Assembly (NCBI RefSeq): GCF_009707865.1
Contig: NZ_WMBA01000010.1
Location: 62,001-126,000 of the forward strand
DNA length: 64,000 nucleotides
DNA from: Amycolatopsis pithecellobii
Lineage (GTDB): Bacteria > Actinomycetota > Actinomycetes > Mycobacteriales > Pseudonocardiaceae
Direction of reading: 5' to 3'
Below, piece by piece: positions 1-64,000 of the stretch. Every line of letters begins with the position of its first letter. Positions within the stretch are counted from its first letter, which is position 1. Below the pieces are notes generated by a model, which saw only the letters and a program-made list of their open reading frames with translations, did no database searches and was not told where the DNA came from. The translations under genes were made by a program, and so were the position numbers.

Positions 1-48
1 ACCAGTCGGCCCGGCGCCGACGATGAGCAGGTCGACGGAAAGATCCAT
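1..48 (-). CDS. FAD-dependent oxidoreductase/monooxygenase, N-terminal fragment
   Basis: Only the first 16 codons are inside the window, read leftwards from an ATG at 48-46. They encode [16 protein letters not shown], a hydrophobic beta strand followed by the GxGxxG turn of a Rossmann FAD-binding fold. This opening is typical of class A flavoprotein monooxygenases and related FAD oxidoreductases. The gene is divergent from fumC, with about 107 bases between the two starts. The substrate cannot be told from this fragment. Confidence 0.7.
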
Positions 49-155
49 CGGGGGGTACCGCCCTTCAGCCGGTGATCTCCAGCACCTGGATCGTAGCCAC
101 ATCGCGTGCCCAAGCACACGAGGCGAACGCGACCGTGCTGCGCGAAACTGGCGTT

Positions 156-1556
<1,401 letters not shown>

Positions 1557-1564
1557 GCCGGTCG

Positions 1565-1655
1565 TTACCAATCCGACGGCAGTCATGGCGGAAACTGGTG
1601 TCTATAGGCAGATGGGCTGCGGACCGTATCCGCCTACTTTCGGTCGGATTGGTAA
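1565..1655. repeat. Palindromic repeat, full copy A
   Basis: A 91-bp element bounded by perfect 13-bp terminal inverted repeats, TTACCAATCCGAC (1565-1577) and GTCGGATTGGTAA (1643-1655). On the minus strand the left end continues CGAAAGTAGGC and the right end is preceded by TGACTGCC. The same subterminal blocks occur in the copy at 26585-26674, and the left block also occurs at 19906-19941. The element fills nearly all of the gap between the convergent fumC and anti-sigma genes, so it could form a bidirectional terminator hairpin. It encodes no protein; it looks like a REP/MITE-type non-autonomous repeat. Confidence 0.85.
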
Positions 1656-1656
1656 G

Positions 1657-2382
1657 TCACGCGACGTCCCGGTGCGCGGCCGGTGGGCGGCGCTCCTGCC
1701 GGGACGTCGGCGCGTGACCGGGCTGGCCGAGCCGCGTCTGGGTTTTCGTACTCGTGCGCTGCCCGTCCGCCCGTCCGCCCGGCCACGGCCACCGGCCCTC
1801 CCGGGCGCCGATGAGCGCGGTGCACAACACCCCGAGCAGCAACGGCACGTGACTGGCCAGCCGGTACCAGCCGACCTCGCCGCCGATGAAGTCCACAGTG
1901 GACAGAACGGCGAGCACGAGCGTGAAGCTGAGCAACACCGGCAACTGAGTGCGCGCGTTGCGCGGCCGCGAGGCGACCCAGAGCAGTGCGACGCCGACCG
2001 CGAAGTTGAACGCGACCGCCTCGTGCTCGACGTGCGATCCCGGTTCGATCTGCATACCGCCGGGCATGGGCTGCGGCAGGAACAGTTCCGCAACCACGAT
2101 CGAGAACTGCGCGATCGCGGTGAGGACGAGCGCCCAGCGCGGCCAGTCGACCGGACCGGGCCGGCTCGGCGGCGCGAACCTGATCGCGGCGTCCCCGGCG
2201 AAGTCAGGCGTCTCGGTCGCCTTTTCCATCCGCACCAACCGGTTCACCGTCGCGGCTTCGTGCTGCCACGCGGTGCAGTCCGCACAGCCCGCGACGTGCG
2301 CGTCGAGCTCGGCCGGCGAGACCCCGGGGTCCTCGCCGTCCAGCATCGCCGAGATCGCCTCGCGCGCGGTTGAGCAGTCCAT
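1657..2382 (-). CDS. Zinc-finger (zf-HC2) membrane anti-sigma factor
   Basis: About 241 aa. The N-terminus has an HxxxCxxC zinc-binding motif (HVAGCADC, residues 29-36), the hallmark of ZAS-type anti-sigma factors that hold an ECF sigma factor. About four hydrophobic segments follow between residues 80 and 200, then a basic, Arg/Pro-rich cytosolic tail. A longer reading frame from 2403 exists, but the ATG at 2382 giving MDCSTAREAI is the natural start. It is divergent from the SigC-type sigma gene at 2490, which is its probable partner, and the promoter region is shared. What signal releases the sigma factor cannot be read from the sequence. Confidence 0.85.
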   Translation of the reverse strand: MDCSTAREAISAMLDGEDPGVSPAELDAHVAGCADCTAWQHEAATVNRLVRMEKATETPDFAGDAAIRFAPPSRPGPVDWPRWALVLTAIAQFSIVVAELFLPQPMPGGMQIEPGSHVEHEAVAFNFAVGVALLWVASRPRNARTQLPVLLSFTLVLAVLSTVDFIGGEVGWYRLASHVPLLLGVLCTALIGAREGRWPWPGGRADGQRTSTKTQTRLGQPGHAPTSRQERRPPAAHRDVA

Positions 2383-2489
2383 GTAATACACGTCGCCGGG
2401 CACGGTTGAATAGTTCCCAGCGGCGGTGAACCGGCCTCGCGCAGGGCCCGTTATCGTCAGTGGGGGCGGGCTCCAGGAAGGACGTCGCA

Positions 2490-3044
2490 GTGGACGACGA
2501 CGAGATCACCCGGGACGCCTTCGCAGCCTCCCGGGGTGACACAGCGGCCGCGGAACGGTTCGTCGCGGCGACTCAGCGGCAGCTGCACAGGTTGCTGAGT
2601 TACCTTTCGAACCCCGGGGTCGCCGAGGATTTGACGCAGGAGACGTACCTGCGCGCGTTCGCCGCGCTGGAGGGGTACGAGGGCCGGTCACCGGCGCGGA
2701 TGTGGTTGCTGGCGATCGGGAAGCGCGTCGCCGCGGATCACCTGCGCACCACGCGGCGCCGCCCGGTCACCGCCCAGACCGAGGACTGGATCGCGGCAGC
2801 CGAGCAGAATGGCGCCTACACCCCGGATCCTGGACGCATGGTGGCACTGCGGCGGTTGATCCTGGAGCTGGATGCCGAACGCCGGGACGCGTTCGTGCTG
2901 ACCCAGGTGGCCGGGCTGTCCTACGCCGAAGCGGCCGAGGTCTGCGACTGCGCGGTCGGCACGATCCGGTCGCGGGTGTTCCGGGCGCGCGAGGAGCTGA
3001 CGGAGGCACTGCGCACCGCCGAAAGGCTCGCCTCGAGCGGCTAG
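2490..3044 (+). CDS. sigC: ECF RNA polymerase sigma factor, SigC family
   Basis: 184-aa group 4 sigma factor. Region 2 is seen at DLTQETYLRAF (residues 47-57) and the ARMWLLAIGKRVAADHLR helix. Region 4 has the DNA-binding helix-turn-helix LSYAEAAEVCDCAVGTIRSR. These match the M. tuberculosis SigC layout. The GTG at 2490 was chosen because AGGAAGGA lies 7 bases upstream; an upstream GTG at 2460 lacks such a site. The zf-HC2 anti-sigma gene diverges from it. The stop codon shares the palindrome CTAG (3041-3044) with the stop of the convergent tetR gene. Confidence 0.9.
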   Translation: MDDDEITRDAFAASRGDTAAAERFVAATQRQLHRLLSYLSNPGVAEDLTQETYLRAFAALEGYEGRSPARMWLLAIGKRVAADHLRTTRRRPVTAQTEDWIAAAEQNGAYTPDPGRMVALRRLILELDAERRDAFVLTQVAGLSYAEAAEVCDCAVGTIRSRVFRAREELTEALRTAERLASSG

Positions 3045-3622
3045 CGCCGGGGCGCGGTTGACGCCGCGTCCTCCAGCAACTGCCGCGCGAGGCGTTTGGC
3101 GTTCGCCACCGCGCCGGGCACCACCCCCAGTGACTCCGCGACCGTCGCGCCCTCCAGCAGGATGTAGAGCGACTCCGCCAGCCGGGCCGGGTTTCGCAGA
3201 CCGGCCACCAGTTCGCGGAAATACGCCAGCTGCCACGCCTTCTGCGCCTCGATTACGCGACGGCCCGGATGATCCTTGTCGGGCAGCTCGGCGTGGGCGT
3301 TGACGAAACCGCAGCCACGCTCACTCTCGCGCGCCAGCCACTCTTCCAGCGCATCGAACACCAGCAACGGTTTCCGCACCGGATTGGTCCGCGGGCTGCC
3401 CGCCACCACTTCGTACACGTGCGCACGCCACCGCTTGTCCCGCTGCGCCAGGTACTGACCGACGAGTTCGTCCTTCGACCCGAACCGGTCGTACAAGGTC
3501 TTCTTCGTCACGCCGGCCGCGGCCGCGATCGTGTCCACCCCGACCGCGTGGATTCCCTTGGCGTAGAACAACTCCGCGGCAACGTCCAGTACCCGCTGCG
3601 CCGCCGGCGTCAACGTCTTCAC
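3041..3622 (-). CDS. TetR/AcrR family transcriptional regulator
   Basis: 193-aa one-component repressor. The N-terminal helix-turn-helix is clear (AAELFYAKGIHAVGVDTIAAAAGVTKKTLY, residues ~15-44), followed by a FGSKDELV segment and a helical ligand-binding domain. It is divergent from an EamA-type exporter at 3693. The 70-base gap holds two GGTCTGTATA half-sites, one inside the imperfect palindrome 3633-3648, which suggests it represses both its own gene and the transporter. The ligand is unknown. Confidence 0.88.
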   Translation of the reverse strand: MKTLTPAAQRVLDVAAELFYAKGIHAVGVDTIAAAAGVTKKTLYDRFGSKDELVGQYLAQRDKRWRAHVYEVVAGSPRTNPVRKPLLVFDALEEWLARESERGCGFVNAHAELPDKDHPGRRVIEAQKAWQLAYFRELVAGLRNPARLAESLYILLEGATVAESLGVVPGAVANAKRLARQLLEDAASTAPRR

Positions 3623-3632
3623 GACTTGACAA

Positions 3633-3682
3633 TATACCGGTCTGTATAGCTACGCTAGCCGAGGTAAACAGGTCTGTATACC
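3633..3682. promoter_or_regulatory. Putative TetR operator region (tetR/eamA)
   Basis: TATACCGGTCTGTATA (3633-3648) has TATAC/GTATA arms, and GGTCTGTATACC (3671-3682) repeats the GGTCTGTATA core 31 bases away. Both lie in an AT-rich island between the divergent tetR and eamA starts. The paired sites fit a TetR dimer array. The assignment is inferred from position and symmetry. Confidence 0.55.
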
Positions 3683-3692
3683 TGGAGGTCCG

Positions 3693-4625
3693 ATGTGGAC
3701 GGTGATGCTGGGTGCCGGGTTCGTGCTGCTGTGGAGCTCCGGGTTCATCGGTGCGACGCTCGGCGCCGGCTCCGCGGGCGCCATCACCGTGCTGGCCTGG
3801 CGGTTCCTCTTCGCGGCCGCGCTGCTGCTGCTCTGGCGGCGGCCGAAACGGGCGCAGCTCAAGTCCCAGGTCGTGGTGGCCCTACTGTCCCAGTGCTGCT
3901 ACCTGTTCGGCGTGTATGAGGCCGCCGCGCTGGGCGTCGCGGCCGGCACGATGGCGCTCATCGCGGCCCTGCAGCCCATCGTCTCCGCGGTGATCGACCG
4001 CGCCACGGTCCGGCAGTGGATCGGCCTCGGCATCGGTCTGGCGGGTGTCGCTGTCGTGGTCTCCGGTGATCTCGCCGGGCATCCCGGCACACCGTGGTGG
4101 GCGTACCTGCTCCCGTTCGGCGGGATGCTCACCCTCGTCGCCGGGAGCCTGCTCGGCCGCCGGACCCGGGCGGATGTCACCGACGCGCTCGTCATCCAGT
4201 ACGCGACGAGTGCCGTGGTGTTCACCGCGCTGGCGGCGGCGACCGGGACGCTCACCCCGCCGGACAACGGCAGGTTCTGGTGGGCCATCGCCTGGGTCGT
4301 GGTGCTGCCGACCTTCGGCGGCTACACCTGCTACTGGCTGCTGCTGCGCCGGACGTCATTGACCACGGTGTCGACCCTGCTCTACCTCACCCCGCCGACC
4401 ACCATGCTGCTCGCCTGGCTCATGTTCGGTCAGCAAGTCACCGCGCTGGGGCTGCTGGGCCTGGGAATTTGTCTCACCGGGGTGGCGCTCGTTCTCGTCC
4501 CCGCGAAATTGTCGTACCCCCGGGGCATGATGGCGACATGTTCCTCGCCGACGTCGTCAACGCCTCCGCCGAGCTCGCCGCCACGCGCTCGCGCAAGGCC
4601 AAGATCGCGACGCTGGCCGGGCTGA
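3693..4625 (+). CDS. EamA/DMT-family membrane transporter
   Basis: 310-aa polytopic protein with about ten hydrophobic segments. It shows the two-fold EamA repeat, beginning with the typical WSSGFIGATLG stretch and LAWRFLFAAALLLLWRR. Members of this drug/metabolite superfamily export amino acids, metabolites or drugs. A GGAGG site at 3684-3688 precedes the ATG. The last 35 residues are Ser/Pro/Arg-rich, unlike the family, and are encoded inside the next gene: the frame overlaps the ligase start by 88 bases. This may be an unusual overlap or a late frameshift that extended the protein. It is probably controlled by the divergent TetR. Confidence 0.85.
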   Translation: MWTVMLGAGFVLLWSSGFIGATLGAGSAGAITVLAWRFLFAAALLLLWRRPKRAQLKSQVVVALLSQCCYLFGVYEAAALGVAAGTMALIAALQPIVSAVIDRATVRQWIGLGIGLAGVAVVVSGDLAGHPGTPWWAYLLPFGGMLTLVAGSLLGRRTRADVTDALVIQYATSAVVFTALAAATGTLTPPDNGRFWWAIAWVVVLPTFGGYTCYWLLLRRTSLTTVSTLLYLTPPTTMLLAWLMFGQQVTALGLLGLGICLTGVALVLVPAKLSYPRGMMATCSSPTSSTPPPSSPPRARARPRSRRWPG

Positions 4626-6049
4626 TCAACCGCGCCGGGCAGGGTGAGCTGCCGGCCGTCGTCGCCTTCCTCACCGGTCAGCCAAGCCAGGGGCGGATCG
4701 GTACGGGCTGGCGCACGCTGGCCGAGCTCGGCGCACCGGCCGCCCGCGGGCCCACGCTCACCGTCGCGGAGGTGGACGCCGCGCTCGGTGAGGTCGCGGG
4801 CATAGCGGGCAGCGGATCGGCGAAACGCCGCGCCGAGGCGCTGCACGGGTTATTCGCTCGCGCCACAGAAGACGAGCAGTATTTCCTGTTCCGTTTGCTC
4901 ACCGGGGAGCTACGGCAAGGCGCACTGGAAGGGGTGATGATCGACGCGATCGCGGCCGCGGCCGAGGTGCCCGGCGAAGCGGTGCGACGCGCGTTCATGC
5001 TGTCCGGGCAGCTTCCGGTGACGGCGCAGGCGGCGGTCACCGGCGGTGAGGCGGCGCTGGGTGCGTTCAGGTTGCGGCTGGGCAGGCCGTTGCGACCGAT
5101 GCTCGCCTCCCCCGCCGAGTCGCTCGACGAGGCGATACGGGAACTTCCGGCGGCCATCGTCGAGTACAAAATGGACGGTGCACGCGTCCAGGTGCATCGT
5201 GTTGGTGACCAGGTCCGGGTCTACACCAGGACGTTGCGTGAGATCACCGGGAATGTCGGCGAACTGGTTGAGCTGGTGCGCGCGCTGCCATGCGAGTCCG
5301 TCGTGCTGGACGGCGAAACACTCGCGCTCACCGACGACGGGCGGCCCCGCCCATTCCAGGAGACGATGAGCCGGTTCGGCAGCACGCGTGACGAGCAGGT
5401 GCGGGCGTTGTTGCTGCGGCCGTATTTCTTCGACTGCCTGCACCTGGACGGCATGGATCTGCTCGACGCGCCGCTGCGCGAACGTAACGCCGCGCTGCGT
5501 TCGGTGGCCGGTGAGCACCTGATCCCGGGCCAGACGGAGCCGGCCGATCCGTCGGCGATCCTCGACTCGGCGCTGGCCGCGGGACATGAGGGGGTGATGG
5601 TCAAATCGCTGGACTCGGTGTATGCGGCGGGCCGGCGCGGGCGCGCGTGGCTCAAGGTCAAGCCGGTGCACACACTGGATCTCGTGGTACTGGCCGCGGA
5701 ATGGGGGCACGGACGGCGCACCGGGTATCTGTCCAATCTGCACCTCGGCGCACGCGATCCCGACGGCGGGCCACCGATCATGGTCGGCAAGACGTTCAAG
5801 GGTCTCACCGACGAACTGCTCGCCTGGCAGACGAAAACCTTCCAGGAGATCGAATCCCGGCGTGACAACTGGACGGTGTACGTGCGGCCGGAGCTGGTGG
5901 TCGAGATCGAACTCGACGGCGCACAGGTCAGTTCCCGCTATCCCGGCGGCGTGGCGTTGCGCTTCGCCCGTGTGGTCCGGTACCGCCCGGACAAGGACCC
6001 CGGTGAAGCCGACACCATCGACGCCGTCCGCGCCACATTGAAAGGGTGA
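4538..6049 (+). CDS. ligB: ATP-dependent DNA ligase (LigB type)
   Basis: 503-aa nucleotidyltransferase that seals nicks in duplex DNA using ATP. An N-terminal helical DNA-binding domain (about 1-190) precedes the adenylation domain. The active-site lysine is K211 in EYKMDGARVQVH (motif I, KxDG). Motif III-like FFDCLHLDG, motif IV EGVMVK and motif V WLKVKP are all visible, and a C-terminal OB-fold completes the enzyme. Size and layout match mycobacterial LigB and the archaeal-type ligases rather than LigC or LigD. The ATG at 4538 lies inside the end of the eamA frame, so the two genes are probably co-transcribed. Confidence 0.93.
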   Translation: MFLADVVNASAELAATRSRKAKIATLAGLINRAGQGELPAVVAFLTGQPSQGRIGTGWRTLAELGAPAARGPTLTVAEVDAALGEVAGIAGSGSAKRRAEALHGLFARATEDEQYFLFRLLTGELRQGALEGVMIDAIAAAAEVPGEAVRRAFMLSGQLPVTAQAAVTGGEAALGAFRLRLGRPLRPMLASPAESLDEAIRELPAAIVEYKMDGARVQVHRVGDQVRVYTRTLREITGNVGELVELVRALPCESVVLDGETLALTDDGRPRPFQETMSRFGSTRDEQVRALLLRPYFFDCLHLDGMDLLDAPLRERNAALRSVAGEHLIPGQTEPADPSAILDSALAAGHEGVMVKSLDSVYAAGRRGRAWLKVKPVHTLDLVVLAAEWGHGRRTGYLSNLHLGARDPDGGPPIMVGKTFKGLTDELLAWQTKTFQEIESRRDNWTVYVRPELVVEIELDGAQVSSRYPGGVALRFARVVRYRPDKDPGEADTIDAVRATLKG

Positions 6050-6233
6050 TGCCGACCGTGTAGGCCAGGTGCGCCACCCAAGGGGGAACCCCCAAGCTGG
6101 GCGGAACATCTGCCCGGACGTGGGTGCCATGGGGCGCGTCCCCTGGCCACCTCCCGCGCGGAAGACCATGTCGCCGCAGCCGGGAGGCACGGGCCCCACG
6201 CCACACCGGGCAAAACAACCACCGAAAGCGCGG
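6050..6233. other. Hairpin-rich intergenic region
   Basis: A 184-base non-coding gap between convergent genes. It contains GGGGG-AA-CCCCC (6082-6093) and a longer imperfect palindrome around 6126-6150 (GCCATGGGG facing CCCCTGGC). These could terminate ligB and/or the PHP gene, although no T-run follows. No gene was seen. Confidence 0.4.
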
Positions 6234-7769
6234 TCAGCGGCCTAGGAAGATCGGGTTCGTCATCGCTGCCATGGGGCCGAAGTTCAGCGCCGGCGAGAGC
6301 GCGGGGGCGCCGGCTGTACCGTCCGCCAGTGGGTGCCGCACCTCGGCGCGGATGTACTTCGACACCGCGGGTGTGGTCAGCCACGTCGCGCTGCCGGTGC
6401 CGCTCGCGGGCAGGCTCGTCTGCAGGATCTGGCCCTCGTCGGTGATGAACCGGACGGTCCCGTTCGGCACACCTTTGACATCCAGCCGCACCGCGATCTT
6501 GTCCCCGTCCGCGACATTCAGCCGGTCGCCGATGCCCGCGAGCCGGCCGCGCGGACCGGTGGCCGCGAAGGTCAGCTCGACGCCGGCCGACTCGGCGATC
6601 CAGTTCCGGCCCGCTTTGATCCCCGCCAGGATCGCGTCCCGGCTGAGCTCGTCGGCGAGCACGACGTTCTGCGGCAACCCGATCACGTTACCCGGGTTGT
6701 GCGCATCGCTGTTGCCCATCGCGGGCAACCAACGTTCCTTGCCACGCACGGCTTCCACCAGTTTGTTGTCCCATGTGGACACTGTCGCGTCGTCGTCCCA
6801 CGACCACGGGCCGTTCCACACCTCGACCACATCGAACTCGTCGTAGCCGAACTTGAAGTTGCACGCGATCCACGGACAGTACGGATGCGCGGCGACGCAC
6901 AACCCGCCCACCCGGCGGATCGCCCGGGTGTAGTCGTCGATCACATTGTCCGTCGAGCGGTAACGCCAGTCGACGAACTGCCCCGGGTTCAGACCGAGGC
7001 CGAGCCAGTGCCCGTTGCGGGTGGTGATCTCCTCGCCCAGCATGATCAGCAGATCCGGGCCGGCGAACTCGCCCCACACCCCGTGCGACGACGAGGTGTT
7101 GTGGTCGGTCGAGGTGATGAAGTCGAGCTTCGCCTCCCGCGCACCCGCCGCGACCTCGGCCGGCAGCCGCCTGCCGTCGGAGTACACGGTGTGCAGGTGG
7201 CAGTCTCCGCGGTACCACGCGCGCGCACGCCCGCGGGCCTTCGCCGGCGGGTAATCCGGCTTGAACGGCTCGCCAGCCGGGCCGTAGGTCAGCGTCACCT
7301 CGACGCGGTAGTCCATCCCCTGCGGCGCGACCTGGTACGGCCCGAGCACGATGTTCCAGGTGCCGGGCATCACCTCGCCCGGTAGGTACCCGGGCGTCGC
7401 CTCGGTGCGGCTGATCGAGAACCGGTCCCGGAAACCGCCGGACCAGCCGCGGAAACCTTCGCCGCCGAGCCGAGTGCCGCGCGCATCGAAAATCCCGATG
7501 TCACAAGAATTCGCGGGCGTTCCGGCGGGCACCGGCGGCTTGTCGTAGCTGTAGACCACCGAAATCTGGCTGACTCCCGGCGGCACCTGCACCGGCAGGT
7601 ACACGAAATCCGGCACGCCCTGGTCGAAGTGACCGGCGAGCACCTTGGTCTGGACCTGACCTTCGGCCGCTCCGGCGAACGCCACCGGCGTGAGTGCCAG
7701 CCCCGCACCAGCCCCGGCAGCGGCCAGAAATCCACGACGGGACACGCCTACCCCGCAATCGATGCACAT
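6234..7769 (-). CDS. Tat-exported CehA/McbA-type PHP-domain metallohydrolase
   Basis: 511 aa. It starts with MCIDCGVGVSRRGFLAAAG, a twin-arginine signal (RR at 11-12) with a hydrophobic segment and an AGA cleavage area, so export in folded form is expected. A beta-rich domain follows. The PHP catalytic part has HLHTVYSDG near residue 190, STDHNT near 220 and a NSDAHNPG segment near 353, which supply His/Asp metal ligands. CehA/McbA relatives include carbamate and phosphoester hydrolases, but the substrate here is unknown. The frame is open upstream to 8027; the ATG at 7769 was chosen because it begins the Tat signal. Confidence 0.88.
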   Translation of the reverse strand: MCIDCGVGVSRRGFLAAAGAGAGLALTPVAFAGAAEGQVQTKVLAGHFDQGVPDFVYLPVQVPPGVSQISVVYSYDKPPVPAGTPANSCDIGIFDARGTRLGGEGFRGWSGGFRDRFSISRTEATPGYLPGEVMPGTWNIVLGPYQVAPQGMDYRVEVTLTYGPAGEPFKPDYPPAKARGRARAWYRGDCHLHTVYSDGRRLPAEVAAGAREAKLDFITSTDHNTSSSHGVWGEFAGPDLLIMLGEEITTRNGHWLGLGLNPGQFVDWRYRSTDNVIDDYTRAIRRVGGLCVAAHPYCPWIACNFKFGYDEFDVVEVWNGPWSWDDDATVSTWDNKLVEAVRGKERWLPAMGNSDAHNPGNVIGLPQNVVLADELSRDAILAGIKAGRNWIAESAGVELTFAATGPRGRLAGIGDRLNVADGDKIAVRLDVKGVPNGTVRFITDEGQILQTSLPASGTGSATWLTTPAVSKYIRAEVRHPLADGTAGAPALSPALNFGPMAAMTNPIFLGR

Positions 7770-7847
7770 ACCCCGCACGCTTCCACCCGTACTCGTCCAG
7801 CGGATGACCGCCTGGTTAACGGGCGGCACGGTACTACCCTGCAAACC

Positions 7848-8876
7848 GTGACGTCCTATCTTGCGAGTGCCGGCCGCTACGATGAGATGGCCTACCGGCG
7901 CACCGGTCGCAGCGGCCTCAAGCTGCCGGCGATTTCCCTGGGCCTGTGGCACAACTTCGGTGACGACCGGCCACTCGAGACGCAGCGTGCGATCCTTCGC
8001 CGCGCCTTCGACCTCGGGGTCACACATTTCGACCTCGCCAACAACTACGGGCCGCCCTACGGCTCAGCGGAAGCCAATTTCGGCAAGCTGCTCGCGCAGG
8101 ATTTCCGCCCGTACCGGGATGAGCTGATCATTTCCACCAAGGCGGGTTACGACATGTGGCCCGGCCCTTATGGCGACGGGGGTTCGCGCAAGTACCTGCT
8201 CGCGAGCCTCGACCAGTCGCTCCAGCGGATGGACCTGGATTACGTCGACATCTTCTACGCACACCGGTTCGACCCCGACACGCCGCTCGAAGAAACCATG
8301 GGTGCGCTCGTTTCCGCCGTGCAGCAAGGAAAAGCGCAGTACGTCGGGATCTCCTCGTACAACGCGCACCGCACACGCGAGGCCGCCGCGCTGCTGCGGC
8401 AACAGGGCGTGCCGCTGCTGATCCACCAGCCCTCCTACTCGATGCTGAACCGGTGGATCGAGGAGGACGGTTTGCTCGACGTGCTCGCCGAGGAGGGCGC
8501 GGGGTGCATCGGATTCGCCCCGCTCGCACAAGGTCTGCTCACCGACAAGTACCTCTCCGGTATCCCCCAGGGTTCCCGTGCCACACAAGGGAAATCGCTC
8601 GCCCCGGAGGCGGTTGAGCGCAATGTGGACAAGCTTCGCGCGCTCAACGACATCGCGCAGCGGCGCGGCCAGTCACTCGCCCAGCTCGCGCTGACGTGGC
8701 TGTTGCGCGACCCGCGCGTCACCTCGGCGCTCATCGGCGCGTCCTCGGTGCGGCAACTGGAGCAGAATATCGCCGCCCTGCGGGGGCCCGAGCTGACCGG
8801 TGACGAGCTCACCGAGATCGACAAGTACGCCACCGATTCGGGTCTGAACATCTGGGCCCGTTCCAGCGAGTCGTAA
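7848..8876 (+). CDS. Aldo/keto reductase, L-glyceraldehyde 3-phosphate reductase (YghZ)-like
   Basis: 342-aa NADPH-dependent TIM-barrel reductase. The catalytic set is visible: Asp/Tyr in FDLANNYGPPYG (about residues 63-71), Lys in ISTKAGYDMWPGPYGDGGSRK near 98, and His in FYAHRFDPDTPLEET near 139. The GPPYGSAE and MWPGPYGD segments are typical of the YghZ/Gpr subgroup, which reduces L-glyceraldehyde 3-phosphate and methylglyoxal-like aldehydes. The GTG at 7848 starts VTSYLASAGRYDEMAYRRTG, matching the family N-terminus. It is divergent from the PHP-domain gene and is followed 10 bases later by an MBL hydrolase. Confidence 0.9.
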   Translation: MTSYLASAGRYDEMAYRRTGRSGLKLPAISLGLWHNFGDDRPLETQRAILRRAFDLGVTHFDLANNYGPPYGSAEANFGKLLAQDFRPYRDELIISTKAGYDMWPGPYGDGGSRKYLLASLDQSLQRMDLDYVDIFYAHRFDPDTPLEETMGALVSAVQQGKAQYVGISSYNAHRTREAAALLRQQGVPLLIHQPSYSMLNRWIEEDGLLDVLAEEGAGCIGFAPLAQGLLTDKYLSGIPQGSRATQGKSLAPEAVERNVDKLRALNDIAQRRGQSLAQLALTWLLRDPRVTSALIGASSVRQLEQNIAALRGPELTGDELTEIDKYATDSGLNIWARSSES

Positions 8877-8886
8877 GGTCACCGCC

Positions 8887-9501
8887 ATGACGGCAACAGT
8901 GCGGAACGTGGTCACCTCGGGTGTGTTCGAACTCGACGGCGGCACGTGGGACGTCGACAACAACGTATGGCTGCTCGGGGACGAGAGCGAGGTCTTCGTC
9001 ATCGACGCGGCACACGACGCGGACGCGATCGTGAGTGCGGTGGGTGACCGCGAGGTCCGTGCGATCATCTGCACGCACGCACACAACGATCACGTCAACG
9101 CCGCGCCCGCGGTGGCCGAGCGCACCGGCGCGCCGATCCTGCTGCATCCCGCCGACCGGGTGCTGTGGAATCTGACGCATCCGGATACCGCGCCGGACGG
9201 GGAGCTGGCGGACGGACAGACGCTGACCGTCGCGGGCACCGGGCTGACCGTGCTGCACACCCCGGGCCACGCGCCCGGCGCGGTCTGCCTCTACGCCCCT
9301 GAGCTCGGGATCGTGTTCACCGGGGACACCCTGTTCTCCGGCGGTCCGGGTGCCACCGGCCGCTCCTACTCCGATCACCCGACGATCGTGAAATCCATCC
9401 GCACCAAGCTGTTCGCGTTGCCGGACGACACGGTGGTCCACACCGGACACGGCGAGTCCACCACCATCGGCGCGGAGAAGGCGAACGTGCCCGCCACCTG
9501 A
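8887..9501 (+). CDS. MBL-fold metallo-hydrolase (glyoxalase II-like)
   Basis: 204-aa metallo-beta-lactamase-fold hydrolase. The metal-binding motif HAHNDH lies at about residues 64-69. Further ligands are expected from HTPGHAPG near 127, the Asp of FTGDTLF near 148 and the final HTGHGEST near 188. The single-domain length and HTPGHTPG-type segment fit glyoxalase II-like thioesterases. It starts 10 bases after the aldo/keto reductase stop, so the two are probably one transcript; together they suggest a reactive-aldehyde or thioester detoxification pair. Confidence 0.88.
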   Translation: MTATVRNVVTSGVFELDGGTWDVDNNVWLLGDESEVFVIDAAHDADAIVSAVGDREVRAIICTHAHNDHVNAAPAVAERTGAPILLHPADRVLWNLTHPDTAPDGELADGQTLTVAGTGLTVLHTPGHAPGAVCLYAPELGIVFTGDTLFSGGPGATGRSYSDHPTIVKSIRTKLFALPDDTVVHTGHGESTTIGAEKANVPAT

Positions 9502-9505
9502 CCGT

Positions 9506-11008
9506 TCAGTGGCGCAGTGACACGTTGTGCCAGCTCGCTCGCCGCTCGCCGTCCGGGTCGGCCACGACGGCGGTCTTCTCGTCGAACACCATCGTCTGCC
9601 GGGAGCCGGGCTCGTACTCCGGCCAGGCGGGGACGGCGCCGGTGGCGGCGGGATCACCGTTGGTGGCGAAGGAGATCCAGGAGCCGTGCAGCTCTTCGGT
9701 CAGGCTCCCTGGCACGTCGTCGCCGAGCATCGACTTGGTGATGGGCAGGCTGAAGTCGTCGAACACGAAGGGGACTTCGAGGCCGTGGCTGGCGCCGACG
9801 CGTCCGTCGCAAGCGGTGCTGCGCCAGGCGAACTGGTACACGCGGGTGGAACCACCGGCACGGTGGTGCGCTTCGGCGATCCGCAGCGACGGGATGCGGA
9901 AGACCCGGTCGGTGTCCATCGCGATCTGCGCCCCGATCGCCGAGCCGGGTTCCAGGCTCCGGTCGTACACGTCGCGGATCCGTTGCTGTAGCGCGGGATC
10001 CGCGCCCCATTTCGGCGGGGCCACGTCCACTGGACCCGGCATCTCGGCCATCAACTGGTAGAGGGTGCACTCGTCGCGGTTGGTGCCGATTACGAGCGCG
10101 ACGTCCGCGCCGACGCCATCGGCGATGGCCTCCGCCGCGGGGCGGGGCATCAGGTCGCCACCGGTGAACGGCACGAACGGCAGTGACGTCCGTCCGCACT
10201 CGGGATGCTCGCCGCGCCGGATCTCGTCGATCAGTTCGGTCTGTGCCTCGAGGAAACGTGCCGACGGTACCGAGGGCAGGTCAGCGGCCGTGACGCCAAG
10301 TTTGGCGAGGACGAGTTCGGCGACGGGCTCGGCGTTGCCGGCGGGGAAGCCGAACACCGGCGCGCCAGGCGCGCTCTGCGACACCGCCCGGTGGAACAGC
10401 CCCTGTGCGGAGGGACAGCCGAGCAGCTCGTTGACGAACGTGGCACCGGCCGAGGACCCGAAGATCGTGATGTTGTCCGGGTTTCCCCCGAAGTTCGCGA
10501 TGTTCTCGCGGGTCCAGCGCAGCGCGGCAATCTGGTCGGCGAGTCCGTAGGCGCCCGACGCGGCCGTGTAGGCGTCGTCGAGGTGCCCGGCGTGCAGGAA
10601 CCCGAACGCACCGAGCCGGTAGTTGCAGCTGACGAGCACCGCCCCGTCGCGGGCGAACGCGCTGCCGTCGGAGCCGGGCTCGGCGTTCGAGCCGAGGGTG
10701 AAGCCACCGCCGTGAATCCAGAACAGAACCGGTCGGCCGGACGCGCCTTCAGGCGCCCATACGTTGACCGACAGGCAGTCCTCGCCGTCTTCGAGGTCGG
10801 CGAAGATGCCCAAGGATGGCTGCGGGCAGCGCGGGCCGTAGGCAGTGCAATCGCGCACGCCGTCCCAGCGGGTACGCGGCACCGGTGGCTTGAAGAGGTT
10901 CGGCCCGAACGGCGGCTCCGCGTACGGAATGCCCTTGAAGGCGGCCGTCCCGTCGCTCAGCTCACCCCGGATCGTGCCGCTAGTGGTCTCCACGTCGATT
11001 GTGGCCAT
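9506..11008 (-). CDS. Carboxylesterase/lipase family protein (type B)
   Basis: 500-aa alpha/beta-hydrolase of the carboxylesterase type B family. The N-terminus shows GxFKGIPYAEPPFG, and the oxyanion segment WIHGGGFTLGSNAEPG is present. The nucleophile is the Ser of FGSSAGA at about residue 186; a Glu/His pair follows (GTNRDECTLY region and SHGLEVPFVF). No secretion signal is apparent. The ATG at 11008 is preceded by AAGGAGACAAGC and overlaps the end of the upstream tetR by 29 bases, so the two are translationally coupled. The real substrate is unknown. Confidence 0.9.
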   Translation of the reverse strand: MATIDVETTSGTIRGELSDGTAAFKGIPYAEPPFGPNLFKPPVPRTRWDGVRDCTAYGPRCPQPSLGIFADLEDGEDCLSVNVWAPEGASGRPVLFWIHGGGFTLGSNAEPGSDGSAFARDGAVLVSCNYRLGAFGFLHAGHLDDAYTAASGAYGLADQIAALRWTRENIANFGGNPDNITIFGSSAGATFVNELLGCPSAQGLFHRAVSQSAPGAPVFGFPAGNAEPVAELVLAKLGVTAADLPSVPSARFLEAQTELIDEIRRGEHPECGRTSLPFVPFTGGDLMPRPAAEAIADGVGADVALVIGTNRDECTLYQLMAEMPGPVDVAPPKWGADPALQQRIRDVYDRSLEPGSAIGAQIAMDTDRVFRIPSLRIAEAHHRAGGSTRVYQFAWRSTACDGRVGASHGLEVPFVFDDFSLPITKSMLGDDVPGSLTEELHGSWISFATNGDPAATGAVPAWPEYEPGSRQTMVFDEKTAVVADPDGERRASWHNVSLRH

Positions 11009-11624
11009 GCTTGTCTCCTTTTCGGGCGGCGGTGCGCGGGCGGCCCTCCGCTGACGTCGGGTTTCGGGGAGTGACGATGCGGCGCATGGCTTCCTCGATC
11101 GCGGCGCGCCGCGTGTGGACCGGTGGACCACCGGCCTCGGCTACGTCCACGAGCGCCGCGTCCGCACCGGACCACGCGCCCGCCAGTGCGCCGATGATCG
11201 CCATCAGGTCGGCGGGGTCCCAGGACGCGTCGACCTGGCCGGCCCGCTGCGCCGCCTTGATCTGCTCGATTTTTTCTTGGTAGGCCTCGGTTTCACTCGA
11301 GGACCGCGCGAGCTCCGGGCCCTCCAGCCGTCGCCACGAGATCAGGCGCACGATCTCCGGCGCGCCGAACGCCAGGTCGAACAGGTCGCCGGTGGTGGCG
11401 GGTAGGTCTGCCGCGCTACGGGAAGTCCACCCGTCGGGTCGGGACGCCGCCGCCTTGAGCACCGCTGCGAAGAGGCGCTGCTTGCCACCGAAGTACGCGT
11501 AGATGCGTTCCTTGTTCGCCCCCGCGGCCGCCGCAATGCGGTCGACTCGTGCGCCGCCGAAGCCGTGCGCGGCGAACTCGGCCGTCGCGGCGGCCAGGAT
11601 GCGCTCCTCCGTGCTCCCGGTCAT
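10980..11624 (-). CDS. TetR family transcriptional regulator
   Basis: 214 aa from the ATG at 11624; an in-frame ATG at 11633 would add three residues. The helix-turn-helix is in ERILAAATAEFAAHGFGGARVDRIAAAAGANKERIYAYFGGKQRLF. The C-terminal region resembles TetR_C domains. It overlaps the downstream esterase by 29 bases and so forms an operon with it. A CCAAC-N6-GTTGG palindrome just upstream (11638-11657) suggests autoregulation of the pair. Confidence 0.88.
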   Translation of the reverse strand: MTGSTEERILAAATAEFAAHGFGGARVDRIAAAAGANKERIYAYFGGKQRLFAAVLKAAASRPDGWTSRSAADLPATTGDLFDLAFGAPEIVRLISWRRLEGPELARSSSETEAYQEKIEQIKAAQRAGQVDASWDPADLMAIIGALAGAWSGADAALVDVAEAGGPPVHTRRAAIEEAMRRIVTPRNPTSAEGRPRTAARKGDKHGHNRRGDH

Positions 11625-11637
11625 GATCCCCATCGTA

Positions 11638-11657
11638 CCAACCATCTAGTTGGTTGG
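11638..11657. promoter_or_regulatory. Putative TetR operator (esterase operon)
   Basis: CCAACCATCTAGTTGGTTGG contains a CCAAC-N6-GTTGG inverted repeat with an extra TTGG half-site. It sits directly upstream of the tetR start in a locally AT-rich stretch. The regulator link is inferred from position. Confidence 0.5.
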
Positions 11658-11666
11658 CGACTCGGT

Positions 11667-13581
<1,915 letters not shown>

Positions 13582-13600
13582 GAGGGGCGGCCGGCGAACC

Positions 13601-14989
13601 TCAGCCGTGATCCTCCAGCATCTCGGTGACCAGCGCGGCGATCGGTGACCGCTCCGAGCGGGTCAACGTGACGTGCGCGAAAAGCGGATGCCCCTTCAAC
13701 TTCTCGATGACGGCGGACACCCCGTCGTGCCGCCCGACGCGCAGGTTGTCGCGCTGCGCGACGTCATGCGTCAACACCACCCGCGAGGCGGTGCCGAGCC
13801 GGGACAGCACGGTGAGCAACACGTTGCGCTCCAAGGACTGCGCCTCGTCCACGATCACGAACGCGTCGTGCAGCGAGCGGCCGCGGATATGAGTCAGCGG
13901 CAGCACTTCCAGCATCCCGCGGTCGAAGACCTCGTCGAGGACCTCCTGGCTGACGAGCGCGCCGAGGGTGTCGAACACCGCCTGCGCCCACGGCTGCATC
14001 TTTTCGCTCTCGGAACCGGGCAAATACCCGAGATCCTGCCCGCCGACGGCGTAGACCGGCCGGAACACCACGACTTTGCGGTGCTCACGGCGTTCCATCA
14101 CCGACTCCAGGCCGGCGCACAGTGCCAATGCCGACTTGCCGGTGCCCGCGCGGCCACCCAGTGACACGATCCCGACGTCGGGGTCGAGCAACAGGTCGAG
14201 CGCGACGCGTTGCTCCGCGGAGCGGCCGTGCAGTCCGAATGCCTCGCGGTCGCCGCGCACCAGCCGCACCTTCTTGTCGGCAGTGAGCCGCCCGAGCGCC
14301 GCCGAACCGCCGCCGAGCAACCGCAATCCGGTGTGACACGGCAGTTCGCCGATGTCGGGCTGACCGTAGTCGGCAAGATCGATGGTGCCGCCCGCGAACA
14401 GCGCGTCGATGGCCTCCTGTGGCACATCCACGTCCGCCATCCCGGTCCAGCCGGACGGCGTGACCTCCTGGGCGCGGTACGCGTCCGCGTCCAACCCGAC
14501 CGCACCGGCCTTGACCCGCAACGGAATGTCCTTCGTCACGAGCGTCACCGTCTTGCGTTCGACGGCGAGGTTGAGCGCGCAGGCCAGAATCCGGTGGTCG
14601 TTGGAATCGGTCCGGAATCCGGGCGGCAGCACGGTGGGATCGGAGTGGTTCAGCTCGACGTGCAGGGTGCCGCCGGCGTCCCCGATCGGCACCGGCGAGT
14701 CCAGCCGGCCGTGAACGCGGCGCAGATCGTCGAGCAGGCGCAGGGATTCCCGCGCGAACCAGCCCAGTTCGGGGTGATGCCGTTTCGCCTCCAGTTCACT
14801 GATCACGACCAGTGGCAACACGACGGCATGCTCGGCGAACCTGGTGACAGCCCACGGGTCCGAGAGCAGGACCGAGGTGTCGAGCACGTAAGTGTGCCGC
14901 TGGATTTCTGGGGATAGCGGACCAGCCGCTGATTCTCCGGTGCTTCCCGCACCGGTCGAGGCCTTTCGGGGCAAACGCTGCGCAGTCAC
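13601..14989 (-). CDS. phoH2: PhoH2-type PIN-PhoH fusion protein (RNase/ATPase)
   Basis: 462 aa. An N-terminal PIN nuclease domain opens with [16 protein letters not shown] and [12 protein letters not shown] (acidic metal ligands, about residues 30-75). It is fused to a C-terminal PhoH ATPase with P-loop GGRAGTGKS and Walker B-like [11 protein letters not shown]. In mycobacteria PhoH2 is an ATP-dependent RNA helicase and ribonuclease. Start is GTG at 14989. The leader of about 350 bases holds two hairpins, so post-transcriptional control is possible. It is convergent with guaB1. Confidence 0.93.
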
Positions 14990-15339
14990 GACGGCATCTC
15001 CCTTAGGCGTGGCACCACGCCCGCACTCGCTGGGCCGGGCACCGCCCTGGCTGGCCGTTCGATCCCCTGACGCCGGCTTGCGTCAGCGGGCGCGGCCAAG
15101 AGGGCCGGGTGCCGGCCCCCTCGTGCGTTTCGCGAACGACGTCACGGCCGGTACCGCCGTCGTCCCCTCAACTACTGCCACTCCAGGGCCTCCCGCGATG
15201 ATCCGCAAGGTCACGAACCATCACCACGGAAGTTACCTGCGAATCGCGGATCGTGCAGGCAGCCAGGCAGGTGATTCGCGAATTCGTCATCTCACTCATG
15301 GCGGAGTGCACCGTGGCCTTCCGGCTACGGTCGGTGATG
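14990..15339. other. Intergenic leader of phoH2 with tandem hairpins
   Basis: A 350-base gap between phoH2 (minus) and the end of the prenyl synthase gene. It carries GGCGTG-N4-CACGCC (15006-15021) and a perfect 7-bp stem CTGACGC/GCGTCAG (15067-15086), both within the likely phoH2 5' leader. No convincing gene was seen in the rest. The hairpins could be an attenuator or a structured UTR. Confidence 0.5.
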
Positions 15340-16125
15340 TCAAGTACCGAACCGGCGGTGCCGCCAGGCGTAATCCCGCAGCGCACGAAGGAAATCGACC
15401 CGGCGGAAGGCGGGCCAGTAAGCCTCGGTGAACCAGAACTCCGAGTGCGCGGACTGCCAGAGCAAGAAACCCGAAAGCCGCTGTTCGCCCGATGTTCGGA
15501 TGATGAGATCCGGATCCGGCTGGCCCGAGGTGTACAGGTGCTCGGAAATGTGGTCCACGTCGAGGATCTTGGCCAGCTCGCGGATGGAAGTGCCCTCGTC
15601 GGCCTGTTGCAGCAGAAGTTTCTTGACCGCGTCGGCGATCTCCTGCCTGCCGCCGTAGCCGACGGCGATGTTGACCTCCATGCCCCCGCGCTCCTCGGTG
15701 CGCGCGGCGGCGGACTTGAGGCTGCGGGCCATGTCGACAGGCAGCAGCTCGAGCGCCCCGACCATGCGCAGGCGCCACGGGTTCTCCGGCGCGGCGAGCT
15801 CGTCGACCACATCGACGATGATCTTCAGCAGTGCCTCGACCTCTTCGTGCGCGCGGGAAAGGTTGTCGGTCGACAGCAGCCACAACGTGACGACCTCGAC
15901 GTCGGCCTCGCGGCACCAGGACAGGAAGTCGGCGATCTTCTTCGCCCCCGCACGATGGCCGTCCGCGACGTCGGCGAACCCGGCTTCGCGCGCCCAGCGG
16001 CGGTTGCCGTCGAGCATGATCGCGATATGGCGGGGGTGCCGCCCGGCAGCCTGCTGGATCAGCCGCCGACCGTAGACGGTATAGACGATGCGGGACCCGA
16101 TAGCGCGAAGGCTCACGTCGGACAA
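15340..16125 (-). CDS. Short-chain Z-isoprenyl diphosphate synthase (Z-FPP synthase type)
   Basis: 261-aa cis-prenyltransferase of the UppS fold. The catalytic aspartate D39 lies in IAIMLDGNRRW. Other conserved blocks are WLLSTDNLSR, NIAVGYGGRQEI, LYTSGQPDPDLIIRTSGEQRLSGFLLWQSAHSEFWFTE and WPAFRRVDFLRALRDY. The whole chain resembles M. tuberculosis Rv1086, which makes E,Z-farnesyl diphosphate, the precursor for decaprenyl phosphate in wall synthesis. The open frame begins at TTG 16125; a GTG at 16116 is an alternative. Position near the haemolysin III gene also matches mycobacteria. Confidence 0.92.
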   Translation of the reverse strand: MSDVSLRAIGSRIVYTVYGRRLIQQAAGRHPRHIAIMLDGNRRWAREAGFADVADGHRAGAKKIADFLSWCREADVEVVTLWLLSTDNLSRAHEEVEALLKIIVDVVDELAAPENPWRLRMVGALELLPVDMARSLKSAAARTEERGGMEVNIAVGYGGRQEIADAVKKLLLQQADEGTSIRELAKILDVDHISEHLYTSGQPDPDLIIRTSGEQRLSGFLLWQSAHSEFWFTEAYWPAFRRVDFLRALRDYAWRHRRFGT

Positions 16126-16198
16126 GCGTACGCAGTTGCCCGGTTGGACGTGGCCGCGGCTACGTCCAACCGGGCAACGGCACTCGGCACGGTGCGGA

Positions 16199-16924
16199 CT
16201 ACCTCGCCTTCCACTCCTCGATCTGCTTGATGACCTGCGGCGTCACCCGGACCGCGAGGTTCGCGGTGCGATCGTCGTTGACCCGGCTGTGGATGCCCAC
16301 CGCCTTGGTGTCACTGACGGCCTGGTAACCGGCCACGGCGGCACCGCTTTGACCCGCTGACGTGGAAATGCGGTATTGCAGCAGGTGCTGATCGACCGCG
16401 GCGAGCGCCCCCGCGGCGTACCACATCGAGTTCTCCGGCGTCTTGTCGTCCGGGTACCCGGCGATCTGCCATTCGTTGCCGCGCAGCGTCGAGTCGTCCG
16501 CCGCGGTGAGCTGGTATCGCCCGACCGCGGCGGGCATCGAGGCGCTCAGCACCAGCAGGCTGTAGTCGTCCCGGGTGAGGTCCTTGTCGCGGTAGACGTC
16601 CAGCACGTGCCACTTGGCCGCGGTGAACGTGTTGAACGGGAGGTTGGCGGCGTCCCGTCCCGGTTGGAACTTCACTTTGGTCGCCAGACCGCCGAGATCC
16701 TTGTCGTAGACGGCATGTGCGGCTGTCACCACGTGTCTCTCCCCGATCGCGAATCCCGTGGACTCGCCTTCGGTCCCGTCCGGGAACGTCGCGGTCACCA
16801 GCCCGGTGGTGCACCAGGGCGAGGCGGAAGTCTGGGTGACGCGCTGCCGTTTGTCGGGCGGGAACGGCATCCCCACGCGAAGGCGGTGCGTCACCGGGAG
16901 TCGCTGTGCTGATGTGGGCGACAT
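16199..16924 (-). CDS. Trypsin-like serine peptidase without signal peptide
   Basis: 241 aa, S1/V8-type fold. The triad is readable: H70 in VTAAHAVYD, D120 in TRDDYSLLVL, and S193 in STSAGQSGAAV. The AGQSGAAV and GIHSR segments resemble Glu-specific V8-like peptidases. No signal peptide or membrane segment precedes the domain, which is unusual for this family and suggests an intracellular or activation-dependent protease. AAGGAGACC precedes the ATG. It lies 17 bases downstream of an unknown 468-aa gene on the same strand, so the two are almost certainly co-transcribed and may work together. Confidence 0.85.
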   Translation of the reverse strand: MSPTSAQRLPVTHRLRVGMPFPPDKRQRVTQTSASPWCTTGLVTATFPDGTEGESTGFAIGERHVVTAAHAVYDKDLGGLATKVKFQPGRDAANLPFNTFTAAKWHVLDVYRDKDLTRDDYSLLVLSASMPAAVGRYQLTAADDSTLRGNEWQIAGYPDDKTPENSMWYAAGALAAVDQHLLQYRISTSAGQSGAAVAGYQAVSDTKAVGIHSRVNDDRTANLAVRVTPQVIKQIEEWKAR

Positions 16925-16941
16925 AGCTGGTCTCCTTGTCG

Positions 16942-18348
16942 TCAGAGCTTGATCCGGCGTTTGGCGGGCTGAGCCTGGGGTTCACGCGGGGTCGGCAGGG
17001 CGCCATCCTCCACGTTCCGTTCCAGCGCGGCGAGGATTTCCCTGACCTCTTCACCGGACGCAAGCTCGAGAATGGGCGTGCCGTCGTCGTGGTAGCCCTT
17101 GAAAGACGGCGTTTCGGTCAGGGTGATCGTGTTGAGCAGGTCGAGCATCACGCCGAACTGTTGCGGCGTCCACTTTCCACTTTCCACATATCCCAGATAT
17201 CTCAGAACCTCCTTGTTCTTGGCGGCCACCTCGGTCGTGATCCGCTTCTGGAGCCCGTCGCTCTTCGCTTTCGTCACGCAGCCGGATTCTTTGAGCTGCA
17301 GGTCGTAGAAGAACTTCGAACTTTCCCCGCCGCACGGTATCGCCAGTGACATCGAGCTGGACATCAATACCGGGAGCTGCCCCTCGAAGGAAACCACCTC
17401 GTCGTAGGTGATCTCCTGATTGAAGAAGTTACTGATGTAGCTGGTGTTCACATTGACGGTGAACGGCAGCAGCTTGGCCGCCCAATTGTCGTCCTTCGAC
17501 GGTTCCTGCGGCGTCGGATTGGGCTCGAACTTGAACAATCCTTCACCGGAGGTGATCTGTTTGTTGATCGCCTCGAACATGGCCTTGGTGCTGTTGAGCA
17601 TCTGCCAGCCGAATTCGCTGCTGCCGCTTCCCTGGCGGTACTTTATGGTGACGATACCCTTCGAAATGAGCTCCTGGGTGATCTTGTCGACGTCGACGCC
17701 CAGATTGAACCAGCCGATGTTCGCACCCACCTTGACCTGGCTGCGGGTGTACTCCCAGACCTTGCTCAGGTCGGCGTGGATCTCCGCCACCCAGGGGTCG
17801 GCGTAGAGGCTGGCCGTGCCGTAGATGTTCACCGCGAACTCGGGTACCGGTTCCGCCGTGGCGAGTTCGGCGCCGACCAGCTCGGCGAACAGGCTGTTGC
17901 TCGCGCCGACCTCGTAGTTGAACTGCGACCCGAGGGTCACCTGATTGGGGAAGGTCGCGGTGCCACCCGTGCCGGACTCGACGATGTGCTTGGCGAAGAT
18001 CGGCTGCACTGTCACGTCGTCCAGCACGATCGGGACCAGGACGGGCTTCTTGATGTTGTATCGCTTCTGGATCTCCTCGGTGATGTTGGCACGCTGGGCG
18101 GCGGTCATGTCGGCGACGGCGGCGCCTTTCAAGATGCCGCCACAACAGCTCTTGTACACCAAGTTTCCGTAGTCGACCCAGTATGGCTGGGCGTTGATGC
18201 CGTAGTACTTGACTTCGAATTTCCGCAGCGTCTCACCGAGAACCGAGTCAATACGGAGGGGAAAGTAATGAAACATTTCCGGATTGTCGTAATCCTGGTA
18301 AGCGACCACGCCGTCCGTGGCCGCAGGTCTGTTCAAACGTCCAGCCAT
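16942..18348 (-). CDS. Uncharacterised 468-aa protein, partner of the trypsin-like peptidase
   Basis: I do not recognise the family. The chain is soluble, without signal peptide or membrane segments. It looks beta-rich in the middle (GVDVDKI, IVTIKYRQGSGSSEFGW, PFTVNVNTSYISNFF). The N-terminus has an aromatic motif AYQDYDNPEMFHYFPL, a KSCCGG cysteine pair near residue 66, and a helical region with TEEIQKRYNIKKP. The basic, Pro-rich C-terminus ends KRRIKL. The region looks less GC-rich than its neighbours by eye. A GGGAGA site precedes the ATG at 18348, and the peptidase follows after 17 bases. Possible roles are a target, inhibitor or scaffold of the peptidase, but none is shown. Confidence 0.85.
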   Translation of the reverse strand: MAGRLNRPAATDGVVAYQDYDNPEMFHYFPLRIDSVLGETLRKFEVKYYGINAQPYWVDYGNLVYKSCCGGILKGAAVADMTAAQRANITEEIQKRYNIKKPVLVPIVLDDVTVQPIFAKHIVESGTGGTATFPNQVTLGSQFNYEVGASNSLFAELVGAELATAEPVPEFAVNIYGTASLYADPWVAEIHADLSKVWEYTRSQVKVGANIGWFNLGVDVDKITQELISKGIVTIKYRQGSGSSEFGWQMLNSTKAMFEAINKQITSGEGLFKFEPNPTPQEPSKDDNWAAKLLPFTVNVNTSYISNFFNQEITYDEVVSFEGQLPVLMSSSMSLAIPCGGESSKFFYDLQLKESGCVTKAKSDGLQKRITTEVAAKNKEVLRYLGYVESGKWTPQQFGVMLDLLNTITLTETPSFKGYHDDGTPILELASGEEVREILAALERNVEDGALPTPREPQAQPAKRRIKL

Positions 18349-18438
18349 CGTTGTCTCCCATTGGATTTGCCGCTTCAGCCAAAGGAAAAAGAGCGCAATA
18401 ATCCCCTGAATGAGCGAGGGTGAATTTCGTGAAATAAA

Positions 18439-18690
18439 TCAGGTGCGCGTTGTGGCGCGCCTACCGACTCTAGCGGCAATGGCGTGGCATCGGCAGCCCA
18501 CCGGCAGGATGAAAAGCTCCTCACTGAGGGCGATCGATAATGTGCCTCCCGGGCGCGGATAAGGGGTGCATTTCACCACGGCATGGTGATTCGCCGCGCC
18601 CGCTGCCACCAGGTGAAAGCCCGGGTGGTCCCAGTCAAGGGCGACGTGGTTACCGCCACGGACAACGACATCGCACCTGCCGCCGCACAT
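18439..18690 (-). CDS. Possible small Cys/His-containing protein
   Basis: An 83-codon frame in an otherwise empty 359-base gap (18349-18707). It encodes MCGGRCDVVVRGGNH, then a segment rich in His and aromatic residues, and a CRCHAIAAR stretch near the C-terminus, giving five cysteines in all. Third codon positions are mostly G/C, compatible with a gene. No strong ribosome binding site was seen and it crosses the likely haemolysin III promoter, so it may be spurious. I do not recognise a family. Confidence 0.28.
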   Translation of the reverse strand: MCGGRCDVVVRGGNHVALDWDHPGFHLVAAGAANHHAVVKCTPYPRPGGTLSIALSEELFILPVGCRCHAIAARVGRRATTRT

Positions 18691-18707
18691 CCCGTAGCCT
18701 CATTCGC

Positions 18708-19373
18708 GTGACCGTTGCTGAGCCGCCCACCGTCGACACCCGCCCGCGCCTTCGCGGTCATATCCATTTCTGGTCGTTCTTCGGGGCGCTCGCCGGTGCC
18801 GTGACACTGGTCGCGCTGGCCGCCGCGAAGGTGTCCGGCCTCGCCGCGGTCGCGACGTCGGTGTACGGGCTGACGGTGATGGGTGTGTTCGGGGTGAGCG
18901 CGCTGTACCACCGGCGGTTCTGGAGCCCGCGTGGGTACAAATGGATGAAGCGCGCGGATCACTCGATGATCTTCCTGTTCATCGCCGGGACTTACACGCC
19001 GTTCACGGTGGTGACCATGTCAAAGCCGACCGGCTGGTGGATCCTCGGCATCGTGTGGGGCGGCGCGCTGGCCGGGGTCGCGTTGAAGATGCTGTGGCCG
19101 GGCGCGCCACGGTGGCTGGGCGTGCCGATCTACATCGCGCTCGGCTGGGTGGCCATCTTCGTGCTGCCCGAACTGGCCCGCAGCGCCGGCGTCGCCGCCC
19201 TGGTCCTGCTCCTCGTCGGCGGCCTGTTCTACACAATCGGCGCAATCTTCTACGGCACGCGCTGGCCCAACCACTGGCCGGACATCTTCGGGTACCACGA
19301 GTATTTCCACGCCTGCACAGTGCTGGCCGCGATATCGCACTACGTCGCGATCTGGCTGGCGGTGTTCGCTTAG
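18708..19373 (+). CDS. Haemolysin III/PAQR family membrane protein
   Basis: 221-aa protein with seven predicted membrane segments. PAQR-family signatures are present: SALYHRRFWSP after TM2, RADHSMIFLFIAGTYTPF, and GYHEYFHACTVLAAISHY in the last segment, whose His residues form a zinc site in relatives. The function of bacterial haemolysin III homologues (YqfA type) is not settled. The GTG at 18708 starts VTVAEPPTVD. An equivalent gene lies beside the Z-FPP synthase gene in M. tuberculosis (Rv1085c). Confidence 0.9.
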   Translation: MTVAEPPTVDTRPRLRGHIHFWSFFGALAGAVTLVALAAAKVSGLAAVATSVYGLTVMGVFGVSALYHRRFWSPRGYKWMKRADHSMIFLFIAGTYTPFTVVTMSKPTGWWILGIVWGGALAGVALKMLWPGAPRWLGVPIYIALGWVAIFVLPELARSAGVAALVLLLVGGLFYTIGAIFYGTRWPNHWPDIFGYHEYFHACTVLAAISHYVAIWLAVFA

Positions 19374-19405
19374 CTGGGGTTTTGTGGTCGCGGAAGCATC
19401 GACGG

Positions 19406-19691
19406 ATGACTCGCCGCGACCGGGTTTGCAATCTGATAGACGATCTGCTGTCCATCCTGCGCACCGGCGAACACGACGTTGGCTGGACCAGGTACGACTC
19501 GGTCGACGAAGTCATTGACCGGTTGAGGCAGCTTCGCAACCGCGTCAACGACGGCGATACGGCGGCACGCCAAGAATTCAAGATTCTGTGCGCCCCCGAC
19601 TGGCGCAATCGAGGAGATCGCCATCTCCAGCAGCTGGGCCGAAACCTGGCTCAAGCTCGTCAACGGCAAGTACCGGTCCGAGTTCACGTGA
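19406..19691 (+). pseudogene. Small hypothetical protein gene with a frameshift in a C5 run
   Basis: From ATG 19406 the frame encodes MTRRDRVCNLIDDLLSILRTG and a helical LIDDLL...YDSVDEVIDRLRQLRNRVNDGD region. At the CCCCC run near 19593 the plausible continuation moves to another frame: deleting one C gives CAPTGAIEEIAISSSWAETW and LKLVNGKYRSEFT before TGA at 19689-19691. The corrected product is about 94 aa. It resembles small conserved actinobacterial proteins of unknown role. Either the gene is broken or the homopolymer was misread. It overlaps the end of an antisense remnant. Confidence 0.5.
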
Positions 19692-19905
19692 CGGACTTCG
19701 CGTGGGCGGAGGTGATGCGGCCGTGTTCCAGGAACACGCGCGGTCTTCCTCGATGTTCGACAACGCGTACAGGTCACACACCTTGCCCAGCAGTTCGGCG
19801 GCGTCCGGATCGTCGCACCGCGAGATCGCCGCGACGAAAGCCGACCGCACCACTCCGTCCACCTGGGCTGCGCGGCGCTGTCCGCTCGAGTACCGTCCCC
19901 ACGAC
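19684..19905 (-). pseudogene. Remnant of acyl-CoA oxidase/dehydrogenase C-terminus
   Basis: On the minus strand this stretch encodes QVDGVVRSAFVAAISRCDDPD followed by LLGKVCDLYALSNIEEDRA. This resembles the C-terminal helical domain of acyl-CoA oxidases. Restoring one base after EEDRA gives WFLEHGRITSAHAKSVT, the expected continuation, then TGA. Only about 65-70 codons survive. The upstream side ends at the half palindromic repeat at 19906-19941, and nothing recognisable continues beyond it. The assignment rests on motif memory and is tentative. Confidence 0.42.
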
Positions 19906-19941
19906 CTGACCGTGTCCGCCGACTTTCGGTCGGATTGGTAA
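19906..19941. repeat. Palindromic repeat, half copy B
   Basis: Ends in GTCGGATTGGTAA (19929-19941), identical to the right terminal repeat of copy A. Inward it shares ACTTTCGG and the CCG/GGC block, about 36 bases in all. No matching second terminus was found nearby, so this is a truncated or recombined copy. It abuts the acyl-CoA oxidase-like remnant. The following 19942-20103 shows no convincing gene. Confidence 0.7.
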
Positions 19942-20103
19942 CTGCACCACCGCACGCTTCCCGCGCCGCCTGGATCGACCGCAGTTTCCGTTGGTGCGCA
20001 AGGTAATCCAGCAGTCGACACCGTTGAGCCCGGCCTTGAGTGCGCAGGTGATGCACATCCGAGCCGCGCCCGGACCTCGCGCCACAGCGACGGTTCGCAG
20101 GGT

Positions 20104-20658
20104 TCAGCCGAGATCCGGTCCCTTGGCGCGCAAATCGTCCACAGTGGACATGGCTTCCCGTAGCTGCCCCAACCATTGCTCGGCATGCTGGCCGACGAGC
20201 CGGACGGCCCAGGCCAGCGCCTCGGACCTTGACCGCGCCACACCGGCGGCGACGAGCGTGTCCAGCACCTGCCGTTCGGGTTGCCGCAACCGCGTCATCA
20301 CGGGAACGGACAGCGTGGTGAACAACTCCCGGGTGTCCCCGACCCGCGCGCCCCACGCCACCTTGCGCTGGTACCGGTGCTCGGCCTGACGCGCGATCTC
20401 GATGCGCCGTTCGCGCGTTTCCTCCCGGAACCGGCTGATCCGGCCCGCCTCCGCCGCCGCACGCGCCGCGTCGTCGGCGAATTCATCGGTCAGTGGTGGC
20501 AGTTCGCCGACCACCAGAATCTCTTCACGATCGACGGTGATCTCCGGGGCGCCCGTGAACCATCCGTCCGGCAACCGGCCCGCGAACCAGCCCGCCGCGT
20601 CCTCGGCGGAGGGCACCTCAGCCTGTTGCCACCCGCCGCGTCCTTTCCAGCCTCGCAT
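20104..20658 (-). CDS. Conserved hypothetical actinobacterial protein
   Basis: 184 aa, soluble. The first half contains AGWFAGRLPDGWFTGAPEITVDREEILVVGELPPL, a beta-rich segment. A long charged helix follows (ARAAAEAGRISRFREETRERRIEIARQAE), then a VARSRSEALAWAVRLVGQHAEQWL helix pair. The SRSEALAWAVRLV part resembles ribbon-helix-helix-like or antitoxin-type helices, but I do not recognise the protein. Upstream lies a tandem GATTACAT repeat in an AT-rich promoter area near 20673-20688. Confidence 0.7.
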   Translation of the reverse strand: MRGWKGRGGWQQAEVPSAEDAAGWFAGRLPDGWFTGAPEITVDREEILVVGELPPLTDEFADDAARAAAEAGRISRFREETRERRIEIARQAEHRYQRKVAWGARVGDTRELFTTLSVPVMTRLRQPERQVLDTLVAAGVARSRSEALAWAVRLVGQHAEQWLGQLREAMSTVDDLRAKGPDLG

Positions 20659-20749
20659 CGCAACCTCCGCGATTACATGATTACATCAATACAGAAGGTA
20701 CGCCGATACCAGCGACAGGTGGAGTGCGTTTGCCCAGGGCGTAATGCAG

Positions 20750-22750
20750 TCAGCGGGCGAGGGCTGCTTCCAGCGCGTCCGGCGAGGTCACCGGGCGGTC
20801 ACAGACGTAACCGTGGCACACGTAGGCCGCGGCGGCGCCGTCGACGAGCGGGCGCTGAGCCAACAGCGGCGCACTGTCCGGCTCGCCGGCCAGCACAACA
20901 CCGCCACCGGGCACCAGCCGCGCCGCGGTGGTCCGCAGCTGCGACCACGCTTCCGGATCGACACCGACGACAGCGACCTGCACGGGTCCGGTGGCCAGCG
21001 CTTCGGCGACCGCAAGCCAGTTGCCCGCGAATCGCGGCACCTTCACGGCCAACTGCCCGACGCGGGTCAACGCCTGCTCCGCCGCGTCGCGGTAAGCCGC
21101 CGCGCGGTCGGAGCCGACCAGCACCGACGCGGTGGCCAGCGCGCTCGCGAGCGCCGACGCGCCGGACGGGCTCGCGTTGTCAGCCGGGTCGGAAGGCCGC
21201 TGTACCAACGCTTCCGCGTCGTCGGCCGTGTCGTGGTAGGCGCCGGGGGCACCGTTGTCGGCGAAGCGTTCGAGTGCGAGGTCGAGCAGCTTCGTCGCTT
21301 CGCTGAGCCAGCGCGTATCACCGGTCGCCTGATGGAGGGCGAGCAGACCGTCCGCGAAACACGCGTAGTCCTCGAGTACCCCGGCCGCCTCGCCGACCTG
21401 ACCGTGCCGCGAACTTCGCCGCAGCCGCCCGTCCACGACGTGAATGTCGAGGATCGCCAGTGCAGCGCGCGTCGCGGCGTCGATCCAGCGCGGCTCGTTC
21501 AGCGCGGCACCCGCCTCGCACAACGCCGTGATCGCCAGACCGTTCCAGGAGGCGATCACCTTGTCGTCCCGGCCGGGCTGCGGCCGCTCGTCGCGCACGG
21601 CGAGGAGTGCTCGGCGCACCCGCTCGAACCGTTGCGTGTCATCGGGATCGCGCCGCAGCTGGAGCACCGACGTGCCCTGCTCGAACGTGCCGGACTCGGT
21701 GACCTCGAACAACCGCACCGCCCACTCGGCGTCCGCACCCAGGACGACGCCCAGTTCCTCCGGCGTCCAGACGTAGGTCAGGCCTTCCACGCCCTGGGTG
21801 TCCGCGTCGAGCGACGCGGCGAACCCGCCTTCGTCCGTGCCGAGCCTCTCGAGCAGGAATCCAGCGGTCGCCCTGGCCACCGTCAGCGCCCGCGGCGAAC
21901 CGGTCAACCGCGCGAGATGCGTGTACACCCGCAGCAGCAAAGTGTTGTCGTACAACATCTTTTCGAAATGCGGCACCACCCAGTCCGCGTCCACCGAGTA
22001 CCGCGCGAACCCACCGGCCAGCTGGTCGTACATCCCGCCACGGGACATCGCCTCGGCACATTCGTCTACTAAGGACAGTGCTTCGGCCGAACCCGTGCGC
22101 TCGTGGTGGCGCAGCAGGAACTCCAGCGTCATCGACGGCGGAAACTTCGGCGCACCACCGAATCCGCCACGTTCGCGATCGGCGTCCGCGGCCAGTTTCA
22201 CGACCGCGTCCGCGAGCACGCGCGTATCGACGGCCGCCTCCGGCAACGGCCCGGTCTGCTTCGCGAGCTCCTGGAGGATGCGGCCCGCGCCCTCACGCAG
22301 TTCCTCGCGGCGGTCTTGCCAAGCCTGCGCGACCGCGCCGAGCAACTGCCGGAACGAGGCCATCCCGGGGCGCGGCTGCGGCGGGTAGTACGTGCCGCAG
22401 TGGAACGGTTCTCCTTGTGGGGTAAGGAAACAGGTCATCGGCCAGCCGCCTTGGCCGGTCATCGCCTGGGTCGCGGTCATGTACACGGCGTCGATATCCG
22501 GCCGTTCCTCGCGGTCCACCTTGATGTTGACGAAGTTCTGGTTCATCAACCGCGCGGTCTCGGCGTCCTCGAACGATTCGTGCGCCATCACGTGACACCA
22601 GTGGCAGGCCGCGTAGCCGACGGACAACACGATCGGCACGTCCCGGCGGCGTGCCTCGGCCAGCGCTTCTTCGCTCCACGGCCACCAATCCACCGGATTA
22701 TCGGCGTGCTGCAGGAGATAGGGCGAGGTCGCGGTGCCGAGCCGGTTCAT
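20750..22750 (-). CDS. Thioredoxin domain-containing protein, DUF255/YyaL family
   Basis: 666 aa. The N-terminal thioredoxin-like domain opens with [15 protein letters not shown] and the C49-H-W-C52 motif followed by [10 protein letters not shown]. The remainder is an (alpha/alpha)-barrel-like glycosidase-fold region typical of the YyaL/SSP411 family. Its molecular function is unproven. The ATG at 22750 was chosen; an upstream frame extension to 22828 is not conserved. The M. tuberculosis counterpart, Rv1084, sits two genes after mca; here a toxin-antitoxin pair lies between them. Confidence 0.9.
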
Positions 22751-22778
22751 GACCCCACTCTCCCACAGCGCGGGGCCG

Positions 22779-23195
22779 CTACAACTCGACGATCCGCACG
22801 CGCTTCCCGCACAACTTGTGCATGTCATCCGCGTCGGACGTCAGCACGACGGCAGGCTTCGCCGCGCTCAGCGCCGTCGCGGCGACCACCGCGTCGATGG
22901 CGTACTTGTGCCCGTGCAGACCGGCGTCGCGCAGCAGGTCGATGGCCCGGAACGAGATCTCGTCGGTCACCGGCTCGATTTTCAGTCGCGAGAGATACCA
23001 GCGAAGCTGGTCGTCTCTGGTGCGCACATCGCACGCCTCGATCGGTGTGAGCGCGCTGACGACAAGCCGGAAATCGTTCTCATGCGCCTCACGCACGAAC
23101 GCGGTGACCCGCCTGTCCGCCGCACACCATTTCGACAGCCCCTCGCTGTCGAGCACTATCGTGCCGGCGCTGAGCCTGCCGACCGCGCGCGCCAT
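22779..23195 (-). CDS. PIN-domain toxin (VapC-like)
   Basis: 138-aa PIN-fold ribonuclease. Acidic metal ligands are visible at D16 ([11 protein letters not shown]), the Glu of [12 protein letters not shown], Asp of [12 protein letters not shown] and Asp of [10 protein letters not shown]. VapC toxins cleave specific RNAs when not held by an antitoxin. The start ATG overlaps the stop of the preceding antitoxin gene in TGATG, indicating translational coupling. Confidence 0.85.
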
Positions 23196-23482
23196 CAGTC
23201 CTCTTTCGACAGCTCGGGCGCCGACTTGACCTCGCGGAACACCGCCGCGGCCTCGTCACTGAACTCCTGGGGGATGGGGCCGGCCCGCGCCTCGTTCGCG
23301 GCCAGAGCCTCGACGAGCAGATCCCGCTCGACCTGCCGCTCGACCGCGGCATCCACATAGGCGGAAAAGCCGCGCTGGCCGACGCGCTCACGAACGGCAC
23401 GCACATTGCTCGCCCGCAACGACACGCTCACCTTGCGGGCCGGGCCCTGTCCCGGCTTGTCCTGCTCATGCCTGGATGCCAT
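23195..23482 (-). CDS. Antitoxin of the PIN toxin pair
   Basis: 95 aa. The N-terminus carries KVSVSLRASNVRAVRERVGQRGFSAYVDAAVERQVER, a beta strand plus two helices consistent with a ribbon-helix-helix DNA-binding domain. The acidic C-terminus (FSDEAAAVFREVKSAPELSKED) would wrap and inhibit the toxin. It is immediately upstream of and overlaps the PIN gene, the usual TA order. Autoregulation by the pair is expected from the family. Confidence 0.8.
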   Translation of the reverse strand: MASRHEQDKPGQGPARKVSVSLRASNVRAVRERVGQRGFSAYVDAAVERQVERDLLVEALAANEARAGPIPQEFSDEAAAVFREVKSAPELSKED

Positions 23483-23527
23483 GAGCAGGACTTTACTACT
23501 TGGAGTGGGAATCTGCAGGACTTATCG

Positions 23528-23803
23528 TCAGGAGCTCTTCTCGCTCTTCTCCTGCTGCTTCTCCTGTTCGCCCGCCGCGGCCTCTTCCTTGTCGAACGTC
23601 TTCGGGACCCGCTTGAGGTGCTTGGTCATCGAACGCACCAGTAGCGCCACAGCGACCAGGAACACCAGCAGCAACAGGAAACCGACCGGAGAGGACTTGC
23701 CGAAGTCCTCGCCCTGGCCGCCGTTGTCTCCGTTACCGGGCTGCTGCACCAGGACCAGCGCCGTCGTCGCGACGGGGCCCGCACCTGGCAACGCGAGATT
23801 CAT
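23528..23803 (-). CDS. Small single-pass membrane protein downstream of mca
   Basis: 91 aa. A Gly/Gln-rich N-terminal part, perhaps preceded by a weak hydrophobic leader ([16 protein letters not shown]), is followed by one clear membrane helix ([17 protein letters not shown], about 40-57). A basic stretch and an acidic, Glu/Lys-rich cytosolic tail complete it. The start overlaps the mca stop by four bases (ATGA), so the two are translationally coupled. The M. tuberculosis neighbour Rv1083 has a similar position and character. Function unknown. Confidence 0.8.
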
Positions 23804-24702
23804 GCGGTCACCTTCTCCCGTACCCCTGCGAACAGATCGTCCTCCGGCAACGTGCTGTCGACAAGCGAGCGGACCAGCTCGTAGTCCTCCGTCGGCCAGA
23901 CCCGGCGCTGCATCTCCAGCGGCACCGCGAACCAGCGGCTGTTCGGGTCGATCTGCGTGGCGTGCGCCTTGAGCGCCTCGTCCCGCAGCTTGAAGTAGTC
24001 GGCGCAGTCGACCCGTGTGGTGACCCGCTCCATCACGTCAGGACGCTCCGGGTCCCATTTCTCGAGCCACTCGGCGTAGGGCGACTCCAGGCCCTCTTCG
24101 AGCAGCGCGTCGTGGAACAGCTGCATCCGCAGGCGGGACATCCCGTGCATGTAGTACAGCTTCAACGGCTGCCACGGCTCGCCGGCCTCGGGGAACCGGT
24201 CCGGCTCGGCGACCGCGTCGAACGCCGCGACCGAGACCTCATGGCAGCGGATGTGATCCGGGTGCGGGTACCCGCCGTTCTCGTCATAGGTCAGCACCAC
24301 GTGCGGACGGAACTCCCGCATCACCTTCACCAGCTCGCGGACCGGTTCCTCCAGCGGCACCAGCGCGAAGCACCCTTCGGGTAGCGGCGGCAATGGATCA
24401 CCCTCGGGCAGACCCGAGTCGACGAAGCCGAGCCAGTGGTGCTTGATACCCAGGATTTCGGCGGCCCGCGCCATCTCCTCGCGGCGGATCTGCGGCATGT
24501 TCTCGCGCACGCCGGGCCGGTCCATGGCGGGGTTGAGCACGCTGCCCGCTTCCCCACCCGTGCAGCTGACCACCATCACCTCGGCGCCTTCGGCCACGTA
24601 CCTGGCCATCGTCGCCGCGCCCTTGCTCGACTCGTCGTCAGGATGGGCGTGCACCGCCATCAGCCGCAAGGGCTCGGTAATCCGCGCGTCATCTTCCATC
24701 AT
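23800..24702 (-). CDS. mca: Mycothiol S-conjugate amidase
   Basis: 300-aa zinc amidase of the LmbE/PIG-L fold. It cleaves mycothiol-toxin conjugates, releasing the mercapturic acid for export and recycling glucosaminyl-inositol. The zinc motif AHPDDES is at residues 19-25 (H20, D23) and a second HPDH ligand region follows [12 protein letters not shown] near 150. The long C-terminal part (HGMSRLRMQ and [16 protein letters not shown]) distinguishes Mca from the deacetylase MshB. It heads a leftward operon with the small membrane protein, TA pair and DUF255. Presence of mca implies mycothiol as the main thiol. Confidence 0.94.
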
Positions 24703-24804
24703 TGGCGCAACGACCCCTTCTCAACAGCTATTCCGGCCCTGGCGGATACTCGGTCCACACCCATTGTCCCCAGGGGTACGACAAGACGGAGCAGGAGGCC
24801 CGGG

Positions 24805-25224
24805 TTGACCACGCGTGCGCTGCCGGAAGGGCGCTACGGCGCGGCACGCCGCCCGCCCCAGCGCTGGCTGCGATGGCTGTTCACCGCGGTCGCACTGGTG
24901 GTCAGCGCTGCCGTCGCGTGGATCGCCTACCTCAACCTCGGGCCCGCGCCGATCGACGCCGAACGGGTCTCGTTCGCGGAACTTCCGGGCAACGCGATGT
25001 CCGTCACCATCAACGTGACCAGGGACGATCCGGCGAAACCCGGGGTCTGCATCGTGCGTCTGCGTGATCTTTCCGGCGCCGAAAGCGGTCGCAAGGAGGT
25101 CTTCGTCCCGGCCGGGGACAACCACAGCCGCCAGACCACCGTGGTGCGCAGTATCGACCCACCCGTCACGGCGGACGTTTTCGGCTGCTCCTACGAGGTG
25201 CCTGCGTACTTGTCAAGTAGGTAG
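24805..25224 (+). CDS. DUF4307 membrane protein
   Basis: 139 aa. One membrane helix near the N-terminus (WLFTAVALVVSAAVAWIAYLNL, about 22-43) anchors an extracytoplasmic beta domain with VSFAELPGNAMSVTINVTRDDP. It matches DUF4307, found next to greA and mca in mycobacteria (Rv1081c). The start is a TTG at 24805, chosen because AGGAGG lies 6 bases upstream and no ATG or GTG fits. It is divergent from mca and ends before a strong terminator. Confidence 0.85.
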   Translation: MTTRALPEGRYGAARRPPQRWLRWLFTAVALVVSAAVAWIAYLNLGPAPIDAERVSFAELPGNAMSVTINVTRDDPAKPGVCIVRLRDLSGAESGRKEVFVPAGDNHSRQTTVVRSIDPPVTADVFGCSYEVPAYLSSR

Positions 25225-25315
25225 CGGCCAACGGGGTGAATCCCGCGCCCAACGTCCGGGACGAGCGGAAACGAGCGGTATCGCACCCGCTCGTCGTGCT
25301 ATCCTGGTCTACCGG

Positions 25316-25339
25316 CACGGCCCACAGGGCCGTGTTTTT
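25316..25339 (+). terminator. Intrinsic terminator after DUF4307 gene
   Basis: CACGGCCC-ACA-GGGCCGTG (25316-25334) is a perfect 8-bp stem followed by TTTTT (25335-25339). It lies between DUF4307 and greA. It would end the upstream transcript, or attenuate greA if the greA promoter is upstream of it. Confidence 0.85.
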
Positions 25340-25350
25340 CCTTTATCACG

Positions 25351-25379
25351 AGCCTCGCCGAACTGGTTTCGGTGAGGCT
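25351..25379 (+). other. Stem-loop in the greA leader
   Basis: AGCCTC (25351-25356) pairs with GAGGCT (25374-25379), and CCGAA with TTCGG inside, forming a 29-base hairpin about 50 bases before the greA start. It has no T-run and so is unlikely to be a terminator. It may be a structured 5' UTR element. Confidence 0.5.
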
Positions 25380-25428
25380 GCCGGCTTGTATACCCATGCC
25401 CGGCAGGTACGACGAGGAGATGGTGGCC

Positions 25429-25917
25429 GTGAGCGACACCCAGGTGACCTGGCTGACGCAAGAAGCCTTCGACAGGCTCAAGAACGAGCTCGACAAACTG
25501 ATCGAGGATCGTCCGGTCATCGCCGCGCGCATCAACGACAGCAGGGAAGAAGGCGACCTCAAGGAGAACGGGGGCTACCACGCCGCCCGTGAGGAGCAGG
25601 GACAGGCGGAGGCCCGCATCCGTCACCTGCAGGAACTGCTTCGCTCGGCCAAGGTCGGCGAGGCGCCGGCCAACGACGGCATCGCGGAACCGGGCAAGAT
25701 CCTCACCGTTCGCTACGCCGGTGACGACGAGGACGAGCAGTTCCTGCTCGCCACCCGCGAAGAGGGTGCCGAAGGCGCGCTCGACGTCTACTCCCCCGAA
25801 TCACCGCTGGGTAAGGCCCTGCTCGGTGCCAAGGAGGGCGAGTCACGCGAGTACGAGCTGCCCAACGGCAAGAAGCAGAAAGTCAAGCTGATCAAGGCTG
25901 TTCCGTACACCGGCTGA
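25429..25917 (+). CDS. greA: Transcription elongation factor GreA
   Basis: 162 aa, usual GreA length. An N-terminal coiled coil ([22 protein letters not shown] ... [20 protein letters not shown]) carries the acidic tip that enters the RNA polymerase channel and stimulates transcript cleavage. The C-terminal FKBP-like domain ends with [31 protein letters not shown] at 25414-25419 favours the GTG at 25429; an in-frame ATG at 25420 abuts that site. A terminator hairpin follows. Conserved next to DUF4307 and mca in mycobacteria. Confidence 0.94.
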
Positions 25918-25965
25918 GTGCACGGCCGACCTTTCCACCTGATGGCGAGGTCGGCCTTCGCACTC
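25915..25965 (+). terminator. Terminator hairpin after greA
   Basis: GGCCGACCT (25924-25932) pairs with AGGTCGGCC (25948-25956), with an outer GAGTGC/GCACTC pairing, just after the greA stop. No long T-run follows, as is common in high-GC actinobacteria. Confidence 0.65.
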
Positions 25966-25975
25966 GCGTTCCGTC

Positions 25976-26870
25976 ATGAACGTGCTGCCCATCTGCCAAA
26001 CGTGCGGCATGCAGTACGCCGCCCCTCGGTCCGACTGCCCGATCTGTACGGACGAGCGCCAGTACGTGCCAGTGTCCGGTCAGCAGTGGACCGATCTCGA
26101 TACCTTGCGCGCCAGTGAGTACACCGGGCTCGTGCGCGAGGAGGGGCCCGGCGTCATCGGCGTCGGGTGCGAGCCGAAGTTCGCGATCGGGCAGCGGGCG
26201 TTGCTCGTCAAGGCCGCGTCCGGCAACTTCCTGTGGGACTGTGTCGCCTACCTCGACGACGAACTGGTCGCCACGATCACTGCGCACGGCGGGATCACCG
26301 GGATCGCGATCAGTCATCCGCACTACTACACCACGGTGATCGACTGGGCTCGCACCTTCGATGTGCCGGTCTACCTGCACGAGAAGGACCGTGAATGGCT
26401 CGGCAGGCCCGATCCGGCCGTCGAATGGTGGAGCGGTGAGACCAAACAGCTCACCGAGGACCTGAGGCTGGTCAACCTCGGCGTGCACTTCGCGGGCGGC
26501 ACCGTGCTGCACTGGTCTCAAGGCCAGGGCACGCTGCTGTCCGGCGACATCGTGCAGGTCATCCCGGACCGCAAATTCGTCGCAGTACCAAGCCGGCCGA
26601 AAGTAGGCCGGGCCGACCAACCGCCAGCAGAGCTACATTTCGGCGATCGCCGTGACTGCCGGCCGGCTTGGTAACCGTTGGCACAGTATGTACAGCTACC
26701 CGAATCTCATCCCGGAGCGGCCGCCGGTCGTCCGCCGCGCGGCGGAAATCCTTGCGGGCTACCGGTTCGAGGCGATCTACGGCGCGTGGTGGGACGCGGT
26801 CATCCGCGCTGACGGCGAGGAGATCGTGCAGCGCTCGGCGAAGCGCTACTTGGATTTCGTGTCGTCGTAA
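25976..26870 (+). pseudogene. MBL-fold hydrolase gene split by palindromic repeat copy C
   Basis: The first part (ATG 25976) starts with a zinc-ribbon-like CQTCGMQY...CPICTDERQYVP. It continues as an MBL-fold chain with SHPHYYTTVIDWARTFDVPVYLHEKDREW and SGDIVQVIPDRKFV. At 26585 the palindromic repeat begins and the frame then runs to a stop inside it (26674). The continuation WHSMYSYPNLIPERPPVVRRAAEILAGYRFEAIYGAWWDAV resumes in another frame after the repeat and ends at 26870. In relatives VIPDR and MYSYPN are only a few residues apart. The gene is therefore interrupted and probably inactive, unless a truncated domain works alone. Its last 25 bases overlap the convergent asnC-type gene. Confidence 0.82.
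26585..26674. repeat. Palindromic repeat, full copy C
   Basis: About 90 bp with terminal repeats GTACCAAGCCGGC and GCCGGCTTGGTAA (12 of 13 pair). Subterminal CGAAAGTAGGC and TGACTGCC match copy A (1565-1655, opposite strand). Relative to copy A, both arms differ at two positions and the changes are complementary, so the stem is preserved. It lies inside an MBL-fold gene and breaks its frame. Confidence 0.82.
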
Positions 26871-27322
26871 GCGATTCGCTCCAGCAGCGGGCGCACGCGC
26901 AGCGGGATCGGCGTGGTCAGCGCCAGCGAAGTGTTGGTACGCCGCACTCCCGGCAGCGCGACGATCCGGTCGATCACGGACTGCAGATCCTCGTGATCGC
27001 GGGCGACCATGCGCACGAACAGGTCACCCTGCCCGGTCGTCGCGTGTGCTTCGCAGACCTGCTCGATCGCGGCGAGCCCGGCGGAGACCTCTTCCCGGCT
27101 GCCCTGCGCGATCTCGATGACCGCGAACCCGGTGAGCCCGTAACCGATCCCGGCCAGGTCCACCCGGGGCGGGAACCCGTCGAGCACGCCCTGCTCGGTG
27201 AGCCGGTCGAGTCGTGCCTGCACGGTTCCGCGTGCGACACCGAGGCGCCGCGCGCATTCGAGGACCCCGAGCCGGGGCGCGTCGGTCAGCAGGAGCAGCA
27301 GCTTCGCGTCGAGTGCGTCCAC
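26846..27322 (-). CDS. Lrp/AsnC family transcriptional regulator
   Basis: 158 aa. The N-terminal winged helix-turn-helix reads LDAKLLLLLTDAPRLGVLECARRLGVARGTVQARLDRL. The C-terminal RAM/ACT-like effector domain contains GDLFVRMVARDHEDLQSVIDRIVALPGVRRTNTSLAL. Such regulators respond to amino acids. It is 8 bases downstream of the threonine ammonia-lyase gene on the same strand, suggesting co-transcription and a role in amino-acid catabolism control. Its 3' end overlaps the remnant of the MBL gene. Confidence 0.9.
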   Translation of the reverse strand: MDALDAKLLLLLTDAPRLGVLECARRLGVARGTVQARLDRLTEQGVLDGFPPRVDLAGIGYGLTGFAVIEIAQGSREEVSAGLAAIEQVCEAHATTGQGDLFVRMVARDHEDLQSVIDRIVALPGVRRTNTSLALTTPIPLRVRPLLERIAYDDTKSK

Positions 27323-27330
27323 GGATCTTC

Positions 27331-28548
27331 CTAAAAGGACTGTTCGGAGACGAGGGTGTAGCCGAGATTTTCGAGCTCTGTGGTGACTTCCCGGCAGTGC
27401 TCCGAGCCACGGGTTTCCAGGTTCAGCGCGACCTCGACCTCGCCGAGTGCGAGCGTGCCGGACACCCGGGAGTGCTCCACGTTCAGCACGTTCGCCCCCA
27501 GTTCACTGATCCGCGACAGCACCGTCGCGAGCACGCCCGGCCGGTCCGGCACCTTCAACCGCAACGAAAGATAGCGCCCGCCCGCGGTCATCCCGTGCTG
27601 AATGATCTGCAGCAACAGCAGCGGATCGACGTTGCCGCCGGACAGGACGCCGACGATCGGGCCCGGGAACTCGCCCGGGTACTGCAGCAGCGCCGCGACG
27701 GCCGCCGCACCCGCGGGCTCGACCACCTGCTTCCGCCGTTCCAGGCACAGCAGCACCGCGCGGGAAAGCGATTCCTCTGTCACCGTCACGACATCGTCGA
27801 CCAGGGCTTTCACATGCTCGAACGTGAGCGCGCCGGGCTCGCCGACCGCGATCCCGTCGGCCATCGTGTGGGATTGGCGCAGCCGCACGGGTTTCCCGGC
27901 TGCGAGCGAGGAGACGAACGCCGCCGCGCCTTCGGCCTGCACGGCGACGACCCGCGTGCCCGGCCGCTGCGCTTTCACCGCGGCGGCGATACCTGAGACG
28001 AGACCGCCGCCGCCGGCCGGCACCAGGACCGTGCCCATGTCCGGTGCCTGTTCGAGCAGTTCGAGCCCCACGGTGCCCTGACCGGCGATCACGTCCTCGT
28101 GATCGAAGGGGTGGATCAGCACCGCGCCGGTCTGCTCGGCGAAGGCCACCGCCTCCGCGAGTGTCTCGTCGAAGACCTCGCCGTGCAGGTGCACGTCGGC
28201 GCCGTAACCGCGGGTCGCGGCCAGCTTCGGCAACGGCGCCCGCATCGGCATGAAAACCGTCGACTTGATACCGAGCAGCGATGCGGCGAGCGCCACCCCC
28301 TGCGCGTGGTTACCGGCGCTCGCGGCGACCACACCGCGCCCGCGTTCCTCCTGGCTGAGCCCGTGGATCCGGGTGTACGCGCCACGGATCTTGAACGAGC
28401 CGGTGCGCTGGAGATTTTCACACTTGAGATGGACCGCGGTCGTGTGAACCTTTTCCAGATCGCGCGCGTGTTCCAAGGGAGTCAGCCGGACGACGCCCTC
28501 GAGCAGCTTGCGCGCCGCACTGATCCGGTCCGGGCTCACCAATCGCAT
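27331..28548 (-). CDS. ilvA: Threonine ammonia-lyase (threonine dehydratase)
   Basis: 405-aa PLP enzyme that converts L-threonine to 2-oxobutanoate and ammonia. The Schiff-base lysine is K53 in TGSFKIRGAYTRI. The phosphate-binding glycine loop is VPAGGGGLVSGIA. A C-terminal ACT domain of about 80 residues (LRLKVPDRPGVLATVLSRISELGANVLNVEHSR) could bind a regulatory amino acid. Length and a single ACT domain fit the short IlvA/TdcB type found in actinobacteria, so biosynthetic or catabolic use is not resolved. Followed by an AsnC-type regulator. Confidence 0.92.
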   Translation of the reverse strand: MRLVSPDRISAARKLLEGVVRLTPLEHARDLEKVHTTAVHLKCENLQRTGSFKIRGAYTRIHGLSQEERGRGVVAASAGNHAQGVALAASLLGIKSTVFMPMRAPLPKLAATRGYGADVHLHGEVFDETLAEAVAFAEQTGAVLIHPFDHEDVIAGQGTVGLELLEQAPDMGTVLVPAGGGGLVSGIAAAVKAQRPGTRVVAVQAEGAAAFVSSLAAGKPVRLRQSHTMADGIAVGEPGALTFEHVKALVDDVVTVTEESLSRAVLLCLERRKQVVEPAGAAAVAALLQYPGEFPGPIVGVLSGGNVDPLLLLQIIQHGMTAGGRYLSLRLKVPDRPGVLATVLSRISELGANVLNVEHSRVSGTLALGEVEVALNLETRGSEHCREVTTELENLGYTLVSEQSF

Positions 28549-28623
28549 AACGGGATGATGCCACGGCGGTTCACGCGGTTTCGGTACCCTGGAGCCGGCC
28601 GGGACAGGAATCAGGGAGTAACG

Positions 28624-28899
28624 ATGCGAAGGCGGAACGGGGCGGACGGCGGCTCTCGCCGGATCAGTCGTTCAGCCGGGGCGCTGCCTCTGGCCGCGGC
28701 GATCACCTCCGCGCTGGCGTTGACCGGCGCCGCGTTCTACACGGTCGATCGCGCCACCTGCGGTGATCCCGCGCAGTACATCCGCCACGACAACCACCTG
28801 GAGCTCGTCGGTGGCTGCGTGGACCAGACCACGCTGGAGCAGCTGCACACCACCCAGCATCCGACCGCCGGGCAGTTCTCCGGCAACTACCGCCCCTAG
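28624..28899 (+). CDS. Small membrane-anchored hypothetical protein
   Basis: 91 aa. A basic N-terminus (MRRRNGADGGSRRISR) precedes one hydrophobic segment (ALPLAAAITSALALTGAAFYTV). An extracytoplasmic tail with two cysteines follows (ATCGDPAQYIRHDNHLELVGGCVDQTTLEQLH), which could form a disulfide. GGGAGTAACG precedes the ATG. It is divergent from ilvA. I do not recognise a named family. Confidence 0.65.
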   Translation: MRRRNGADGGSRRISRSAGALPLAAAITSALALTGAAFYTVDRATCGDPAQYIRHDNHLELVGGCVDQTTLEQLHTTQHPTAGQFSGNYRP

Positions 28900-28910
28900 G
28901 TTCTTTTCTT

Positions 28911-28927
28911 AAGCGGCGGAGCCGCTT
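28911..28927 (+). terminator. Hairpin after small membrane protein gene
   Basis: AAGCGGC-GGA-GCCGCTT, a perfect 7-bp stem 11 bases after the stop at 28899. TTCTTTTCTT precedes it, so on the minus strand an A-rich run follows the hairpin. The rest of the gap to 29089 has no recognisable gene. Confidence 0.55.
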
Positions 28928-29089
28928 GCGGTGGGCAGGCAACTGGCCCCGGCGCGGGTTCTGAGGTGGTTCCTGGCGAGGACAGCGCCGACGTGGTGTA
29001 TCGGCATACATGAGGAGGCGATCCCGGAGCCAGGGGCCGCCTCAGGTTCCGCCACCCGCACCGTTACGCAAACCACTCGCATACATTCT

Positions 29090-30247
29090 CTAACCCAGCG
29101 CTTCGAGCACGTCGGCGACCAGGTCCTGGGCGTCCTCGATCCCCACGGACAGGCGCAGCAAATCGGCGGGGACAGCCAGCATCGAACCGGCGACGCTGGC
29201 GTGGGTCATCCGGCCGGGGTGCTCGATCAGCGACTCGATCCCGCCCAGTGACTCGGCCAGGATGAACAGCTTCGTGCGCGCCGAGGTGTCCAGCGCGGCC
29301 TGCTCGCCGTCGACATGCCGGAACGACACCATCCCGCCGAACCGCCGCATCTGCTTCGCGGCCGTCTCGTGCCCCGGGTGCCCGGGCAGCCCCGGGTAGT
29401 AGACCTGCGCGACCTTCGGGTGCGCGACCAGCGCCTCGGCGACCCGTTCGGCGTTGTCGCAGTGCCGCTCCATGCGGACCGCGAGCGTCTTGACCCCGCG
29501 CAGCGTCAGCCACACGTCGAACGGGCCTGGCACCGCGCCCGCGCCATTGCGCAGGAAGAACAACTGCTCACGCAGCTCGTCCTCGTTCGTCAGCACCGCA
29601 CCGCCGACGACGTCGGAATGCCCGCCGAGATACTTCGTCGTCGAGTGCACGACGATGTCGGCACCGAGACCGAGCGGGGTTTGCAGGTACGGCGTCGCGA
29701 ACGTGTTGTCGACGACCAGTCGTGCCCCGGCGCCGTGCGCGACGGCGGCTAGCGCCGGGATATCGGCGATACCGAGCAGCGGGTTGCTCGGGGTCTCGCA
29801 CCACACGAGCTTCGTCTCCGGACGGACCGCGGCCCGCACCGCGTCGACGTCCGCGAGGTTCGCGACGGTGTACGTGACACCCCAGTGCGTCATGATCTTG
29901 TCGATGAGCCGGAACGTGCCGCCGTACGCGTCGTTGCCGAGCACCAGGTGGTCGCCGGGACGCAGCGTGGTGCGGAGCACGGCATCCGTGGCCGCCATGC
30001 CCGACGCGAAGGCGAGCCCGTGCCGGGCCCCTTCCAGCGAGGCGAGCTGCTGCTCCAGCGCGGTGCGGGTCGGATTCGCGGTACGCGAGTACTCGTAGTC
30101 ACCCTCGCGCGTGCCCCCGACTCCGTCCTGCGCGTAGGTGGAGGTCTGGTAAATCGGCACGATGACCGCACCGGTCCGGGGATCAGGGTCCTGACCTGCG
30201 TGAATCGCACGGGTCCCGAAACCGAACCGGGAAGCGTCTCCAGTCAT
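29090..30247 (-). CDS. metB: Cystathionine gamma-synthase
   Basis: 385-aa PLP enzyme of the Cys/Met metabolism family. It condenses an O-acyl homoserine with cysteine to give cystathionine. The N-terminal GFGTRAIHAGQDPDPRTGAVIVPIYQTSTYAQ is typical. The PLP lysine lies in HSTTKYLGGHSDVVGG near residue 203, and YEYSRTANPTRTALE holds the cofactor-contact Tyr/Arg. MetB and gamma-lyase are hard to separate by sequence, but the clustering with cbs suggests transsulfuration, and the mycobacterial orthologue at this position is MetB. Confidence 0.92.
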   Translation of the reverse strand: MTGDASRFGFGTRAIHAGQDPDPRTGAVIVPIYQTSTYAQDGVGGTREGDYEYSRTANPTRTALEQQLASLEGARHGLAFASGMAATDAVLRTTLRPGDHLVLGNDAYGGTFRLIDKIMTHWGVTYTVANLADVDAVRAAVRPETKLVWCETPSNPLLGIADIPALAAVAHGAGARLVVDNTFATPYLQTPLGLGADIVVHSTTKYLGGHSDVVGGAVLTNEDELREQLFFLRNGAGAVPGPFDVWLTLRGVKTLAVRMERHCDNAERVAEALVAHPKVAQVYYPGLPGHPGHETAAKQMRRFGGMVSFRHVDGEQAALDTSARTKLFILAESLGGIESLIEHPGRMTHASVAGSMLAVPADLLRLSVGIEDAQDLVADVLEALG

Positions 30248-30257
30248 GCCGCCCAGG

Positions 30258-30689
30258 TTACGACCAACCGCTGGTGACCCATCGTGCGGTGGGCCGAAGC
30301 CCGGCCAGCACGATCGTCACCACGGCGGGCACGCACAGCACCGCGGTCCAGCCGATCGGCAGCGACCGGTCCCCCAGGCCGAGGAAGTAGACCCCGAACG
30401 CGCCCAGGACCAGCACCGATACGTACAGCAACAGGGCCAGTACCGCGCCGGCGATGGTGCAGGCACGGCCGAACGGTTTGGCGAGAATCAGCCCCACCCC
30501 GCCGATGATCAACATCGCCGCGACGATCAGGTGCAGCAGGAACGTCAGCAACGCGCGGCCAAGATCACCGTCCCCGGCGAGCATCACCGAACCGCCGGCG
30601 ACGCCGACGAGGTGAAAGATCCCGCCCAGCAACGCGAGCACCGCCGCGGGAATGCCGGTACCGCCACCGCGCGAAGGCCGAGATTCCAT
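30258..30689 (-). CDS. Four-helix integral membrane protein
   Basis: 143 aa with four hydrophobic segments (IPAAVLALLGGIFHLVGVAGG, ALLTFLLHLIVAAMLIIGGVGLIL, CTIAGAVLALLLYVSVLVLGAFG, AVLCVPAVVTIVLAGL) after a short, basic Gly-rich start. It is 10 bases upstream of metB on the same strand and follows a second four-helix gene. No family recognised. Confidence 0.75.
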   Translation of the reverse strand: MESRPSRGGGTGIPAAVLALLGGIFHLVGVAGGSVMLAGDGDLGRALLTFLLHLIVAAMLIIGGVGLILAKPFGRACTIAGAVLALLLYVSVLVLGAFGVYFLGLGDRSLPIGWTAVLCVPAVVTIVLAGLRPTARWVTSGWS

Positions 30690-30699
30690 AGCTCATGGC

Positions 30700-31269
30700 C
30701 TACCAGTCCGGTGGTGGGTGGCTGCGTTCTGGGTGGGTTTGCGCCGGACTCGGGTAGTCGCCCGGCTCGTACCGCAGATACCGGAATGTCGCGGGAAGTG
30801 CTGCCAGCACCAGCACAACCGGCCCGCCGACGGTCGCCGCGACCCGTACGAAGGCGTTCTCCGGCTCGAACCGGAACATCGCGGCGAAGAACTGCGTGAA
30901 GTAGTCCGGATAGAGCAGCAGCGGCTCGGTGACGACCGCGCCGATCGTGGCGAGCGCGCCGATCAGGAGCAGCACCGCCCCGGCGACCGCGCGGAACAAC
31001 GTGCCGAGCGCCCCCAGCAAGAGGATCAACGCAGCGCCGAAGTAGAGCCCGAGGACGATCTTGGCGTCCTTCGGCAGGTCGTCGATACCGAAGTCGATGA
31101 ACACCCTGACCGGCAGGTAGCCGAGCGCGCCGGCCAGCGCCAGCGCGGCCAGACCACCGAGAATCGCCGTGACGCCACGGGGTCGCCGCGCTGGGACCGG
31201 CCCTCGTGCGGGCCGGCCGTACAGGTTGGTCACGGTGCCCCCAGAGGAGAGCGCGGCTGGTGCGGTCAC
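30700..31269 (-). CDS. Four-helix integral membrane protein
   Basis: 189 aa from GTG 31269. The proline/arginine-rich N-terminal 30 residues are followed by about four membrane helices (VTAILGGLAALALAGALGYL, ILLLGALGTLFRAVAGAVLLLIGALATIGAVV and a C-terminal VVLVLAALPATF). The tail is Pro/His-rich. Same strand as the neighbouring metB-region genes; its upstream side is marked by a strong terminator. The general layout resembles the membrane part of the adjacent proline-rich protein. Function unknown. Confidence 0.75.
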   Translation of the reverse strand: MTAPAALSSGGTVTNLYGRPARGPVPARRPRGVTAILGGLAALALAGALGYLPVRVFIDFGIDDLPKDAKIVLGLYFGAALILLLGALGTLFRAVAGAVLLLIGALATIGAVVTEPLLLYPDYFTQFFAAMFRFEPENAFVRVAATVGGPVVLVLAALPATFRYLRYEPGDYPSPAQTHPERSHPPPDW

Positions 31270-31299
31270 TTTAACCGCGCGCGGGCGCCGGAAAACAGT

Positions 31300-31329
31300 G
31301 ATGCCCCCGGCCTTCCGGCCGGGGGCATC
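31300..31329. terminator. Strong bidirectional terminator hairpin
   Basis: GATGCCCCCGGCC-TTCC-GGCCGGGGGCATC is a perfect 13-bp stem. On the minus strand it is followed by CACTGTTTTC, and on the plus strand by GAGCTGTTTTC. It lies 17 bases after the stop of the proline-rich membrane protein gene. Confidence 0.88.
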
Positions 31330-31346
31330 GAGCTGTTTTCAGCCTG

Positions 31347-32726
31347 TCACCAGGACTGTTGCGGCGGCTGTCCGGGCTGACCCGGCTGCTGCGGCGGTTG
31401 CCCGTACGGGCCGGGCTGACCGTAGGGACCCGGCTGCTGGCCGTACGGATTCGGCTGCGGGAACCCACCACTCGGCGGGAATCCACCGCCCGGCGGCGGG
31501 AAACCGCCACTGCCCGGCGCCGGGCCGCCCGGTTGCTGGCCATACGGGGGCTGCCCGTAGGGCTGCTGACCGTACTGCGGTGCCGGCGGCTGACCGTAAC
31601 CCTGCGGCGGCTGGCCGTACGGCGCCGGCTGACCGAACCCGCCGGGCTGGCCCGGGTACCCGCCGGTGGGCGGACCGCCGAACCCGCCGGGGCCGCCCGG
31701 TCCGCCGGGACCGGGGCTTCCGCCGAGCCCCACGAACTGGGCCGTCTGCGGGAGGAGCGCCAGCACGCCGACGGCGGCGATCAGCACACCGAAGACCAGG
31801 TTGAGCACCACCCGGGTCGGGCTGCTCAGCGCGATGAGGAAGATGAGCGCCCCGATCAACAGCACCGCGCCGCCGCCCGCGGTGAGGAAGCTCGCGATCT
31901 TGTTCTTCAAGAACAGCAACACCGCACCGCCGACAGCGGCAAGGGCACCGAGCGCCATCAGGATGGTGTAGATCCAGCCCTGCGTGATCTTGCCGCTCGC
32001 CTGCTCTGCGAGCTGGGCGCAGAACTGCGGGTTCAGCCCGGCACTCTCACAGTCGGACGTGCCGCTACTGAGATCGCCCATGAGCGTGAAGGCGAGAATC
32101 GCGGCGGCAAGGCCGAGTGCCGCGACCACACCGGCCGCGATCCAGCCGAACAGCTGCTGCGGGTTGGCACCGCCACCGGCGGGCGCGCCGTAGGCCCCGC
32201 CGTACCCGGGCGGTCCGCCGAACCCGCCGGGCTGACCCGGTTGCCCGAAGCCCTGTGGCGGCTGACCGTACGGACCGGGCTGCGGCGGCTGACCGGGGAA
32301 ACCGCCGGGAGGCGCCCCGAACTGGCCCGGCTGAGGAGGCTGACCCGGCTGCGCGAAGCCCTGCGGCGGCTGCCCGAAGGCGCCCGGCTGCTGACCGAGC
32401 GCGGCCGGGTTGTCCGCGGCGCTCGGCGGCGGCGCGTACGGGATCGACGACGGGGCCGGGCTGGCGCCCGAGGTGTCACCGGCCGACTCCCCGCCGGTGC
32501 TCGCCTCGCCTTCGGTGTGCTCAACGTGCTGGCCAGGCTGGACGACCTGGGTCGGCTCGGCGGACTCCCCGAAGGAGCCGCCCTGCTGCTGGCCGGTCTG
32601 CACGACCTGAGTCGGCTCCGACGAACCGAACGGACTGTCTTGCTGCGGTTGTGAACCACTCGGCGGGCCCTGAGGCGGCTGTTGCCCCCCACCCCAGGGT
32701 TGGTTCGGTGGCTGCGGAGCGCTCAT
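31347..32726 (-). CDS. Proline/glycine/glutamine-rich membrane protein (Pra-like)
   Basis: 459 aa. Low-complexity PGQP/YGQPP repeats fill residues 1-190 and 350-459. The middle holds a membrane domain of four helices, the first pair split by a two-cysteine loop (SDCESAGLNPQFC). By position, between cbs and metB, it corresponds to the M. tuberculosis proline-rich antigen Pra (Rv1078). Two near-identical SEPTQVVQTGQ/AEPTQVVQPGQ motifs lie near residues 37 and 57; TQVV resembles threonine phosphosites read by FHA domains. Start ATG 32726 gives MSAPQPPNQPWGGG; an upstream start at 32774 is less likely. Confidence 0.85.
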   Translation of the reverse strand: MSAPQPPNQPWGGGQQPPQGPPSGSQPQQDSPFGSSEPTQVVQTGQQQGGSFGESAEPTQVVQPGQHVEHTEGEASTGGESAGDTSGASPAPSSIPYAPPPSAADNPAALGQQPGAFGQPPQGFAQPGQPPQPGQFGAPPGGFPGQPPQPGPYGQPPQGFGQPGQPGGFGGPPGYGGAYGAPAGGGANPQQLFGWIAAGVVAALGLAAAILAFTLMGDLSSGTSDCESAGLNPQFCAQLAEQASGKITQGWIYTILMALGALAAVGGAVLLFLKNKIASFLTAGGGAVLLIGALIFLIALSSPTRVVLNLVFGVLIAAVGVLALLPQTAQFVGLGGSPGPGGPGGPGGFGGPPTGGYPGQPGGFGQPAPYGQPPQGYGQPPAPQYGQQPYGQPPYGQQPGGPAPGSGGFPPPGGGFPPSGGFPQPNPYGQQPGPYGQPGPYGQPPQQPGQPGQPPQQSW

Positions 32727-32831
32727 GTGGGCCTGGAACCCCCTTGAAAGGCTGTGTGTGCTCTGGGCGCACACGCTAGCGGATGCCCGGTCACGATGCT
32801 CGTAACGGCCCGGACGAAAAGGACGATAAGT

Positions 32832-34208
32832 CTACCCATTTCTGCCCGCCAGGAAGCCCAGCAAGTCGTGGCGTGTCACCACACCGGCCGGTTTCCCGTC
32901 GAGCAGCACCAGCGCGCCGTCCGCGCTGGAGAGAGCTTTCATCGCGGCGCCGACCGGTTCACTCGCCCCGATCGTCGGCAGCGGCGCGGACATGTGCCGG
33001 TCCAGCCGGTCGGCGAGGTTGGCCTTGCCGGTGAACAGCGCTTCGAGCAGATCTCGTTCGATGACCGCGCCGACCACCTCGGCCGCCATCACCGGCGGCT
33101 CCGCGCTGACCACCGGCATCTGGCTGACGTCGAACTCGGACAGGATCGCCACCGCCTCGGCGACGGTCTCGTTCGGATGCGTGTGCACAAGATCCGGCAG
33201 CGCGCCCGTCTTCGCCCTCAGCACGTCGCCGACCGTGGCGCCCGAGCGGTCCGGGGACAGGAAGCCGAACGCCGACATCCACTGGTCGTTGAAGACCTTG
33301 CCCAGGTACCCGCGGCCACCGTCGGGCAGCAGCACGACGATGACGTCGTCCGGGCCGAGCCGCTTCGCCAGGCGCAGTGCGGCGGCTGCGGCCATCCCAC
33401 ACGAACCGCCGACGAGCAGCCCCTCTTCGAGCGCGAGCCGCCGGGTGATGTCGAAGGACTCGGCGTCGGAGACCGCGATGATCTCGTCGGCGATGTCGCG
33501 GTCGTAGGTCTGCGGCCAGAAATCCTCGCCGACCCCTTCGACGAGGTACGGCCGCCCGGTGCCGCCGGAGTACACCGAACCCTCCGGGTCCGCCCCGATG
33601 ACCGAGACCTGCCCGTCCGAGACTTCCTTGAGGTACTTGCCGGTACCGGAGATGGTGCCGCCGGTGCCGACGCCCGCGACGAAGTGCGTGATCCGGCCTT
33701 CGGTCTGCCGCCAGATCTCCGGCCCCGTGGAGTGGTAGTGGCTGGCCGGGTTCTCCGGGTTGGCGTACTGGTTCGGCTTCCACGCGCCGTCGATCTCCTC
33801 GACGAGCCGGTCCGATACCGAGTAATAGGAGTCGGGGTGTTCCGGCGGCACCGCGGTCGGGCAGACGACCACGCGCGCGCCGTACGCCTTGAGCACGTTG
33901 CGCTTGTCCTCGCTGACCTTGTCGGGGCAGACGAAGACGCAGTGGTAACCCTTGCGCTGGGCGACCATCGCGAGCCCGACGCCGGTGTTGCCCGAGGTCG
34001 GCTCGACGATCGTGCCACCCGGCTTGAGCGCGCCGGAGGCCTCGGCAGCTTCCACCATGCGCAGCGCGATGCGGTCCTTCACGCTGCCGCCGGGGTTGAG
34101 GTACTCGACCTTCGCCAGCACCAGCGGTTGCAGGCCCTCGGTGAGCGCGTTCAGCTTGACCAGCGGAGTGTTGCCCACCAGGTCGATGACGTGTTCGTAG
34201 TACTCCAC
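32832..34208 (-). CDS. cbs: Cystathionine beta-synthase
   Basis: 458-aa PLP enzyme joining serine (or O-acetylserine) and homocysteine to cystathionine. The PLP lysine is K44 in NPGGSVKDRIALRM; EPTSGNTGVGLA and GTGGTISGTGKYLKE are the substrate- and phosphate-binding loops. Two CBS domains fill residues ~335-455. No heme-binding N-terminal extension is present, as in other bacteria. The frame is open far upstream, but the GTG at 34208 (VEYYEHVIDLVGNTPLV) fits the family. With metB it gives a complete transsulfuration link. Confidence 0.94.
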   Translation of the reverse strand: MEYYEHVIDLVGNTPLVKLNALTEGLQPLVLAKVEYLNPGGSVKDRIALRMVEAAEASGALKPGGTIVEPTSGNTGVGLAMVAQRKGYHCVFVCPDKVSEDKRNVLKAYGARVVVCPTAVPPEHPDSYYSVSDRLVEEIDGAWKPNQYANPENPASHYHSTGPEIWRQTEGRITHFVAGVGTGGTISGTGKYLKEVSDGQVSVIGADPEGSVYSGGTGRPYLVEGVGEDFWPQTYDRDIADEIIAVSDAESFDITRRLALEEGLLVGGSCGMAAAAALRLAKRLGPDDVIVVLLPDGGRGYLGKVFNDQWMSAFGFLSPDRSGATVGDVLRAKTGALPDLVHTHPNETVAEAVAILSEFDVSQMPVVSAEPPVMAAEVVGAVIERDLLEALFTGKANLADRLDRHMSAPLPTIGASEPVGAAMKALSSADGALVLLDGKPAGVVTRHDLLGFLAGRNG

Positions 34209-34371
34209 AAGGGGAAGGCTAGCCGCTCGGAGAGCTTCCGTTGAGGGTGGCGGTGGGCGAGGGACCGGCGACTGGACCGTGGTCCACGTCGCTTCCGGGT
34301 TTGCCCAGCGGCGGGAAAGAGGCAGGATGTGGCTAAGCACGCGCTTAGTCTGACCCGAAGGAGTGTCCGCC

Positions 34372-35592
34372 ATGCCTGAAGCAGTGATCGTGTCGACCGC
34401 CCGCTCGCCCATCGGACGGGCCGGCAAGGGATCACTCGTGAACCTGCGCCCGGACGAGCTCGCCACGCAGATGGTCCGGGCCGCGCTCGACAAGGTTCCG
34501 CAGCTGGACCCGAAGGACATCGACGACCTGATGCTGGGCTGTGGCCTGCCCGGCGGCGAGTCGGGCTTCAACATGGGCCGCGTCGTCGCCGTTGAGCTCG
34601 GCTACGACCACCTGCCCGGCTGCACCATCACCCGGTACTGCTCTTCCAGCCTGCAGACCACCCGCATGGCGATGCACGCCATCAAGGCGGGCGAGGGCGA
34701 CGTGTTCATCTCCGCGGGCGTGGAGGCCGTGTCCCGCTTCGCCAAGGGCAGCTCGGATTCCTGGCCCGACACGCAGAACCCGCTGTTCGCCGACGCCGAG
34801 GCCCGTACCGCGAAGGTCGCGGCGGAGGGCGCGGATTCCTGGACCGACCCGCGCGAGTCCGGCCTGCTGCCCGACGTCTATATCGCGATGGGCCAGACCG
34901 CGGAGAACTTGGCGCGGTTGAAGAACGTCTCGCGCGAGGAGATGGACGAATTCGGCGTCCGCTCGCAGAACCTGGCGGAGAAGGCCATCGCGGATGGCTT
35001 CTGGGCCAAGGACATCACGCCGGTCACGCTGCCCGACGGCACCGTTGTGTCGAAGGACGATGGCCCGCGCCCCGGCGTGACGTTGGAGGGTGTGGCCGGG
35101 CTCAAGCCGGTGTTCCGCCCCGACGGCCGGGTCACCGCCGGCAACTGCTGCCCGCTCAACGACGGTGCCGCGGCGCTGGTCATCATGTCCGACACCAAGG
35201 CGAAGGAGCTCGGCCTGACCCCGCTTGCGCGTGTGGTGTCGACCGGGGTGAGCGGGCTGTCGCCGGAGATCATGGGCTATGGGCCGGTCGAGGCGTCGAA
35301 GAAAGCGCTTGCCAAGGCCGGACTGTCCATTTCGGACATCGACCTTGTCGAGATCAACGAGGCGTTCGCGGCGCAGGTCATCCCGTCCTACCGGGACCTC
35401 GGGATCGATCTGGACAAGCTGAACGTCAACGGCGGCGCGATCGCGGTCGGCCACCCGTTCGGCATGACCGGCGCCCGCATCACCTCGACGCTCATCAATT
35501 CCTTGCAGCACCACGACAAGCAGTGGGGCCTGGAGACGATGTGCGTCGGCGGCGGGCAGGGCATGGCGATGGTGCTCGAGCGCCTGAGCTGA
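34372..35592 (+). CDS. Acetyl-CoA acetyltransferase (thiolase)
   Basis: 406-aa thiolase that cleaves or forms beta-ketoacyl-CoA. The acyl-accepting cysteine is C90 in [11 protein letters not shown], the general base pair H361 in GHPFGMTG and C391 in CVGGGQG. The NEAFAAQV segment is present. Start ATG 34372, preceded by GAAGGAG. The M. tuberculosis counterpart in this region is FadA3 (Rv1074c). Divergent from cbs; the gene ends in a 16-bp perfect terminator stem. Confidence 0.93.
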
Positions 35593-35604
35593 GCCGGAAA
35601 GACA

Positions 35605-35641
35605 ACAGAGGACGCTCATCCGTGATGAGCGTCCTCTGTTT
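35605..35641. terminator. Strong terminator between thiolase and BI-1 gene
   Basis: ACAGAGGACGCTCATC (35605-35620) and GATGAGCGTCCTCTGT (35624-35639) form a perfect 16-bp stem with a CGT loop, then TT CTT. It separates convergent genes and probably serves both. Confidence 0.9.
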
Positions 35642-35655
35642 CTTCCGGATGGTCG

Positions 35656-36480
35656 CTAGTCGTTCTGCAGGTACGACAGCAACCGCAGGATTTCCAGGTA
35701 CAGCCAGACCAGCGTGGTCATCAGGCCGAAGGCGGCGAACCACGCCCACTTCGACGGGTAGCCCTCCCGGATCATCCGGTCGGCCATGTCGAAGTCGAGC
35801 AGGAAGTTGAACGCCGCGATCCCGATCACCACGAGGCTGAAGATGATCGCCAGCGCGCCGCCGTCGCGCAGCCCCATGTTCACCCCGAACAGCGACAGCA
35901 GCAGGTTCGCGAGCATCAGGATGATGACGCCGGCGGTGGCGCCGATGATCCACTTGGTCAGCTTCGGCGTGACCTTGACCGCACCGGTCTTGTAGACCAC
36001 CAGCATCGCGACGAACACGCCCGCGGTGCCGAGGATCGCCTGGAGCGCGATACCCGGGTAGAGCATCTCGAACAGCCCGGTGATGACACCGAGGAAAACA
36101 CCTTCGGCCGCCGAGTAGAGCAACGTCATCGGACCGCTGGGCTTCTGCCGGAAGACCATCACCAGCGCCAGCCCTAAACCGATGAGCATGGCGACGAACA
36201 TGACGCCCACGAGCGCACCGGTGGCCCGCGTGTCGGCCTGGCCCTGTGCCCATATCGCCGCGAGCACGCCGGTGACCAGGGCCGTGCCGAGCGAAAGCCC
36301 GGTCTTGATGACCACATCGTCGACCGTCATCGGACGGTCGGCGGCACCCGTGGGCACCTGCGGCCCGCCGTAACCGGGCACGCCGCCCTGCGGCTGGTTG
36401 AAACCTACGTTCGGCCCGTACTGGCCGTAACCCGCGTTCGCCGGCAAATTCCGGAACGCGGGGTTGCTTGTGGAACGCAC
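35656..36480 (-). CDS. Bax inhibitor-1/YccA family membrane protein
   Basis: 274 aa. A 50-residue Gly/Gln/Pro/Asn-rich cytosolic start (NAGYGQYGPNVGFNQPQGG) precedes seven membrane helices. The BI-1-like C-terminus contains FNFLLDFDMADRMIREGYPSKWAWFAAFGLMTTLVWLYLEILRLLSYL, whose conserved acidic residues may form a pH sensor in relatives. The GTG at 36480 is preceded by AGGAGG with a 6-base gap. Physiological role unknown. Confidence 0.9.
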   Translation of the reverse strand: MRSTSNPAFRNLPANAGYGQYGPNVGFNQPQGGVPGYGGPQVPTGAADRPMTVDDVVIKTGLSLGTALVTGVLAAIWAQGQADTRATGALVGVMFVAMLIGLGLALVMVFRQKPSGPMTLLYSAAEGVFLGVITGLFEMLYPGIALQAILGTAGVFVAMLVVYKTGAVKVTPKLTKWIIGATAGVIILMLANLLLSLFGVNMGLRDGGALAIIFSLVVIGIAAFNFLLDFDMADRMIREGYPSKWAWFAAFGLMTTLVWLYLEILRLLSYLQND

Positions 36481-36680
36481 CTTGATCCTCCTGGATCTCC
36501 TGGCACCTGCAACAGGTCCAACGACCGCGGCCGCCGACCAGTTCCCGTCAAGTAAAGGCGACTTTACCCACTCTTCCGACGTCATGATCGCCGTACCAGG
36601 CTAGTAGTGGTCCCCGGGCCGCGGGACGAGCACAATGTGGCCCCACAGGTCTCGCACGCACGCAACCGAAGGGCGGCACC

Positions 36681-38675
36681 ATGCCCGGCTATCTCGTGAC
36701 CGGCGCCACCGGCCTCATCGGCCGCCAGTTCACCGAGCTCCTGCTGGCCAAGGAGGACACCGAGCAGGTCCATCTTCTGGTCCGCGCCTCCTCCCGCGAG
36801 CGGCTCGCGGAACTCGTGCAGAGGTGGCCGCATCCGGAGAAGGTCGCGCTCGTGACCGGTGACCTTTCGGCCGAGCGTCTCGGCGTCGACGAGCAGACCC
36901 GCGAAGAGCTGCGCGGCAAGGTCGATCATCTCATCCATCTCGCCGCGCTCTACGACATCACCGCGGACGACGAGACGAGCATTCAGGCCAATGTGGACGG
37001 TACCCGCAAGGTCGTCGAACTCGCCGCCGACGTGCACGCCGGTTGTCTGCACCACGTGTCGTCCGTCGCCGTCGCCGGCGATCACGAGGGCGTGTTCACC
37101 GAGGACATGTTCGACGCCGGCCAGCGGCTGCCCACCGCCTACCACCGGACGAAGTTCGAGGCCGAGCGACTGGTTCGCGAGCAGCACGACGTCGCGTGGC
37201 GGGTCTACCGTCCGGCCATCGTGGTCGGACACTCGGAGACCGGCGAGATGGACAAAGTGGACGGTCCGTACTACCTGTTCACGGCCATCGACAAGCTCAA
37301 CCGGATACCGAACGTGCCGCTCGCCGGGCCGGATCTGGGCGATACCAACATCGTCCCGGTCGACTACGTGGCCAAGGCGCTCGTCGCCCTGGTGCGCAAA
37401 CCGAATCTCGACGGCAGCACCTTCCACCTGGTCAGCCCGAAGCCACAGTCCGTCGTGTCGGTGTACAACGCCTTCGCGAAGGCCGCCGGTGCGCCGACGA
37501 TCAACCTGCAGCTCGACAAACGCGTCTCGAAGGGCATCCTGCAACTGGCGAAGCTGAGCGAGCACGTGCCCGGCGTGTCCTTGGTGCGTGACGCTTTCCT
37601 TGCCCGGCTGGGCATTCCGCCGGTGCTGCTCGAAACCTTTTCCTTCCCGTCGGTGTTCGCTTCCTCGGCGACCCGCAAGGAACTGGCGTCCAGCGGCGTG
37701 GAGGTGCCGCGGCTGGAGAAGTACGCGGACGTGCTGTGGCGCTATTGGCGCGAGCATCTCGACCCGTTCCGCGCCCGCACGCACGGCACCCGTGGCGAAC
37801 TCGACGGGCGGCGCGTGATCATCACCGGCGCCTCGTCGGGGATCGGCCGCGCCACCGCGCTCAAGGTCGCGGCCGAGGGCGCGGTGCCGCTGCTCGTGGC
37901 CCGCCGCCGGCACGAACTGGAGGAGGTGCGCGACGAGATCGTCGCGGCCGGCGGCAGCGCGTCGGTGTACCCGGCGGATCTGACCGACGAGGAATCGATC
38001 AACAAGCTGGTCAAGCAGATCATCGAAGAGCACGGCCGGATCGACATGCTGGTCAACAACGCGGGCCGGTCGATCCGCCGGTCGATCAAACTGTCGTACG
38101 ACCGGTTCCACGATTACGAGCGCGCGATGGCCATCAACTATTTCGGTGCCGTGCGACTGATTCTGGCCGTGCTGCCGCATATGTCGGAACGCAAGTTCGG
38201 GCATATCGTCAATGTTTCGTCGATCGGTGTGCAGGGCATCGCACCCCGGTTCTCCGCATATGTCGCGTCGAAGGCGGCGCTGGACTATTTCAGCAAGATC
38301 GCCGCGACCGAAACCCACGGCGACGGCGTCACGTTCACCACCATCCATATGCCGCTCGTGCGCACCCCGATGATCCGGCCGACGAAGATCTACGACGCGT
38401 TTCCTACAAAATCACCCGATCAGGCGGCGAACATGGTCGTGCGTGCACTCAAGGACCGGCCCAAGCACATCGGCACTCCGGAGGGTTATCTCATCCAAGC
38501 CGCGTACACGTTCCTGCCGGGACTCGTGGATACGGTGGCGTACGAGGGTTACCGCATATTCCCGGACTCGGCGGCGGCGGGCGGCAGCGGCGAGATCAAG
38601 CTCGGCAAGGGTGAACGCCATCTGTCCAAAGCGGCGACCCGGTTGATCAAGTTCACCCGCGGCTTCCATTGGTAA
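36681..38675 (+). CDS. Two-domain SDR oxidoreductase, fatty acyl-CoA reductase-like (AcrA1 type)
   Basis: 664 aa with two Rossmann domains. The N-terminal extended-SDR/NAD-binding-4 domain opens YLVTGATGLIG (8-14) and has YHRTKFEAE near 154. The C-terminal classical SDR domain has VIITGASSGIG near 383, VNNAGRSIRRS, and the catalytic YVASK near 526. This layout matches M. tuberculosis AcrA1 (Rv3391) and related enzymes that reduce long-chain acyl-CoA or beta-keto acyl chains. A wax-ester or cell-envelope lipid role is likely by family; the exact substrate is unknown. Confidence 0.88.
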   Translation: MPGYLVTGATGLIGRQFTELLLAKEDTEQVHLLVRASSRERLAELVQRWPHPEKVALVTGDLSAERLGVDEQTREELRGKVDHLIHLAALYDITADDETSIQANVDGTRKVVELAADVHAGCLHHVSSVAVAGDHEGVFTEDMFDAGQRLPTAYHRTKFEAERLVREQHDVAWRVYRPAIVVGHSETGEMDKVDGPYYLFTAIDKLNRIPNVPLAGPDLGDTNIVPVDYVAKALVALVRKPNLDGSTFHLVSPKPQSVVSVYNAFAKAAGAPTINLQLDKRVSKGILQLAKLSEHVPGVSLVRDAFLARLGIPPVLLETFSFPSVFASSATRKELASSGVEVPRLEKYADVLWRYWREHLDPFRARTHGTRGELDGRRVIITGASSGIGRATALKVAAEGAVPLLVARRRHELEEVRDEIVAAGGSASVYPADLTDEESINKLVKQIIEEHGRIDMLVNNAGRSIRRSIKLSYDRFHDYERAMAINYFGAVRLILAVLPHMSERKFGHIVNVSSIGVQGIAPRFSAYVASKAALDYFSKIAATETHGDGVTFTTIHMPLVRTPMIRPTKIYDAFPTKSPDQAANMVVRALKDRPKHIGTPEGYLIQAAYTFLPGLVDTVAYEGYRIFPDSAAAGGSGEIKLGKGERHLSKAATRLIKFTRGFHW

Positions 38676-38756
38676 GTCAAGTGGGTGAGTCCATTGAGCA
38701 CGGACACACACTGACCTGACGGCGCTAACACCGTGTACGCGGGTACCTTCGTCGGC

Positions 38757-39815
38757 ATGGTTCCCGAGCGAGACAACGCCCTGCTCCCGCTGAAACGCGA
38801 CTACAACCAGGCGTGGCACGGTTTCGACCGTGGCCAGGTGCTGCAGTACCTGGATCATGTCGAGATGAATTTCCGCCGTCTGATGGCCGATCGTGACGCG
38901 GCCATGGCGCAGGCGAGCACGATGTCCCGGGAACTGGAGAACGCCCGCGCCGAGATCCAGCGGTTGCGCACGCGGGTCGAGGAGTTGAAGCGGCCGCCGG
39001 AGCGGCTCGAGGATCTTGACGAGCGGATGCAGCGCACGGTGGACCTCGCGAACGCGCGTGCGGAGGAGATCGTGTCCCGGGCGCAGGTCGCGGCGGAGGA
39101 GCACTGGGCGTCGAGCACCGATGTGTCCAGCAAGCTGCGTGAGCGGTACCAGAAGCTGATCGACCAGCTCGAGACCACCGCGCAGGCGCTCGACACCGAG
39201 CACAAGAACGCGCTGGAGACGACGAAGGCCGAGGTCCGCAAGCTGACCACGGAGGCGGCGCACCGGCGGGCCGCGCTGGACATCGAGGCGGAGCGCAAAC
39301 GGCGCACCATCGAGCACGAGTTCGAGGCGTCGATGACCGCGCAGCGAGCCGCGCTCGAGAAGCACATCGCCGACCAGCAGACGGCGAGCAAGAACCAAGC
39401 CGAGCGCCGGCTCGCGGAGGCGACGGCGGAGGCGAAGCGACTGGTCGACGAGGCGACAGCGCGGGCGAAGCGGCTCGTCGCGGAGGCGACGGCGGATGCC
39501 GAGCGCCGCGAGGACGAGGCGAACCGGAAGGTGCAGCAGCTCAACTCGCTGAGCGAACAGGCACTCTCGCGGTTGCGCAAGGCCAACGACGTGCTGGCGG
39601 GCAGCCAGGCTTCGCTGACGCCGCTGCGCAAGGAGTCGGTGGTGGACATGAGCCGCCCCGCACCGGTGGACGCGCCGACGAACCCCGCGCAGGAAAAGCC
39701 GCTGGCGACGTTCGCCGCACCGACGAAGGTCGTGAAGCCGGTGGAGAAAAAGGAAGCCACGCCGACGAAACCGGCGCAGGAGCCCGTGCAGCCGGCATCG
39801 CTCAAGAACAAGTAG
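38757..39815 (+). CDS. DivIVA-domain coiled-coil protein
   Basis: 352 aa. The N-terminal segment LPLKRDYNQAWHGFDRGQVLQYLDHVE resembles the DivIVA/Wag31 membrane-binding start. A very long Ala/Glu/Arg coiled coil follows to about residue 290, including heptad-like repeats EATAEAKRLVDEATARAKRLV. The tail is Pro/Lys/Thr-rich and ends SLKNK. Likely a cytoskeletal or polar-growth scaffold. Start at ATG 38757; a GTG at 38733 is an in-frame alternative. Confidence 0.82.
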   Translation: MVPERDNALLPLKRDYNQAWHGFDRGQVLQYLDHVEMNFRRLMADRDAAMAQASTMSRELENARAEIQRLRTRVEELKRPPERLEDLDERMQRTVDLANARAEEIVSRAQVAAEEHWASSTDVSSKLRERYQKLIDQLETTAQALDTEHKNALETTKAEVRKLTTEAAHRRAALDIEAERKRRTIEHEFEASMTAQRAALEKHIADQQTASKNQAERRLAEATAEAKRLVDEATARAKRLVAEATADAERREDEANRKVQQLNSLSEQALSRLRKANDVLAGSQASLTPLRKESVVDMSRPAPVDAPTNPAQEKPLATFAAPTKVVKPVEKKEATPTKPAQEPVQPASLKNK

Positions 39816-39920
39816 CGGTTCGCCGGCCGTAGCGCGGTGAGTGGTTCGACCATTGGGTCGGGGTGATGGCGTGGGCGCACGTTCCCTGCAGGGCGGCGAC
39901 CTGCCGGGAACGCCGCGCGC

Positions 39921-41231
39921 CTAACCCGGTAACCGGGGCCAGGGGTTGTGCGCCTCCAGCTGGGCCGCCAGTGCCAAGAGCCGGGCCTCCCCCTGGGGGC
40001 CGGCCACCAGCTGTACCCCGATCGGCAGGTCGTGACCGTGCCGCGCGGCGGGGACGGAGATCGCCGGGTAGCCGGCCAGGTTCCACAGGCCCGCGAAGCC
40101 GGCCAGCCGGATCGACGGGATGGCGTTCGCGAGGCAGGAGCGTTCGTGCCACCGGGCGGCTTTCGGCGGGAGCGTGGCGAGTGCCGGCGTCACCAGGATG
40201 TCGTAGCGCCCGAAAAACTCCGCCGCCCTGGCCAGCCAACGGTTTTTCGTGCCTGGCCGGATCAACCGCGCCTTACGCAGGGTGTCACCGATTCGCACGT
40301 GCGTCCGCGTCCGCGGCTGCAACAGCGTCTTGTCCAGACCATCCGCGTGCTCCGCCGGGCCCGCGAACCAGCGGCCCAATATCCCCAGCGCCGGCTCGAT
40401 TCCGTACCGCGGCGTCGCACGCTCGACCGCGTGGCCCGCAGCGGTCAGCACATCCGCGACGCGATCAACGGCGTCCCGCAACGGTTTCGGCACCGGCGCA
40501 CGGGTCAACGGCACCTCGCTCGACACCGCGACCCGCAGCCTGCCCGGCCCGCCGACCCGCGCGAGGTCTGGACGACCGGCCAGCACCCCGAGCAACAGCG
40601 CTGCATCGGCGACGGTCGTGGCGAGGCTGCCGTGCGTCGACATGCCGTACCAGCCCCCTTCGCCGAGCAGGTCCGCGCCCGGCTTGATACCGACCAGCCC
40701 GCACATCGCCGCGGGCAGCCGGATCGAGCCGAGCCCGTCGGTGCCGTGCGCGACCGGCACCAGCCCCGCGGCCACAGCGGCGGCGCTACCACCGGACGAC
40801 CCGCCGGCGGTGTACGCGGGCTGCCACGGGTTGCGCGCGATCCCGTCCGGCGAATCGGTCATCGGCCAGCAGCACAGCTCGGGCACCCTGGTGATGCCGA
40901 CGATCACGGCACCCGCCGCACGTAGCCGCCGCACCACCAATGAGTCCTCTGTGGACAGTTCGGTCGTGGTGGCCGCCGAACCCGAGGACGCGTACTCCCC
41001 GGTGATCTCGGTGACATCCTTGACGGCGACCGGGACTCCGGCCAGTGGCAACCGCGCCAGATCAGACCGTCGCGCCAGCTCCCGCGCCTCGGCGACGGCC
41101 TCCGGCCGCACCTTCCGGAACGCGCCCACGACGCGGTCGGCCGCCTCGATGCCGTCGAGTACCCGCTCGGTCAGCCGGACCGGGTCGAGTTCGCCCGCCC
41201 GGACCGCTTCGGCCAGCCGCGTCGCTTCCAT
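39921..41231 (-). CDS. Amidase (amidase-signature family)
   Basis: 436 aa. The Ser-cisSer-Lys triad is readable: K71 in VAVKDVTE, S145/S146 in GGSSGGSAAA, and nucleophile S169 in GTDGLGSIRLPA. The usual DxGGS reads DGLGS here. The family hydrolyses amides or acts in GatA-like transamidation; the lack of gatB/C neighbours points to a catabolic amidase. It is 3 bases after an MFS transporter stop, so uptake and hydrolysis of one amide are probably linked. Confidence 0.9.
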   Translation of the reverse strand: MEATRLAEAVRAGELDPVRLTERVLDGIEAADRVVGAFRKVRPEAVAEARELARRSDLARLPLAGVPVAVKDVTEITGEYASSGSAATTTELSTEDSLVVRRLRAAGAVIVGITRVPELCCWPMTDSPDGIARNPWQPAYTAGGSSGGSAAAVAAGLVPVAHGTDGLGSIRLPAAMCGLVGIKPGADLLGEGGWYGMSTHGSLATTVADAALLLGVLAGRPDLARVGGPGRLRVAVSSEVPLTRAPVPKPLRDAVDRVADVLTAAGHAVERATPRYGIEPALGILGRWFAGPAEHADGLDKTLLQPRTRTHVRIGDTLRKARLIRPGTKNRWLARAAEFFGRYDILVTPALATLPPKAARWHERSCLANAIPSIRLAGFAGLWNLAGYPAISVPAARHGHDLPIGVQLVAGPQGEARLLALAAQLEAHNPWPRLPG

Positions 41232-41234
41232 GCC

Positions 41235-42518
41235 TCAACTTTCGGTCGTGACCGGGGCCGACGCAACCTGCGAAGACCCGAAGCTGATGCCCTTCGCCTC
41301 CTTGCCGACCAGCGTCAGCACGGTGACCACGAGCAGCACCGGGATGATCGTCACGGTCAGCGCGAACGGGTAACCGTGGCTTTCCGCGAGGCCTTCCTGG
41401 ATCGGCAGGTTGAACGCGGCAAGGCAGTTCCCCAGCTGGTAGGTCACGCCGGGGTAGAAACCGCGGATCGCGTCCGGCGACATCTCGGTCAGGTGCGCCG
41501 GGATCACGCCCCACGCACCCTGCACGACGACCTGCATCAGGAACGAACCGAGGCACAGCAGCGCCGCGGTCTGCGACAGCGCGAACAACGGCACGATCGG
41601 CAATCCCAGCACCGCACAGAACGCGATCGTGTAGCGACGGCCGAAACGTTCCGACAGCGAGCCGAAAACCAGGCCACCGGTGATCGCTCCGACGTTGTAG
41701 ACCACCGCGATCCAGGTCGCCGTCGTCGTGGAAAGGCCTGCCCCACCAGAGGTGTGTGAGGACAGGAAGGTCGGGTAGACGTCCTGCGTGCCGTGGCTCA
41801 TCCAGTTGAACGCGGTCATCAGCAGCACGAGATAGATGAACCGGCGGATGATCTTCGGGTCGAGCAGAATGTCCTTTATGGACGTACGGGTCACGCGCAG
41901 CCTTTCCCGCGCGCTCTCCCACACCTCGGATTCCTTGACGCGAGCGCGGATGATGAGACTGATCAGCGCCGGGACGATGCTCAACGCGAACAGCCACCGC
42001 CAGGAAAGACCCGCCCAGTGGAGAATGACCAGCGACGCGAGCGAGGCCAGCAAATAGCCGAAGGAATAGCCTTCTTGCAACAGTCCGGAGAAGAACCCGC
42101 GCCGTTTCACCGGAATCTTCTCCATTGCGAGCGCGGCGCCGAGTCCCCATTCGCCACCCATCCCGATGCCGTACAACAGCCGCAGAATGAGCAAGACCGT
42201 GAAGTTCGGCGCGAACGCGCACAGGAAACCGACGATCGAATAGAAAATGACGTCCACCATCAGCGGAATCCGGCGGCCGACCCGGTCGGCCCACAGCCCG
42301 AACAGCAAGGCCCCGACCGGTCGCATGATGAGGGTCGCGGTCGTGATGAACACGACGTCGGCCTTCTGCATCCCGAAGCTCTTGGCGATATCGGCGTAGA
42401 CGAACACGACGATGAAGTAGTCGAACGCGTCCATCGTCCAGCCCAGCACCGCGGCAAGGAAGGAGTTCCGCTGATCGGAGGTGAGGCGCTGACGCGCGCC
42501 CGCTGACGACTGTGCCAT
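41235..42518 (-). CDS. MFS transporter, carboxylate/sugar-acid porter type
   Basis: 427 aa with 12 predicted membrane helices. TM1 contains [20 protein letters not shown], and the loop 2-3 signature [14 protein letters not shown] is present; these features fit metabolite:H+ symporters. It directly precedes the amidase gene with a 3-base gap. The ATG at 42518 begins [17 protein letters not shown]; the frame upstream is not conserved. Substrate unknown, possibly the amidase substrate. Confidence 0.88.
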
Positions 42519-42547
42519 GGGCCGCACCCTATTTGGGTGATCACCAA

Positions 42548-43624
42548 CTAACCAGCCGCCGTTGGCGGGGATTTTCGCGTATTCCGGACAAAAGGCGGAA
42601 AGCACCCGAACTCGGCGCGCACGCCGAGCAGGCGTACCGGGCGGCTGTCCTCGAACCGGCCGAGCACGGCCAACGCCGCTGCCCGCAGGACATCCGCATC
42701 GCTCGTCGGCGCTTCCAGCGTCAGACTTCGGGTCTGCGTCAGGAAGGGCGCGAACCGGATCTTCACCGCGACACGCGCCGCCGGCCGCCCTTCGGCGACG
42801 ACGTCGTCCGCGACCCGGCGCGCCAGGTCGGCGACCTCAGCGGCGATCCGAGCGGGATCGGTCAGGTTCTGCTGGAAGGTCACCTCGCGGCTGCGGGAAC
42901 GCGGCACGTAGGGCGTCGCGCTGACCTCGCGGTCACCGACGCCGCGCGCGAGCAGCCGGTACCACGGCCCCATCGTCGGCCCGAACCGCGCGGCCAGCAC
43001 GTCCCGGTCGGCAACGGCGAGCTCGCCGACGGTCTCGATGCCCAGTTCGGCCAGCTTTTTCCGGGTCCGGTGGCCGACGCCTTGCAACGCCTCGGTGGGA
43101 CGGCTGTCCATCACCTTGGACCAGTTGTCCTGAGTCAGCCGGTACACGCCCGCCGGCTTGGCGAACCCGGTCGCGGTCTTCGCGCGCAACCGGTTGTCGC
43201 CGATGCCGACCGAACACGACATGCCGGTGTCCTCGGCGACCGCACGCCGGATTTCGGCGGCCAGCGCCTCGGGATCATCCGTGCTCGCGCCGACGAAGGC
43301 TTCGTCCCAGCCGAGCACCTCGACCACGACGGGGAACCGGCGCACGGTCGCCATGACCCGCTCGGACACCTCTTCGTAAGCCGGTTTGTCGACCGGCAGG
43401 AACACCGCATCGGGGCAGCGCTTGGCCGCGGTGCGTAATGGCAGCCCGGATTGGACACCGAATTCGCGTGCTTCGTACGACGCTGTCGCCACAACTCCCC
43501 GCTGGGTCGGATCTCCGGCGCCGCCGACGATCACCGGGCGTCCGCGCAGCTCCGGGTGCCTCGCCACCTCGACAGCCGCGATGAACTGGTCGATGTCGAC
43601 GTGCAGGATCCAGTCCCCGGGCAC
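42548..43624 (-). CDS. dinB: Y-family DNA polymerase IV (DinB)
   Basis: About 358 aa from GTG 43624; the frame extends to GTG 43690. Translesion polymerase with the catalytic Asp pair in [14 protein letters not shown] and the acidic block EVLGWDEAF, where many DinBs have a Ser-x-Asp-Glu. [25 protein letters not shown] and a helix-hairpin-helix ([23 protein letters not shown]) follow. GWDEAF and overall likeness fit the mycobacterial DinB (Rv3056) group. No obvious C-terminal beta-clamp motif (QLxLF type) is seen. Confidence 0.9.
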
Positions 43625-43754
43625 GCGCCCAGTATGCGCGTGGGCCTGGATTTCCGCCCGGAAACTCTTGCCCGCGGGGACGCGGACCACGATAGGGTGA
43701 CGCGGCCAGCTAAGCTGCGGTCACCCAGACGAAGGACGAGGAGGGCAACGCTCC

Positions 43755-44444
43755 GTGACGACAGCGACCCACAGTCTCGACGCCACGTCCGGGGCGACCA
43801 CCGTCGCCGAATTGCTGGCCCGCAACGGTGCCCGCACCGGCCAGGTCCCGCACCGCCGCGCACGTCCCGGCGGGCTCGAAGGCACCCTCCCGGCGTTCCC
43901 GCCGGTTGACGAGACCGCCACCCAGTACCGCTACGACCAGACCACGGTCGCCGCACTGCTCGAAGCCGAGCCGCGTGCCGAGAAGAACCGCCCGGCGCGG
44001 GCCGGTCTCAAGATTGCCGGGCTCGCGTTCGCGGGTGCCGTGCTGGCGGGTGGCTGGGCACTGACGAACGCGCAGCCGCCGGGTTCCGATGGCGGCGACC
44101 GGGCCGCCGGTCCGGTGCCGAGCAACAACACCCCCGAGTCCGGCCGGCTACTGGCATCGGCTCCGGTGGGGGCGCAGGTCGTGACGCTTGCCTCCGCCGC
44201 GCCGGCGAGCACGGCGGCAATCCCGGCGACCGCCCCGGCGAAGCAGCCGGACCAGGGCAGGTTCACGGGCAAACTGCCGAGCACGGCGAAGCCCGCACCG
44301 GCGAAGCCGACGGCAGCGGCGCCGCCGCGGGTCGCCCCGCCGAAACTGCCGGCGGGCACGTATGTGTGGCCGGTCAACCCGGGCGGTTACCAGAACCCGT
44401 ACCAGAACTGGCCACGCGGCGGCGGCCGCCACTGGCACCGCTGA
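43755..44444 (+). CDS. Proline/alanine-rich single-pass membrane protein
   Basis: 229 aa from GTG 43755. The cytosolic start has a VAELLARNGARTGQVPHRRARPGG segment seen in several actinobacterial membrane proteins. One helix (LKIAGLAFAGAVLAGGWALTNA) follows at about 95-116. The Ala/Pro/Lys-rich extracytoplasmic tail ends in VNPGGYQNPYQNWPRGGGRHWHR. Divergent from dinB. Function unknown; a wall-spanning or surface role is possible. Confidence 0.7.
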   Translation: MTTATHSLDATSGATTVAELLARNGARTGQVPHRRARPGGLEGTLPAFPPVDETATQYRYDQTTVAALLEAEPRAEKNRPARAGLKIAGLAFAGAVLAGGWALTNAQPPGSDGGDRAAGPVPSNNTPESGRLLASAPVGAQVVTLASAAPASTAAIPATAPAKQPDQGRFTGKLPSTAKPAPAKPTAAAPPRVAPPKLPAGTYVWPVNPGGYQNPYQNWPRGGGRHWHR

Positions 44445-44492
44445 CGCAATTCCCGGAATTGCCGCGGAAATCGTCGGTGGCGCGGCTCTTCG

Positions 44493-45134
44493 CTAGATCT
44501 TGCGGAGAATCAGGTGGCCGCGCTGAAAGCGTTCACCCTCCAGCGGCCGGCGTAGCATCCGGCCGACTTCGGCGAATCCGGCGGCCCGTGCCACCTCCAT
44601 CAAGCCGTCGATCGGCCAGCGATAAGCCGTGGTGACCCGGTGGTCGTACGGCGCCACCGGGCCACCTTCCGATTCGAAGAACGCGAGCAGCAGGTATCCG
44701 CCCAGCGCGAGTACCCGGTGGAATTCCGCCAAATATCCGGGGACTTCGGCGGGTGGGGCATGGATGATCGAGTACCACGAGACGATCCCGCCAAGTGTAT
44801 TGTCCGCCGTGTCCAATGCAGCGATCGAGCCGAGGGAAAACTCGATATCCGGATAACGGCTGCGCGCGTGCTCGATGAATCGTGTCGAAAGGTCGACGCC
44901 GAATACGTCGATTCCCAGATCCCGCAAGTGGCGTGCGATGTATCCCGGTCCGCAGCCCAGATCGCCTACGAGGCCGGACCCGTCTTGCCGCACCAGTCCC
45001 GCGAAAGCGGCGAGCACCGAATGATCGAACGGAAGCGAAGCGAGCCCGTCCCCGATGAACTCGATGTATTCGGGCGCGATGTCGTCATATGCCTTGACTG
45101 TGGCGCTCAGCGACGCTTCGTTCGTATCGACCAC
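44493..45134 (-). CDS. Class I SAM-dependent methyltransferase
   Basis: 213 aa. Motif I reads LVGDLGCGPGYIARHL, followed by the acidic SAM-ribose contact in VFGVDLSTRFIEHAR and the post-II hydrophobic strand GYLLLAFFE. The start is GTG 45134 (VVDTNEASLSATVKAYDDIAPEY). It lies 7 bases after the DapA-family gene, at the end of a leftward operon with it and an SDR. The substrate is unknown. Confidence 0.85.
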   Translation of the reverse strand: MVDTNEASLSATVKAYDDIAPEYIEFIGDGLASLPFDHSVLAAFAGLVRQDGSGLVGDLGCGPGYIARHLRDLGIDVFGVDLSTRFIEHARSRYPDIEFSLGSIAALDTADNTLGGIVSWYSIIHAPPAEVPGYLAEFHRVLALGGYLLLAFFESEGGPVAPYDHRVTTAYRWPIDGLMEVARAAGFAEVGRMLRRPLEGERFQRGHLILRKI

Positions 45135-45141
45135 CGCGGCA

Positions 45142-46071
45142 TCATAACCGTGCCCGTGAATCGCGCCGGGCAAGGCGTGCCAGCAACAGGTCCACGTCGT
45201 CACGTTCGACCGCGCTCAGCGAACGGCCCGGCTTCCGTTGGGTGTCACTGGCAAGAAGACCCCGCCGCCGCAAGACGTGCTTGCGGACCGCCAGCCCGAC
45301 CCCCGGTTGCTGCTCATAGCGGATCAACGGCAGATGCGCGTCGAAGATATCGTGCAATTCCTCCGTCCGCTTTTCCCCGGCCAGGCGAACGACGTCCAGC
45401 AGAAGTTCGGGAAAACAATATCCGGTCATCGCACCGTCCGCTCCCCTGCGCATTTCGAAATCAAGGAACAGGCCGCCGTTTCCGCACAGAATCGCCAGTC
45501 GCGGGAGCTCGCCCTTTTCCTCCGCCGCCCGCAGCGCCCCGATCTTCTCCAGGCCCGGCCAGTCCTCGTGCTTGAGCATCACCACCGAAGGCACCTCGCG
45601 CGCGATCCGGCACAACACCGGTACCGACATCACGACGGAAAACGTCAGCGGATAATCCTGCACCACAATGGGCACGCCGGGACCGAGCGCCGCGGCAGCT
45701 TGCGTGTAATAACCGACAATCTGGTCGTCGGTCCGCAAATTCGCGGGTGGCGCGATCATCACCCCCGATGCGCCCAGGGACATGACTTCTTCGGTCAGCG
45801 TCCGCATCGCGCCGAAACCCGGTGCGGACACGCCGACGACCACCGGCAGCCGGGTCCGGTCGAGAACAACGCGCACGATTTCCACCGACTCGGCGTGCGT
45901 CAGCTTCGGCGCTTCGCCCAACTGCCCCAGCACCGTGAGCCCGTCCACCCCGGCGGCCTCGTAGAAGTCGACGAGACGGCGCAGCGAATCCAGATCCACC
46001 TCGCCGCCGGAATGAAAGGGCGTCGGCATGATCGTGTACACACCATGGCTGGTCCTGTCGATCAACGTCAC
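45142..46071 (-). CDS. DapA/NAL-family aldolase or dehydratase
   Basis: 309-aa TIM-barrel lyase of the dihydrodipicolinate synthase family. The general-acid tyrosine is in VQDYPLTF near residue 139 and the Schiff-base lysine in MLKHEDWPG near 167. The GVDGLTVLGQLGEAPKLTHAE segment replaces the GTTGE loop of true DapA, so a different 2-oxo acid or aldehyde substrate is likely. The upstream SDR gene and downstream methyltransferase flank it closely. In this catabolic cluster it is a candidate retro-aldolase or dehydratase. Confidence 0.85.
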   Translation of the reverse strand: MTLIDRTSHGVYTIMPTPFHSGGEVDLDSLRRLVDFYEAAGVDGLTVLGQLGEAPKLTHAESVEIVRVVLDRTRLPVVVGVSAPGFGAMRTLTEEVMSLGASGVMIAPPANLRTDDQIVGYYTQAAAALGPGVPIVVQDYPLTFSVVMSVPVLCRIAREVPSVVMLKHEDWPGLEKIGALRAAEEKGELPRLAILCGNGGLFLDFEMRRGADGAMTGYCFPELLLDVVRLAGEKRTEELHDIFDAHLPLIRYEQQPGVGLAVRKHVLRRRGLLASDTQRKPGRSLSAVERDDVDLLLARLARRDSRARL

Positions 46072-46076
46072 TCCAC

Positions 46077-46862
46077 TCAGATACTGGGAATCAGGCCGCC
46101 GTCGACCCGCACGAGGGTGCCGGTGACGTAGGAAGCCGGTGCGCTCGCGAGAAAAGTCACGACCGCGGCATATTCCGCGGGGTCGCCATACCGGCCGAGC
46201 GGGATCGACGCCGTGCTTTCGTCGGCGACCTGGTCCACAGCCTTGCCTTCGCGCGCCGCCTTGCTCTCGTCGAGTGCCCGGATCCGGTTGGTGCCGATCC
46301 GTCCCGGCACGACGATGTTCGTGGTGACGCCGTCCCGGCCGACCTCGCGGGCCAGCGTCTTCGACCAGCCCACCAACGCGGCCCGCAGGGAATTGGACAG
46401 ACCAAGGTTCGGAATCGGTGCCACCACACCGGAACTCGTGCTGGTCACCACTCGCCCCCAGCCGCGGTCACGCATTCCCGGGACCACCCGGTCCGCGATC
46501 GAGATCACCGAAAGCACCATGGACCGGAAATGCTCGGTCCACGCGGTCGGGGAATTGCCGAGCGCCGCGGTCGGCGGCGGGCCACCGGTGTTGTTCACCA
46601 GGATGTCCACCGGCCCGAGTTCATCCTCGATCCGCCCGATGTTCGGCTCGATCGTGGAAAGGTCACCCAGGTCCCATTCCAGCGCGAGGACACGCCCACC
46701 CTTGCCACGAATCACCTCGGCCGTGGCCTCCGCCGCCTCCGCCCGCACGTCGGCGACCGCCAGGACGGCGCCCTCCCCGGCGAGCCGGACGGCGGCCGCA
46801 CCACCAAGCCCGCCACCGGCGCCGTGCACCAGCGCGACCCGTTCCGCGATACCCAGATCCAT
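46077..46862 (-). CDS. Atypical SDR-family protein lacking the YxxxK catalytic pair
   Basis: 261 aa. The cofactor motif is changed to VALVHGAGGGLGGAAA, and NNTGG replaces NNAG. After the STSSG block, where classical SDRs have YxxxK, the sequence is GLSNSLRAALVGW, so Tyr and Lys appear replaced by Ser and Arg. Some SDR subgroups share this form and their catalysis is unclear. The ATG at 46862 has AAGGAG 6 bases upstream. It is divergent from a zinc alcohol dehydrogenase, with a LysR-type palindrome between them, and starts an operon with the DapA-type and methyltransferase genes. Confidence 0.85.
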   Translation of the reverse strand: MDLGIAERVALVHGAGGGLGGAAAVRLAGEGAVLAVADVRAEAAEATAEVIRGKGGRVLALEWDLGDLSTIEPNIGRIEDELGPVDILVNNTGGPPPTAALGNSPTAWTEHFRSMVLSVISIADRVVPGMRDRGWGRVVTSTSSGVVAPIPNLGLSNSLRAALVGWSKTLAREVGRDGVTTNIVVPGRIGTNRIRALDESKAAREGKAVDQVADESTASIPLGRYGDPAEYAAVVTFLASAPASYVTGTLVRVDGGLIPSI

Positions 46863-46939
46863 CGAACTCCTTCCGCTTTCCCGTTCCACCAAAGCGCTTC
46901 GTAGGTTCGGGGCGCAAATATCAAACTCTCGCCGCGGCC

Positions 46940-46954
46940 ATAGGAAACGGCTAT
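46940..46954. promoter_or_regulatory. LysR-type binding palindrome (ATAG-N7-CTAT), site 1
   Basis: ATAGGAAACGGCTAT lies between the divergent SDR (46862) and alcohol dehydrogenase (47041) genes. It has the same ATAG-N7-CTAT form as the site upstream of the cluster's LysR gene at 50205-50219, and fits the T-N11-A LysR box. It probably lets one LysR protein control both promoters. Confidence 0.6.
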
Positions 46955-47040
46955 CGAGCCCCGGGGCGAATCGTCTTGGACACCACGGAAACACCGCACG
47001 CAAACTGGTGCGAACCGCAAACCGAAAGTGAGGACCGCCG

Positions 47041-48132
47041 ATGGCCGCGATCCCGGGCGTGATGCGGGCGGCCGTGCTGGCCGACCCCGGCCGGATCAGC
47101 GTACGTGAACTGCCCGTCCCGGAACCGGGACCCGAGGACGTGCTGGTGCGGGTGCATCGCGCGTCGTTGTGCGGTACCGACCTCAAGATCCGCAGCCGGG
47201 CGTTCTTCCCGGACGGCGGCCCGCCGCCCGGAACCTTCGTGCCGGGCCACGAATACGCCGGCCGCGTGGTGGCCGTCGGGTCCACAGTGGACGAATTCCG
47301 GATCGGCGACCGGGTGGTCACCGAGGCGCACCGAGGCTGCATGCGTTGTGCCAACTGCCTTTCCGGGTCCTACACGGCCTGCCTGAACAGTGGTCGTCGC
47401 GAAAAAGGGCACCGCACCCAGGGGATGACCGTCAACGGAGGCTTCGCCGACTACGCCCTCAACCACGTCTCGACCCTGCATCGCCTCCCTGATCACCTGA
47501 GCTTCGACGCCGGCGTCGTGCTGACCACGGTGGGCACCGTCATGCACGCCTTCGACGTGCTGGGCAGCCTGTTGGTCGGCGCCCGGGTCGCCATCCTCGG
47601 TCCGGGGCCGATCGGGTTGCTCGCCACGCAGGTCGCGAAGGAGCTCGGCGCGGAGCTGGTCGCGTTGGTGGGCACCAGGGAATCCCGGCTGAAACTCGGT
47701 CGGGCGCTGGGTGCCGGCCTCGCCCTGAACACGCATGACGACGATGCCGTCGCGCTGATCCGCGAAGCCACCGCTGGGGAAGGCGCCGATGTCGTGCTGG
47801 AGTGTTCCGGTGCGGCGCCCGCCGTCGACGAAGCACTGCGCATGACCAGGCGTGGCGGCACGATCGTGCTCGTCGGCTTCTTCGGCGAATCCGTGACCAC
47901 CGACCTCAACCACGCCGTGATGAACGACATCACGCTACGCACCGTGCGCGGTGAGGGCGCCGGTTCCCTCGCGCGTGCCGTCTCGCTGGCCGCCCGAGGA
48001 CGCCTCGACACGGAAATCCTTGTCACGCACCATTTTCCGCTCGAAGAAGTGTCCGAGGCGTTCGACACCTACGCCGAACGGCGCGGGGACGCGATCAAGG
48101 TCATGCTGGATATCACCGACAGCGAAATCTGA
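47041..48132 (+). CDS. Zinc-dependent medium-chain alcohol dehydrogenase
   Basis: 363 aa. Catalytic zinc ligands are C44 (SLCGTD) and H70/E71 (VPGHEYAG). The structural zinc cluster is GCMRCANCLSGSYTAC, about 100-115. The NAD(P)-binding turn is ILGPGPIGLLA. The polyol/threonine dehydrogenase-like branch is likely. GTGAGGACC precedes the ATG. It is followed 12 bases later by the DUF3500 gene, so the two form a unit facing the SDR/DapA operon. Confidence 0.9.
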   Translation: MAAIPGVMRAAVLADPGRISVRELPVPEPGPEDVLVRVHRASLCGTDLKIRSRAFFPDGGPPPGTFVPGHEYAGRVVAVGSTVDEFRIGDRVVTEAHRGCMRCANCLSGSYTACLNSGRREKGHRTQGMTVNGGFADYALNHVSTLHRLPDHLSFDAGVVLTTVGTVMHAFDVLGSLLVGARVAILGPGPIGLLATQVAKELGAELVALVGTRESRLKLGRALGAGLALNTHDDDAVALIREATAGEGADVVLECSGAAPAVDEALRMTRRGGTIVLVGFFGESVTTDLNHAVMNDITLRTVRGEGAGSLARAVSLAARGRLDTEILVTHHFPLEEVSEAFDTYAERRGDAIKVMLDITDSEI

Positions 48133-48144
48133 GGTGACCCGAGC

Positions 48145-49278
48145 ATGGACGAACACTCGGCCGTCGAACAGATGGCAGCCATCGCGTCCGAATTCCTGGC
48201 TTCACTGGCGCCAGGAATCCTTGCCCGCGCACAACAAACTCCGCTCGGTGATCCCGCCGTCGAGGCCGAGCGGGTCCGGTGGTTCTACACGCCGACCGAC
48301 CACGGCGGGGTCGCGCTGCGCGAACTGGCCCCGCGCCAGCAAAGCCTCGCGATGCGGCTGCTGGCCACCGGAATGACGCGGCAGGCCTATACGACCGCGT
48401 GTGTCGTGATGGGCCTGGAGAACATCCTCGACGAGCTCGAGGGATGGCAGGTCGACTGGGGCCGGGAACGGGGCCGTGATCCGGGCCTGTACTGGGTCCG
48501 CGTGTTCGGCCGGCCCGGCGATCCCACCTGGGGCTGGCGCGTCGGCGGGCACCACCTGTCGGTAAATCTTCTGGTGCGTGACGGGCGGATCGCGTCGGCG
48601 ACGCCATCGTTTCTCGGGGCGGACCCCGCGGCGTCGCCGTTGCTCGGCGGGACGTTGCGTCCCATCGGCGGCGCGGAGGATCTGGCGCGCAGCCTGATGG
48701 AGTCCCTGCCGCCGGCCGGACGCGCCCGCGCGCTCCTGCACCCGCGCGCGATCTCGGACATCGTTTCCGGAAACCGCGCCCGTATCCGCGCCGGGGACCG
48801 GATGATGCACATGCAGAACCTGTTCCGCGGCCGGCTGCCGACACCACGGCTGGCCGCGCAGGTCGATCGGATCGACGAAGCCGCCGAAAGCGGGTCCGGC
48901 TACACCGACGCGGACCACGCCCTGCTCGCGCTGCCTTCCGAACCCCAGGGCGTCGCCGGCGTCGAGCTGACCGCCGAGCAGCGTGGGCTGTTGCGGAAAC
49001 TGCTCGCGACGTACACCGATCGCGCCCCGCTTCCGATCGCGGAGGCGCATCGCCGGCACTACCTCGACGACCACAACCTCGATCTCGTGCATCTGGCCTG
49101 GGCCGGTGACCTCGCGCCGGGCAAACCGCACTACTACCGGCTCACCGGGCCGCGCTTACTCGTCGAATACGACAACACCCAACGCGGCGCCAACCACGCG
49201 CATTCGGTGTGGCGCGATCCGGACGGCGACTTCGGCTTCGACCCGCTGGCCGCGCATCGCGCAGCCGGCCCCCATTGA
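48145..49278 (+). CDS. DUF3500 domain-containing protein
   Basis: 377 aa, soluble. DUF3500 features include VRWFYTPTDHGGVALRELA, WGWRVGGHHLSVNLLVRDG and the C-terminal block YYRLTGPRLLVEYDNTQRGANHAHSVWRDPDGDFG. Several conserved His, Asp and Glu residues suggest an enzyme with a metal centre, but no activity is established that I know of. It starts 12 bases after the alcohol dehydrogenase stop and is convergent with the LysR gene. Context points to a step in the catabolic pathway of this cluster. Confidence 0.88.
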   Translation: MDEHSAVEQMAAIASEFLASLAPGILARAQQTPLGDPAVEAERVRWFYTPTDHGGVALRELAPRQQSLAMRLLATGMTRQAYTTACVVMGLENILDELEGWQVDWGRERGRDPGLYWVRVFGRPGDPTWGWRVGGHHLSVNLLVRDGRIASATPSFLGADPAASPLLGGTLRPIGGAEDLARSLMESLPPAGRARALLHPRAISDIVSGNRARIRAGDRMMHMQNLFRGRLPTPRLAAQVDRIDEAAESGSGYTDADHALLALPSEPQGVAGVELTAEQRGLLRKLLATYTDRAPLPIAEAHRRHYLDDHNLDLVHLAWAGDLAPGKPHYYRLTGPRLLVEYDNTQRGANHAHSVWRDPDGDFGFDPLAAHRAAGPH

Positions 49279-49283
49279 ACAGC

Positions 49284-50186
49284 TCAGCAGACGAGCGCGT
49301 CCGACGGCAGCTCCTCCGGCGTGACCAAAGGCAGCTCCACGGACGTCAGCAGATCCACGAACCGCCGCGCGAGCTGGACCATCGGACCGCGGCCGTACGC
49401 GGTCATTTCCCGGTACAGCGTCGGTTCCAGCGGGCGCACGTGCTGACTCCAGCCGTGCGGGACGGCGTTGGCGGGGATGATCGTGTATCCGATTCCCTCG
49501 ACCGCCAGGCGCAGCGCGGCGGCGACCTGTCCGACCCGCGCCACGACCCGCGGGGTGAACCCGAGCGAGCGGGCCGCCCACTCGAGCACTTCCGACATCC
49601 CTTGTTCGGATTCGAAGTGGACCCACTTGGCGGCGCCGAGTTCGGCCACCGAGGCCCGCGGCGTGTCGTACGGCCCGCGACCAGCCACCACCAGGCTTTC
49701 GAAACCGAGCGTTTCGACGGGACCGTCCCAATCCCGCGGCCGCGGTCCGATGGCCAGATCCCCTTGCCCGGCGCGCATCGCGGCCTCGAGGTCACGACGG
49801 TGGGAGTAGTCGTGCAGGCGCAGCACCGTAGCGGGATATTCGTCGTGCCAGCGCACGATTCCCGCGGGCAGCACCCCGGACGCCACCGACCGGACCGTGA
49901 GCACGTGCAGTTCCCCGACGAACCCGCCCACCAGGTCGGTCACCGATTTTCGGGCCTCGTCCACCGCCGCCAGTACAGCTCGCGCCTTGGGCAGGAAGAC
50001 CCGGCCCGCGGCCGTGAGCGCCACTCCCTGCCGGCCACGCTCCAGCAGCTCCGCGCCCAGTTCGCCCTCCAACGCCCTGACCTGCTGCGAGAGCGAAGGC
50101 TGCGCGACCAGCAACTCGTTCGCGGCCGCGCTGAACGAACCGGATTCGCAGATCGCGACGAAGTATTCCAGCTGGCGCAGGCGCAC
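49284..50186 (-). CDS. LysR family transcriptional regulator
   Basis: 300 aa from GTG 50186 (VRLRQLEYFVAICESGSFSAAANELLVAQPSLSQQVRALE, the winged helix-turn-helix). A periplasmic-binding-protein-like effector domain follows. It lies in the centre of the catabolic cluster, divergent from the hydrolase/SDR/MFS/RraA operon. The perfect palindrome ATAGGCGCGGCCTAT sits 19 bases upstream of its start, and a matching site lies at 46940-46954. It is probably the inducer-responsive activator for both divergent units; the inducer is unknown. Confidence 0.92.
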   Translation of the reverse strand: MRLRQLEYFVAICESGSFSAAANELLVAQPSLSQQVRALEGELGAELLERGRQGVALTAAGRVFLPKARAVLAAVDEARKSVTDLVGGFVGELHVLTVRSVASGVLPAGIVRWHDEYPATVLRLHDYSHRRDLEAAMRAGQGDLAIGPRPRDWDGPVETLGFESLVVAGRGPYDTPRASVAELGAAKWVHFESEQGMSEVLEWAARSLGFTPRVVARVGQVAAALRLAVEGIGYTIIPANAVPHGWSQHVRPLEPTLYREMTAYGRGPMVQLARRFVDLLTSVELPLVTPEELPSDALVC

Positions 50187-50204
50187 GGCGCCGACCGTAA
50201 CACG

Positions 50205-50219
50205 ATAGGCGCGGCCTAT
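50205..50219. promoter_or_regulatory. LysR-type binding palindrome (ATAG-N7-CTAT), site 2
   Basis: ATAGGCGCGGCCTAT is a perfect 15-base palindrome between the LysR gene and the divergent alpha/beta hydrolase operon. Position 19 bases upstream of the lysR start is typical for autoregulation plus activation of the divergent operon. Confidence 0.68.
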
Positions 50220-50338
50220 GTCCACTGGTCAGAACTGGTATTGGACGGAATTCCGGCCGGACCCGAGGATGGAATCGCGAGCCCGATCGTGCCTTCGGTC
50301 ACAGCAGGGTATGGCCCCGACAACGAGGAGCATCAGGA

Positions 50339-51496
50339 ATGACGACGCAGTCACAAGCCGTCGAAGAGTTGGCGATCGTGCGGCGGGAGCATACGGGGCG
50401 ACGCATTGAGACCGAAGAGGCCCTCGCGGCACTGCCCGCCGAGTCGCAGGCCGCGCTGCGCCAGTTCTCGCTCGAACGCACGATGGGCTACGGCGTGGAC
50501 TACTCCGATGCGGTCGAACTGCGGGCCAGGGTGCTCGGCGGGCAGCGCTGGCAGGAGGCCGCGACCGAACTCGCCGGCACGTGTTTGCGGCGCGCCGATG
50601 ACGCCGGCCCCGCTCCCCGGCCGACCCGGATCGCGTATCTGCGCCGTTCGTCGGCCTTGCTGCGGATAAGCCAGATCATGATGCTCGCCGACACCGACGA
50701 GCGGCGGACGATCTTCGGCGACGCCGCCGAGCAGTACGCCAGGGCCGCCGAGCTGAGCGGTGACCGTGAACGGGTCACGATCGAGACCCCGGGTGGCCCG
50801 CTGGCCGGCTGGCTCCTGGCCAGCGACGGTCCCGCCGTCGGCTCGGCCGTCGTCGTCGGTGGCGTCGAAGGCTGGGCCATGGATTTCGACAGCGTCGGGG
50901 AAGCGCTCGCGGCGCGTGGTATCGACGCGCTGATGCTGGATGGCCCGGGGCAGGGCGAAACCCGGCTGACCCACCGCCATTACCTCACCCCGCGCTGGCT
51001 CGACGCCTTCCGGCGGGCGATCGACTTTCTCGACGCGCACGCACCGGGCCTCCCCATCGGCGTCATCGGCAACAGCATGGGTGGCAGCTTCGCGATGGCC
51101 GTCGCCGCGTCGGATACCCGGATCCGTGCGTGCGTTGACAACGGCGGCGCCCCGGCGCCCTCGGCGGTACCGCCGGCCGGAACGTTCTTCACGAAGATGC
51201 TCACCTATGCCGGCACCGACGAAACCGAACAGGGGCTGGCCTGCTGGCGTACCGTCACGCCGCTCGCTGCCGGGCCCAACGCCGGATATCCACTGCTGGT
51301 CGTGCACGGCGGTAAGGATCCGCTGGTATCGGACGAGATGGCGCTGACGATGCTGCGGGACGCACCGACAGCGGACAAGAAGATGGTCGTCTTCTCCGAC
51401 GGCGACCACTGCATCTACAACCACAAGCGCGACCGTGACGTACTGATCGCCGACTGGCTGCGACTGCGCCTTGCCGAAGCGAAGGAGAGCATGTGA
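50339..51496 (+). CDS. Alpha/beta hydrolase, C-C hydrolase-like (DHPON hydrolase/FrsA type)
   Basis: 385 aa. A helical N-terminal lid domain of about 130 residues precedes the alpha/beta-hydrolase core. The nucleophile is the Ser of GNSMGGS near residue 245, the acid is the Asp of HGGKDPLVS near 326 and the base the His of DGDHCIYNH near 357. The large helical domain resembles 2,6-dihydroxypseudooxynicotine hydrolase, which cleaves a C-C bond of a beta-diketone-like substrate; this is a family-level analogy. GAGGAG precedes the start. First gene of the operon, with ATGTGA overlap to the SDR. Confidence 0.85.
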   Translation: MTTQSQAVEELAIVRREHTGRRIETEEALAALPAESQAALRQFSLERTMGYGVDYSDAVELRARVLGGQRWQEAATELAGTCLRRADDAGPAPRPTRIAYLRRSSALLRISQIMMLADTDERRTIFGDAAEQYARAAELSGDRERVTIETPGGPLAGWLLASDGPAVGSAVVVGGVEGWAMDFDSVGEALAARGIDALMLDGPGQGETRLTHRHYLTPRWLDAFRRAIDFLDAHAPGLPIGVIGNSMGGSFAMAVAASDTRIRACVDNGGAPAPSAVPPAGTFFTKMLTYAGTDETEQGLACWRTVTPLAAGPNAGYPLLVVHGGKDPLVSDEMALTMLRDAPTADKKMVVFSDGDHCIYNHKRDRDVLIADWLRLRLAEAKESM

Positions 51497-52278
51497 ACGA
51501 GACCGGAATGACCACTGTGGACACTCCTAACTGGACTGAACGGTCGGCGATCGTCACCGGAGCCGCCAGCGGGATCGGTGCCGCCGTGGCCGCAAAGCTG
51601 GCCGCACGGGGAGTCGCGGTGACGGCGGCGACGTTGCGTGCCGGTGAAGGCGGCGAAGGCGTGGTCAAGCAGATCATCGCGGATGGCGGTCGTGCGCAAT
51701 TGGCCTTCGGTGACGTGTCCGACGAATCAGCCGTCGCCGGCATTTTCTCCGCGGCGACCGAAAGCTTCGGACCGCCCGATATCGTCGTGCATGCGGCGGG
51801 TGGGCTCACCAGCATCGCCGCCACCGCCCAGCTCGAACCCGCCGAATGGGACCGGATGGTCGCCATCAACCTTCGTTCCGCGTTTCTGGTCATCCACGCG
51901 GCACTGCCCGGCATGATCGAGCGCGGCTGGGGTCGCGTCGTCACGGTCGCCAGTGAAGCCGGGCGGATGCCGACCCGGGTTGGCTCTTCCGCTTATGCGG
52001 CAGCGAAATCGGGCGTGATCGGGCTGACCAAACACGTCGCCCGCGAAATCGCGGCCCACGGCGTGACCGTCAACGCGACAGCACCCTCCACCACGCTGTC
52101 GCCCCGTATCCAGGCCCTCTATCCCGACGGCGGAGCCGCCGTCGGCGCCCAGCACCCCATGGGGCGGCTGGCCGAACCGGACGAGCAGGCGGCAGCGATC
52201 CTGTTCCTCTGTTCGCCGGAAGCGAGCTATGTCAACGGAGCCTGCCTCGATGTCACCGGCGGTTCCGTGAACATCTGA
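51493..52278 (+). CDS. SDR family oxidoreductase
   Basis: 261-aa classical short-chain dehydrogenase. The cofactor turn is VTGAASGIGAA, HAAGG stands in the NNAG position, and the catalytic Tyr/Lys are Y168 and K172 in SSAYAAAKSGVIGL. The GTG start overlaps the hydrolase stop (ATGTGA), showing tight coupling. The substrate is probably a pathway alcohol or ketone. Confidence 0.9.
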   Translation: MNETGMTTVDTPNWTERSAIVTGAASGIGAAVAAKLAARGVAVTAATLRAGEGGEGVVKQIIADGGRAQLAFGDVSDESAVAGIFSAATESFGPPDIVVHAAGGLTSIAATAQLEPAEWDRMVAINLRSAFLVIHAALPGMIERGWGRVVTVASEAGRMPTRVGSSAYAAAKSGVIGLTKHVAREIAAHGVTVNATAPSTTLSPRIQALYPDGGAAVGAQHPMGRLAEPDEQAAAILFLCSPEASYVNGACLDVTGGSVNI

Positions 52279-52314
52279 TCCCCTGACAATTCCCCTCAAC
52301 GACGAGGAATGCCC

Positions 52315-53655
52315 ATGAGATCGTCCGGCGCCCTGAGCGGCAGAAGACTGACCCTTTTCGTACCCGCGTTCTGTTGTCTGATCATCATTTTCGACGGTTA
52401 TGACGTCACAGTTTTCGGTTCCACCATCCCGGTATTGCTGAAATACCAGCCGTGGCATCTCGATGCCGCCGGCGCCGGGTTGATCGCGAGCCTCGGCCTG
52501 ATCGGTCTGCTGATCGGTTCCCTGCTGTGCGGCTTCGCGACGGATGTGCTGGGCCGCAAGCGAATGCTGGTGTTCTGTTCGACCTGGTTCTCCCTGTGCA
52601 TGGTGGTCTGCGCGATCGCACCGACGAGCCAGCTGTTCGGGCTGTTCCGTTTCCTCGGCGGTCTCGGGCTCGGCGGCGTGATTCCGGTCTGCATCGCCTA
52701 CATCGTCGAATTCGCGCCCCCCTCGCGCCGGTACCTGTTCACCGCGATCGGGAACGCCGGTTTCTCCGTGGGCGGTGTCGCTTCGGCTCTGCTCGGGATA
52801 GCGGTCATCCCGGAGCTGGGGTTCCGCCCGATGTACCTGATCCCGGGCGTGCTGCTCCTGCTCATGCCCGTCGCCGTGTTCCTGCTGCCGGAGTCCGCGG
52901 ATTTCCTGATGTCCAAGGGAAGGATCGAGGAAGCGCGGGAAGTCGCGCGACGCTCCGGGCTGCCGATGCCGTCCGCCGCGACGACCGCACCGGCTACTCC
53001 GCAGCGCGGCTGGACAGGCCTGCGCGCCCTGCTGCGCCGACCGCTGCTGGGGAACCTCATCCTGTTCGGCTTGACGGGTTTTGCCGTCCAGGTGCTCATC
53101 TATGGCCTGAACACCTGGTTGCCGCAGATCATGCGAGCGGCAGGGTATGGGCTGACTTCGGCACTGGGCTTTCTCGCGGCACTGTCGGTCGGTGCGATCG
53201 TCGGCAGCCTCGCGCTGTCCCTGTTCGCCGACCGCATCGGTCCGCGTGGCGTCCTGCTGACCGGTTTCGGCTTCGGGATCGTCGCGCTGGTGGTGTTGAG
53301 CGTCGGCCCGCCGACCGCGGCCGTATACGCGGCGGTGGTCCTCGCCGGAGTCGGCGGGAACGGCACTGCGGCGATCCTGCACGTCTTCACGGGCACCTGG
53401 TTCCCCCCGGCGGTGCGGGCTTCGGCGGTCGGCTCCTACATGGCGGTCTCCCGCGTCGGAAGCGTCCTCGGTCCGTTGGCGCTCGGCTGGATCGTGGCGG
53501 TCGGTCTGCCCGTGCGGTGGAACTTCTACGCGTTGCTGGTGCCGACTATCGTGGGTGTGCTGCTGGTTTTGTTGCTACCGCGCAAAACTCTGGACAATCG
53601 TCCGGTGGGTGCCGCTCGGAAGGCGCAGGACCAGCCTGCGCCGGCGCCCCGATAA
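52315..53655 (+). CDS. MFS transporter, aromatic acid:H+ symporter (AAHS) type
   Basis: 446 aa with 12 predicted membrane helices. TM1 carries FDGYDVTVFG, the AAHS-family signature (DGxDxxxxG), and the loop signature is GFATDVLGRKRML. This family imports benzoate-, protocatechuate- or phenylpropanoate-type acids. GAGGA at 52304-52308 favours the ATG at 52315 over the in-frame ATG at 52309. It sits between the SDR and RraA genes, suggesting uptake of the pathway substrate. Confidence 0.9.
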   Translation: MRSSGALSGRRLTLFVPAFCCLIIIFDGYDVTVFGSTIPVLLKYQPWHLDAAGAGLIASLGLIGLLIGSLLCGFATDVLGRKRMLVFCSTWFSLCMVVCAIAPTSQLFGLFRFLGGLGLGGVIPVCIAYIVEFAPPSRRYLFTAIGNAGFSVGGVASALLGIAVIPELGFRPMYLIPGVLLLLMPVAVFLLPESADFLMSKGRIEEAREVARRSGLPMPSAATTAPATPQRGWTGLRALLRRPLLGNLILFGLTGFAVQVLIYGLNTWLPQIMRAAGYGLTSALGFLAALSVGAIVGSLALSLFADRIGPRGVLLTGFGFGIVALVVLSVGPPTAAVYAAVVLAGVGGNGTAAILHVFTGTWFPPAVRASAVGSYMAVSRVGSVLGPLALGWIVAVGLPVRWNFYALLVPTIVGVLLVLLLPRKTLDNRPVGAARKAQDQPAPAPR

Positions 53656-53673
53656 CCGATCCGAGGAGAGTCC

Positions 53674-54324
53674 ATGGAGAAGGCGACTGGCACGCCGTTC
53701 GCGGCCGTCGGGACGGCGTCCGTCGCGGATGCCTTGGCAGAGCACGATTTGACCGGTGTCATCGAGGGGCCACAATTCGTGGTGGGCTCGGGAATGTTCC
53801 TCGGGCGTGCCGTGACCGTGCAGCTCGATGCTGCCGGGCAGGCCGGCCCCGAGGACAGCAGGCGGATCTGGGACGTGGTCGACAACGCGGCTGCCGGCAG
53901 CGTGCTCGTCGTCTCCACTCGCGGTGCCGAGATCAGCGCGCTCGGCGGCGTGATCGCCGGGACCGCGGCGGCGCGAGACTTCGCCGGCGCCGTGACCGAC
54001 GGCCTGATCCGGGACGCCGACGAAATCGCGAGCCACGGATTTCCGGTGCACTGCCGCCGCGCTCATCCCCGGGCGATCTGGGGTTGTTGTACAGGAACGG
54101 AAATCCCGGTGCGGTTCGGCGACGTCGAAGTCGCGGCCGGCGACCTGATCGTCGCCGACCGGGACGGAGTCGTGTGTGTGCCCAAGGGAATCGTCACCGA
54201 CGTGATGGAACGCGCGTACCGCATCGAGAAGCTCGAACGGCTGTGGGTCGACCACGCCAGGGCCTACCGCTCCATCGCGAAAGGATTCGAAGCGGTCACC
54301 GACCAGTATGGCTCGCCACACTGA
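53674..54324 (+). CDS. RraA-type aldolase/decarboxylase (HMG/CHA aldolase-like)
   Basis: 216 aa. The RraA/HMG-aldolase fold is suggested by TASVADALAEHDLTGVI at the start and GGVIAGTAAARDFAGAVTDGLIRDADEI in the middle, where the conserved Gly, Arg and Asp bind pyruvate and metal in class II pyruvate aldolases. Relatives cleave 4-hydroxy-4-methyl-2-oxoglutarate at the end of gallate or protocatechuate 4,5-cleavage. Last gene of the operon; its 3' end overlaps the convergent tetR by 29 bases. Confidence 0.85.
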   Translation: MEKATGTPFAAVGTASVADALAEHDLTGVIEGPQFVVGSGMFLGRAVTVQLDAAGQAGPEDSRRIWDVVDNAAAGSVLVVSTRGAEISALGGVIAGTAAARDFAGAVTDGLIRDADEIASHGFPVHCRRAHPRAIWGCCTGTEIPVRFGDVEVAAGDLIVADRDGVVCVPKGIVTDVMERAYRIEKLERLWVDHARAYRSIAKGFEAVTDQYGSPH

Positions 54325-54940
54325 ATCCGACGTTGAGAGCGTCGGGCATGGCCGCGAACGCACTGCGCAATTCGGCCTCCAGCCGTTTGCGGCCAGGCCT
54401 GCCGCGAAGCGCCACCCACCGTTCCAGCGCGCACCGGTGGGTGGCGACGGCGAATTCCACGACCAGGCGCAAGCGGAGGTCCGCGGAATTCGCGATACCG
54501 AACCGGTCGGCCAATGTGGACACTGCCGACGCGACCGCACGATCACAGAAATCGAGGCCGTGCGCGTTCATCGACGGCGTCCGGGCGGCAAGGCGACGGC
54601 TGAGCCGGAGCCGGTGGGCCCACGCGTCGCCCCCCATCCGGTCCAGCGCGGCGAATGCCGTCTCCAGCAGGAACTCCAGGATGGTCCCCGCCGGCGACCG
54701 GGTCTCCAGCTCTTCGCCGAAGACGTTCCAGAAGTCGTGCAACGGAGCCATGCCGACGTCTTCCTTGCTGGTGAAGTAGCGGAAGAAGGTGCGTTTCGAC
54801 ACCTCGACAGCGCCGCACAGGTCGTCGAGGGTGGTCGCGTCGAAGCCGTTCTCGGTGAACATCTCGAGCGCCACGTCGATCAACTCCTGGCGCGTTCGCT
54901 GCTTCTTTCGCTCGCGCAAGGAGACGCTGCTGTCGCTCAT
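54296..54940 (-). CDS. TetR family transcriptional regulator
   Basis: 214 aa. The helix-turn-helix is LIDVALEMFTENGFDATTLDDLCGAVEVSKRTFFRYFTSKEDV. Start ATG 54940; the frame is open to 54973. Divergent from a quinone oxidoreductase-like gene at 55020, with the palindrome TGCCACTTAGTGGCA between them, so it probably represses that gene and itself. Confidence 0.88.
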   Translation of the reverse strand: MSDSSVSLRERKKQRTRQELIDVALEMFTENGFDATTLDDLCGAVEVSKRTFFRYFTSKEDVGMAPLHDFWNVFGEELETRSPAGTILEFLLETAFAALDRMGGDAWAHRLRLSRRLAARTPSMNAHGLDFCDRAVASAVSTLADRFGIANSADLRLRLVVEFAVATHRCALERWVALRGRPGRKRLEAELRSAFAAMPDALNVGFSVASHTGR

Positions 54941-54964
54941 CACCAAAGTGTAGCGGAGACGCAG

Positions 54965-55009
54965 TTGACTCACGTAGGCTTATGCCACTTAGTGGCACTT
55001 TCTAGGAGG
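54965..55009 (+). promoter_or_regulatory. Promoter/operator of the quinone oxidoreductase gene
   Basis: TTGACT (54965-54970) is a good -35. The palindrome TGCCAC-TTA-GTGGCA (54983-54997) covers the expected -10 position, and AGGAGG (55004-55009) lies 10 bases before the ATG at 55020. A repressor bound to the palindrome would block RNA polymerase. TetR is the nearest candidate. Confidence 0.62.
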
Positions 55010-55019
55010 TTTCGCGGAG

Positions 55020-55946
55020 ATGCGCGCGCTGCTCGTCGACCCAGCTGTTCCCGGCCGTCTTCGGTTGGGTGAGGCCGAAAATCCCCGTCCGGCAGCCAAC
55101 GAGGCGCTCGTCCGCGTCAGTGCGGTCTCGTTGAATTCGGGGGAGGTCAAGCGCGGTATCCAGGAAGCCGCCGCCGGGGAGGTACTCGGCTGGGACGCCG
55201 CAGGGGTCGTCGAACGGGCCGCGGCGGACGGCTCCGGCCCCGCGGCGGGCACCCCGGTCGTCACGATCGGCCCGGCGGGCGCGTGGGCGGAACTGCGGGC
55301 GGTGAACACGGATCTGATCGGGATCGTCCCCGAAGGTGCGGACCTCGGCGCCATCAGCACGGTGCCTGTGGCCGGGGGCAGTGCATTGCGTGCGCTGGAC
55401 CGGATCGGCCCGCTGCTGGGCAGGCGGATCGTCATCACGGGCGCCACCGGGGGCGTCGGCCGCTACGCCGTACAACTCGCCCGCCGCGGCGGCGCACACG
55501 TGATCGCGTGCACCGGCGACCCGGAGCGTCACGGGGAAAGCCTTACGGCGCTGGGTGCCCACGAGGTGATTACCGCGCCGGCGCAGCTCGACGAGCCGGT
55601 GCACGGCATCGTCGACACGGTCGGCGGGCAGCAACTGGCCGACGGTTACACGCGGCTGGCGGAGCACGGCACCCTGGTCTCGGTGGGCCGCGCGGCACCC
55701 GGTGAGCAGACCTTCCCGGACGGCGCGTTCGCCGGCCCCGCCGGCCACGACCGCACGCTGACCACGTTCTATTTGCTGCGCTGCGAAGGAGTCGGGCGCG
55801 ATCTGACGGTGCTGGCGGGCTTGGTGGCCGCCGGCGAACTCGACGCGAACATCGCCTGGCGCGGCCCGTGGCAGGACGTTGCGACGGCCACCGAGCGCCT
55901 CGTCGACCGCCGGCTACACGGCAAGGCCGTACTCGACGTCGTCTGA
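55020..55946 (+). CDS. Zinc-less medium-chain (quinone) oxidoreductase
   Basis: 308 aa. N-terminal GroES-like fold (MRALLVDPAVPGRLRLGEAENP), then a nucleotide-binding domain with VITGATGGVGRYAVQLARRGGAHVIA, the AxxGxxG turn of NADPH quinone oxidoreductases. No catalytic or structural zinc cysteines are seen. A strong AGGAGG site precedes it. Probably controlled by the divergent TetR. Convergent with an SDR gene. Confidence 0.88.
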   Translation: MRALLVDPAVPGRLRLGEAENPRPAANEALVRVSAVSLNSGEVKRGIQEAAAGEVLGWDAAGVVERAAADGSGPAAGTPVVTIGPAGAWAELRAVNTDLIGIVPEGADLGAISTVPVAGGSALRALDRIGPLLGRRIVITGATGGVGRYAVQLARRGGAHVIACTGDPERHGESLTALGAHEVITAPAQLDEPVHGIVDTVGGQQLADGYTRLAEHGTLVSVGRAAPGEQTFPDGAFAGPAGHDRTLTTFYLLRCEGVGRDLTVLAGLVAAGELDANIAWRGPWQDVATATERLVDRRLHGKAVLDVV

Positions 55947-55963
55947 TCGGATCGCAGACCTGA

Positions 55964-56725
55964 TCATGGCTGCGGTGCGAGCTGGGCGCCTCCCGCCACG
56001 TGCAGTACCTCTCCGGTGATGAAAGCCGCACGTGGGGAGGCAAGGAAGGCCACCGCTTCGGCGACGTCTTCCGGGGTGGCGAGCCGGGAGAGGAGGGTCA
56101 TGGCCGTGTGGCGACTCAGATGTGCTTCCAGTTCCTCCGCGGTTCGCTTCTCGCTGATGAAGGGGGTGTGGACGGTGCTGGGCGCGACGGCGTTGACGGT
56201 CACGCCCAACGGTGCGAGCTGCACCGCGAGGGCACGGGTGAGTCCGACAACACCCGCCTTGGACGAGACGTAGCCGAGCGGGCCACCGGAAAGCCATGTC
56301 CTGGACGAGATGTTGACGACCTGGCCGCCGCCCGACTGTGTCCACAGTGGAGCCGCGGCCTGGCACAACGATGCCGGTCCCCACAGGTTGACCGCCATCA
56401 TGGCGTGCCATTCCGCCTCGGTGATCTCGCCGAACGCGCTTTTCTGGTTCAGTGCGGCGTTGTTGACCAACTGGTCGAGGCGCCCATAGGTATCGGTCAG
56501 TTTTGCGACCAGAGCCTTGTTACCCGCGTCCGACGACACATCGGCCGCCCAGCCCTCGAACACACCGCCCGTTTCGGCCGTCAGCTCCTTGGCGCGTGCT
56601 TGCGCCCGAGCACCGTCCCGGTCGGCGAGGATCACGGTCGCCCCGTCCTCGGCGAGACGTGCCGCGATGGCGCCGCCAAGCGCACCGGCGCCGCCGGTAA
56701 CCACGGCGACTCTCGTTTCCGTCAT
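55964..56725 (-). CDS. SDR family oxidoreductase
   Basis: 253-aa classical SDR with VVTGGAGALGGAIA, NNAALN, the Ser of NISSRTW, and catalytic Y152/K156 in LGYVSSKAGVVGL. ATG 56725 chosen over an upstream start at 56761. Divergent from a LysR gene, with the palindrome ATGCCCTGAAGGCAT between them, so that LysR is probably its regulator. Confidence 0.9.
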   Translation of the reverse strand: MTETRVAVVTGGAGALGGAIAARLAEDGATVILADRDGARAQARAKELTAETGGVFEGWAADVSSDAGNKALVAKLTDTYGRLDQLVNNAALNQKSAFGEITEAEWHAMMAVNLWGPASLCQAAAPLWTQSGGGQVVNISSRTWLSGGPLGYVSSKAGVVGLTRALAVQLAPLGVTVNAVAPSTVHTPFISEKRTAEELEAHLSRHTAMTLLSRLATPEDVAEAVAFLASPRAAFITGEVLHVAGGAQLAPQP

Positions 56726-56811
56726 CGTTGTCCTTCCTGCGAAATCCAGCCCGGAACTCATCGTGACCCGGGATGCGGCCGGACAAGAAATGCCGGCTGA
56801 GCTGGCGTGCG

Positions 56812-56826
56812 ATGCCCTGAAGGCAT
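56812..56826. promoter_or_regulatory. Putative LysR box (SDR/lysR divergent promoter)
   Basis: ATGCCCTGAAGGCAT is an ATGCC-N5-GGCAT palindrome containing T-N11-A (56813-56825). It lies 13 bases upstream of the lysR start at 56839 and faces the SDR at 56725. Its sequence differs from the ATAG-N7-CTAT sites of the other LysR. Confidence 0.6.
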
Positions 56827-56838
56827 ATCTTGAGTGCC

Positions 56839-57729
56839 ATGGTGGAGCTGCGGCACCTGACCTACTTCCGCACCGTGGCCGAACTCGGTTCGATCGCCAA
56901 GGCGGCGACGGCGCTCCACATGACGCAACCCACGCTCAGCCGCCAAATCGCCCAGCTGGAGCGCGCGCTCGGTCACCAGCTGCTGCGCCGGAGTCCGCGT
57001 GGCACGTCACTGACTCCGGCCGGTCAGGGACTGCGCGCCCAGCTGGGCACGATCTTCCAGCAGATCGACCGGATTCCCGAGGTCCTTCGGGCCGCTGCCG
57101 TGTCCCAGCGGTTGGTCCACTGTGGACTTCCCCCGGGGCTGCCGCACGAGTGGTTCAGGCGGTTCGGCAACGTGCTGGGAGAACGCAGCCCACGGGTGAA
57201 ACTGTCGCTGCACGAAGGCAACAGCGAAGAGCAACGGGCGTGGTTACGGGAGGGGCTGATCGACGTCGGACTCGTCCACTTCGAACTCCCCGAGCTTGAT
57301 TCGGTGCTCGTGCTGACGCGGTCGTTCGGATGCGCCGTGCCCGCCGGCAGCACGCTCGCCGGGCGAAGTTCGTTCACCCTGGGGGATCTCGACGGGCTGC
57401 AGGTCATGGCTCACTCGGCTCAGGAGAACCCGGCCGAGGAGGTTCGGCTGCGAGCCGCCGCGGAAGCCGCCGGCGCGCATATCGATTGGCAGTTCCGGAA
57501 GTTCTCGGAGCACAGTTCGCTCATCGCGGAGAGTTCCGGTGCGGACGCCGTCCTGATTGGACAGACGTCGGCCGAACGGCACTTTCCGTCCTGGCGCTGG
57601 GTCCCGATGGATTCGGCGGACGAGGTCAACTCGGTCATCCGGACGTGGGTCGTGTGGCGTGATCCCGACGTGCCCGGCGTCAGGGAGTGCATCGACGCGA
57701 TGCTGGCTACGAGCCGCTCCCGAGCATGA
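56839..57729 (+). CDS. LysR family transcriptional regulator
   Basis: 296 aa. The N-terminal helix-turn-helix is VELRHLTYFRTVAELGSIAKAATALHMTQPTLSRQIAQLERAL, followed by the type 2 periplasmic-binding-like effector domain. Start ATG 56839; the next codon is a GTG that could also start. Divergent from an SDR gene. Its 3' end overlaps the convergent NADP-dependent oxidoreductase gene by 23 bases. Confidence 0.9.
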   Translation: MVELRHLTYFRTVAELGSIAKAATALHMTQPTLSRQIAQLERALGHQLLRRSPRGTSLTPAGQGLRAQLGTIFQQIDRIPEVLRAAAVSQRLVHCGLPPGLPHEWFRRFGNVLGERSPRVKLSLHEGNSEEQRAWLREGLIDVGLVHFELPELDSVLVLTRSFGCAVPAGSTLAGRSSFTLGDLDGLQVMAHSAQENPAEEVRLRAAAEAAGAHIDWQFRKFSEHSSLIAESSGADAVLIGQTSAERHFPSWRWVPMDSADEVNSVIRTWVVWRDPDVPGVRECIDAMLATSRSRA

Positions 57730-58642
57730 CGCCGGGCACGATGAGGACCAGGCGTCCGCGCACCTGCCCGGTCTCGCTGGTGCGGTGGGCTTCGGCGATG
57801 TCGGTCAACGGGAAGGTCCGCTCGACCGGCAGCCAGAACTTCCCGGCTTCGACCAGTTCACCGATCCCGGCCAGCGCGTGGAAGGCATTGCCGTCGACGA
57901 ACCCGTTGCTGAAGTGCACACCGTGCTGCTCGGCGCCGGCGAAGTCGGCGAGGGTGATCACGTTCTTCACGTCGCCGGCGAGGTCGATGAGCTCAGGCAA
58001 CACACCGTTGCCCGCCACGTCGAGCGCGACGTCGACGCCGTCGGGAGCCAAGGCGCGAACCCGGTCGCTCATCCCTTCGCCGTAGGTGACCGGCTGCACG
58101 CCCAGCATGGTCAGGTACCCGCTGTTGCGGGCGCTGGCGGCGCCGATCACCCGCGCACCACGGGCGACGGCGAGCTGGACGGTGGCGCTGCCGATACCGC
58201 CGGAGGCGCCGTTGACGAACAACGTCGTTCCCGCGCTGACAGCCAGTTGGTCGAGTGCCCGGGTGGCGGTTTCCAGCGCGACCGGTATGCCGGCGGCGTC
58301 GACGAACCCCAGTGACGGCGGGATGACCGCGCGGTAGGTGAGCAGGGCCAGTTCGGCGGCCGCGGCCTGGTCGTCGGAGATGCCGAAGACCCGGTCGCCG
58401 ACAGCGACGTCGGTGACGCCCTCGCCGACCTCGTCGACGACACCGGCGACGTCGGCACCGGTCGTCTGGGGCAGAGTGGCGCCAAAGCTGAGTTCACCTC
58501 GGCGGATCTTCGAGTCGCTGGCGCTGATCCCGGCCGCACGGACCTGGATCCGCACCTGCCCGGGACCGGGGTGGGGGGCAGGCAGGTCCACGATCTCCAG
58601 GACCTCGGGACCGCCGTACCGCGTGAACTGCACTGCTTTCAT
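57707..58642 (-). CDS. NADP-dependent zinc-less oxidoreductase (quinone reductase-like)
   Basis: 311 aa. The opening MKAVQFTRYGGPEVLEIVDLPAPHPGPGQV is typical of quinone oxidoreductase-type MDRs. LFVNGASGGIGSATVQLAVARGARVIG is the NADPH-binding turn. No zinc ligands are seen. The ATG at 58642 has GAAGGAGA upstream. It follows the DHA2 efflux gene by 14 bases and would be co-transcribed with it. Confidence 0.9.
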   Translation of the reverse strand: MKAVQFTRYGGPEVLEIVDLPAPHPGPGQVRIQVRAAGISASDSKIRRGELSFGATLPQTTGADVAGVVDEVGEGVTDVAVGDRVFGISDDQAAAAELALLTYRAVIPPSLGFVDAAGIPVALETATRALDQLAVSAGTTLFVNGASGGIGSATVQLAVARGARVIGAASARNSGYLTMLGVQPVTYGEGMSDRVRALAPDGVDVALDVAGNGVLPELIDLAGDVKNVITLADFAGAEQHGVHFSNGFVDGNAFHALAGIGELVEAGKFWLPVERTFPLTDIAEAHRTSETGQVRGRLVLIVPGVMLGSGS

Positions 58643-58656
58643 GGTGATCTTCTCCT

Positions 58657-60114
58657 TCAGTGGGTGAGCACGGGCTCGGGGTTGACAGGCAGCCGGCCGC
58701 CGCGGAAGAGCCCCGCGGACACCAGCGCGCCGGCGAGGAAGAGAGCGGCGGCGATCCAGAACACGAAGTGGTACCCGGAGAGAGTCGCCTGCGCGATCGT
58801 CGCCGGGTTGCTCGCGGACGCGCCGTGGGCGGTGAGGTAGTGCGTGGTCGCGGTCGCGCCGAGCGAGCTGAACACGGCAAGCCCGATCGAGCCGCCGACC
58901 TGCTGGGTGATGTTCGCCATCGCCGACGCCACACCGGTCTCGTGCGGCCGCACGCCGCTGGTGGCGGCGTTCTGCCCCGGCCCGAAGACCATCCCGAGGC
59001 CGAGGCCGATGACGAGCAGGCCCGGCAGCACCCCGCCGGTGTAGGTGGAGTCCGCGTCGATGCCGGTGAGCAGCACCATGCCGACGGCGGCGAGCAGGCT
59101 GCCGATTGCGACGATCGGCCGGGGTCCGACGCGCGGCAGCAGCACGGCGCCGGAGAACACCGCGCCCACCATCACCAGGACGACCATCGGCAGGAACGCC
59201 AGGCCGCTCTGCACCGGCGTGAAGTTCAAGGTCTCGGCCAGGTAGTAGGTGACGAACAGGAACACCGCGAACCCGCCGGTGCCCGAGATCCCGATGACCA
59301 AATAGGAGGCGCCCCGATCGCGGTCCAGGACCACCGACAGCGGTAGCAGCGGATCGCGGACCCGGCGCTCGACCAGCACGAACGCGACGACGAGGAGCAC
59401 GCCGAGGAGCGCCGGGCCCACCGTCCAGAAGTCGCTCCAGCCGCGGGTGGCGGCGTTGCCGAGCCCGTACACGATGCCGAACAGGCCGGCCAAGGCCAGG
59501 ACGGTGCCCGCGAGGTCCAGCCGGGTTCGGTCCGGCCGGGCGCGGTCGACCAGGAACACGAGCGCACCGGCGACCGCGACCGCCGCGATGAGGACGTTGA
59601 CGTACAGGCACCACCGCCACGACAGGTTCTGGGTGAGGACTCCGCCCAGGAGCAGGCCCAGCGCGCCGCCGGCGCCCGAGATCGCCCCGAAGACACCGAA
59701 TGCGCGACCGCGCTCGTCCGCGTTATCAGCGAACGTCACCGAGACCATCGACAACGCGGCCGGCGCGAGGACGGCGGCAAACGCGCCTTGGGCGATCCGG
59801 GCGATCAGCAGGAGCCCGAACCCGCCCGCCGCGCCACCGAGGGCCGACGCGGCCGCGAATCCGATCATCCCGGCGATGAACAGGCGTTTGCGGCCGAAGA
59901 GGTCGCAGAGCCGGCCGCCGAGCAGCAGGAGGCTGCCGAAGGCGAGCGCATAGCCCGTCACCACCCACTGGCGGCTGTCGTCGGAAAACGCGAGATCGCG
60001 CTGGGCGGTCGGCAGGGCGATGTTGACGATCGTCGAGTCCAGGATGACCGTCAGCTGGGCCAGGCTGAGCACGACGAGCGCGAGCCACCGGTTGCGGCTC
60101 ACTCCAGATTTCAT
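58657..60114 (-). CDS. DHA2 (EmrB/QacA) family MFS drug efflux transporter
   Basis: 485 aa, about 14 predicted membrane helices. TM1 has VVLSLAQLTVILDSTIVNIALPTAQRDL (motif D1, LDxTIVNIAL). The loop signature GGRLCDLFGRKRLF and motif C-like GGALGLLLGGVL follow. Such proton antiporters expel toxic lipophilic compounds. It is divergent from a TetR gene, with a perfect ACTTATC-ACC-GATAAGT operator between them. Confidence 0.92.
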   Translation of the reverse strand: MKSGVSRNRWLALVVLSLAQLTVILDSTIVNIALPTAQRDLAFSDDSRQWVVTGYALAFGSLLLLGGRLCDLFGRKRLFIAGMIGFAAASALGGAAGGFGLLLIARIAQGAFAAVLAPAALSMVSVTFADNADERGRAFGVFGAISGAGGALGLLLGGVLTQNLSWRWCLYVNVLIAAVAVAGALVFLVDRARPDRTRLDLAGTVLALAGLFGIVYGLGNAATRGWSDFWTVGPALLGVLLVVAFVLVERRVRDPLLPLSVVLDRDRGASYLVIGISGTGGFAVFLFVTYYLAETLNFTPVQSGLAFLPMVVLVMVGAVFSGAVLLPRVGPRPIVAIGSLLAAVGMVLLTGIDADSTYTGGVLPGLLVIGLGLGMVFGPGQNAATSGVRPHETGVASAMANITQQVGGSIGLAVFSSLGATATTHYLTAHGASASNPATIAQATLSGYHFVFWIAAALFLAGALVSAGLFRGGRLPVNPEPVLTH

Positions 60115-60159
60115 GCGACTCCGATCTTCGACGAGCTCTGACTTACCGATGGTACATTA

Positions 60160-60176
60160 ACTTATCACCGATAAGT
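60160..60176. promoter_or_regulatory. TetR operator between efflux pump and regulator
   Basis: ACTTATC-ACC-GATAAGT, a perfect 17-base palindrome in an AT-rich gap, 27 bases before the tetR start. A partial repeat ACTTACCGAT lies 20 bases to the left (about 60141-60150), which may be a second weak site. Confidence 0.68.
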
Positions 60177-60202
60177 CAAGTGTCGATGGGTAAGGTGACC
60201 CC

Positions 60203-60916
60203 ATGTCCGACGAACAGCCGCGAACCCGTACGAAACAAGCCGGCGCAGGCGGTTCCGAGGTCCTCTGGCTCCGTGACACGGGGCCGCGCCCGCCGCGGCG
60301 GAACACCCCGCTCACCTTGGAGCGGATCATCACCGCCGCGATCGCCGAACTGGACGCGGCGGGCGCGGAACGGCTGACGATGCGCAAGCTCGCCGAACGG
60401 CTCGAGGTGACCTCGACCGCCCTCTACTGGCACGTCGCGACCAAGGAGGACCTGCTCGACCTCGCGCTCGACCACGTCGTCGGCGAGGTTCCGGTGCCCG
60501 CACCCGACTCGCAACCGCGCGCGGGACTGCGCACGGTGCTCACCGGCTGGCGCGCCGCGATGCTGGCCCACCCGTGGTCACCCGGACTACTCGGCCGGCC
60601 GATGCTGGGACCCAACGTCCTGGCGCGCACCGAGTTCATCCAGGCCATGCTCGTGCGCGCCGGACTGTCCGGAGTGGACCTCGCCGCCGCCACACGAACG
60701 CTCGCCGGCTTCGTGATCGGAGCGTCCATGGCCGACGCCACGTGGCGCCGGCTGGACGACCCGGGCGCGATCGCCAAAGTCCGAGCGCACATCCTCGACG
60801 CGGCTGAGCTGTACCCGACACTCAGCACATCGGGGTTCGTCGACGCGGCGTGGTCCGACGACGACCTGTTCGTCCTCGGCCTCGAACGCGTTCTCGACCT
60901 GCTCCTCCCAGCCTGA
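60203..60916 (+). CDS. TetR-type repressor with TetR_C domain
   Basis: 237 aa. An N-terminal extension of about 35 residues precedes the helix-turn-helix (LERIITAAIAELDAAGAERLTMRKLAERLEVTSTALYWHVATKEDLLDLALDHV), which is close to classic tetracycline repressor-type regulators, including ALYWHV. A ligand-binding helical domain follows. Divergent from the DHA2 pump; probably de-represses the pump on binding a drug. Terminator hairpin follows. Confidence 0.9.
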   Translation: MSDEQPRTRTKQAGAGGSEVLWLRDTGPRPPRRNTPLTLERIITAAIAELDAAGAERLTMRKLAERLEVTSTALYWHVATKEDLLDLALDHVVGEVPVPAPDSQPRAGLRTVLTGWRAAMLAHPWSPGLLGRPMLGPNVLARTEFIQAMLVRAGLSGVDLAAATRTLAGFVIGASMADATWRRLDDPGAIAKVRAHILDAAELYPTLSTSGFVDAAWSDDDLFVLGLERVLDLLLPA

Positions 60917-60921
60917 ACAAG

Positions 60922-60941
60922 GGCGCTGTGACCACAGCGCC
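60922..60941 (+). terminator. Terminator hairpin after tetR
   Basis: GGCGCTGT-GACC-ACAGCGCC, an 8-bp perfect stem 6 bases after the stop at 60916, without a strong T-run. Confidence 0.65.
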
Positions 60942-61062
60942 AGAGCCTGGAATATCTCCGCCAAGTGGTCCGTGGATAGCGACAAAAGTGGTACTTGCGC
61001 GGTCCAAATGAGGTACCCAAAACACGGGTCGCACTAGGTAGCGTTGCAGAGATGAGAGAATC

Positions 61063-61089
61063 GGATACCTCGTTCGCAGCAGGGTATCC
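61063..61089. promoter_or_regulatory. Inverted repeat upstream of MFS/sulfotransferase operon
   Basis: GGATACC (61063-61069) and GGTATCC (61083-61089) are separated by 13 bases, ending 18 bases before the MFS start. The surrounding 60942-61107 is AT-rich for this genome and carries no gene. It could be an operator or promoter structure; no regulator gene is adjacent to the operon except the upstream TetR, whose own site is different. Confidence 0.45.
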
Positions 61090-61107
61090 AAACAATCCAA
61101 AATTGCC

Positions 61108-62520
61108 GTGCCGCGCAGCCGGAGCAGTCGCGTGGCGTTAGCGGGGTTGTCCGACAGATCGGTGAGCCGATTTCTGGTGGCAGTCGTGCTGTCAGTCACG
61201 AATTTCGTGGCGGTATTTGACGGCATCGTCGTCACGGTCGCGCTTCCCTCGATCCAAGCCGATCTCGGGCTGCGACAGCTTGACGCACAATGGTTGATCA
61301 CCGCCTATGCGGTTGCGCTGGGGGGAATGCTACTGTTCGGCGGTCGCTGCGGTGATCGGTATGGACGGCGGCGAATACTGGTCATCGGCCTCTCGCTTTT
61401 CGTGGGAGGGCTTCTCGTCGCAGGCGGTGCATGGGCGCCGTGGCTACTGTTCACGGCGCGTGCCCTTCAGGGCTTGGGGGCCGCATTCGCGATCCCGAAC
61501 TCGTTTGCCATCATCAGTGCGTTGCGCCCGCCTGATTTCCGTCGGCGAATCTTCGCATCGGTGGCTGTCGCGGGTGGGCTTGGCGCCGCTGGAGGCGCGA
61601 TTATCGGCGGACTGATGACCGAGGGCCTGGGCTGGCGCTTCGTCTTTCTGCTCACCGCACTCGTGGCCGGCGCAGCGGCTGTGCTTGCCACGAAGGTGCT
61701 CGACGGTAGCGCGTGCAATTCGGGACCAGGCCGCCCGGATCTCGTCGCGGCGTTCCTGTCATTGGCAGGGCTGGGACTTCTTGTCCTCGCCATCACCGAC
61801 ATCGCCCGAGCCGGTCTGCTGGCGCCGGCCACGATGACGGCCTTCATACTGTCCGTGCTGTTCCTCGTCGCCTTCGTGGTACGAGAGCGACACTCGAAGG
61901 CGCCATTGGTGCCGTCTCGAATTCTCCGGGACCGGGCGTTGTGGGCGGCGGTGAGCGGACTCCCGGGGGTGGTGTTCGCTTATGACGGCACCGCGTTCAT
62001 CGGACCGTTGTTCCTCCAGCAGGTCGCCGGTTTCCGGCCGCTTGAAACAGGCTTGGCGTTCGGTCCGCTGGGTGTCGCTGTGCTTGCCGGTTCTCCGATT
62101 GCGGGATTCGTGTTGCGTCGGTTGCACTGGTCCCTTGTTGCTGCTGGTGCGCAACTGCTGTGCACAGCCGGATTGATATTCCTTCAGCGGGCTCCGGGAC
62201 ACGCTGGTTACCTCACCCATGTCCTGCCTGGCCTGATGCTGATTGGCACGGGTGCGGCGATTTCGGTAATAGCGTTCAACAGCGTGGCGGGGAGCAACGC
62301 CAGGCCGACGGACCATGGTGGCGTGTACGCGGTTTACGAGACCGTGAAATACCTGACCGGTGCTCTCGCGGTAGCGACACTGAGCACGGTCGCAGCTGGA
62401 ATGGGTTCCCTGGCCGATGGCTACGGACTTGCTTTCACCGTCAGCGCTGTAATCGCATTCACTTGCGGTGTGGCGGCGTTGATCGTTGGACGTCTCACGC
62501 GGAAGGACATACGAGCATGA
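61108..62520 (+). CDS. MFS transporter (DHA2-like exporter) coupled to sulfotransferase
   Basis: 470 aa from GTG 61108, with about 14 hydrophobic segments. TM1 has NFVAVFDGIVVTVALPSIQADLG, a variant of the LDxTIVNIAL motif, and the loop signature is GGRCGDRYGRRRIL. The stop overlaps the sulfotransferase start (ATGA), so the two proteins are made together. Codon use is slightly less GC-biased than in neighbours. Likely exports a compound, perhaps the sulfated product, but this is inference. Confidence 0.88.
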   Translation: MPRSRSSRVALAGLSDRSVSRFLVAVVLSVTNFVAVFDGIVVTVALPSIQADLGLRQLDAQWLITAYAVALGGMLLFGGRCGDRYGRRRILVIGLSLFVGGLLVAGGAWAPWLLFTARALQGLGAAFAIPNSFAIISALRPPDFRRRIFASVAVAGGLGAAGGAIIGGLMTEGLGWRFVFLLTALVAGAAAVLATKVLDGSACNSGPGRPDLVAAFLSLAGLGLLVLAITDIARAGLLAPATMTAFILSVLFLVAFVVRERHSKAPLVPSRILRDRALWAAVSGLPGVVFAYDGTAFIGPLFLQQVAGFRPLETGLAFGPLGVAVLAGSPIAGFVLRRLHWSLVAAGAQLLCTAGLIFLQRAPGHAGYLTHVLPGLMLIGTGAAISVIAFNSVAGSNARPTDHGGVYAVYETVKYLTGALAVATLSTVAAGMGSLADGYGLAFTVSAVIAFTCGVAALIVGRLTRKDIRA

Positions 62521-63368
62521 CGGAAAAGATCTATTACCTTCTGCACGGCCTGCAGGATCGCTACAGCGCCCTCTATCAGGACAACATTGCCCGGCTGGGC
62601 CCGCACGACGTTGTTGTCGCCAGCATCGGCAGTTCGGGCCAATCGTTCCTCGGCAACATCCTCCTGGAATTGGGACTCAACTACGCTGACCCCTACACCG
62701 AGGCCTTGAGTGAAGACGGCACGAGCGCCGGCGTGCCGGCTTACGCCGACTACCGGGACCGTCTTCCAGCACACGAACCGGCTGAACTGACCTGGCCCCG
62801 GTTCGTCAAAACGCATTTGACGCCTGAGTTCTTCGATCATCGGCCATTGTTGGGTTCGTGGATCCTCGTCCGGGACCCGCGGGACGCCCTCTACTCGTGG
62901 TACCGCTTCCGGACAGAGTTCGTCCGTGATCCGCTCGATCAGTTGGCCACGTCTTTCGACGACTGGCTGTGCAGGCCGGGGCCTAGAGGGCTCGACCGTA
63001 TCGACGACTGGGCGGACTTCTATGACCGGTGGAGTCGTTGGAGCCCCCGTCGGTGTGCGATAAGTACATTCGAGGACCTGAAACAGAACTTGGTACCGAC
63101 GCTGACTGAAGGTCTACGGACCTTCGGGATCGCGGCGGACGACGCACGGCTCGAGTCGGCGATCCGCAGAAGCAGCTTCGACGCCATGCGCGGTCATGAA
63201 CGGCGCTACGGAGGCGCCGGCGCCGGCATCCTGCGCCGGGGCCGTCCCCATGAATGGAAGGATTGGATGACGCCGTCAACAATGAAACATTTCACCCGGG
63301 ACACTATCGCCCCGGTTGCGGCGCGGTTTGGTTATCACCTTGGACCGCAACAGCCGAACCTTCGGTGA
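62517..63368 (+). CDS. Sulfotransferase family protein
   Basis: 283 aa. A 5'-phosphosulfate loop-like VASIGSSGQSFLGNILLELGL (about 35-55; typical form PxSGTTW) is followed by the 3'-phosphate site WILVRDPRDALYSWYRF (116-132). The C-terminal RRGRPHEWKDWMTP corresponds to the conserved RKGxxGDWK PAPS-binding segment. A FVKTHLTPEFF segment carries the usual K(T/S)H motif. It would transfer sulfate from PAPS to an alcohol or phenol. Coupled to the MFS exporter by a 4-base overlap. Confidence 0.88.
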   Translation: MTEKIYYLLHGLQDRYSALYQDNIARLGPHDVVVASIGSSGQSFLGNILLELGLNYADPYTEALSEDGTSAGVPAYADYRDRLPAHEPAELTWPRFVKTHLTPEFFDHRPLLGSWILVRDPRDALYSWYRFRTEFVRDPLDQLATSFDDWLCRPGPRGLDRIDDWADFYDRWSRWSPRRCAISTFEDLKQNLVPTLTEGLRTFGIAADDARLESAIRRSSFDAMRGHERRYGGAGAGILRRGRPHEWKDWMTPSTMKHFTRDTIAPVAARFGYHLGPQQPNLR

Positions 63369-63379
63369 AGATCGTCGCG

Positions 63380-64000
63380 TCAACGCATCCAGACAAGTCG
63401 GCCGCGCAGGTATGCAACGGCTCGGGAGATGGCGACGTTGAGGATGATGTAGATGGCTCCGGCGATCGCGTAAATGGCCAGTGGCTGGTGGGTATTGCTG
63501 GCACCGTTCTGGGCGTGGGCGAGAAGTTCTTGGACACCGATGACGTACAGGATGCTGGTGCTTTTCAGTTGGATGATGATGAAGTTGGTAAGCGCGGGAA
63601 GCATGGCGGTGACAGTTTGGGGGAGCGTGATCGCGGTGAGCGTCCGGGGGGAACTGAGGCCCAGGGCCGCCGCGGCTTCGGTTTGACCGGTGGGGACGGC
63701 GGCGAGTCCGGCGCGGAAGATCTCGACGGCGTAGCCGGCACCGTAGGCTATGAGCCAGAGCAACCCCGCGGTCCACGCGGACAGGAATACGCCGAACTGT
63801 GTCAGTCCAAAGTAGAGGATGAACAATTGCAGGATCGGTGGTGTTCCGCGGATAAGCTCGACGTAGGCGGCGACCAAGGCTCTGACGATGGCGGGAGCGT
63901 GCTGTCGGGCGACGGCGAGCAGCATGCCTGCGACGAGCGCGGCGGCGGTGCCGAGCGTCCCGATCTCAAGTGCGGTGACGGTGCCCTCAAGCATCTGCGG
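63380..64000 (-). CDS. Amino-acid ABC transporter permease, partial
   Basis: The gene runs out of the window on the right; about 206 residues are visible. The HisM/GlnP-type inner-membrane permease is recognised by LVAAYVELIRGTPPILQLFILYFGL, YGAGYAVEIFRAGLAAVPTGQTEAAAALGLS (the EAA-loop contacting the ATPase) and ITLPQTVTAMLPALTNFIIIQLKSTSI. An internal ATG at 63994 exists, but relatives have more sequence upstream, so the start is probably beyond 64000. Polar amino-acid uptake is likely. Confidence 0.9.
   Translation of the reverse strand, partial: PQMLEGTVTALEIGTLGTAAALVAGMLLAVARQHAPAIVRALVAAYVELIRGTPPILQLFILYFGLTQFGVFLSAWTAGLLWLIAYGAGYAVEIFRAGLAAVPTGQTEAAAALGLSSPRTLTAITLPQTVTAMLPALTNFIIIQLKSTSILYVIGVQELLAHAQNGASNTHQPLAIYAIAGAIYIILNVAISRAVAYLRGRLVWMR

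What the first reader, a model, noticed from the sequence alone, without database searches (positions are those of the whole stretch)
1565..1655. A ~90-bp palindromic repeat family with covarying terminal repeats
Copies at 1565-1655 and 26585-26674 (opposite orientation), plus a half copy at 19906-19941, share 13-bp termini and subterminal CGAAAGT and TGACTGCC blocks. Between the two full copies each terminal arm differs at two positions, and the changes are complementary, so the stem is kept while the sequence drifts. This implies selection for a hairpin, as in REP/RAYT-type elements or MITEs recognised by a host transposase. No transposase is in the window.
Basis: partly seen in the sequence, partly recalled or inferred. 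Interest (0 to 1): 0.72.

Follow-up and report, generated by a model that had tools for sequence, protein, structure and literature searches.

The report
Mobile hairpin repeat in Amycolatopsis genomes
A 100-base hairpin-forming DNA repeat has spread to dozens of places in soil actinobacteria, and one base at the foot of its hairpin tends to match the base next to where it landed, as if the repeat helped choose its landing site by base pairing.

Summary
The repeat is a roughly 102-nt mobile element: leader CTGTGCCGTTCG, foot base T, then a covarying 12-bp stem closed by the right-end TA. At least 79 near-full copies lie in the window's own genome (an Amycolatopsis, judged from relatives). It occurs in further Amycolatopsis species, and GTAG-tagged cousins of about 95 nt occur in other genera of the same family. 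Copy 2 interrupts an apparent reading frame whose sequence is continuous in 15 relatives. Empty sites (flanks up to 98% identical) show insertion after a dinucleotide, most often TA, without matching terminal repeats. The foot base tends to be complementary to the target base next to the insertion: T-A in Amycolatopsis, A-T and G-C in another genus (permutation p <= 5e-5 in each set). That base pre-exists: A in 15 of 19 gapless empty sites. The layout resembles GTAG-REP and IS200/IS605 ends, but 24 of 26 tested carriers show no Y1 transposase, and no autonomous copy was found. I call it a new REP-like single-strand mobile element family, moved in trans by an unidentified enzyme. Mobility, hairpin constraint and foot-target complementarity are shown; the single-strand mechanism is inferred.

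The parts
1551..1552 (+). target dinucleotide TA left of copy 1
   Evidence: sequence; boundary inferred from empty sites at other copies
1553..1654 (+). copy 1, element body, 102 nt (leader CTGAGCCGGTCG, foot T1565, hairpin, right-end TA)
1565..1577 (+). 5' arm of copy 1, TTACCAATCCGAC; T1565 is the foot base
1643..1655 (+). 3' arm of copy 1; A1655 is read as flanking target DNA pairing with the foot base
19906..19940 (+). truncated copy: right end only
   Evidence: no left end (up to 6 mismatches) within the 11-kb locus L289
26586..26686 (-). copy 2, element body, 101 nt, interrupting an apparent reading frame whose sequence is continuous in relatives
26662..26674 (-). 5' arm of copy 2 (read on the minus strand)
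26585..26597 (-). 3' arm of copy 2 with flank base
26687..26688 (-). target dinucleotide TA left of copy 2

Best explanation
The repeat is a non-autonomous, REP-like mobile element. One strand folds into a long hairpin preceded by a leader of about 12 nt and a single foot base. An enzyme supplied in trans, not identified here, recognises the folded element and inserts it 3' of a dinucleotide (mostly TA, usually YR). The hairpin foot helps choose the target: the foot base pairs with the first target base 3' of the insertion point, next to the closing TA pair. Shown by tools: mobility, ends, hairpin covariation, target preference, foot-target complementarity. Inferred: that the substrate is single-stranded, that pairing happens during target capture, and that one dedicated enzyme does it.
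For: Mobility: copy 2 is absent from the orthologous place in 15 of 18 relatives; the other 3 (G004, G008, G016) could not be read at the junction. Empty-site hits exist for 43 sites, of which 30 are usable and 20 gapless, with flanks up to 98% identical. Hairpin. Asymmetric ends: conserved leader only on the left. At the 10 gapless non-TA targets the right TA never equals the target dinucleotide, the left one does in 2; over 127 copies the right dinucleotide is TA in 120, the left in 76. Foot pairing, other genera: 77 independent sites, 49 of 76 scored are Watson-Crick against 35.1 expected, 0 of 50,000 permutations; A-T 38, G-C 6 of 6, T-A 4 of 4. Twenty of the 76 were first found with model R1, which contains this pair; the 56 found only with R2, which does not, give 38 against 30.7, 11 of 50,000. 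Own genome, found by patterns that leave out the flank base: 59 of 69 against 51.5, p 5e-5. The base pre-exists in the target: A in 15 of 19 gapless empty sites with foot T, against 9% of bases after TA and 19% after YR in the window; one copy with foot A sits before a T found in the 3 of 5 relatives that align there. GTAG tag in 72 of 80 cousins.
Against: No enzyme found. Pairing is imperfect: 38 of 61 A-foot sites have T, and C-foot gives G in only 1 of 5. The next base out shows no covariation in the own genome (37 against 37.3; G nearly fixed, so barely testable), and in the other genera the base facing that G is C in only 12 of 80. Which strand is active is unclear: wobble counts favour the minus strand in Amycolatopsis (52 against 15; 98 against 60 expected in shuffles) but little in the other genera (53 against 36), whereas the GTAG tag would suggest the plus strand. 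At 8 of 10 gapless non-TA sites the left dinucleotide also differs from the empty site, and at 2 of 10 TA sites the left one is not TA. Many targets look like stop codons (by eye), which alone could raise A there in Amycolatopsis. The two foot types are partly confounded with lineage; the within-lineage cases (G-C 6, T-A 4, own-genome A-T 2 of 4) carry the argument.
Confidence: 0.6

Rival explanations
1. A TA-duplicating MITE of the ERIC, Correia or RUP kind, moved by a DDE transposase such as an IS630 relative; the TA at each end is a 2-bp target duplication.
For: Size, TA at both ends, palindromic layout and empty sites with TA fit. Bacterial MITEs of about 100-200 bp, most with terminal TA and target duplication, are described (PMC2229807, passages).
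Against: Ends are not inverted repeats of each other: 13 nt lie outside the repeat on the left, none on the right. At 10 of 10 gapless non-TA targets the right TA is not the target's, though the left equals it in only 2. IS630-like (PF13358) loci, 8 in 5 of 8 genomes (2 in the own genome), have end matches at chance level. A double-strand mechanism does not explain foot-flank complementarity.
Confidence: 0.15
2. A REP family whose RAYT/Y1 transposase has been lost or lies in assembly gaps; copies were spread by it earlier.
For: GTAG tag one base 5' of the stem in 72 of 80 cousins, and a common internal mismatch (TCC/TTC in 51 of 80); Y1 genes exist in 3 of 41 genomes tested.
Against: 24 of 26 carriers tested show no Y1, including the one-contig genomes G021 and G157. 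Sites with flanks 96-98% identical differ in occupation where the carrier shows no Y1. None of the four Y1 loci in carriers bears the ends.
Confidence: 0.17
3. Arm complementarity is kept by a mutational process (template switching within a quasi-palindrome), not by selection.
For: Such correction is known in general (recalled, no call) and would give paired changes.
Against: Mismatched stretches stay conserved instead of being corrected; mismatches of wobble type are present.
Confidence: 0.08
4. A cis-acting RNA element such as a terminator or regulator.
For: Strong RNA folds (z -2.7 to -9.3).
Against: Little orientation or convergence bias around the 94 of 127 copies that could be scored with a simple coding test: 32 ++, 23 --, 21 divergent, 18 convergent; no Rfam match for the window or for four other-genus copies; non-orthologous sites.
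Confidence: 0.04

Closest known systems
GTAG-tagged REP elements with TnpA_REP/RAYT (PMC3733652, PMC8266576, PMC6006769; passages read)
   Same: Palindromic, many copies, a tetranucleotide just 5' of the hairpin foot (GTAG in the other-genus cousins), conserved mismatches in the stem.
   Different: Hairpin of about 80-90 nt instead of 20-40; a leader and discrete ends; tag is not GTAG in Amycolatopsis; no RAYT found in 24 of 26 tested carriers. The word Actinobacteria has 0 occurrences in the main text of these three papers.
IS200/IS605 transposons, IS608 (PMC5934647; passages read), and their non-autonomous derivatives (listing only)
   Same: Folded ends, insertion 3' of a short target, target choice by base pairing with bases at the hairpin foot.
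   Different: One hairpin, no tnpA or tnpB, preference for only about three bases, no Y1 gene found in most tested carriers.
ERIC, Correia/NEMIS, RUP (PMC2229807; passages read)
   Same: About 100-130 bp, palindromic, TA at ends.
   Different: No matching terminal inverted repeats at both ends; the right TA does not come from the target at non-TA targets.

Membership tests
GTAG-REP / RAYT system | GTAG or GTGG tag 0-2 nt 5' of the stem | tested here: inconclusive
   GTAG in 72 of 80 copies from other genera; the window's copies carry GTCG and ACGG instead.
GTAG-REP / RAYT system | short stem-loop of about 20-40 nt (21-65 in PMC6006769) | tested here: not met
   Hairpin of 86-92 nt in the own genome.
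GTAG-REP / RAYT system | cognate RAYT/Y1 gene in the genome | tested here: not met
   PF01797: 0 in G000, G004, G007, G009; present in only 2 of 22 further carriers. G162 was not tested.
GTAG-REP / RAYT system | transposase gene flanked by the repeats | tested here: not met
   The four Y1 loci in carriers, L385-L388, carry no element ends (up to 6-7 mismatches).
IS200/IS605-derived element | insertion 3' of a fixed short target, no target duplication | tested here: inconclusive
   Right TA not from the target at 10 of 10 gapless non-TA sites; left equals target in 2 of 10.
IS200/IS605-derived element | guide bases at the hairpin foot pair with the target | tested here: met
   One base, two data sets; statistical, not biochemical, and not the tetranucleotide guide of IS608.
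IS200/IS605-derived element | Y1 TnpA acts on it | tested here: not met
   No Y1 match in 24 of 26 tested carriers.
TA-duplicating MITE (ERIC, Correia, RUP) | terminal inverted repeats at both ends | tested here: not met
   Left end has 13 nt outside the repeat.
TA-duplicating MITE (ERIC, Correia, RUP) | TA target duplication | tested here: inconclusive
   At TA targets TA stands on both sides (left 8 of 10, right 10 of 10); at non-TA targets the right TA is not from the target.
TA-duplicating MITE (ERIC, Correia, RUP) | related full-length IS with the same ends | tested here: not met
   IS630-like DDE_3 loci in 5 of 8 genomes, end matches at chance level. Other DDE families were not tested.
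Integron attC site | attC core sites and an integron integrase | not tested
   Considered from memory only; the foot sequence does not look like the recalled attC core.

The most novel reading that the evidence does not exclude
A single-strand transposition system that works without the Y1/HUH enzymes known to move REP and IS200/IS605 elements: a stand-alone DNA hairpin with a self-encoded one-base guide, moved by a still unknown actinobacterial enzyme.
Probability: 0.3. Interest if true: 0.82.

Novelty: new variant of a known kind. Interest (0 to 1): 0.62.

Why it matters
Target choice by DNA-DNA pairing is established for IS608 (PMC5934647, passages), and cleavage-site choice by the REP tag was shown for one REP system, while similar attempts in two others did not succeed (PMC8266576, passages). 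Here it appears as natural covariation between a repeat and its landing sites in several genera, in a bacterial family where the listings of my searches showed no earlier description. If it runs without a Y1 enzyme, there is a further class of mobilising enzyme to find. The dozens of copies per genome are also ready markers for strain comparison in antibiotic-producing actinobacteria.

Tried and rejected
Autonomous copy: left-only and right-only ends in the own genome (20 loci) and in two other genera (16 loci) gave full, truncated or internally deleted copies only. One apparent 0.7-kb unit (L290) is a TetR-like gene (my reading of the translation, no family search) between two partial copies. 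IS630 source: rejected. Truncation from one end only, as in retroposons: rejected, both halves occur alone. The first empty-site alignment was misaligned and was replaced. A reading with a 3-4 nt target loss was dropped when closer relatives fitted without gaps. Lagging-strand bias: looked at by eye for G021 from the strands; no bias seen, but the origin position was assumed, so it is not counted. Plasmids (both types), phages (other-genus type) and viral contigs (one exact pattern): no match. Named-species copies come from an exact two-arm pattern, which favours perfect ends; they enter only (all 127 copies pooled), the 127-copy count and the empty-site comparison, not the foot permutation tests. 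Rows dropped: the 49-nt copy and one of two tandem copies at L039 from alignment A1; one member of each of three shared sites and one row with a gap, 13 of 43 sites (hits with more than one gap near the junction, hits that are themselves copies, and one member of each of three shared pairs: 96, 98 and 119). The whole window was not scanned for transposase genes, and HUH, IS110, IS607 and recombinase families other than PF01797 and PF13358 were not searched in any genome.

Full report
What is there. Four right-end matches in 64 kb compare with 0.09 expected; they are the three elements plus the second arm of copy 2. In the whole genome (7.9 Mb, 144 contigs) the right-end motif has 130 matches with up to 3 mismatches, against 22 for the reversed pattern. 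From these I extracted 71 copies, 70 of them 86-92 nt, and 9 more full copies came from a left-end search. The copies fall into three sequence groups by eye. The conserved unit is longer than first described: TACTGTGCCGTTCG precedes the 5' arm with a sharp outer edge, while conservation fades right after the 3' arm, apart from a weak C.

Where it occurs. An exact two-arm pattern hits 4 of 100 genomes searched, own genome included (36 copies; the three others 8-15), all in one genus. In the species collection all 75 hit stretches carry Amycolatopsis titles. A covariance model then found matches in 11 of 90 genomes and 8 of 46 genera of the family, own genome included, 44 candidates scored per genome and several genomes with one weak match only. 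The cousins in other genera are mostly about 95 nt and read CTGTGCCG-GTAG-A-TACCAATCCGACC...GGTC-TTC-TTGGTA. A second model, built from 21 of them, finds matches in 4 of 4 genomes of one such genus, 29-55 per genome, a number that counts many copies on both strands because they are palindromic. GTAG is present in 72 of 80 aligned copies, and a 3x3 mismatch TCC/TTC in 51 of 80. No match was found in plasmids (both types), phages (other-genus type) or viral contigs (one exact pattern), nor in Rfam (window; four other-genus copies).

Hairpin. On 69 own-genome copies, the window's two among them, the structure (17 pairs, the foot-flank pair and one further outer pair included) forms in 93.7% of cells; 8 pairs have two-sided changes (shuffles 3.7, 1 of 500 as high), 29 cells (5.1), score 0.115 (0.059), 0 of 500 each. 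Sliding the partner drops pairing to 46.4% or less and the score to 0.062 or less. The inner three-pair helix shows no covariation. Over 127 copies, 1562 of 1651 arm cells are Watson-Crick against 1432 in shuffles. Individual folds are stronger than shuffles with RNA and DNA parameters on both strands.

Mobility and ends. Copy 2 (minus strand) sits inside an apparent reading frame; 15 of 18 relatives have the same sequence without it, and 3 could not be read at the junction. Copy 1 lies at the very end of a fumarase/aspartase-like gene (Lyase_1 and FumaraseC_C), and its first bases now supply the stop codon. Flanks of 12 own-genome and 24 named-species copies were searched against relatives and aligned together with all other loci held. 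Hits exist for 43 sites; with one best relative per site 30 were usable and 20 gapless. The target dinucleotide in these 20 is TA in 10, otherwise TG 3, CG 2, GA 2, CA, TC, GC. The right-end TA of the element is not the target's at any of the 10 non-TA sites; the left dinucleotide equals the target's in 2 of those 10. At the 10 TA sites the left one is TA in 8. Across 127 copies the right dinucleotide is TA in 120 and the left in 76; in 64 own-genome copies the left one is mostly YR. The simplest reading is insertion 3' of a dinucleotide with no duplication, but the left side fits only in part, and a TA duplication cannot be told apart at TA targets.

Foot and target. The base just 5' of the stem (foot) and the first base after the right TA are unpaired in model R2. 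In the other-genera set, 77 independent sites, 49 of 76 scored pairs are Watson-Crick against 35.1 expected, 0 of 50,000 permutations: A-T 38, A-A 16, G-C 6, T-A 4, A-C 4, C-T 3, A-G 3, C-G 1, C-A 1. Twenty of these were first found with R1, which includes the pair; the other 56 give 38 against 30.7, 11 of 50,000. In the own genome, 59 of 69 against 51.5, p 5e-5: T-A 56, T-G 4, T-C 2, A-T 2, A-C 2, G-A 1, G-G 1, C-G 1. The flank base belongs to the target: with foot T, 15 of 19 gapless empty sites have A there (G 3, C 1), whereas in the window A follows TA in 9% and YR in 19%. The own-genome copy L011 with foot A sits before a T that the 3 relatives aligning there (of 5) share at the empty site. 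Closely similar copies keep foot A before different flanks, which argues against copying of the flank into the foot. A caveat is that targets in Amycolatopsis are often stop codons by eye, which end in A or G; the other genus, where T is preferred, does not share that explanation. The next base out shows no covariation.

Mover. No Y1_Tnp (PF01797) match in the own genome or the three other strict-pattern carriers (G004, G007, G009); 1 of 19 genus genomes has one, G012, which has no element match. Of 22 further carriers 2 have Y1 genes, G122 and G045, and none of these four loci carries element ends. IS630-like genes are few and their ends match at chance level. Truncated ends led to no autonomous copy. 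Sites whose flanks are 96-98% identical differ in occupation where the carrier shows no Y1, which suggests recent movement without it.

Function in the cell. Around 94 of 127 copies with scorable neighbours, gene orientations are fairly even, so a terminator or regulator role is not indicated. Tandem head-to-tail arrays with a 102-bp period occur.

Verdict. It works like a REP or IS200/IS605 end: folded element, tag and foot 5' of the stem, target picked in part by pairing (compare PMC5934647, PMC8266576, PMC6006769, passages). It is not a proven member, because size and cognate enzyme fail. I file it as a new variant of a known kind.

Noticed in passing
G000:C82 about 16665-16970 (L284 4665-4970) and G000:C100 about 177580-177790 (L039): Head-to-tail tandem arrays of the element, period 102 bp, three and two copies, sharing the bases at the joint.
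   Followed up: partly
window 1551-1556: The start of copy 1 provides the present stop codon (TAC TGA) of the upstream fumarase/aspartase-like gene, so the insertion may have hit its original stop codon.
   Followed up: partly
L290 5260-6017: A TetR-like regulator gene (by eye) lies between two partial copies; looks like a composite unit but reads as two separate damaged copies.
   Followed up: partly
L275 (G007:C19:278180-278600): The place orthologous to one own-genome copy carries in G007 an unrelated insert of about 130 nt.
   Followed up: no
window 1660-3041: A protein with a putative zinc-finger (zf-HC2, anti-sigma-like) next to a protein with sigma-70 regions 2 and 4.
   Followed up: no
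L449 6001 and L451 4001: In two genomes of the other genus the same truncated left end is followed by nearly the same sequence, an inherited remnant.
   Followed up: no
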